A stretch of DNA of 37,030 nt from Acetobacteraceae bacterium (GTDB taxonomy: Bacteria; Pseudomonadota; Alphaproteobacteria; Acetobacterales; Acetobacteraceae), in assembly GCA_003137135.1 (NCBI GenBank), contig PLFB01000060.1, positions 18,372 to 55,401 of the forward strand. The letters run 5' to 3'. The notes beneath the pieces are model-generated. The model saw only the letters and a list, made by a program, of their open reading frames with translations. It was not told the DNA's origin and made no database searches. Shown in pieces: positions 1 through 37,030 of this stretch. Position 1 is the first letter of the stretch. The number at the start of each line of letters is the position of its first letter. A program made the translations under genes and the position numbers.

Positions 1-31
1 CACCCACACACGAGACCAAATTAAACGGGTC

Positions 32-80
32 CTAGGGCCCTTCGGCCCTAGTGGGGGTCCAGGGGGGCAAAGCCCCCTGG
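32..80. terminator. Tandem GC-rich hairpins downstream of the minus-strand hydrolase; likely intergenic repeat/terminator
   Basis: ctagggcc(32-39)/ggccctag(44-51) with 4-nt loop, then ccaggggg../..ccccctgg (59-80); lies just 3' of the stop at 92. Confidence 0.5.
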
Positions 81-91
81 CCTTGCTTCCT

Positions 92-988
92 TCACACGGC
101 CTCATCCGGTACGCCGTAGGTTGACGAGCGTTGGATGAATTCGTCGAGCACGCGGTTGAAGGCTTCGGGGTGTTCCCAGAACATCATGTGGCCGCCGAAG
201 ACGACGTATTTGGTTTCCGGCAGGAGGTATTTCAGGTGGGCGACGGCTTTGGCGGCCCAGTGCTGGGCGACGAAGTACAAGGTGGGCCGGGCTTTGGCGA
301 CCGCCACGGCGGCGGCGTTGTTGTCCTGGAACATGCAGCTGGCGAAGAGCTGCGCCGCCACCAGCGGTTTGGTTTTGGTGGCGAGGCTGACGATCCAGTT
401 GAGTTCCTCCGGCAGCAGGTTGCGCTGCACCATCACCGTTTCGGCGTAGAGTTTGATATAATCCGCGTGGCCCTTGCCGTCGCGCAGGTAGAGCGTGTGG
501 ACGGCGGAGATTTCCTCCAGCGTGCCTTCGATCCAGGCTTCGGTTTCGTAGGACATGCATTTGGGCGGCATGTCGATGACGACGTGCGCGGCGACGGCTT
601 CCGGGCCTCTGAGCTTGATGAAACCCAAGGTTGCATGGGCGCCGGCGGACCAGCCGACTAGGACAGGGTTGCGGACCTGTAATCCGTCTAATAAAGCGGC
701 AAGGTCCTGCGCGTGGGTGAGGTAATCGTTGCCCTCCGCGGTGGTGGCGGAGGCGCCCTGGCTGCGCGGATCATACGAAATGACCCGGTATTTCCGGGAA
801 AATTCGCTGATCTGTTTTTCGAACACCTCTTTCGTAAAAGTCCAGCCAGGTACGAAAACGATGGGCGCGCCGCGGCCGCGGTCCACGTAGGAAAGCTTGA
901 CTCCGGGCGCCACGGTGATGCGCCCGTCATTCATTTCGGGCGAAAGATGCGGAAATTTCGTGACCGGCATAACATAAAATCCTGGCAA
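92..988 (-). CDS. Alpha/beta hydrolase
   Basis: ORF with PIVFVPGWTFTKEVFEKQ oxyanion-type region and nucleophile elbow VGWSAGAHATLG. Start may be the internal ATG (MPVTKF, ~970), preceded by AGGA. Confidence 0.85.
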   Translation of the reverse strand: MPGFYVMPVTKFPHLSPEMNDGRITVAPGVKLSYVDRGRGAPIVFVPGWTFTKEVFEKQISEFSRKYRVISYDPRSQGASATTAEGNDYLTHAQDLAALLDGLQVRNPVLVGWSAGAHATLGFIKLRGPEAVAAHVVIDMPPKCMSYETEAWIEGTLEEISAVHTLYLRDGKGHADYIKLYAETVMVQRNLLPEELNWIVSLATKTKPLVAAQLFASCMFQDNNAAAVAVAKARPTLYFVAQHWAAKAVAHLKYLLPETKYVVFGGHMMFWEHPEAFNRVLDEFIQRSSTYGVPDEAV

Positions 989-1158
989 TGTTTCCTTAAT
1001 GTTTAGAACATTATTGAGAAAACTTCCACTGTTTTGTTGTTATCTAAGTTGGCCGGCGGTTAAAGTTGCGCTTGTGCTATCTATGATTGTAGAACGCCCT
1101 CCGGCGGGGCGGGTTTCGGGGTGGATATGGGTCTGGAGATATTTCGTTACAGGCCCTA

Positions 1159-2250
1159 ATGAGGGGCATGGGCGCGATTTTCGTGGGGTCCGACATCTAC
1201 CGGTTGCCGGCCTTCGCGCCACCGCATCCGCTGGCGATTCCACGCGCCATGCTGGTGGCCGACCTTTGCGTGGCGCTCAAATGGTTAGATGAATCTTATT
1301 ATGTAGAGTCTCCGATGGCCGCGTCCGAGGCGCTCTGCCGGTTTCACAGCCCGGATTACATCGCCGCGCTGCGAAGGGCCGAGGCGGAGCAGGACCTGCC
1401 GCGGGAGGTGCGGGAGGCGACCCGCATCGGCGCGGATAGCAACCCGATCCACCAGGCGGTGTTTCGGCGCCCGGCCATTTCGGCGGGCGGCGCGCTGCTG
1501 GCGGCGAGCCGGACGGCGGGCGGCGGGACCGTGTTCGCGCCGGGGGTGGGCAATCATCACGGCCGGCGGGACCGTGCCAGCGGCTTTTGCTTCGTCAACG
1601 ACATCGCGCTGGGCATCCTGCGTTGGCAAGATCTGGGGCTGCGGCGGATCGCGTATCTCGACCTGGACGCGCATCACGGCGACGGGGTTGAGGAGGCCTT
1701 CGCAGGCGATCCGGACGTTCTGACCGTCTCCGTGCATGCGGCGGGCGCCTGGCCGCATAGCGGTGGCGCCAGCCGGCCGGCGCAGGGGGTGTGGAATTTT
1801 CCGCTGCCAAACAAGACCAATGACAGCGAGTATGCGCGGCTGATCGAGGAGCGCGTGCTGCCGCTGATCGCGTCGCACCAGCCGGAGGCGATTTTTTTGC
1901 TGCCGGGCGCCGACGCGCTGGCGGATGATCCGCTGGGAAAACTTGGCCTTTCCAACAACGCCATCTGGCACGCCGTGCGCGCCGTCCGGCCGCTGGCGCC
2001 GCGCCTGGTGGTGGGCGGCGGCGGCGGCTACAACCCGTTCGCGCTGGCGCGCTGCTGGGCCGGCATCTGGGCGATACTGACCGGCCGGCCGATCCCGGAG
2101 ATTCTGCCGGACGCCGCGCAGGAGGTGCTGCGCGGGGTAAACTATTTTCGCGCCGCCGGGCGCAACCCGCCGCCGCACTGGCTGACCACGTTGCGCGATG
2201 CGCCCAATTCTGGTCCCATCAGAGAGGAATTTTTGAGGATGACCGCATGA
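1159..2250 (+). CDS. Histone deacetylase / acetoin utilization (AcuC-like) family protein
   Basis: Motifs NHHGRRDRASGFCFVNDIALGI, YLDLDAHHGDGVEEAF, GGGGYNPFALARCW; start possibly at the second Met (1168). Confidence 0.9.
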   Translation: MRGMGAIFVGSDIYRLPAFAPPHPLAIPRAMLVADLCVALKWLDESYYVESPMAASEALCRFHSPDYIAALRRAEAEQDLPREVREATRIGADSNPIHQAVFRRPAISAGGALLAASRTAGGGTVFAPGVGNHHGRRDRASGFCFVNDIALGILRWQDLGLRRIAYLDLDAHHGDGVEEAFAGDPDVLTVSVHAAGAWPHSGGASRPAQGVWNFPLPNKTNDSEYARLIEERVLPLIASHQPEAIFLLPGADALADDPLGKLGLSNNAIWHAVRAVRPLAPRLVVGGGGGYNPFALARCWAGIWAILTGRPIPEILPDAAQEVLRGVNYFRAAGRNPPPHWLTTLRDAPNSGPIREEFLRMTA

Positions 2251-2726
2251 CGCGTCTTTGGCTCGGCAGCCTGTTTCTGTGCGTCTCTGTCGCGCTGGCG
2301 CATGCCGACCCCGGCGACCCTACCGGGCCACAGCCGAAACTCCCGACCGAGCCGCTGACCATCATCGGCGACGACGGCAAGAGCCATCACTTTACGGTTG
2401 AGCTCCCGGTCACCGTGCAGCAGCAGGACACGGGAGAAATGTTCCGCACCTCCATTCCGCCCGACGCCGGCATGCTGTTCGTCTGGCCGCAGCCGGAGGT
2501 TTCTGAGATGTGGATGAAGAACTGCCCGGTGCCGGAGGACATGGTGTTCATCAACCCGGACGGCACCATCGCGGCGATCGCGGAGATGACCGTGCCATAT
2601 AGCACGGCGACGATTTCCTCCGGCGTGCCGGTGGCCGCGACGCTGGAATTGCAGGGCGGGATTACCGCGGCGGACGACATCAGCGTCGGCGACCGGGTGA
2701 TTGCCAAGCCGTTTGGCGGGGGCTAA
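2247..2726 (+). CDS. DUF192 family secreted protein
   Basis: Signal peptide followed by a DUF192-like core (GMLFVWPQPEVSEMWMKNCPVPEDMVFINPDGTI); overlaps the upstream stop by 4 nt. Confidence 0.85.
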   Translation: MTRLWLGSLFLCVSVALAHADPGDPTGPQPKLPTEPLTIIGDDGKSHHFTVELPVTVQQQDTGEMFRTSIPPDAGMLFVWPQPEVSEMWMKNCPVPEDMVFINPDGTIAAIAEMTVPYSTATISSGVPVAATLELQGGITAADDISVGDRVIAKPFGGG

Positions 2727-2738
2727 GCCCAGCCCGTT

Positions 2739-2815
2739 CGGGGCGTGGCGCAGCCTGGTAGCGCGCTTGTTTTGGGTACAAGAGGCCCCCGGTTCGAATC
2801 CGGGCGCCCCGACCA
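2739..2815 (+). tRNA. tRNA-Pro (TGG)
   Basis: Acceptor CGGGGCG/CGCCCCG, anticodon arm CTTGT-TTTGGGT-ACAAG, T-loop GGTTCGAATCC, encoded CCA. Confidence 0.95.
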
Positions 2816-2837
2816 GAGGATGGGGAGTTTTGTTGCC

Positions 2838-3143
2838 ATGCACGCCCGTATTTTTTTGCCGCCGCGTTCCGCCATGCAGTCCGGCACCGCCAAGACGCAC
2901 CGCTGGGTGCTGGAATTTGAGCCGGCGAGCGCGAAACTGCGCGACCCGCTGATGGGCTGGACCGGCAGCGATGACATGCAGAGCCAGGTGCGGCTGAGCT
3001 TTGATACCAAGGAAGCGGCGATTGCGTATGCCGAGCAATACGGGATCCCGTTCGACCTGGAACTGCCGCCGGCGCATTTTAAAAAGCCGAAGTCTTATGC
3101 TGATAATTTCAGGTTCGACCGGAAGGCGAATTGGACGCATTGA
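2838..3143 (+). CDS. NADH dehydrogenase complex I accessory subunit, NDUFS4-like (ETC complex I subunit conserved region)
   Basis: MHARIFLPPRSAMQSGTAKTHRWVLEFEPASAKLRDPLMGWTGSDDMQSQVRLSF...AIAYAEQYG...SYADNFRFDRKANWTH. The ORF-track start at 2745 lies inside the tRNA, so the start is moved to the ATG at 2838. Confidence 0.9.
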   Translation: MHARIFLPPRSAMQSGTAKTHRWVLEFEPASAKLRDPLMGWTGSDDMQSQVRLSFDTKEAAIAYAEQYGIPFDLELPPAHFKKPKSYADNFRFDRKANWTH

Positions 3144-3150
3144 GAAGGGA

Positions 3151-3328
3151 AGGAAGAAGTTACTTTTTTTGAAAAAAAAGTAACCAAAAAAATTTTTGCT
3201 CCTGGGGGCGTTTGGTCCGGGAGTGCCTTTAAACGGCTCCTATCGAGCCGTTTAAAGGCACTCCCGGTCCAAACGCCCCCAGCTCGCAAAAGTTTTTTGC
3301 GCGCTTTTTTTCAAAAAAGCGCTTCTTA
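3151..3328. repeat. Composite intergenic palindrome (copy A): two terminator-like hairpins flanking a 38-bp inverted repeat
   Basis: Arms 3202-3239 and 3245-3282 match 37/38 with a 5-nt loop; outer hairpins GTTAC-T7..A8-GTAAC (3159-3184) and GCGCTTTTTTTCAAAAAAGCGC (3301-3322); sits between convergent genes. Confidence 0.9.
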
Positions 3329-3330
3329 CT

Positions 3331-3546
3331 TTACTTCTGGATACAAGCGTTTGCCGACCCTGGTCCAGGATACGCCGTGCACTGCACGACATTCCCATCC
3401 GGTTCCACAATCGGGCGCGACACCGCCGGCGGTATGGTTGGCGTGCCGTTTTCCGCCATGTTCATGTGCGCCATCGCCTGAGGCGTTGGCGCATCCTGGC
3501 AGCCGGCCAGCGCCAGTATAGTTGCGACCAGGAAGATTCGTCCCAT
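3331..3546 (-). CDS. Small putative lipoprotein
   Basis: MGRIFLVATILALAGCQDAPTP..: lipobox LAGC; 71 aa when started at the ATG at 3546. Confidence 0.65.
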   Translation of the reverse strand: MGRIFLVATILALAGCQDAPTPQAMAHMNMAENGTPTIPPAVSRPIVEPDGNVVQCTAYPGPGSANACIQK

Positions 3547-3675
3547 GATGCAGTCTCCTCGGTGCGAGATCGCTTTAGACATAGGCAACCCTGCGCTGAT
3601 TTGCAGGGTCCCGCCGGGGCCGGACCCGGTGAAAACCTTGGCAATGCCTCGCGCAACCGCTACCAACCGCTGGCC

Positions 3676-3752
3676 GCGCCCTTAGCTCAGCTGGATAGAG
3701 CACGAGACTTCTAATCTTGAGGCCGGTGGTTCGACTCCACCAGGGCGCGCCA
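3676..3752 (+). tRNA. tRNA-Arg (TCT)
   Basis: Acceptor GCGCCCT/AGGGCGC, D-arm AGCTCAGCTGGATAGAGC, anticodon loop CTTCTAA, T-arm GGTGGTTCGACTCCACC, encoded CCA ending at 3752. Confidence 0.95.
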
Positions 3753-3891
3753 AATGACCGGTATTATGTAGCACCCGCCACCAGAGGGAAACTGCCAGAA
3801 CCAGACCTATTCGGCATCGTGCCGCGCTGCTTGTTTGAATAGAGAGGTAGCGGTGCGCTCAGGTGCGGCAATAGCCGTTTTTATTTTTGTT

Positions 3892-4722
3892 TTACTGAAA
3901 ATAGTTAAGCCTCAGCCCTTGCTGAGCCAAGACTATTTGATACGCCATTCCGGGAATGGGCACGAAACCGTCTTGGTAACCACCATTTGCCAAAGAATAT
4001 ATTTCGTACGTAAATCCAGTTTGGCCGTGGACCGCCAAATCATCCCCGAATGTGTAATCAATACAGCCGGTTATGTTAAGGAAAAAGTGATTTGGTATGG
4101 CGCCGTAGATTTCATAATTTTTCCCATGCGGCAAAATAGCGCCAACCGCGATACCTCCGGCTTCAATTTTGTCGTTTGGAAAAATAGTTTGAGCGGCAAA
4201 TGCTTTTTGACTGGCGATGTTTTGAGCAAGATCGCACAGCCTTTTTTGATCGGAAACGCTGTTTGTCATGCTATCAAATCGAACAACGTCTATTACGTAC
4301 CGCAGCACAGCATTTACTGCTGGCGAGTGACCGACGTTTTGAATCGTGTAGTTGATACGAATGGACATTTCGCCGTTTGGACCGAAAACCAATGGCCCGG
4401 CAGCGGTAAAATTGGGAAGTGGAATCCACGGCCTATTGTCAGCCAGTGCTTCCAAAAGTTGCCCCTCCATTACAGCCTGTTGGCCTCGCATGGCGCAGTA
4501 TTGGAGTACGGAGGATATGACGAGCAAAGCAGTGAAGATTCCAACGGCACGGGTCCAAAAGACCATATCGCGGTCAAGTTTGCTGTCGGTTTTCTGGGAA
4601 TTATCGCCGCTTGTGTGTTCAGTGCTTTCGGCGTTTGGTGGTTTATCTTCTGGTTTGACAGGCCTTTCTGGTGGCTTTGGTGTTTCGCTTGTTTCGCGGC
4701 CGCCATCTTCTTGACTTGGCAA
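3892..4722 (-). CDS. Passenger gene: membrane-anchored hypothetical protein
   Basis: Pro/Glu/Lys-rich N-terminus, one TM segment (VFWTRAVGIFTALLVISSVLQYCAM) and a soluble domain (ADNRPWIPL..); TTG start with AGGAAGGG upstream; ~20 bp downstream of the DUF6471-like gene. Confidence 0.7.
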   Translation of the reverse strand: MPSQEDGGRETSETPKPPERPVKPEDKPPNAESTEHTSGDNSQKTDSKLDRDMVFWTRAVGIFTALLVISSVLQYCAMRGQQAVMEGQLLEALADNRPWIPLPNFTAAGPLVFGPNGEMSIRINYTIQNVGHSPAVNAVLRYVIDVVRFDSMTNSVSDQKRLCDLAQNIASQKAFAAQTIFPNDKIEAGGIAVGAILPHGKNYEIYGAIPNHFFLNITGCIDYTFGDDLAVHGQTGFTYEIYSLANGGYQDGFVPIPGMAYQIVLAQQGLRLNYFQ

Positions 4723-4742
4723 AGTTATCCCTTCCTGCCTTC

Positions 4743-5015
4743 CTAAAGACTCTCCAGTCGAATCCCCTCCATCTCCAGAGCCGCCAGCGTTGCCAGCAGA
4801 AACGTGGCCGCTATCGTCCCCCGGCTTAGCTTGTTCGCTATTGATGCCTCAGTCTCCCGCAACCCATGAGCCTCAAGACGCTTTGCCAATTCGGCATAGG
4901 TCACGCCGGCCCGCTTCATTTCGGCTTTGATAAAGCGGCTAGTCTTGTCTGCCAACTCCTTTTCCGTCGCGGCTAGGCCCATAATATCCGCCTTTAACTG
5001 ACAAAAAGATACCAT
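4743..5015 (-). CDS. Passenger gene: DUF6471-like small HTH-like protein
   Basis: TSRFIKAEMKRAGVTYAELAKRLEAHGLRETEASIANKLSRGTIAATFLLATLAALEMEGIRL resembles DUF6471/XRE-like helices; start may be the internal Met (MGLAATEKE). Confidence 0.75.
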   Translation of the reverse strand: MVSFCQLKADIMGLAATEKELADKTSRFIKAEMKRAGVTYAELAKRLEAHGLRETEASIANKLSRGTIAATFLLATLAALEMEGIRLESL

Positions 5016-5031
5016 AAATGATATTTTCTTG

Positions 5032-5088
5032 TTGACAAGAGTATCCTCTTATCATATTAAATATGACAAGTTATTCTCATATTTAATA
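5032..5088 (+). promoter_or_regulatory. Transposase promoter with overlapping inverted-repeat operator candidate
   Basis: TTGACA (5032-5037), 17-nt spacer, TATTAA (5055-5060); perfect 12-bp inverted repeat TATTAAATATGA (5055-5066)/TCATATTTAATA (5077-5088). Confidence 0.55.
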
Positions 5089-5095
5089 GGTTTCC

Positions 5096-6067
5096 ATGTC
5101 TCAACACTTCCTCTTGTCAGCAAAGGCCCGGACGCTCTCCCTAGCGTCCGTCCTGCGTATGACGGACGCGGAAGCCGAGACGACGTTTCGCAACCTGCGC
5201 TGGGCCGCCGGCAAAGCTGTTTGTCCCCATTGCGAGTGCCCCACGGTCTATGAATGCCGCCGTCCGAACGGTGTTCTGCGGTTCCGCTGCAAGGCGTGCC
5301 GGAAGGATTTTAGTATCACCAGCGGCACCCTGTTTGCTCACCACAAGATGCCCTTGCAGACGTACCTGGCGGCCATCGCAATCTTCTGCAACGAGGTCAA
5401 AGGCAAATCCGCCTTGGCCCTCTCCCGTGACTTGGATTGCCAGTATAAGACGGCTTTCGTGCTGGCCCATAAGCTGCGGGAGGCGATGGCCACCGAATTG
5501 AAAGGCCGGACGTTAGGCGGTGTTGGCCGGATTGCCGAGATCGACGGCGGCTATTTCGGCGGCTATGTGAAGCCCGCGAACCACAAAGAAAACCGCCGGG
5601 ACCGCCGCCTGGTCAAGAACCAGAACGGCAAGCGCCAATGCGTCGTCATCATCCGGGAGCGGGACGGTAAGACGCTGCCTGCCGTGTTCCGCTCGGAAGG
5701 CGAGGCTATGGGCTTCATTCGTAACCGCGTCCTGCCCGGCACCGAATTGATGGCGGATGAGAGCGGCGCATGGAATGACCTGCACGGCCGGTACGCCGTC
5801 CGCCGGATCAACCACCAGGAAGCCTATTCGCTGGCCGGAGCCTGCACCAACGGGGCGGAAGAGTTTTTCTCCCGGATGCGCCGCGCCGAGATCGGGCATC
5901 ACCACCATATCGCCGGGGCTTACCTGATCCGGTACGCTCAGGAAGCCTCATGGCGCGAGGATCACCGCCGGGTGGATAATGGGGCGCAAGTACGGGCGGT
6001 GGCTTCCCTGGCGCTGGCAGCGCGGCCTTCGGTGGATTTTTGCGGGTATTGGCAGCGGGCGAATTAA
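5096..6067 (+). CDS. IS1595-family transposase
   Basis: N-terminal zinc ribbon CPHC..CKAC, then ISXO2-like domain EIDGGYFGGYVKP.., MADESGAWNDL.., TNGAEEFFSRMRRAEIGHHHHI. Confidence 0.95.
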   Translation: MSQHFLLSAKARTLSLASVLRMTDAEAETTFRNLRWAAGKAVCPHCECPTVYECRRPNGVLRFRCKACRKDFSITSGTLFAHHKMPLQTYLAAIAIFCNEVKGKSALALSRDLDCQYKTAFVLAHKLREAMATELKGRTLGGVGRIAEIDGGYFGGYVKPANHKENRRDRRLVKNQNGKRQCVVIIRERDGKTLPAVFRSEGEAMGFIRNRVLPGTELMADESGAWNDLHGRYAVRRINHQEAYSLAGACTNGAEEFFSRMRRAEIGHHHHIAGAYLIRYAQEASWREDHRRVDNGAQVRAVASLALAARPSVDFCGYWQRAN

Positions 6068-6072
6068 CAGTT

Positions 6073-6115
6073 TTACAAAGTTTACGGCATAAAACAACAT
6101 ATTAAAACTTTGTAA
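6073..6115. terminator. Possible stem-loop after transposase
   Basis: TTACAAAGTTT (6073-6083) / AAACTTTGTAA (6105-6115), 21-nt loop; AT-rich with no clear U-tract. Confidence 0.3.
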
Positions 6116-6164
6116 TTGCCAAGTTGACACCGACTCTATGTCTATGTGCATATGCGAGCACCAA

Positions 6165-6194
6165 ACAAAAAAGCGGCCACCCGAAAGTGGCCGC
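6165..6194 (-). terminator. Rho-independent terminator for the 38-aa micro-ORF
   Basis: 8-bp GC stem gcggccac/gtggccgc with 6-nt loop, followed on the minus strand by TTTTTTG; 23 nt after the stop at 6217. Confidence 0.8.
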
Positions 6195-6216
6195 AAGTTG
6201 GGAAGTCAGCCCCTTG

Positions 6217-6333
6217 TTACCGCTGGGGGTAGCTACGGAAGTGGGAGATCACCCTCTCCCATTTCCCGTATCTGAAACGGTCATATTGCCGTACAAACAC
6301 AGTTTTTTCGCCTGTTGTTCTGTTAGAACCCAT
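6217..6333 (-). CDS. Passenger micro-ORF, 38 aa basic protein (not in the supplied ORF track)
   Basis: MGSNRTTGEKTVFVRQYDRFRYGKWERVISHFRSYPQR*; AAGGAGGTGAT SD at 6339-6349, 9 nt from AGGAGG to ATG; own terminator downstream. Confidence 0.75.
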   Translation of the reverse strand: MGSNRTTGEKTVFVRQYDRFRYGKWERVISHFRSYPQR

Positions 6334-6522
6334 CTTTAATCACCTCCTTCCCGGAGCCGAGTTGCTCCGGCGCGGTACGAAGTGTCTCGGTCCAGAAGAG
6401 ACGAATCGAAGGCGTATTCTAACCACTCTGCGATGAACTATTTTTTCGAGTCCCGTCAATGGGTTGGCAATGTTTTTATGACAATTTCAATTAATCTTTG
6501 AACTTACTGCGCAAGGGCGCCC

Positions 6523-6966
6523 TCACCCCTCCGCCAAAGGGACCAACCGCCATTTAACTCGTGTTTTAGTGCCGATCTGGTCCACCTTTCCGGCCTTCCT
6601 GAGATCGTGCAGCGAAACCAGTATGCGCCGGGTGAAATCCGCCCGCTGCTTCCGGTTGGTGTCCGGGTCCAGTCCCTTATCCACCATCGCGCTCACCGCC
6701 ACGTCATCCGCCGAGATCAGCCCGCGTTCGCGCATTAACTCATGGCAGCGGCGGCTAATCTCACCCCGCGCGAAATAAGCCGAACGCTTGGGCATCCGGC
6801 CCTTAACCGGGATTTCGTCGGGTTCCAGCCCGTAGAGCTTCAACACCGCGTCGATGTGGTAGAGATCGGCTTGGAGGCGGTCTATCTCCCGCCGTAGGTC
6901 AATGATGCGACCCGCCACGGCGGAGCGCTTTTCTTTGAGGCCGGATATAATGAAGGTGTCGCCCAT
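6523..6966 (-). CDS. Passenger gene: hypothetical protein, N-terminal coiled coil plus winged-helix-like C-terminus
   Basis: Complete ORF inside the element; heptad-like LKEKRSAVAGRIIDLRREIDRLQADLYHIDAVLKLYG; C-terminal RRILVSLHDLRKAGKVDQIGTKTRVKWRL resembles a wHTH. Confidence 0.65.
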   Translation of the reverse strand: MGDTFIISGLKEKRSAVAGRIIDLRREIDRLQADLYHIDAVLKLYGLEPDEIPVKGRMPKRSAYFARGEISRRCHELMRERGLISADDVAVSAMVDKGLDPDTNRKQRADFTRRILVSLHDLRKAGKVDQIGTKTRVKWRLVPLAEG

Positions 6967-7100
6967 GCTCTAAATGTGGGCAAATCAAGGAGCGGGCGGT
7001 AGATTGGGCGTGGTGGCGGGTGCTACATAATACCGCAAATGACGGACGCCTGACAACGCCCGGGATTTCGGTTAAATGGGATCATGCTTGAGGGAAACCC

Positions 7101-7607
7101 ATGAAGTCTGACTTGAGCGGCAAAATCCTGCCAGGCAGCCTGGCGTTTCATTTCGCCACCCACGCCCGGCTGAATGCCGCCTATACGGAAATCGCGCTGA
7201 TTTTTCACCGGGCCGGGCTGGATATTTGGCACCGGCCGGACGGCTCGGCGCACCCCGCGCGCTTCAGCTTCGGCCGCCGCGCTGTCGTCCCCGCCCACCC
7301 CGATGACGCGCCGCACGCCGCCGCCTGGATCAACGTCCGCGAACATCGCCTGGTGATCAATGGCGGCATGCCGGCGGAAACCGGGATGATCGCCATCCGC
7401 GGGCATTTCCCGCCGGAGGAATTTCCGCGCCAGCCGGACAGCCAAAACATCAAGATCGCCATTGAACCTGGAATTCCTCCCGAAATCGTTGAGGCACTGA
7501 ACCAGCGTCTTGCCCGGGCGCTCGCGGCGATACCGCCGGACAGCTATTTTGCGCCGCGGCCCGGCCAAAGCGGCTACTGGCCCGAAGCGTACGTGCAGAA
7601 AGCATGA
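7101..7607 (+). CDS. Hypothetical protein
   Basis: 168-aa complete ORF with plausible composition; no family recognised. Confidence 0.6.
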   Translation: MKSDLSGKILPGSLAFHFATHARLNAAYTEIALIFHRAGLDIWHRPDGSAHPARFSFGRRAVVPAHPDDAPHAAAWINVREHRLVINGGMPAETGMIAIRGHFPPEEFPRQPDSQNIKIAIEPGIPPEIVEALNQRLARALAAIPPDSYFAPRPGQSGYWPEAYVQKA

Positions 7608-7638
7608 CGCCGCCAAAAGCTTTTTGGGGGGGGCCAAA

Positions 7639-8124
7639 ATGAGGAACGCTGCCTGCGCCTTGCTGTTTCTGTTGGCGGGCACCGCCGCCGCCCGCGCGGA
7701 TGACGCCGCACAGTGCCAGGCCAATGACGGCACCTATCTGACCGGGACGGTCACCCAGGCGCCGTATTTCAAGCCGGGGCATCCGTTCAACGGCGTGGAG
7801 CTTTCCCACACGCACCTCACTTTGCAGGCGGACCAGGACGGCCAGGCCTATGACGTGGCCATCGATAACGTGTTTGCCGCCGGCTATGACGCGGCCGGCG
7901 AGAGCGTTCCGGCGCCGCTTACCGCCATCGCCGCCGGCGCCAGGCTGGAATTGTGTGGCAAGCTGTACGCGACCGGCGGGCCCGGCATCGACTGGGTCCA
8001 CACCAATTGCGGTGATACGCCGACGCCGGAAAAGCCCGATGGGTGGGTGAAAATCATTGGCGCCGACGGCATCGCGGGGCCGAATTTGGAGGATGCGCGG
8101 GAATATTGTTCGCTGTGGCCGTAG
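7639..8124 (+). CDS. Secreted hypothetical protein
   Basis: Signal peptide MRNAACALLFLLAGTAAARADD from the ATG at 7639; no recognised domain. Confidence 0.65.
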   Translation: MRNAACALLFLLAGTAAARADDAAQCQANDGTYLTGTVTQAPYFKPGHPFNGVELSHTHLTLQADQDGQAYDVAIDNVFAAGYDAAGESVPAPLTAIAAGARLELCGKLYATGGPGIDWVHTNCGDTPTPEKPDGWVKIIGADGIAGPNLEDAREYCSLWP

Positions 8125-8130
8125 AGGTTG

Positions 8131-10887
8131 TCAGCCCGCGCTCAACAGGGCGACCGGCAGCGTCGCAAATAAGTCCGCCGCGGCGATTTTGGTGCCGGCC
8201 ACGGGCTTGTCATTCAACACGTCTTGCCAGCTATCGCTGGGCATAGTGAGCGCCGTATCCGCCCAATGCCCGGGGCGCGCGAGCGGCAATCCGTCCGTTA
8301 GATTGGCTGCCAGCCGCGTTACCGCCGTGACCAGCGTCTTGCCCCTGTGGTGCCGCGCGAACGCCAGAATATGCGCCGCCGCCGGGCCCTCGGCTTCCAG
8401 CTTGGTGTACCCGCCCTTGGCGAATAATTCCGGATTGCTGGCACGCAAATGCAGCGCCCGCGCGATGATCGCCTGCTTCACCCGGCCGTCTTGCCAATCC
8501 GCCAGCAGCGCGGCGGGTTTTTCGCCTGCCGCCAGCGCCGCCCGCCGCGCGGCAAAATCCACCGGGCGGCGATTATCCGGGTCCACTAACGAAAAATCCC
8601 AGAATTCCGTGCCCTGATAGAGGTCCGGCACGCCGGGGCTGGTCAGCCGCAGCAAAGTCTGCGCCAGGCCGTTCACCGCGCCAGGTGCGGCGAGCCGTTC
8701 CGAGAACGCTATGATTTCCGCCAGCACCGGCCGTTCAGGGTCCAGCACGGCGGCCAGAAACGCCGCCGCCGCGGTTTCGTAAGCCTCATCGGGCGCCGCC
8801 CATTCGGAGGCCAATTTCGCCTCCCGCATCGCCTTCACCTGCCAGGCGCCGATGCGTTCACGCAACGTTTGCAGCCCGGCCCGGTCATCCGGCTGCAGGC
8901 CGAACGGCCAGGCCGCCACCAGCATTTGGTACAGCATGACCTCGTCCGCCATGCTCGGCCCATCCGAGGGCCGCACGATGGCGTTCAGCCGGGTCCATCG
9001 CGTGACCGCGGTCTCCCACTCGCCCGGAATTTCCGAGAGCACGGCCAATCGCGCGCGCGTATCCTCGCCGCGCTTGTGGTCGTGCGTCGCCGTCGCCAGC
9101 AGCGCGCCGGGCAGGTTTTTGCAACGCTCCTGCGCGGCGGCATGAAACGCCGCCGGCGTGATGGCGAAGGTGCCGGGATTGGAGCCGACTTCGTTGCGTG
9201 AAAGCAACCGTCCAAACCGGTAGAACGCGGTATCTTCGACCGACTTCGCGGCGGTCGGCGCCGAAAGCTGCTGAAACCGCACCTGGGCGCGGATTTTCTC
9301 CAGCCGGCGCGGCCCGGCTTTTTCCTCGCGCGGCGGCTCCTCGGCCAGCCAGTTGCGCACCACGTCCAAAAGCCGCCTGTCGGCGGCACGGAAATTCTTT
9401 CTCGCCCCGGCCAGTGCCCGGTCCATCACCTGGCCATCGGTTTCCGAGCGCCCGGCCGGGCCGGCATAGATGCGGTACACCGGAAAATGCACCAGAATCG
9501 CCGCCAGCGCGCGCCTGATGCCGGTGAGCGTATAATCGCGCGTCACCAGATCGCGCTGCGCGATCCGGTAGAGTGTGGCCGCCGCCGCATTCAGTTCGCT
9601 GGCGAGATTATCGGCCAGAATTTGCCGCCGCGCCGCCGCCTCTTCTTCCTCAAAGCTCCCGGGCCGTCCCGTCAGGCTGGTCCACGCCCAGGTCAGCGGC
9701 GCCTCGCCCTCCGGATCGTGCAGCACGCCGCCGACCTGATCCATAAAGTCGTAGCCGGTGGTGCCATCCGTGCGCCATGCGGCCGGCAATTTCTCGCGGC
9801 CCGCGAGAATTTTCTCCACTACGATGTAGGGCGCGCCTTTCGCCGCCTCCGGCGGCCGCGCCGCACCCGCCACCTCCATCACCCGCCGCAATTTCCGCGC
9901 ATAGCCGCGCGGGTCCGCCAGGCCGTCGATATGGTCGATGCGTACGCCGTCGATCAGGCCCTGAGCATAGAGATTTAGGACAAACTCATGCGTGGCATCG
10001 AAGACTTTCGGCAGTTCCACCCGCATGCCGGCCAGGGTGTTGATGTCAAAAAATCGGCGCCAGTTGATTTCATCCGCCGCGGCGCGCCACCAGGCGAGGC
10101 GGTAGTTCTGCCTATGCAACAATGCGTGCAGCCGCCGTCGCCCCTCAGCCTCGCTTGCATCAAATTTTTGCAGGGCCGCGGCCAATGCTTGCTCACCCTC
10201 CGGCGTTTTCATCGCCGCCGCCAGCATCGCCTTGGCTTTTTCGGCCGCCGCCCACGCCGCTTGCCGCCCGGTTTGTTTCGCCACATCGCCGAAGGCGTGC
10301 GAGACGTCGTTCAGCGCCGCCTCGCCATGCAGTACCACCGCCGCGCCGCGCGGCGAGATCGGGAAATGGTGTTCGTGGTACTCGATATACAGGGCGCCGC
10401 TTGCCTTGCATTTCAGCTTGAAATCGCCGCTCGCCAGCACCTCGCCATAGGCCGCGCCCAGAAATGGGGCGAGCAGTTTTTTATGCAGGGCGGCATCCGG
10501 CGGGTTCCAGTCGATATCGAAGAACGTTGCGTATTTGCTGGCTTCGCCCCATTCCAGCACATCCAGCCACCACGCATTATCGGCACCGCCCACCCCCATG
10601 TGGTTGGGCACGATGTCCAGCAGCAGCCCCATATCGTTCGCCCGCAGCGCCGCCATCAGCCGTTGCAACGCCGCCATGCCGCCCAGTTCCGGATTGATCT
10701 CGTTATGATCCACGATGTCATACCCGTGCGTGGAACCGGGCCGCGCCTTCAATAAGGGTGAGGCATACAAATGCGAAATCCCAAGTGCTGCAAAATACGG
10801 CACGAGCGCGACCGCGTCGTCGATGGTGAAGCCGGCGTGAAATTGCAGCCGCGCGGTCGCGCGCGGCGTGGTGGCAAGCGCCCTCAC
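8131..10887 (-). CDS. treY: Malto-oligosyltrehalose synthase
   Basis: TARLQFHAGFTIDDAVALVPYFAALGISHLYASPLLKARPGSTHGYDIVDH..; LLDIVPNHMG; GVRIDHIDGLADP; GTGA overlap with malQ. Confidence 0.95.
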   Translation of the reverse strand: MRALATTPRATARLQFHAGFTIDDAVALVPYFAALGISHLYASPLLKARPGSTHGYDIVDHNEINPELGGMAALQRLMAALRANDMGLLLDIVPNHMGVGGADNAWWLDVLEWGEASKYATFFDIDWNPPDAALHKKLLAPFLGAAYGEVLASGDFKLKCKASGALYIEYHEHHFPISPRGAAVVLHGEAALNDVSHAFGDVAKQTGRQAAWAAAEKAKAMLAAAMKTPEGEQALAAALQKFDASEAEGRRRLHALLHRQNYRLAWWRAAADEINWRRFFDINTLAGMRVELPKVFDATHEFVLNLYAQGLIDGVRIDHIDGLADPRGYARKLRRVMEVAGAARPPEAAKGAPYIVVEKILAGREKLPAAWRTDGTTGYDFMDQVGGVLHDPEGEAPLTWAWTSLTGRPGSFEEEEAAARRQILADNLASELNAAAATLYRIAQRDLVTRDYTLTGIRRALAAILVHFPVYRIYAGPAGRSETDGQVMDRALAGARKNFRAADRRLLDVVRNWLAEEPPREEKAGPRRLEKIRAQVRFQQLSAPTAAKSVEDTAFYRFGRLLSRNEVGSNPGTFAITPAAFHAAAQERCKNLPGALLATATHDHKRGEDTRARLAVLSEIPGEWETAVTRWTRLNAIVRPSDGPSMADEVMLYQMLVAAWPFGLQPDDRAGLQTLRERIGAWQVKAMREAKLASEWAAPDEAYETAAAAFLAAVLDPERPVLAEIIAFSERLAAPGAVNGLAQTLLRLTSPGVPDLYQGTEFWDFSLVDPDNRRPVDFAARRAALAAGEKPAALLADWQDGRVKQAIIARALHLRASNPELFAKGGYTKLEAEGPAAAHILAFARHHRGKTLVTAVTRLAANLTDGLPLARPGHWADTALTMPSDSWQDVLNDKPVAGTKIAAADLFATLPVALLSAG

Positions 10888-12842
10888 GATTGGCGCGCCC
10901 GGTGCAGCGCGTCCAGCCGCGCCAGAAAATCCTCGCGCGCGAACAGGGTCGCGACATCATCCTTCAGCCGCCGCCGCCAGTTCGGATGTTCGTCAACCGT
11001 GCCTGGCAGATTCGGCTGCTCTTCGAGCGAGAGCGCGTCCTCCACCGGCAGCAGCGCCAGCGCGCAGCCGGCTTTGCCGAGATGCGCACAGGCCGGATAC
11101 GTCGCCGCCGCGCCGTCATGCGCCGCCGGCTGTGCGCGGTCGGTGGCGCCGGATTCCACAAATGCCTGCCACAGCGCGCCGCGATCGCGCTCGCGGGCGG
11201 CAAAATCCTCGCCGGTAAAGCCAAGTTTTTGGCGCCACATGATATCGCTCCCCTGCCACCACCCCGCCACCGTCGGCAGATCATGCGTCGTGGTCATCGC
11301 CACCGCGGTCTTCGTCCAGCCGGCCGGCGGCAAAAATCTTTCGCGGTCGCGCTCGAACCACAAGACCCGCAGCCCCGCGATGCCGGCGCGATTGAGTTTT
11401 TGCTGAAAGCCATCCGGCAGGGTGCCCAAATCCTCGCCCAGGATCACCGCCTTATTACGAGTCGATTCCAAAACGACGAGCCGGAGCAAATCGGTCTCCG
11501 GCATGGTGAGGTAGGCCCCGTCCGCGGAGGACCGCCCCTGCGGCACGACCCAAAGCCGCGCCAGCCCCATCACGTGGTCGATCCGCACGCCGCCGGCGTG
11601 GCGCAGCGCGTGCCGAAGCATCTCGATGAACGCAGAGAACCCGGAATTACGCAGGCCGCGCGGCGAAAACGCCGTGATTCCCCAACTTTGCCCTTCCCGG
11701 TTGAAAGAATCCGGCGGCGCGCCGATCTGCAGCCCTTGCAGGATTTCTTGCGGCCGGCTCCATCCGTGGCTGCCTGAAGGATCCGTGCCCACCGCCAGAT
11801 CGGCGATCAACCCAATCCGCTGCCCGGAATCGCGCGCCGCCCGCTGCGCCGCCGCCAGCCCGGCATCCGCCCGGTATTGCAGCCACAAATGGAATGCGAT
11901 GTCTTTTTCGTGCTCGCGCGCAAACGCCGCCACGGCGTCACTGCTTGGATCGCGGAATTGCGCGGGCCAGGCGGAAAAATCCTTCAGGTCGAAATTCTGC
12001 TGCGCCAAAAATGCCGCCAGGGCTTCGAAAACCGCGTGGTTTTCCAGCCCTTCGCCCGACTCACGCCGAAATTCTTGCAGCGCTTCCGCATCCTGCGCCG
12101 TCTCGAAAACCGCGCGCAGCCGCTGCAACTTTGCCGCGGCGGACTCTTGCCAGTTCACGAATTCCTCACCGACATCGTCAAATTCGCCGGCGATATGCAG
12201 CGCGTTCAGCGCTGCCCGGTTGGACGGCGCATACGGGCTGAAGCGCGTCACGTCGTTGGAAAATTGCGCATGCACCGGGCTGATCGCCACCGCATCCGCG
12301 CCGTGCGCGCCGGCGTGGCGCGCGAAATCCGCCAGTGCCGCGAAATCGCCAATGCCGCCGTCGCGCGGCCGGCGCAAGCCATAAAGCTGCACGGCCAGGC
12401 CATACATTTTCGAACCGGCGCCGGCATCTTCAAGCGTCCAGCCGCACGGCGGCGCGGCCGCGATCGTCATCGCGCGCTTGCCGATTTCCAGCCGATGATA
12501 TCCCGGCTCCGTCAGCGCCGGCAGCAAAATTTTGTCGCCATGCGCCGCCGCCTTGCCGCGAATCACGGCGCCCGATTCCAGCGTGATCTTGAAATTTCCC
12601 GGCTTGCCGGGCAGCACGATGGGCTGCAAGAGTTCTGCCGTCATGAGCGGCAGCATCGCGTCCTTCTCGGTTGCCGCCACCGCCAGGCTGTCGCGGATAT
12701 CGCTTTCTGTGTCCGCAGGCAGGCCGATCGCGCCCAGGATGGCCCGCACATTCTCATCCGTCACGGTTTTGAAAATTCCGTTGACGTCGCGCCAGTGAAT
12801 CAAAACGCCGGCGGTCTCCGCGAGGAGGTGAAGTGCACTCAT
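10884..12842 (-). CDS. malQ: 4-alpha-glucanotransferase
   Basis: GGVRIDHVMGLARLWVVP, VILGEDLGTLPDGF, TTHDLPTVAGWW. Start refined to the ATG at 12842 (ATGA overlap with the treZ stop); the ORF track extends to a TTG at 12854. Confidence 0.92.
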   Translation of the reverse strand: MSALHLLAETAGVLIHWRDVNGIFKTVTDENVRAILGAIGLPADTESDIRDSLAVAATEKDAMLPLMTAELLQPIVLPGKPGNFKITLESGAVIRGKAAAHGDKILLPALTEPGYHRLEIGKRAMTIAAAPPCGWTLEDAGAGSKMYGLAVQLYGLRRPRDGGIGDFAALADFARHAGAHGADAVAISPVHAQFSNDVTRFSPYAPSNRAALNALHIAGEFDDVGEEFVNWQESAAAKLQRLRAVFETAQDAEALQEFRRESGEGLENHAVFEALAAFLAQQNFDLKDFSAWPAQFRDPSSDAVAAFAREHEKDIAFHLWLQYRADAGLAAAQRAARDSGQRIGLIADLAVGTDPSGSHGWSRPQEILQGLQIGAPPDSFNREGQSWGITAFSPRGLRNSGFSAFIEMLRHALRHAGGVRIDHVMGLARLWVVPQGRSSADGAYLTMPETDLLRLVVLESTRNKAVILGEDLGTLPDGFQQKLNRAGIAGLRVLWFERDRERFLPPAGWTKTAVAMTTTHDLPTVAGWWQGSDIMWRQKLGFTGEDFAARERDRGALWQAFVESGATDRAQPAAHDGAAATYPACAHLGKAGCALALLPVEDALSLEEQPNLPGTVDEHPNWRRRLKDDVATLFAREDFLARLDALHRARQS

Positions 12843-14572
12843 TTTTCCTGCCAAACCACGGCTGTTCGCCCTTTTAGAATTCCGCCGTCAGCCAAATTTT
12901 CGCCCACCAGAATTTCGCCCGGCCCCGCTTCGCACGCCACCGCCGCCGCGCCAAAATTCGCCGCGATGGTTAAAATGCCGCCGCCGTTCATCCGCCAGGC
13001 GGCCCGCACGGCAGATTTGCCGAGAGTTTTAGCACCCATGGATTGGCAGCCCAAAATTCCCGGCACCACGTGTTCGCGCCGCAGCATCAGCAGCCGCGTA
13101 TAAAATGTCTCCCAGTCATCCGCATCCGCCGGGCGCACGGGAACTGAGGCCGCGAACGTCGCTGGATCATTTGGATCAGGAATCTTTTCTCGCGTCGCCG
13201 GATCGGTGAACGCGGCGAATTTGGCGAATTCCTTGCGCCGGCCCTGCGTCACCAGCTTTCCAAGTTCCGCGTTATGGTCAGTGAAAAATAGGAACGGCGT
13301 GGCCGTGCCAAACTCCTCGCCGAAAAATATCAGCGGAATCTGCGGCGTCATCAGCAGCAGCACCACGGCCGCACGTAGCGCGTCCTTGTCCGCCAGTACC
13401 GTCAGCCGTTCGCCCATCGCCCGGTTGCCCACCTGGTCATGATTTTGCAGGCAGATTACAAACGCCGTGCTCGGCAAGCCGGCGCTCGGGGTACCGCGCG
13501 CTTGGCCCCCGGCATGCGCGGAAGGCTCGCCCTGATACGCGAATCCCTCCGCCAGACAGCGCGCCAGCAATCCTGCGGCGTCGTGAAAATCCTCGTAATA
13601 GCCTTCGGACTCGCCCGTTAGCAGCACATGCACGCCATGGTGCCAGTCATCCGCCCATTGCGCGTCATATTTTGGCTCCGCCGGCCCCGTCCGCAGCGGG
13701 CGCGAATCGTTATGCTCGTTCTCCAGCACCAGATGCACCGCCCGCTCCGGCCCGCCGTCGCGGATCGCCGCGGCCATCTGCAACAGGAAATCTTCGTCTT
13801 CAATGGCGTGCACGGCGTCTAAGCGCAGACCGTCGAACCGGTACTCGTTCAGCCAATACAGCGCGTTGCCGATGAAAAAATCCTGAACATGGGGTTGCGA
13901 GAAATCAATCGCATTGCCCCAGGGTGTATGCCTGTCCTGGTGGAAAAACGCCTTGGCGTAGGCGTTCAAATAATTGCCATCAGGCCCGAAATGATTATAC
14001 ACGACGTCCAGAAAGACCTGGATGCCAAAGCCATGCGCCGAATCGATCATCCGGCGCAATTCGGTCGGCGTGCCGTAGGCCCCGGCCGGCGCATAAATCA
14101 GCACGCCGTCATAGCCCCAGTTATGCCGGCCCGGAAACTCGCCGATCGGCATCAGTTCTATCGCGGTCACGCCAAGACTTGCCAACCTCTCAAGCTGGGC
14201 CTCAATCCCCGCGAAGCCGCCCAGCGCACCGGGGTGCAGTTCATAGACCACCGTTTCCTGCCATGGCCGCCCGCGCCAGGATGAATGGCGCCAGTCATAG
14301 GCAGGATCGACCACCACGCTCCACCCATGTACGCCGCCATCCTGCGCGCGGGAGGCAGGGTCCGGCACGGCCAGATCCTCCGAGATCCGGTACTTGTACT
14401 TGGCACCGGCCCAGATCTCGACGGTGGCCTCAAACACGCCGTCAGCGCGTCGCTGCATGGCATAGCGCCGGCCTTCCTCCGTCTCTACGCTCACCGCCGT
14501 CGCGTCCGGCGCCCAGAACGTAAACTTCGTTTTGCCATCAGACTGCATGACCGCGCCAAATTTTTCGCTCAC
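12839..14572 (-). CDS. treZ: Malto-oligosyltrehalose trehalohydrolase
   Basis: WSVVVDPAYDWRHSSWRGRPWQETVVYELHPGALGGFAGI; LDVVYNHFGPDGNYL; FDGLRLDAVHAI; FFGEEFG. Confidence 0.95.
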   Translation of the reverse strand: MSEKFGAVMQSDGKTKFTFWAPDATAVSVETEEGRRYAMQRRADGVFEATVEIWAGAKYKYRISEDLAVPDPASRAQDGGVHGWSVVVDPAYDWRHSSWRGRPWQETVVYELHPGALGGFAGIEAQLERLASLGVTAIELMPIGEFPGRHNWGYDGVLIYAPAGAYGTPTELRRMIDSAHGFGIQVFLDVVYNHFGPDGNYLNAYAKAFFHQDRHTPWGNAIDFSQPHVQDFFIGNALYWLNEYRFDGLRLDAVHAIEDEDFLLQMAAAIRDGGPERAVHLVLENEHNDSRPLRTGPAEPKYDAQWADDWHHGVHVLLTGESEGYYEDFHDAAGLLARCLAEGFAYQGEPSAHAGGQARGTPSAGLPSTAFVICLQNHDQVGNRAMGERLTVLADKDALRAAVVLLLMTPQIPLIFFGEEFGTATPFLFFTDHNAELGKLVTQGRRKEFAKFAAFTDPATREKIPDPNDPATFAASVPVRPADADDWETFYTRLLMLRREHVVPGILGCQSMGAKTLGKSAVRAAWRMNGGGILTIAANFGAAAVACEAGPGEILVGENLADGGILKGRTAVVWQEK

Positions 14573-16674
14573 GGCCGCATCTCCGCGGCCAGCAACACCA
14601 GCCCATGCGCTCCAGCCATCACCTTGCCCTCCGTCAGAATGGAAACCTGGTCGGGCCTGGCGCTATCGAGCGCCAGCCGCCAGGGTAGCGCCGGTTCCGG
14701 CGCGAAAAATTCACGGTCGCCGTCGGTCGCGTTCAGCAGCAGCAGCGTCACGTCCACATAGCCATCGGCCTGCGCCGCGCGACGCAGCGCCAGCAAATGC
14801 GCCGCCCCATCGGCCCAAGCGTCTGGTGACAGCACCGCCCCGCGCTCGTCAAACCACGCCACGTCCGAAATGCCGGGCAATATTTCCACATTGCCATGCA
14901 GGAAATTTTCTGACCGCAGGGAAGGATGCCGCTGGCGCAGAGCAATGACCCGCGCCAGGAAATCCCGCAATACCGTCTCCGGCGTCGGCTCCTTCGCCAG
15001 AACCCCCGTCCAATCGCACCACGAAATCTCGCTGTCATGGCAGTACGCGTTGTTGTTGCCCGCTTGCGTCCGCCCCATCTCATCTCCCGCCAGCAGCATC
15101 GGCGTGCCGTGCGAAAACATCAGCGTCGCCAGCATCGCGCGCTTCACCCGTTCGCGCGTCGCCGCAATCGTCTCATCCGCCGAGGGACCCTCGACTCCCC
15201 AGTTGCTGGAGAAATTCTCGGCATGTCCGTCCTTGCCGTCTTCCTTATTCGTTTCGTTGTGACGCTCACGATAACATACGGCGTCGTGCAGCGTGAATCC
15301 ATCATGCGACGTCACATAATTCACGCTCGCCCATGTCTTGCGGCGCAGCTTCTCAAAAATATCGCTGGAGCCCATTAGCCTCCCGGCCAATTCCCGCCGC
15401 TGGTCATTATCCCCGCGCCAATATTTGCGCACCGAATCCCGGAACCGGTCATTCCACTCCGCAAAACCCGGCGGATGGTTGCCCAGTTGATAGCCGCCCG
15501 GCCCAATATCCCAGGGCTCTGAAATCAGTTTCAGCCTCGAAAGCACCGGGTCCTGCCGGATCGCGTCAAAAAACCCGGAGCACGGGTCGAAACCATGCGC
15601 CTCGCGTCCTAAAGTAGTTCCAAGATCGAACCGAAAACCATCGACATGGTAGGCTTGCGCCCAATGCCGCAGGCTATCCATCACCATCTGCAACACGCGC
15701 GGATGCGCCACGTTCAGCGTATTGCCGCAGCCGGTATCATTTACGAAACACCGTGGGTTGTCCTTCAGCAACTGATAATACGACGCATTATCAAAGCCCC
15801 GCCAGGACAGCGTCGGCCCCATTTCGGAACCTTCGCAGGTATGATTGTAAACCACGTCCAAAATCACCTCGATTCCCGCCGCGTGCAGCCGCCGCACCGC
15901 CATGCGCACCTCGTTCAGCGAGCCCTCCGCCAGATACGCCGGTTCCGGCGCGAAAAAGGACAATGTGGAATAGCCCCAATAGTTCCGCAGACTTTTCGCG
16001 ACCAGAAACCGGTCCTGCAGGAACCCATGAATTGGCAACAATTCAATCGCCGTCACGCCAAGCTTCGCCAGATGCTCCACCACATGTGGATCACCCAACC
16101 CGGCAAACGTTCCGCGCTCATGCTCGGCGACCAGGGGATGCTTGAACGTCAAACCCTTGACATGCGCTTCATAAATGACCGTTTCGCCCCAGCCATGTCC
16201 CGGCGCCGTGTCGTCGCCCCAGTTGAAAGTGCCATCCACCACCACGGCCTTTGGCATCGCCGCGGCCGAATCTCGCCGGTCATAGGAGAGGTCCTCGCGC
16301 GGCGAACCTACCCGGTAGCCGTACAAGGCATCCGACCAATGCAGCGTCCCAATTGTCTTTTTGGCATACGGGTCCAGCAACAATTTGTTGGGGTTGAACC
16401 GGTGCCCGGCTTCCGGTTGATACGGCCCATGCACGCGATACCCATAGACCTGCCCCGGCCGCGCGCCTGGCAAATAGCCGTGAAACACTTCGTCCGTGCA
16501 ATCGGGCAGTTCCAGCCTGGCCACTTCCCGCCGGCCCGCGGCGTCAAACAGACAAAGTTCCATCCGCTCCGCATGTGCTGAAAATACACAAAAATTCACG
16601 CCTAGCCCGTCCCAATGCGCGCCCATGGGATACGGCTTGCCGGTGGAAAGCCGGGTCGGTAGAACGCGCGCCAT
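14569..16674 (-). CDS. glgX: Glycogen debranching enzyme (isoamylase type)
   Basis: GKPYPMGAHWDGLGVNFCVFSAHAERMELCLFD; VIYEAHVKGLT; VVYNHTCEGSEMGPTLSWRG; GFRFDLGTTLGRE. Confidence 0.95.
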   Translation of the reverse strand: MARVLPTRLSTGKPYPMGAHWDGLGVNFCVFSAHAERMELCLFDAAGRREVARLELPDCTDEVFHGYLPGARPGQVYGYRVHGPYQPEAGHRFNPNKLLLDPYAKKTIGTLHWSDALYGYRVGSPREDLSYDRRDSAAAMPKAVVVDGTFNWGDDTAPGHGWGETVIYEAHVKGLTFKHPLVAEHERGTFAGLGDPHVVEHLAKLGVTAIELLPIHGFLQDRFLVAKSLRNYWGYSTLSFFAPEPAYLAEGSLNEVRMAVRRLHAAGIEVILDVVYNHTCEGSEMGPTLSWRGFDNASYYQLLKDNPRCFVNDTGCGNTLNVAHPRVLQMVMDSLRHWAQAYHVDGFRFDLGTTLGREAHGFDPCSGFFDAIRQDPVLSRLKLISEPWDIGPGGYQLGNHPPGFAEWNDRFRDSVRKYWRGDNDQRRELAGRLMGSSDIFEKLRRKTWASVNYVTSHDGFTLHDAVCYRERHNETNKEDGKDGHAENFSSNWGVEGPSADETIAATRERVKRAMLATLMFSHGTPMLLAGDEMGRTQAGNNNAYCHDSEISWCDWTGVLAKEPTPETVLRDFLARVIALRQRHPSLRSENFLHGNVEILPGISDVAWFDERGAVLSPDAWADGAAHLLALRRAAQADGYVDVTLLLLNATDGDREFFAPEPALPWRLALDSARPDQVSILTEGKVMAGAHGLVLLAAEMRP

Positions 16675-16676
16675 TT

Positions 16677-16800
16677 AAGAAAGGAAGAACTGCTTTTTTT
16701 TGCAAAAAAAAGCAGCAAAAAAAACTCTTGATTCCCTCGGACTTTGAGCGGCCGGTGTCTGGCCGCTCGAAGGACGGGGGCGATCAAAAAGGCTTTTCTC
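16677..16800. repeat. Composite intergenic palindrome (copy B), degenerate right arm
   Basis: CTGCTTTTTTTTGCAAAAAAAAGCAG hairpin, then central GAGCGGCCGG(16746-16755)/CTGGCCGCTC(16759-16768). Confidence 0.75.
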
Positions 16801-16818
16801 AGAAAGCGACATTCTGGC

Positions 16819-18973
16819 TTAGTCTTGCCTCAACAAAATCACGCCCAGCGGCGGCAATGTCAGCCGCACGGAATGTTCCAGGCCATGTGCCCATTCATCC
16901 GTCGCCTGCATCACGCCCGCATTTCCCACATCGGAACCACCATAGCCGGCAAGATCCGAATTGAAAATCTCCCGCCAGGCCCCGCCCGGCACACCCACGC
17001 GGTAATCATAGCGCGGCATCGGTGTGAAATTGCAAACGACCAGCACCGGCTTGGTGCCTTTATGGCCCCAGCGTAGAAACGCCAGCACGCTCTGCGCGCG
17101 GTCATCACCCACCACCCACTGAAATCCGTCCGGGTCAAAATCCCGCTCATACAGCGCCGGCTCGTTTCTCAGTACATGGTTCAGCGCCCGCACCGTGCCC
17201 TGCACGCCACGATGCTTGGCATCCTGCAGCAAATCCCAAGATAGCTCGGCGTCATGGTTCCATTCCTTGGGCTGCCCAAACTCGCACCCCATGAACAGCA
17301 GCTTTTTGCCCGGATGCACCCACATGAACGCCAGATATGCCCGCAGATTGGCGAACTTTTGCCATTCGTCTCCCGGCATTTTGCCGATCAGCGAACCCTT
17401 GCCGTGCACCACCTCGTCATGCGAAATCGGCAGCACGAATTTTTCGGAAAACGCATAGACCAGCCCGAACGTCATCTTGTCGTGATGATACCGCCGATTG
17501 ACCGGCTCCTCGGCGAAATAATTCAGCGTGTCGTGCATCCAGCCCATATTCCATTTATGCGAAAATCCCAGGCCGCCCTCATCGGCTGGCTTCGTCACCC
17601 CCGGCCATGCCGTCGATTCTTCGGCGATCAGCAGCGCGCCGGGGCAGCGCTCCGCGATGGCCCGTGAAAGCTCCTGCAGAAACGCGATTGATTCGAGATT
17701 CTCGCGCCCGCCATAAATATTAGGCACCCACTCGCCAGCCTTGCGCGAATAGTCCCGGTACAGCATGGACGCCACCGCATCCACCCGCAGCCCATCCACG
17801 CCAAAATGCTCCAGCCAGAACAGCGCGCTGGCGATCAGGAATCCGCGCACCTCAAAGCGCCCGAGATTGAAGATCAGCGTGTTCCAGTCGTTGTGAAAAC
17901 CCTCGCGCGGATCGGCGTGTTCGTAAAGTGCCGTGCCGTCGAAGCGGGCCAGCCCATGCGCATCGGTGGGGAAATGCGCCGGCACCCAATCCAGAATAAT
18001 GCCCAGCCCCTGCGCGTGGCATTCATCCACGAACCGCGCGAAATCCTGCGGCGTGCCCATCTCCGGCATCGGCGCGAACAGGGAGAGCGGCTGATAGCCC
18101 CACGACCCGCCGAAAGGATGCGCCATCACGGGCAGCAATTCGATGTGGGTAAAACCCAGATCCTTGGCATAGGGGATCAGCCGCGTAGCCAATTCATCCC
18201 ATGTATAGGGCCTTCCATCCAGGTGCCGCATCCAGGACGCCGCGTGCACCTCGTAGATCGATAGCGGCTTGTCCAATCCCGCCGCTTGCGTTCGGCGCAG
18301 CGGCGGATTTTTTGGCTCCGGCATCACCGGGTTCGCGACCACCGAGGATGTCGCCGGCGGAATTTCCGCGCAGGACGCCATCGGGTCCGCCTTCAGCGGC
18401 ACCACCCCGTGCGGCCCCAGAATTTCGTACTTGTAGGCCTCGCCGGCGGCGAGGCGGGGTATGAAAACTTCCCATATGCCGCCTAGCCTTTTGCGCATCG
18501 GGTGGCGCCGGCCGTCGCCCAGGTTGAAGGCGCCCACCACCGAGACGCGGCGCGCGCTTGGCGCCCAGACCGCAAATCGCACGCCCGGCGTGCCGTCGAT
18601 CTCCATCACATGCGCGCCCAGCGCCGTGCCCATATCCTTGTGGCGGCCTTCCGCCAGCAGATAGATATCAAATTCCGATAGCAGGTTGCCGAAGGAATAC
18701 GTATCCTCCGTCACCTGCACGGTGCCGCCCCAGTCGATTCGCAACAGATATTGTCTTGGCGCGGCGCCTGGCAGCGCGCCTTCGAACAAAATGCCGTCAT
18801 GGACGTCGCGCATTTCAGAAATCACGGTTTTGCCGTCCGGCTCCAGCAGCGCCACCGCGCGCGCGCCCGGCAGCAGCGCGCGCACCACGCCGTCGTGCGG
18901 GCCCAGCACCGCGAACGGGTCGCCGTGCTCGCCGGCCACCAGGGCCGCAAACCCTAAATCGACAAAACCCTGA

Positions 18974-18981
<8 letters not shown>
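16819..18981 (-). CDS. glgB: 1,4-alpha-glucan branching enzyme
   Basis: [112 protein letters not shown]. Confidence 0.96.
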
Positions 18982-22287
<3,306 letters not shown>

Positions 22288-22291
<4 letters not shown>

Positions 22292-25200
22292 GCGGGTGCC
22301 ACCTCACGCGCATCGACGCGCCAGATGCAGAAAGGCTGCTCGAACGGGTTCAGCCGGACCGGCTGGTATTTCCCGCGCCACGTGAACGCAAAGCCGCGCA
22401 TCAAATCCTCCACCGGCAGTTCCCCATCATCCGCGCGGCCAAAGCGCCATAGCGGCACTTCCAGGGTCGCCTCCACGATATTGTGCGGGTCCAGGCTGAC
22501 CGCAATCAGCAAATTGTTGCCATCCGCGCCAAATTTCCGGAAGAACACCACGCTGTCGTGGAAACAAGGCAGAAACTCCACGCCGATATGCGAATGCAGC
22601 GCCGCGTTCTGCCGGCGTATGCGATTGAGCTGCGAAATTTCCGCCACGATGTTTCCAGGCCGGTCATAATCCCAAGCGCGAAACTGGTATTTTTCGGAAT
22701 CGGCGTATTCCTCCTTGCCCGGTATCGCGGCGCCCTCGCAAAGCTCGAAGCCGTTATACACGCCCCACAGCCCGGACAGTGTGGCGGCCAGCGCGGCGCG
22801 GATCAAGAAGCCGCCGCGCCCGGAGGTTTGCAAAAACACCGGGTTGATATCCGGCGTGTTCACAAAGAAATGCGGCCGGAAGTAGTCTTTCAGACCGGTG
22901 GTCGAAAGCTCGGTCAGATACTCCTCGATCTCGCGCTTGGTGTTGCGCCAGGTAAAATACGTGTAGCTTTGCGAAAAGCCGATTTTTGCCAGCCGTGCCA
23001 TCACCTTGGGCCGGGTAAATGCCTCCGCCAGAAACACCGTGTCCGGATGGCGCGACCTGATGTCGCCGATCAGCCATTCCCAGAAGGGCAGGGGTTTGGT
23101 GTGCGGATTGTCCACCCGGAAGAGAGTGACGCCCTGGTTGACCCAGAACTGCACGACGTCGCGCAAGGCGAGCCACAGCGAGGGTTGCGCGCCCGGCGCG
23201 TAGAAATCCACGTTTACGATGTCTTCATATTTTTTCGGCGGGTTTTCCGCGTAGCGCAACGAACCGTCCGGACGCCAGTCGAACCATTCCGGGTGCTCGG
23301 TCAGCCAGGGATGATCCGGGGCGCACTGAATCGCAAAATCCAGGGCGAGTTCGATGCCAAAGGTTTCGGCCGCTGCGCGCAGCGCGGCAAAATCGTCGAG
23401 CGTGCCGAGTTGCGGATGCAGGACGTCATGGCCGCCCTCCTTGGCGCCGATGGCGTAGGGGCTGCCGGGATCGTCCGCCGCCGGCGTGAGGGTGTTGTTG
23501 CGGCCCTTGCGATTCGTGCGCCCGATCGGGTGGATCGGCGGAAAATACAGCACGTCAAACCCCATGTCAGCGATGCGCGGCAGCTGCGTGATGACGTCCC
23601 GGAATGTGCCGTGGGTTTTGCCGTCCCCGGCCTGGCTGCGCGGAAAAATTTCGTACCAATTGGCGAACGCCGTGCCGCGGCGCTCCGCGTCCAAAATTCT
23701 TTCGCTCGAAACCGTGTAGAAATCGCGCGCGGCGCAGCGCCGCATCAGCGCCGCCATCTCCTCCCCCACAAGCATTTTCAGCCGCCCGGCCTCGTCGGCC
23801 TGTTGCAGCGCCGTCAGCGCCGCTTTGGCCTCGTCCGCCTGCGCCGCCGCGCGCTCCACCAGGGCGATGCCCTCCAGAATCTCCAGCGACACATTCACGC
23901 CGGCTTTCACCTTCTTGGTGATTTCGTCCGCGAAGGTGGCAAACGCGTCGTGCCAGGCCGCGACGGCGAAGACGTAGCGCCCCATTCGTTCCAGTGGAAA
24001 CGCGCCGCCCCAGCGATCATTTACGATCAGGCGCATCGGCACGCTGCGGAACCGCGTCTCATCCACCGCGCGAAACAGCACTTCCGCCGCCAGTTTGCCA
24101 TGCCCGTCGGAAATCAGATCCGCGGTGACGCTCACCATCTCGCCCACCAGCCGGCGGGCCGGAAAGCGGCCGTCATCGACCGCCGGCGCGATCTGTTCGA
24201 TGCCGATGCGCGCCGCGTTGGTATCCAGGCGCAGCGCCACCGGCAGCATCATCTTCTTGGCCGGCAACGTCCGGAAAATCGTCAGTTCGGCGGCGCCCAG
24301 GGCAATTTTTGCATCCGGGCCCAGCACGGACTCGTCTGGCGCGGACAGACCGGCCACGCCGAGTTGCGGCAAAATTTCGTCCGCCGGCAAAACGGTGTTT
24401 TGGGTCAGCGAGGCATTGGCCAGCATCACCAGCCCGCCCCGCCGCAGCACCGCGGCGGGCGCGCCCGCGGAGGAAATTAACTCCGCGGCGGGGGCGGCTA
24501 AAAAATCCTGGTGCCGGCGCCATAGGTTGAGCGCCAAAACCTCGTCCTCGAAACCGGCGCAAAAGCCTGACTCCAGCAACCATCCGGCGCCATAGGCGGC
24601 GGCCAGGCGCATGCCGCGAACCACCCGCTCGGGCGGCCACCCAGCCGTTCCCGGCGGCGCCGGCATCGCCATTACCGGCGCCACCGCGCTCACCCGTGCG
24701 GCATCGTCATTCAGCCACCCGGCCGCAAAATCCCACCATGCCAGCGAGGAAAACGCGAAATCAAAGCCGCAATCGCGCAAACCCGACAAAATGTCGGGCG
24801 CCACACCGGGGCTCCACGCCACGCATAATGCCTGCGCGTCGCGCCGCTTCACGCCGGCCACCAGCCGGCGCCAGACGGATGCCGGCGCGTCGGCGACGTC
24901 CATAAACCGGAACCCGCGCACGCCAGCCGCCTGCCACGCCGCCAGGCGCTCGTCCCACCAGTCAACCGTGGCGTCCGCCGCCGATAAATAGCGGAATTTT
25001 ATGCCGTCTCCGCCATGCACGAACCAATCCGGATTTTGGCCGATCAGCCCCGAATCCTGGGCCACCCGGCCAAGCTGCACATCCAACAGCAAAGCCAGGC
25101 CGGCGCGGCGGGTGGCACCGGCGGACTCGCGCAGCCATGACTCGGCGTCGCCGCCGCCTACATGTAACGCCAGTTTTTCAAAGTCGTTGACGAAAACCGT

Positions 25201-25416
25201 ACCGCCGGCGTCCGGCCCCTCCGCCAGAAACGGCGTCGCGGCGAGCACCGCGTCAAATCCAAGTGCCGCGGCGCGGCTCACGTGCTCGTCCATTCGCGGC
25301 GCCAACATCTCCCGCGGGACATAATAGATTGCTGAGACCGGCAAAGCCCTGCCGGCCGGCGTCGCTTCGCTCACCGCCACCCCGGGCATTTCCACGACAT
25401 CGTCCTTATCCGCCAT
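22288..25416 (-). CDS. glgE: Alpha-1,4-glucan:maltose-1-phosphate maltosyltransferase with extra N-terminal GH13-like domain
   Basis: C-terminal ~660 aa: WYEIFPRSQ, FPPIHPIGRTNRKGRNNTLTP, LFRVDNPHTKPLPFWEWL, FLAEAFTRP, FFVNTPDINP; N-terminal ~380 aa is a second GH13-like segment. Confidence 0.93.
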
Positions 25417-25476
25417 GCGCTATCACATTGGCACAGGACACCCCCGTTCAACCTGATCTTACGAACTTTCAATAAG

Positions 25477-25512
25477 AGGTCGATTTTTTAAAAAAAGCGA
25501 CTTCTTTCTTCT
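25477..25512. repeat. Hairpin resembling the outer arm of the dispersed palindrome family
   Basis: ggtcgattttttaaaaaaagcgacttctttc: GTCG..T-run/A-run..CGAC plus a (rev) GAAGAAAGAAG edge. Confidence 0.5.
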
Positions 25513-25540
25513 GCGCTAACGCGGCGTCAACAGTTGCCGT

Positions 25541-25804
25541 CTAGGCCGCCAGCTCGTGCGCCTCGAGCGGCTCATCCTGATCCGCCGGCATGGCCTTGAC
25601 GCGCACCCACCGCGCGCAGGTTTCCAGCAGGCGGCCATAACCCTGGCTCATGGCTTCATCGAAAAATGCGCTGACCTCGCTGGCCGGCACCTTGGCCGCC
25701 CGCAGGGCGATCCGCATTTGCGACATCACAGAAATTGTATTTCCAGCGGCTTCGGAAAGATCGACTTCTATGTCTGGATATTTCGGTTCAGATTGTCCGA
25801 CCAT
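25541..25804 (-). CDS. Small hypothetical protein
   Basis: 87 aa, MVGQSEPKYPDIEVDLSEAAGNTISVMSQMRIALRAAKVPASEVSAFFDEAMSQGYGRLLETCARWV; composition plausible for a real gene. Confidence 0.6.
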   Translation of the reverse strand: MVGQSEPKYPDIEVDLSEAAGNTISVMSQMRIALRAAKVPASEVSAFFDEAMSQGYGRLLETCARWVRVKAMPADQDEPLEAHELAA

Positions 25805-25967
25805 GACAATATTAATACCATGTCCTATTTTTTGGAACTACGGAAGAATCATTAATTTAAATAGAGGTTTGGTTCATTAAACCCTTACAAAGCGCGCGGG
25901 GCGAGACAGGTTTGGCGCCCGCGCCGTGCCGATGTTGCCCTCGACCTCGATCACGCTGCGGCTTGCG

Positions 25968-27455
25968 TTACACTGCCGCCCACCCGAAGGAGCGTTCCAC
26001 CGCCTGCTGCCAGCGGCGGTAGAATGCCGCCCGCGAGGCCGCGTCCATGGCCGGCGTGAAAACGCGGTCAACGCCCCAGTTTGAGCGCAGCGCCTCGATG
26101 TTTGGCCAGTAGCCCACCGCCAGGCCGGCGGCATAGGCGGCGCCCAGGGCGGTGGTTTCGCTGACCAGCGGGCGCACGACCTCCACGCCCAGAATGTCCG
26201 CCTGGAATTGTAGCAGCAGGGCGTTGCCGACCATGCCGCCATCGACTTTGAGCGTGGCCAACGCGATGCCGGAATCTTCCTGCATCGCCTCCACCACGTC
26301 GCGCACCTGATAGGCCGCCGCCTCCAGCGCCGCGCGCGCGAGGTGGGCCTTGGTGGCGAAGCGCGTGAGACCGGCGATCACGCCGCGGGCGTCGTCGCGC
26401 CAATAGGGGGCGAACAGGCCGGCGAAGGCGGGGACGATATAGACATCGCCGTTATCCGGCACGCTGGCGGCGAGCGCCTCGATCTGAGAGGCGTGCTGAA
26501 AAAGTCCCAGATTGTCGCGCAGCCACTGCACCAGGGCGCCGGTGATGGCGATCGCGCCCTCGAGCGCGTAGTGCGGCTTTTCGCCGCCGAACTGGTACGC
26601 CAGGGTGGTCAGCAGCCCGGCTTTTGACACGACCGGGGCGGTGCCGGTGTTCATCAGCATGAACGATCCCGTGCCAAAGGTGTTTTTGGCCTCGCCGGGG
26701 GAAAAGCAGGTTTGGCCGACGAGGGCGGCCTGCTGGTCGCCCAGGATGCCGGCGAGCGCGGTGCCGGCCAGGGGCGAGGCGGTGATGGTTCCAAAATCTT
26801 GCGACGAGGGGAGGATTTTTGGCAGGCAGGCGCGCGGAATCTCGAAGGTGTGCAGCAGCGCCTCATCCCAGTCGCAGGTGTGCAGATGCATTAACATCGT
26901 GCGGCTGGCGTTCGTGACGTCGGTGACGTGCTGACCCGTCAGATGCCAGGCGAGCCAGGAATCCATGGTCCCGAACAGCGCATCGCCAGCCTCCGCCTGG
27001 TGCCGGGCGCCGGGGACGTTTTGGAAAATCCACAGCAATTTTAAGGCGGAGAAATACGTCGCGAGCGGCAGGCCGGTTTTGGCGCGGAACCGGTCCTGGC
27101 CGAAACCGCGGGAAAAATCGTGCACCAGGTCGGCGGTGCGCGTGTCCATCCAGACCAGGGCGTTGCACAGCGGTTTGCCGGTGCGCCGGTCCCATAGCAA
27201 AGTCGTTTCGCGCTGATTGGTGATGCCGACCGCCGCCAAATCCTTGGCGGTCAAATTCGCGCGCCCCAGCGCGGCGCCCGCCACCTCAAAAACGTTTTTG
27301 AGAATTTCTTCCGGATCGTGCTCCACCCAGCCTGGCCGGGGATAGATTTGCGCGTGTTCTTTTTGCGCGGAGGCGATGATTTGGCCGCGCTCGTCGAAGA
27401 CGATGAAGCGCGAGCTGGTGGTGCCCTGGTCGATGGCGCCGACGTATTTTGGCAT
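25968..27455 (-). CDS. glpK: Glycerol kinase
   Basis: [91 protein letters not shown]. Confidence 0.97.
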
Positions 27456-27472
27456 TTTTGTCCTGCGTTAGT

Positions 27473-27580
27473 GAAGGAAGTAGTTACTTTTTTTGAAAAA
27501 GAGTAAATCGCCCGCCCCCACGCAAAAGTTTTTTGCGCGCCCCAGGCGGGGAGCCTTTTTTTCAAAAAAGCGCCTCTTTC
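27473..27580. repeat. Composite intergenic palindrome (copy C), central arms lost
   Basis: gaaggaagtagttactttttttgaaaaagagtaa at left and gcaaaagttttttgcgcgcc..gccttttttTcaaaaaagcgcctcttt at right. Confidence 0.7.
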
Positions 27581-27586
27581 TCGTTC

Positions 27587-28558
27587 CTAATACCCTTTAG
27601 CCCGGTCCACCGCCGTCGGCGGCGCTTTGCCGGCCAGATACGCAGTCAGATTTTCGAAGAAAATCGCCAGCGTGTCGGCGTTATAGCGTTCCGGATCGTC
27701 CGCCGACATGTGCGGCGTGATCACCACGTTTTTCGTGGTCCAGATTCGGTCGCCGGCCGGGATCGGTTCCTCGGCGAACACATCCAACACCGCGCCGCCG
27801 AGTCTGTTCTCCTCCAGCGCGTCGCAGAGTGCTTCCTGCTCCACCAGCCCGCCGCGCCCGACATTGATCACGCCGGCGCCTGGCGGCATCGCCATGAGTC
27901 GAGGGCGCGACAGCAGATTTTTGGTTTTAGGCGTCAGAGGGCAGGCCAGCAGCAGGATGTCGGCATGCGGAATGACTTCGTCGATCCGCTCGAACGGGAC
28001 TGTCACGTCGCAATCGTCGTGTTGGGCCTCGCCGTGGCGCACGCCGGTGACGTGCATGCCAAATTTTTTGCCCCACCGCGCGGCTTCCGTGCCGATCGCG
28101 CCGAGACCGACAACCGTCAGCTTTTTGGCGGAGGCCAGGGAGCCGATTTCTCTCTGCCATTTCTGTTCGCGCTGCTGCGTGGTGAACAACGGCATTTTGT
28201 TGGTGAGCATGAGAATCGCCATGGCGCAGAACTCGCCGGCGCGCTTGCCGTGCACGCCGCGGTTGTTCATGAGAATCGCGTGCGGCGGAATCATGTCGAA
28301 CGGGTACAGGCCATCCATGCCGGCCCAGGTGGATTGCACGAGTTTCAGTTTTGGCGCGGCGGACAGGTCGATTTGCTTCAGGCGGTAGGGCGGTGCCACC
28401 ACCACTTCCACCTCGTCGCGCACCGCGGCCCAATCGATATGAAAACTTACCTCGTGCCCGGCACCGATGTCTCCCGCGAGCGCGCTGGCGGCTTCCCACT
28501 CCGCGGGCAGGACCGGCAATTTGTCGTGGTCCAGCGTGTCGTGGAAATGGATGCGCAT
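27587..28558 (-). CDS. D-2-hydroxyacid dehydrogenase family protein
   Basis: KLTVVGLGAIGTEAARWGKKFGMHVTGVRH Rossmann motif; GAGVINVGRGGLVEQEAL; GAVLDVFAEEPIPAGDRIWTTKNVVITPHMSA. Confidence 0.92.
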   Translation of the reverse strand: MRIHFHDTLDHDKLPVLPAEWEAASALAGDIGAGHEVSFHIDWAAVRDEVEVVVAPPYRLKQIDLSAAPKLKLVQSTWAGMDGLYPFDMIPPHAILMNNRGVHGKRAGEFCAMAILMLTNKMPLFTTQQREQKWQREIGSLASAKKLTVVGLGAIGTEAARWGKKFGMHVTGVRHGEAQHDDCDVTVPFERIDEVIPHADILLLACPLTPKTKNLLSRPRLMAMPPGAGVINVGRGGLVEQEALCDALEENRLGGAVLDVFAEEPIPAGDRIWTTKNVVITPHMSADDPERYNADTLAIFFENLTAYLAGKAPPTAVDRAKGY

Positions 28559-29097
28559 CAGCTGTCGATTTTTAGCACGTACAGGTGCTCTTCGTGCGAG
28601 ATCCCGCGGAAATCATCAGGCGCGACCACCGTCGCGGCGAGCTGGAAGCCGAGCGCCTGGACCATTTTGATCGAGGCGAGATTGCGCGTGTCGATATAGG
28701 CCCGCGCCTCGCGGATGCGGTATTCCGCGGCGATCGCGTTCAGCATGCCCTTGACCGCCTCGCGCCCCAGTTGCTGGCCCCAGAACGGCGGAAAGATGTG
28801 GTAGGCGATCACCGCCACCTTGTCCGCCTTGATGATGGTGGCCTGCACATAGCCGACGTAATGCTCGCCGCCGCGGCGTTTGAGCATCCAGTTCAGCCAG
28901 ATTTCCTTGCCGTCGGGCGAGGTTTCGGCGGTCAGTATCTCGAATTTCGCGCGTAGTTTATCCACCGATTCCGGCGGTTCATCCGCCAGAAACCGGTAGG
29001 CCCGCTCATCGGAGAGACCCGCGAACATTTTGGGCGCGTGCGCCGGCGTGACGGGCTCCAGAAACATCCGCAGGGTCTTGATCACAGGTCCGCTCAT
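28558..29097 (-). CDS. GNAT family N-acetyltransferase
   Basis: RIFPxxWGQQLGREAVKGMLNAIAAEYRIREARAYIDTRNLASIKMVQALGFQ-type GNAT motif. Confidence 0.9.
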   Translation of the reverse strand: MSGPVIKTLRMFLEPVTPAHAPKMFAGLSDERAYRFLADEPPESVDKLRAKFEILTAETSPDGKEIWLNWMLKRRGGEHYVGYVQATIIKADKVAVIAYHIFPPFWGQQLGREAVKGMLNAIAAEYRIREARAYIDTRNLASIKMVQALGFQLAATVVAPDDFRGISHEEHLYVLKIDS

Positions 29098-30365
29098 GGT
29101 TTCCCCGCCAGTATCGTCAAACCGTAAATCAGGGCGCCCAGAATGAATCCCACGATGGTTCCGTTAATTCGAATGTATTGCAAATCCTTACCCACACGCA
29201 GTTCTAACTTATTTGTAATGGTAGCGGTATCCCATTGCCCAATAACTTTTCCAATAAATCTCGCGAGCTCCACTTGGGCCATGGGCAATACTTTTAAAAC
29301 AATGTTTTGCACCGCTATGTTCACTTTGTCTCGCGCCTGGGGATCTTGGCCCAATACGTTACCGAGGCCGGAAAGGGCGGCCTCGATGACGGAAACGGAG
29401 CGGCCGTTGGGCTTTTTGGCGTCCTGCTCCAGCGCGTGGCGCAGGCGGGACCAGACGTCCCAGGCCCAGGCTTGGACGGTTTCGTGCGTCAAAACTCCCT
29501 TCATCGCCTGCGCCAGTTCGGCGGCGCGGGCGGGGTCGGTTTCGAGCCGGGAAATTTCGCGGCGGACCCATTCGTCGAAGGCGTCGCGCATTTCGGAGCT
29601 GTCGGGGCTGATGCGCTCGAGTTCCAGGTTGACGCCCTTGAGCACGCGCTGCGCGACGGTGGCGCCAAAAGCCCAGCCGATGAGCTTGCCGCCCTGTTCC
29701 TTCACGCGCTCCTTGATGGCGTCGCGCAGAATCTCTTCCCGCGCCACAAGGGTGTCCTTCAACAGGCTGATGATGAAGGAAAACACTTCCTGGTGGCGGC
29801 CGCCTTCCACCAGGCCGTAGAGGGCGCGGGCGACCACCACGCCGGCGGCCTTGCCGCCGATCAGGCGCGGCAGCAGGCGCGCCAGCAGTTTTCGCGCGCG
29901 CCCGTCCTCGATGGTGGCGAGCAGTTTGGGCAGCATGCCGGCCAAAGCCGCGGCGGCGGGGCCGGAGGCGGCCGGGTCGTTGAGGAATTTTTGCAGCAGG
30001 CCGGGACTATCGAGCTGGTCCAGGAAGCGGCGGACGTCGGCTTCGGTAAATACATGGTTGGCGACGAAGCGGCCCAGGGCCTGCCCGAGCTTTTCGCGCT
30101 GGGCCGGGATGATGGCGGTGTGCGGGATGGGCAGGCCGAGCGGATGGCGGAACAGGGCGGTGACGGCGAACCAGTCCGCCACGCCGCCGATGAAGCCGGC
30201 GCGGCCGGCGTCGCGCAGCAGGCCGGTCCAAAGATTGAGCTTTAGCGCATAGCCCGCCGCCGCGAGGGCGGCCATGAAAACCAAAAGTCCGGTCGCGAAA
30301 ATTCTGTGCCGGGCCAATTGGCGGCGGAGCAAGAGGTCGGGATCGAACTCAGTCATACGCGCCAA
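29094..30365 (-). CDS. DUF445 family protein
   Basis: GFIGGVADWFAVTALFRHPLGLPIPHTAIIPAQREKLGQALGRFVANHVF; C-terminal IRINGTIVGFILGALIYGLTIL. Confidence 0.93.
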   Translation of the reverse strand: MARMTEFDPDLLLRRQLARHRIFATGLLVFMAALAAAGYALKLNLWTGLLRDAGRAGFIGGVADWFAVTALFRHPLGLPIPHTAIIPAQREKLGQALGRFVANHVFTEADVRRFLDQLDSPGLLQKFLNDPAASGPAAAALAGMLPKLLATIEDGRARKLLARLLPRLIGGKAAGVVVARALYGLVEGGRHQEVFSFIISLLKDTLVAREEILRDAIKERVKEQGGKLIGWAFGATVAQRVLKGVNLELERISPDSSEMRDAFDEWVRREISRLETDPARAAELAQAMKGVLTHETVQAWAWDVWSRLRHALEQDAKKPNGRSVSVIEAALSGLGNVLGQDPQARDKVNIAVQNIVLKVLPMAQVELARFIGKVIGQWDTATITNKLELRVGKDLQYIRINGTIVGFILGALIYGLTILAGKP

Positions 30366-30517
30366 GATATAAGGGGAGCGGCGGGTGAAAGCGAATAGGG
30401 GGCGGCTAATGGTTTTAGTTGCTTTTTTATCAAGGTTTGGCGCAATGTGCCGGCCGGAAGAGCGGAAAAAGCCGCCATCTGCCTTGGTATGGAAACCGCG
30501 TTCCAGGATGCAAACCG

Positions 30518-30676
30518 ATGAAATTACAGGATTCTTATGATCTGTCCGCCCGCGACTCGCGGCACCAGAATGGCCGGCGCGAACAGAAGGGGTTGAGCGT
30601 CGGCATCGCGTTTCTGGGCGCGGTGTGCGTGGTGGGGGTGTTTGCGCTGCTGGCGGTGCTGTTTCACGCCGGATAG
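30518..30676 (+). CDS. Small single-TM hypothetical protein
   Basis: MKLQDSYDLSARDSRHQNGRREQKGLSVGIAFLGAVCVVGVFALLAVLFHAG; 52 aa when started at the ATG at 30518. Confidence 0.5.
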   Translation: MKLQDSYDLSARDSRHQNGRREQKGLSVGIAFLGAVCVVGVFALLAVLFHAG

Positions 30677-30680
30677 CAAG

Positions 30681-30875
30681 GCGAAGTAAGCAGGTACTTT
30701 TTTTGAAAAAGGGCGCCCCTCCCTGGGACTCCTGGAGGCGTTTGGGCCGGGATCGCCTTTAATCGCCTCCATCGGGGACGATTAAAGGCAATCCCGGCCA
30801 AAACTCCCCCAGGAGCAAAAGTTTTTGTCCCGCGGCCCGCGCGCGCTTTTTTTCAAAAAAGCGCTGCTTTCTTTA
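30681..30875. repeat. Composite intergenic palindrome (copy D)
   Basis: Central arms 30729-30765 and 30779-30815 (33/37 matching) homologous to copy A; outer GTACTTTTTTTGAAAAAGGGCGCC and GCGCTTTTTTTCAAAAAAGCGC. Confidence 0.85.
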
Positions 30876-30906
30876 CATCGCCTGGCGCCCGGGTGAGAAT
30901 GCGGGC

Positions 30907-31851
30907 ATGGCGTTTTTGACAGAAGAGGAGCCGCCTCGCGGGGTGGCTCTGGCGGTGCTGCCTGGCATTCGGCGGGTGGTGGCGCGAAACCCGAGCGTGA
31001 TGACGTATCAGGGCACGAATACGTATTTGCTCGATGGCGATGATGGGCTGACGGTGATCGATCCGGGCCCGGCGGATGAGGTGCATGTGGCGGATGTGCT
31101 GCGGGCGGCGGGCGATGTGCCGGTGCGGCGGATTGTGCTGACGCATACGCATTCGGACCATTATGGCGCGCTGCCCGCGCTGGCGGCGAAAACGGGGGCG
31201 GCGGTTTATGGGTACAAGAAGAGCGCGCGGCGGGATTTTGCGCCGCAGTTTCCGCTGGATGATGGGGATGAGGTGGCGGGGCTGAAGGCGCTGTTTACGC
31301 CGGGACACGCGGCGGACCATTTGAGTTTTGAGTATTTTGTGGCGGGGACGGGGAAAATTCTGTTTTCCGGGGATCATGTGATGAGCTGGTCTTCGTCCAT
31401 CGTCTCGCCGCCGGATGGGGATATGGTGGCGTATTACAGGTCGCTGGAGTTGCTGCTGGCACGCGATGAGGTGCTTTATTTGGGTGGGCACGGACCGCTG
31501 CTGCCGGAACCGCGGATCTCGGTGAAGGAGCTGCTTGATCACCGCAAGATGCGCGAGGCCTCGATTCTGGAGGCGGTGAAGGTGCAGGATTGGACGGTGG
31601 CGGAACTGGCGGCGCATTTGTATCACAAGGTGGATTTCCGGCTGAAGATGGCGGCGCAGCGCAATGTGCTGGCGCATTTGCTGAAGCTGGAGCATGAGGG
31701 GATTGTGAAGCAGGCCGACGGCGCGGCGATGGAGGTGCCGGATGACTACGTGCCCGACGATTTGCCGCCGGCGGACGAAAAATCCATCGGCAAGCGCGAC
31801 ATTGAGATTCTGCGCCGTGATGCGGAGCGGCGGTTTGTGTTTTTGGGGTAA
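30907..31851 (+). CDS. MBL-fold metallo-hydrolase
   Basis: TLTHTHSDHYGALPAL (HxHxDH), FTPGHAADHLSF, FSGDHVM, LGGHGP. Confidence 0.95.
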   Translation: MAFLTEEEPPRGVALAVLPGIRRVVARNPSVMTYQGTNTYLLDGDDGLTVIDPGPADEVHVADVLRAAGDVPVRRIVLTHTHSDHYGALPALAAKTGAAVYGYKKSARRDFAPQFPLDDGDEVAGLKALFTPGHAADHLSFEYFVAGTGKILFSGDHVMSWSSSIVSPPDGDMVAYYRSLELLLARDEVLYLGGHGPLLPEPRISVKELLDHRKMREASILEAVKVQDWTVAELAAHLYHKVDFRLKMAAQRNVLAHLLKLEHEGIVKQADGAAMEVPDDYVPDDLPPADEKSIGKRDIEILRRDAERRFVFLG

Positions 31852-31908
31852 GGCGCTGCGCCGATAATTTCGTTGCGGTTGATGATGAATTCGACCTAAA
31901 ACATTGCG

Positions 31909-32598
31909 GTGAAAAAACGGGGGACCGCAAAAATGCTTTTCGCGCGCGCGTGGATATGGTTTTTTTTGGTCCTCGCCCTGCCGTTGCATGCGGCGTGCGC
32001 GCAGCAGGAAATTCCGCCGCCGGCCGGCAAGGGGCCGGTGGTGGTGGTGGTTTCCGGCCAGAAGGGCGCCGGCTACTACCTGGCGCCGGCGCAGGCGATC
32101 GCGGCGATGGGCTATGATGTGGTGCTGCTGGACGCCAACACGCTGACGGGCACGCATGGCCAGGCGCTGCATGATGCGGTGGTGCAGGCCCAGACTTCGC
32201 CGAATGGAGAGCCGGGAAAGGTGGCGGTTGTGGGGTTTTCGCTGGGCGGCGGGCTGGCGCTGGCTTATGCGAGCCAGTGGCCGGACCTGGTGAGGGGCAT
32301 TGTGGCCTGGTATCCGCTGACGTCGATCATTGCCGATCCGGCGGCGTTTGTGACGAAGGTGAAGGTGCCGGTGCTGATGTTCGCGGGCGCGCAGGATACC
32401 TACAAGAATTGCTGCCTGATCGCGCAGGCGAATGCGCTGGCCGCCGCGGCGGCGGCGGCGGGTGCGCCGCTGACGGTGGTGACGTATCCCTCGGCGGGGC
32501 ATGATTTTATCATGTCGGGCTCGGATTATGACGCGACGGCGGCGCCGGATAGTTTTGCGCGCGCGCAGGCGGCGCTGGCGGGTTATTTTTGCAAATAG
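31909..32598 (+). CDS. Secreted dienelactone hydrolase-like alpha/beta hydrolase
   Basis: Signal peptide, VAVVGFSLGGGLALAYA nucleophile elbow, FAGAQDTY, YPSAGHDF. Actual start may be the internal Met (MLFARAW). Confidence 0.85.
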   Translation: MKKRGTAKMLFARAWIWFFLVLALPLHAACAQQEIPPPAGKGPVVVVVSGQKGAGYYLAPAQAIAAMGYDVVLLDANTLTGTHGQALHDAVVQAQTSPNGEPGKVAVVGFSLGGGLALAYASQWPDLVRGIVAWYPLTSIIADPAAFVTKVKVPVLMFAGAQDTYKNCCLIAQANALAAAAAAAGAPLTVVTYPSAGHDFIMSGSDYDATAAPDSFARAQAALAGYFCK

Positions 32599-32640
32599 GC
32601 GAAATCCGCGGATGGCGCCGTCCGGCGCTGTCGGCGATTG

Positions 32641-33666
32641 TTAAAAATTGTCTTCAAGTTTCACTTCGATGACGCCGTGCCAGCCGAAGCCTTTGTAGGT
32701 TTCGTAGCCTGGCGTGAGGGCATAGGCGATCAGGCGGTTTTCCTTGACATAGTAGCCGGTCGGACTTGTGGGTTCCAGGTTGTAGGATTCGGAGAGGATG
32801 CCGCCCTGATCGGAGGTGGCGAGGATGCGGTAATTGGCGTCGATGATCAGCACGCGGCTGCCGCGCTGTTCCTCCGGCGTCAGGCGCACGGCCTTGATGA
32901 CGCCGGTGGCGAGCGGCACCCAGTCGAACGAGATGCCGAGCACGCCGATGATTTTGCCGTTCACCTGGGCGCCGGCGCGGATCGCGGTGGAGAAGGTGGC
33001 GGAGACCGCGCCGTTCAGGTCACCGACCCGCCGGACCTCGCCGACCGCGTAGTCCTCGCCCGAGCGCGTCTGCATCGCGGCCTTGAACCAGGGCGTCTTG
33101 CTGACGTCGCCGCCGACGACTTTTGGGTAGAGGTCTGGCCGGCCGCAGGCGACGACGCGGCCTTTCGGATCGACGATGCAGATATCGAGATAGACGGTGT
33201 AGGAGCTCAAGATCGTGCGCAGGCGCTGGGTGGCGAAGTCAAGGTCCGCCGCGGTGCCGGATTCCAGGGCGGCGACGACGGCGAGGTCGGTCGCCCACCA
33301 GCGCACGTCGCAGGAGCGTTCGTAGAGATTACGGTCGATGATGTCGATGGCGTTGAGGGCGAGGCCGGCCAGACGCTCCCCCTTGCTGGCGAGCACCAGC
33401 TGCGAGCCGGTATTGGCGAGCCGGCCGGTGCTTTCCTTGATGGCGGCGCGCAATTCAGCGCTGATGGTGGTGATGGTGGTGGCGACGTCGCGCATCTCGT
33501 CGGCGAGGACCGAGAAGGCGTCGCCGCCGGCGCCGGCGCGGGCGGCTTCGATATGGGTGTTGATGGCGAGAAAATGCGCCTGGCGCACGACCGAATCGAT
33601 GGATGAGATTTTGTTTTCGGTGATGCTGGAGACTTCGTAGGCGAGTTTGAGGATGTCGTCCTGCAT
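32641..33666 (-). CDS. Soluble MCP-like/Cache-like protein (signalling tip N-terminal, Cache-like domain C-terminal)
   Basis: N-terminal QAHFLAINTHIEAARAGAGGDAFSVLADEMRDVA matches the MCP hairpin tip; C-terminal YLDICIVDPKGRVVACGRPDLYPKVVGGDVSKTPWFKAAM..DYAVGEV..IGVLGISFDW resembles a Cache fold; no TM segments. Confidence 0.85.
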   Translation of the reverse strand: MQDDILKLAYEVSSITENKISSIDSVVRQAHFLAINTHIEAARAGAGGDAFSVLADEMRDVATTITTISAELRAAIKESTGRLANTGSQLVLASKGERLAGLALNAIDIIDRNLYERSCDVRWWATDLAVVAALESGTAADLDFATQRLRTILSSYTVYLDICIVDPKGRVVACGRPDLYPKVVGGDVSKTPWFKAAMQTRSGEDYAVGEVRRVGDLNGAVSATFSTAIRAGAQVNGKIIGVLGISFDWVPLATGVIKAVRLTPEEQRGSRVLIIDANYRILATSDQGGILSESYNLEPTSPTGYYVKENRLIAYALTPGYETYKGFGWHGVIEVKLEDNF

Positions 33667-33740
33667 GGTGTTTCCGAGTGGGTGCGGTTTTTGATTAGCG
33701 GGATATGCTTAAGGTTTTGTGTCCTGAGCGGGGTGGGGAA

Positions 33741-33793
33741 GGGAAGGAAGACGTTACTTTTTTTGGAAAAAAAGTAACCAAAAAAACTTTTGT
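33741..33793. repeat. Half-copy (E) of the dispersed palindrome family
   Basis: ggaaggaagacgttactttttttggaaaaaaagtaaccaaaaaaacttttgt: identical layout to the left arm of copy A. Confidence 0.8.
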
Positions 33794-33851
33794 TTATATG
33801 AAAATATCGTTAATCTTTAGGAATGACTTCATTTCGCCCAATGGTGAAGGT

Positions 33852-34718
33852 TTACGTGAGAACGGGGTCAAGGTCCACGTTAACCCTCAGCGTATGCCTC
33901 CCCCCACCCAAAATAATCCCCCGCAGCGGGCTCACGTCCTGAAAATCCCGGCCCCAGGCTAGGGTTACGTGTTCATCATGGACCAGGAGGTTGTTGGTGG
34001 GGTCGAAATCCACCCAGCCGATCCCATCGCCGCACCAGGCGCTGCACCAGGCGTGGGATTGGTCGGCGCCGCGGCGTTTTTCGACGCCTTCGATCGGGAG
34101 GGTGCGCAGGTAGCCGCTGACGTAGCGGGCGGGGAGGTTCAGGGCGCGTAATACGGCGATCATCAGGTGGGCATAGTCCTGGCAGACGCCGATGCGGCCC
34201 TTGAAAACCTGGGCGGCGGTGGTGGCGGTGGTGGTGATGCCGCCGCGGTAGGTCATCAGGTCATAAATCTTTTTGTTCAGGGCGATCAGGCCGGAGAGGA
34301 TCGGCTCGCCTTGCGGGAAAAAATCGGTGGCCAGCGAAAGAATGTCGGGGGTGGGCGCGGCGAGCGGGCTGGGGAGGCAAAATTCGGCGATCTCGGCGCG
34401 GCGTAAGGCGGAGTGGGAAATTTCCTCCCAGCACGGCGAAAAATCGGCGCGCGGCGGCGTGGGCTGCGCGACGTCCACGGTGGCGGAGAGGGCGACGACG
34501 AACTGGCGGTGCGGCAGGGTGAGGGAGACCGTGGTGGTGACGTTGCCGAAATGATCGGTCTCGTCGCGGCGCAGTTCAGGCGCCGGAGAAATGGCGAGCT
34601 GGGATTCGCGGATGAACTGGCCGGGGCGCTCGCGCGGGACAAGGTGCATGAAATGGGTGCCCAGGACGACGGGCTGGGCGTAGTCGTAGGTGGTGGCGTG
34701 GTGCAGGCGGTAGATCAT
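33852..34718 (-). CDS. Transglutaminase-like protein
   Basis: MIYRLHHATTYDYAQPVVLGTHFMHLVPR; GVCQDYAHLMIAVLRALNLPARYVSGYL; DQSHAWCSAWCGDGIGWVDFDPTNN. Start refined to the ATG at 34718 (ATGA overlap with the upstream gene). Confidence 0.95.
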   Translation of the reverse strand: MIYRLHHATTYDYAQPVVLGTHFMHLVPRERPGQFIRESQLAISPAPELRRDETDHFGNVTTTVSLTLPHRQFVVALSATVDVAQPTPPRADFSPCWEEISHSALRRAEIAEFCLPSPLAAPTPDILSLATDFFPQGEPILSGLIALNKKIYDLMTYRGGITTTATTAAQVFKGRIGVCQDYAHLMIAVLRALNLPARYVSGYLRTLPIEGVEKRRGADQSHAWCSAWCGDGIGWVDFDPTNNLLVHDEHVTLAWGRDFQDVSPLRGIILGGGRHTLRVNVDLDPVLT

Positions 34719-36916
34719 GGAGGCGGAATGACTTCCTCGTCTTCCAACTGATGCGCCTCCGGCAGCAGCGTGAAAAAGCGGCGCTGGACGCGGTCGGAGA
34801 GCATGCGCAGGCGGGCGGCGATGGTGGCGAGCGGGGTGGCGAGTTCGGTGACGCGGCCGGCCAGGCTGACCGCTTCGGTTTGCAGCAGGCGGGCGGCTTC
34901 GGCGTCGTCGTCGGCGCCGAGGCGCTCGAGCGACCAGCGCAGGGCGGTGCACTGGAAATTCAGGCTGCGCGGGTTGCCGTTGTCCGCCAGAATCATCGCC
35001 AGCACGGGGCCGGGCGCAAGGATGCCGGCGTGGCGGAGGTCGTAGGAGAGGACCGAGTCGGCGAGTTCGATGCCCAGAGCGAGGCCGGGTTCCAGGCGGT
35101 CGGGGGCGGCGTCGAGCAGGATGGCCAGGGTGTCGGCCAGAATTTCGCCGCGCTCCAGGCGGCGGCCCATTTCCAGGAACAGCCAGCCGCCGTCGCGCGA
35201 CATGTTTTCGGCGGCGATGCCGGCGAAGGTGGCGGAGAAGCCGAGGATGGCGGGCAAGGCGGTTTCCTCGTTGGGGACGAGGGCGTCTTCGACCTGGTCC
35301 AGCGCCAGTTGCACGGTGGCGAGCATGCTGGGGCTCAGGCGTTCGCTGGCCGCGTTGAGCAGGCGGGCGACTTCCTTGACCAGGCCGGCGAAGGGTTTTC
35401 TCCGGGCGAGCGTCTGGCGCAAAAATTTGCCGGAAATGGCGCCTGAGGCGAGTTCGGCGGGGATCAGGCGGGATTTGGCCAGGCAGCGGGCGATCAGGGT
35501 GCGCTCGGCGACGTCGCGCGGCAGCGAGGTGCCGGATTCCAGGCGCGGCAGGGCCAGCATCATCAGGCGGGCGGCGGTTTCCAGGCGCTCGGCGGACCGG
35601 CCGAGCCAGAACAGGTTGTCGGCGACACGAGAAGGCAGGTGGGCTGCGGGCAGGAAGGGCAGGCGCTCCGGCGGTTCCACCGCGCCGGCGCCGGAAAAGA
35701 ACTGGGGTTCGTCGGCGTCAAGGACCCAGATGTCCTTGATGGTGCCGGCGGCGGGGTTGGATTTGTCCTCCAGCCCGAAGCCGAGGCCGCCGGGCAGCAC
35801 CTGCCAGTCCTCGCCGTCGTGCCAGGCGTACAGGCGGAAGGCGAGCGGGATGGAGGTGAGGCCGTTGCCGGAGACGAACGGGGCTTTCGAGGCGAGTTGC
35901 AGGGGGTCGCCGAAGACCGAGGCGAGCTGCGGCGGCGCGCCGAGCAGGCGATGGAACACCGGCTCAAGCAGCGGCGCGAAATCAGGGTCCTCGACCAGGG
36001 CGCTGCCGGGGTTGTTCAGCATGGTGAGCACGCCGGCACGAATCGCGCCGAAGGCGCCTGCGATGCCGGCGCCGGGGCGGCCGCCTTGCTCGAGCGGGTC
36101 GAGCTCGATGCCGGAAAGGCCGCGGATCATGGTGGCGATGTGCAGCAGGCCGGACAGGGTTTTGATGTGCAGCGCGCCGTTGCGGGCGGCGATGTCGCCG
36201 GGTTCGATCAGCAAGGCGCCGAGCGCGCGGGCGAGCAGCGCGTCATCCATCATGTCCGGCGCGTAGGCGAGCGAGGAGGCGCTGGCGGATAGCACGGCGA
36301 TCAGGCCGCTCTCGGCGCCGCGCTGCAAATGGTCCACCAGCATCTCCCGCGCCGGCCGCAGGCTGCGCAGGCCGCCGGCCCGAAAAAGTTCCGGGATGGT
36401 GGTCGCGGCCAGGCGGCGCAAGGTGAGCGCGTGGCCGAGGCCGGGAATGATGCCGGTATGGTCGTGCAGGACCAGGAACTTGCCGTCCGGGCCGCGGATC
36501 AGGTCCGCGGCATAAAGGGCCAGGCGCCGGCTGGGCAGTTTTTGCGGCGTGTGCAAGGCGCGGATGAAGTGCGGCTTGCCCAGAACCAGCGCCGGCGGCA
36601 GCAGGTTTTCGTGCAAAACCGTCTGCGCGCCATAAATATCCTCGAGCAGCACGTCGAGCAGATGGGCGCGCTGCTTCACGCCGGCTTCCAGAACGGCAAA
36701 TTCAGAGGCGGTGAGCGGCGCCGGCAGCGGGTCGTAATGATGGCTGGTGACGGCGCCGAACGGGGCGGCGAGACGGACCTGGCGGTTGAGCGCGGCGGCG
36801 CGGCGGGTCATCTCCTCCTGGCCGATGGCGCGAAACGCCTCCATGACCGGCACCCACGGAGTCCGAAGACGGCCGGAACGATCAATCAGTTCATCGCTGG
36901 TGGTCACGGCATGCAT
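34715..36916 (-). CDS. Circularly permuted ATP-grasp / alpha-E domain fusion protein
   Basis: N-terminal circularly permuted ATP-grasp-like region (LLEDIYGAQTVLHENLLPPALVLG..FLVLHDHTGIIPGLGHAL); C-terminal alpha-E-like RVADNLFWLGRSAERLETAARLM..YDLRHAG. Confidence 0.9.
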   Translation of the reverse strand: MHAVTTSDELIDRSGRLRTPWVPVMEAFRAIGQEEMTRRAAALNRQVRLAAPFGAVTSHHYDPLPAPLTASEFAVLEAGVKQRAHLLDVLLEDIYGAQTVLHENLLPPALVLGKPHFIRALHTPQKLPSRRLALYAADLIRGPDGKFLVLHDHTGIIPGLGHALTLRRLAATTIPELFRAGGLRSLRPAREMLVDHLQRGAESGLIAVLSASASSLAYAPDMMDDALLARALGALLIEPGDIAARNGALHIKTLSGLLHIATMIRGLSGIELDPLEQGGRPGAGIAGAFGAIRAGVLTMLNNPGSALVEDPDFAPLLEPVFHRLLGAPPQLASVFGDPLQLASKAPFVSGNGLTSIPLAFRLYAWHDGEDWQVLPGGLGFGLEDKSNPAAGTIKDIWVLDADEPQFFSGAGAVEPPERLPFLPAAHLPSRVADNLFWLGRSAERLETAARLMMLALPRLESGTSLPRDVAERTLIARCLAKSRLIPAELASGAISGKFLRQTLARRKPFAGLVKEVARLLNAASERLSPSMLATVQLALDQVEDALVPNEETALPAILGFSATFAGIAAENMSRDGGWLFLEMGRRLERGEILADTLAILLDAAPDRLEPGLALGIELADSVLSYDLRHAGILAPGPVLAMILADNGNPRSLNFQCTALRWSLERLGADDDAEAARLLQTEAVSLAGRVTELATPLATIAARLRMLSDRVQRRFFTLLPEAHQLEDEEVIPPP

Positions 36917-36971
36917 CGTTTTGCAGGCTTATCAGAGTGTAACGGGGGGAGCGAGACGGGGGAGGTGAACA

Positions 36972-37030
36972 AGAAGATAAGAAAGCAGCGCTTTTTGAAA
37001 AAAGCGCGCAAAAACTTTTGCTCCTGGGGG
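36972..37030. repeat. Dispersed palindrome family (copy F), truncated by window end
   Basis: aagaaagcagcgctttttgaaaaaagcgcgcaaaaacttttgctcctggggg matches the reverse complement of the right arm of copy A. Confidence 0.8.

Follow-up and report, generated by a model that had tools for sequence, protein, structure and literature searches.

A widespread family of bacterial micro-proteins with a folded, possibly antisense-controlled mRNA: a type I toxin-antitoxin-like candidate

The micro-ORF unit

The window, meaning the whole stretch of 37,030 nucleotides of Acetobacteraceae DNA that was analysed, contains a compact minus-strand unit built around an open reading frame of 38 codons. The parts of this unit and the genes that provide its context are as follows.

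6351-6370, minus strand: leader hairpin CCGGAGC-AACTCG-GCTCCGG, proximal to the Shine-Dalgarno sequence (SD), read from the sequence
6339-6349, minus strand: SD AAGGAGGTGAT, 11 nt, paired with the upstream leader in the predicted fold
6217-6333, minus strand: micro-ORF MGSNRTTGEKTVFVRQYDRFRYGKWERVISHFRSYPQR, 38 codons, ATG at 6333-6331 and TAA at 6219-6217
6165-6194, minus strand: intrinsic terminator, 9-bp stem (7 G-C) at 6194-6173 followed by TTTTTT
6320-6424, minus strand: predicted leader/start pairing, GTTAGAATACGCCTTCGATTC... with GGAAGGAGGTGATTAAAGATGGGTTCTAAC, on which the MFE and centroid structures agree
5096-6067, plus strand: IS1595/ISXO2-like transposase (NF033547, PF12762, PF12760), convergent with the micro-ORF; context
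4743-5015, minus strand: DUF6471 small protein (PF20075, E 7e-24, and synteny), divergent from the transposase; context
6523-6966, minus strand: 147-aa protein (synteny), upstream of the micro-ORF on the same strand; context

An earlier note had recognized the hairpin, the 11-nt SD, the ATG, the 38 codons and the TAA, and every one of these minus-strand coordinates was verified. The GC hairpin with a T-run that it placed at 6165-6194 is also present, with a stem of 9 bp instead of the 8 bp reported; the terminator pattern taken alone was found once, with 0.9 occurrences expected. The micro-ORF is single-copy in the window's own genome.

A widespread micro-protein family

Comparison with other genomes shows that the 38-aa frame is a real, unannotated gene and belongs to a widespread family of bacterial micro-proteins. 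The frame is more than a chance occurrence, because tblastn and HMM searches recover it open and conserved in at least about 150 other loci. The family was assembled with tblastn searches using the 38 residues, HMM searches and a scan of genome contigs for a back-translated pattern, which together gave at least 154 units from genomes, plasmids and phages (130 once near-duplicates were removed); the viral sample was a phage collection. Relatives found by tblastn in plasmids, phages and genomes share 50-68% identity across about 29 residues, and the positions of the core VxVxxYxRxRxGxWExVxxHxRSxP are invariant or nearly so. Frame, start and SD are kept across homologues, and in 27 independent close pairs synonymous changes predominate (pS 0.41, pN 0.07, pooled dN/dS about 0.13). 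The tblastn and dN/dS checks that had been proposed in the earlier note thus both speak for the gene, the frameshifts and loss of frame conservation that would have counted against it are absent among the homologues, and the view of the unit as a complete, unannotated expression unit for a basic micro-protein is strongly supported.

The hosts are mainly Pseudomonadota, with some Bacteroidota and one contig labelled cyanobacterial, and the distribution is sporadic, over plasmids, phages and islands. In the class sample, eight of 387 genomes (the window's own included) match at E<=0.01, and for four of these the E-value is no higher than 1e-7. Two queries matched 119 and 143 plasmid records. In Salmonella phage Oslo (L064:2968-3093) and Escherichia phage phi-8 (L065:2521-2668) the gene lies between cI and N, the part of temperate phage genomes that houses exclusion genes, and the lambdoid-phage copy in Oslo is close to sieB.

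Neither Pfam nor NCBIfam has a match to the family. Its sole profile-family match is PHROG 21154, for which no function is recorded; the window protein matches it with an E-value of 1.3e-9 over profile positions 16-46 of 47, and the Oslo type matches it as well. Searched against Rfam at gathering thresholds, the window gave two tRNAs only, and an Rfam E-value search of eight loci returned nothing at the micro-ORF unit. No description of the family was found in the open-access literature, which cannot be searched by sequence. The family is missed by gene finders because its members are so small: the majority of the plasmid copies listed have no gene annotated under the match. In the E. coli plasmid pEcFELIX705.3 the deposited annotation has no gene for the conserved micro-ORF (L032:3240-3335), which was missed because a different, overlying frame (3305-3547) was called instead.

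The predicted protein

Family proteins have a median length of 36 aa (range 28-55). They are basic, with a median net charge of +6 and a pI of 10.7, and hydrophilic, with a median GRAVY of -0.69 and a maximum of -0.04. AlphaFold2, given 40 natural sequences, places four short strands at residues 11-14, 17-21, 24-28 and 31-34, with a mean pLDDT of 94-96 over residues 11-30; the pTM is only 0.43, a low value that is usual for so short a chain. The micro-protein is therefore confidently predicted to be a small, soluble, basic, all-beta meander. A fold search of the PDB with the predicted model gave no match at an E-value below 4, and two hits of the chain sequence to a receptor at E 0.9 were judged to be chance. 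The earlier suggestion that the protein binds nucleic acid or another protein is neither supported nor excluded by this AlphaFold2 meander, which is without a match among solved structures.

Similar motifs also occur within larger frames, HVRAYTRVRFVKVEHVSAHERSAP in the 365-aa frame of L018 and L047 and TVHVKAYDREGGTEHVRSHTRKPP in the 262-aa frame of L049. From these occurrences, the beta-meander may be a reusable module.

A folded and probably restrained mRNA

The RNA of the window unit (6445-6160, minus strand) folds more stably than dinucleotide shuffles (z -3.68), and in the predicted fold the SD and the start codon are both paired with the upstream leader. Such pairing would mask both elements and could thereby repress translation.

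In homologues, the predicted folds include a further element, a closing stem that encloses the ORF by pairing the transcript's 5' end with sequence just downstream of the stop codon. A closing stem with a score of at least 28 is found in 33% of the 130 units, compared to 2.6% for stems formed between unrelated loci. Most 5' arms fall between about -80 and -120, the 3' arms occupy +6 to +50, and the arm sequences vary by group (GCTACCGCTTGGG, GAAGGCTCT, GACGGTCCGCCGT, TGCAGCTACCACC). Sense promoters peak between -145 and -105 (34 of 123 leaders), which makes it likely that transcription starts near the 5' arm. The closing stem carries compensatory changes in the alphaproteobacterial group, where 82% of cells pair and changes on both sides reach 0.206, compared to 0.008-0.094 when the arms are slid, so that the signal is lost on sliding. 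For the Pseudomonas group taken alone, the covariation test is weak and unconvincing. In the window copy the closing 5'-3' stem was not detected (p 0.69).

A hairpin just 5' of the SD was found in all groups inspected (alphaproteobacterial, Pseudomonas and PDC-M12-type), and the leader hairpin of the window is its counterpart. This hairpin is more than an incidental feature: it is one part of a conserved architecture of structured mRNA, which could not be seen from the sequence on which the earlier note was based. Among 43 closed transcripts the mean folding z is -6.1 relative to shuffles, and the unpaired value of the SD is 0.25, compared to 0.36 with shuffled leaders. The coding region also joins predicted stems. 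By computation, then, the mRNA of the unit appears to be a folded, translationally restrained RNA.

A predicted antisense RNA from the leader

Promoter-like hexamer pairs cluster on the opposite strand of the leader, with the -10 element at about -54 to -67. An antisense promoter ranking in the top 5% of dinucleotide shuffles occurs in 28.5% of leaders, compared to 9.2% for the sense strand; on the antisense strand of the coding sequence the figure is 3.1%. An antisense promoter at -85 to -45 is seen in 26.8% of leaders, against 10.8% in intergenic DNA of the same loci, and 20 of the 40 protein clusters have at least one case. Intergenic controls also have fewer antisense terminators (16.6%) than the leaders, where 32.5% have one at -260 to -135, so that promoter and terminator are each enriched 2-2.5-fold in the leader; they co-occur in 14 leaders, slightly above the 10.7 expected if they were independent. 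Clear cases are L129, L136 and L142, and L034 has a strong antisense promoter.

Since these are consensus scans with supplied hexamer weights (approximate E. coli sigma-70 matrices, a poor guide for GC-rich hosts), they show enrichment and not transcription. An antisense RNA leaving the unit's own leader is likely in the family and is predicted for many relatives. With the same approximate matrices, and the same poor fit to GC-rich hosts, no sigma-70 promoter was found on either strand of the window copy.

Genomic neighbours and alternative explanations

Genes within 3 kb of the 130 units were surveyed. The commonest neighbour clusters are the AAA_13 defence candidate PDC-S06 (19 loci), IS1595-like transposases (11), resolvases (10) and IrrE-type proteins (9), and on individual plasmids there are also PDC-M12 pairs, AbiD, a multiubiquitin cluster, a kinase and restriction systems of type IIG and type I. 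Among 140 genes adjacent to the unit, 8 match S06 models, against none of 140 genes more than 2.5 kb away, and capP-like genes number five of 140 near and one of 140 far. Counting matched PADLOC models, not genes, there are 97 near and 37 far, in a set of loci that is partly plasmid-derived by sampling, and defence genes abound on plasmids. The partners (S06, M12, AbiD, type IIG and type I restriction, kinase, transposase) are unrelated to each other. In the phylum sample the unit is absent beside 11 of 12 S06 genes, and S06 was not found in the window's own genome (E <= 1e-60). The unit was considered as an obligate partner of S06, or as a component of PDC-S06 (AAA_13, PrrC-like), and this was rejected because of those 11 S06 genes without it. 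The association between unit and defence genes is a loose one, with no fixed partnership.

The unit often sits at the 3' ends of its neighbours, in either orientation: the downstream gene is convergent in 77 cases versus 46, and the upstream gene is on the same strand in 78 versus 39. Imperfect palindromes at gene 3' ends raised the possibility of an integron attC-like site, which was dropped because, on inspection, the stem sequences differ between loci.

This siting, the near-versus-far counts of S06 and capP-like genes, the strong mRNA structure and the basic charge of the protein would all fit a dual-function or regulatory RNA-protein unit. The structured mRNA would then be a long-lived regulator or sensor, and the basic beta-protein would bind nucleic acid or a defence protein and tune neighbouring defence genes without being toxic. 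However, the mostly unaccompanied S06 genes and the unrelated partners argue against a fixed partner; this explanation also leaves the antisense promoter signal unaccounted for. We consider it possible but rather unlikely.

The unit might instead be an ordinary passenger that rides on a mobile element, of IS1595 type or another, has a promoter and terminator of its own and plays an accessory role in transposition or element maintenance. The cassette order in the window is DUF6471, IS1595-like transposase, micro-ORF and 147-aa gene, and relatives of all four genes are present in L121 and L156; IS1595-like transposases also account for 6 of the 140 near genes. However, 119 of the 130 units have no such transposase nearby, and most loci carry the unit intact in plasmids or phages free of IS1595-type elements. 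The IS1595-type setting proposed in the earlier note is accordingly too narrow: of 130 units, 11 have such a transposase within 3 kb and 19 have the S06 defence gene. The description of the unit as lying inside the element is not confirmed: no terminal inverted repeats bracketing transposase and ORF were found in the window, and only weak candidates in relatives. Moreover, L193 and L196 have DUF6471, transposase and 147-aa gene in the same order without the micro-ORF. A partnership with the transposase, or a location within its inverted repeats, is thus unsupported, and the passenger explanation is improbable.

The cassette at 4743-6966 (also in L193, L196, L121 and L156) has a transposase with no close second copy in the window's genome and no detectable inverted repeats, and may represent a domesticated transposase system. 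At about 6375-6470 of the window, a short way upstream of the micro-ORF, are tRNA-like fragments such as TTCGAGTCCCGTC (plus strand). In L196 the space between transposase and 147-aa gene contains a predicted tRNA-Ala(cgc) that is intact (L196:2567-2639). From these, the micro-ORF site may be a tRNA integration scar.

Two further explanations can be treated briefly. Attenuation of a downstream gene through translation of a leader peptide would fit the short ORF with hairpin and terminator directly downstream in the window, but the amino-acid sequence is conserved over most of its length and gene order largely refutes the idea, because the next downstream gene is convergent in 77 of 123 cases and there is usually nothing to attenuate; it is very improbable. 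That the protein conservation merely reflects RNA structure in an untranslated ORF, as participation of the coding region in stems might suggest, is the most improbable reading of all given the mostly synonymous substitutions and the retained frame, start and SD.

A proposed type I toxin-antitoxin-like module

The explanation that we favour, with about as much doubt as confidence, is that the unit is a module resembling type I toxin-antitoxin systems and encodes a protein of a new family. The structured mRNA, the predicted antisense RNA and the defence neighbours together suggest that it may be a toxin or guard gene under RNA control, of a kind that is new. The wording "type I toxin-antitoxin-like" is used, instead of filing the family as a member, because toxicity and antisense RNA are predictions and the usual hydrophobicity is absent.

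Type I toxin genes are small, usually below 60 aa, and the family median falls well within this range. In such systems an antisense RNA base-pairs with the toxin mRNA; here the family as a whole is enriched for antisense promoters and terminators over intergenic DNA, and no antisense promoter was detected in the window copy. Type I toxin mRNAs mask the SD by folding, often with 5'-3' pairing; computation finds both in the family, and in the window the SD-masking fold but not the 5'-3' stem. A hydrophobic membrane peptide is usual for type I toxins though not obligatory, and even the most hydrophobic member of this family stays below zero in GRAVY.

According to the toxin-antitoxin-like model, leader pairing would mask the SD in the full-length mRNA, and in many relatives the stem between the 5' end and the post-stop region would help to keep it masked, while the antisense RNA would cover the 5' leader. 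When the antisense RNA is lost or the mRNA is processed, for example when the mobile element disappears or a phage shuts off the host, the basic beta-meander protein would be translated and would inhibit some cell function. Beside defence genes, the unit would serve as an addiction or back-up module. A point against the model is that a recognizable antisense promoter is found in only about a quarter of leaders. The window copy would be a divergent or partly reduced family member, since it retains the ORF, SD hairpin, SD-masking fold and terminator, and closing stem and antisense promoter are undetected.

A more ambitious version can be offered only tentatively: these units could form a widespread and so far undescribed class of antisense-RNA-controlled modules, each with a soluble, basic beta-protein toxin of 30-50 aa, that act as guard or addiction genes beside many unrelated anti-phage systems and fire when a phage or element loss disturbs host transcription.

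Relationship to known systems and significance

In the hok/sok system, the toxin mRNA folds back 5' to 3', an antisense RNA acts on the leader, and the genes are carried on plasmids. The micro-protein family resembles it in the mRNA fold-back, the leader antisense RNA (here predicted) and the plasmid carriage. However, Hok is a membrane protein, whereas the micro-proteins are hydrophilic, basic, predicted to be all-beta and without a Pfam match. To our knowledge, nearly all known type I toxins are unlike a hydrophilic protein of this kind.

A metastable hairpin has been described for hok, and the aapA3/IsoA3 module combines a 30-aa peptide, SD-masking hairpins, a 5'-3' interaction and an antisense RNA (PMC6733600). 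The logic of the aapA/IsoA modules is the same as that proposed here, with a peptide of about 30 aa, SD-masking hairpins, long-distance 5'-3' pairing and, from the opposite strand, an antisense RNA, but AapA is another peptide. The antisense RNA also differs in position: that of aapA3 is described as opposite the small ORF (PMC6733600), whereas the one predicted here would start in the leader and run away from the ORF. Antisense-controlled type I toxins that are not membrane peptides have precedents in SymE/SymR and RalR/RalA (PMC4147584), which the micro-protein family resembles in its non-membrane protein and predicted antisense control; SymE, however, has 113 aa, compared to the family median of 36, and the family has no detectable Pfam homology. 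PHROG 21154 is matched by the window protein, by relatives and by the lambdoid phage type, but the entry records neither function, RNA architecture, nor plasmid and chromosomal copies.

If this is a type I toxin family, the membrane peptides that dominate this group would be joined by a soluble class with a beta fold. The family would also connect antisense-controlled toxins with defence islands in a simple and testable way, and this connection would extend to small plasmids and lambdoid phages, which are easy to work with.
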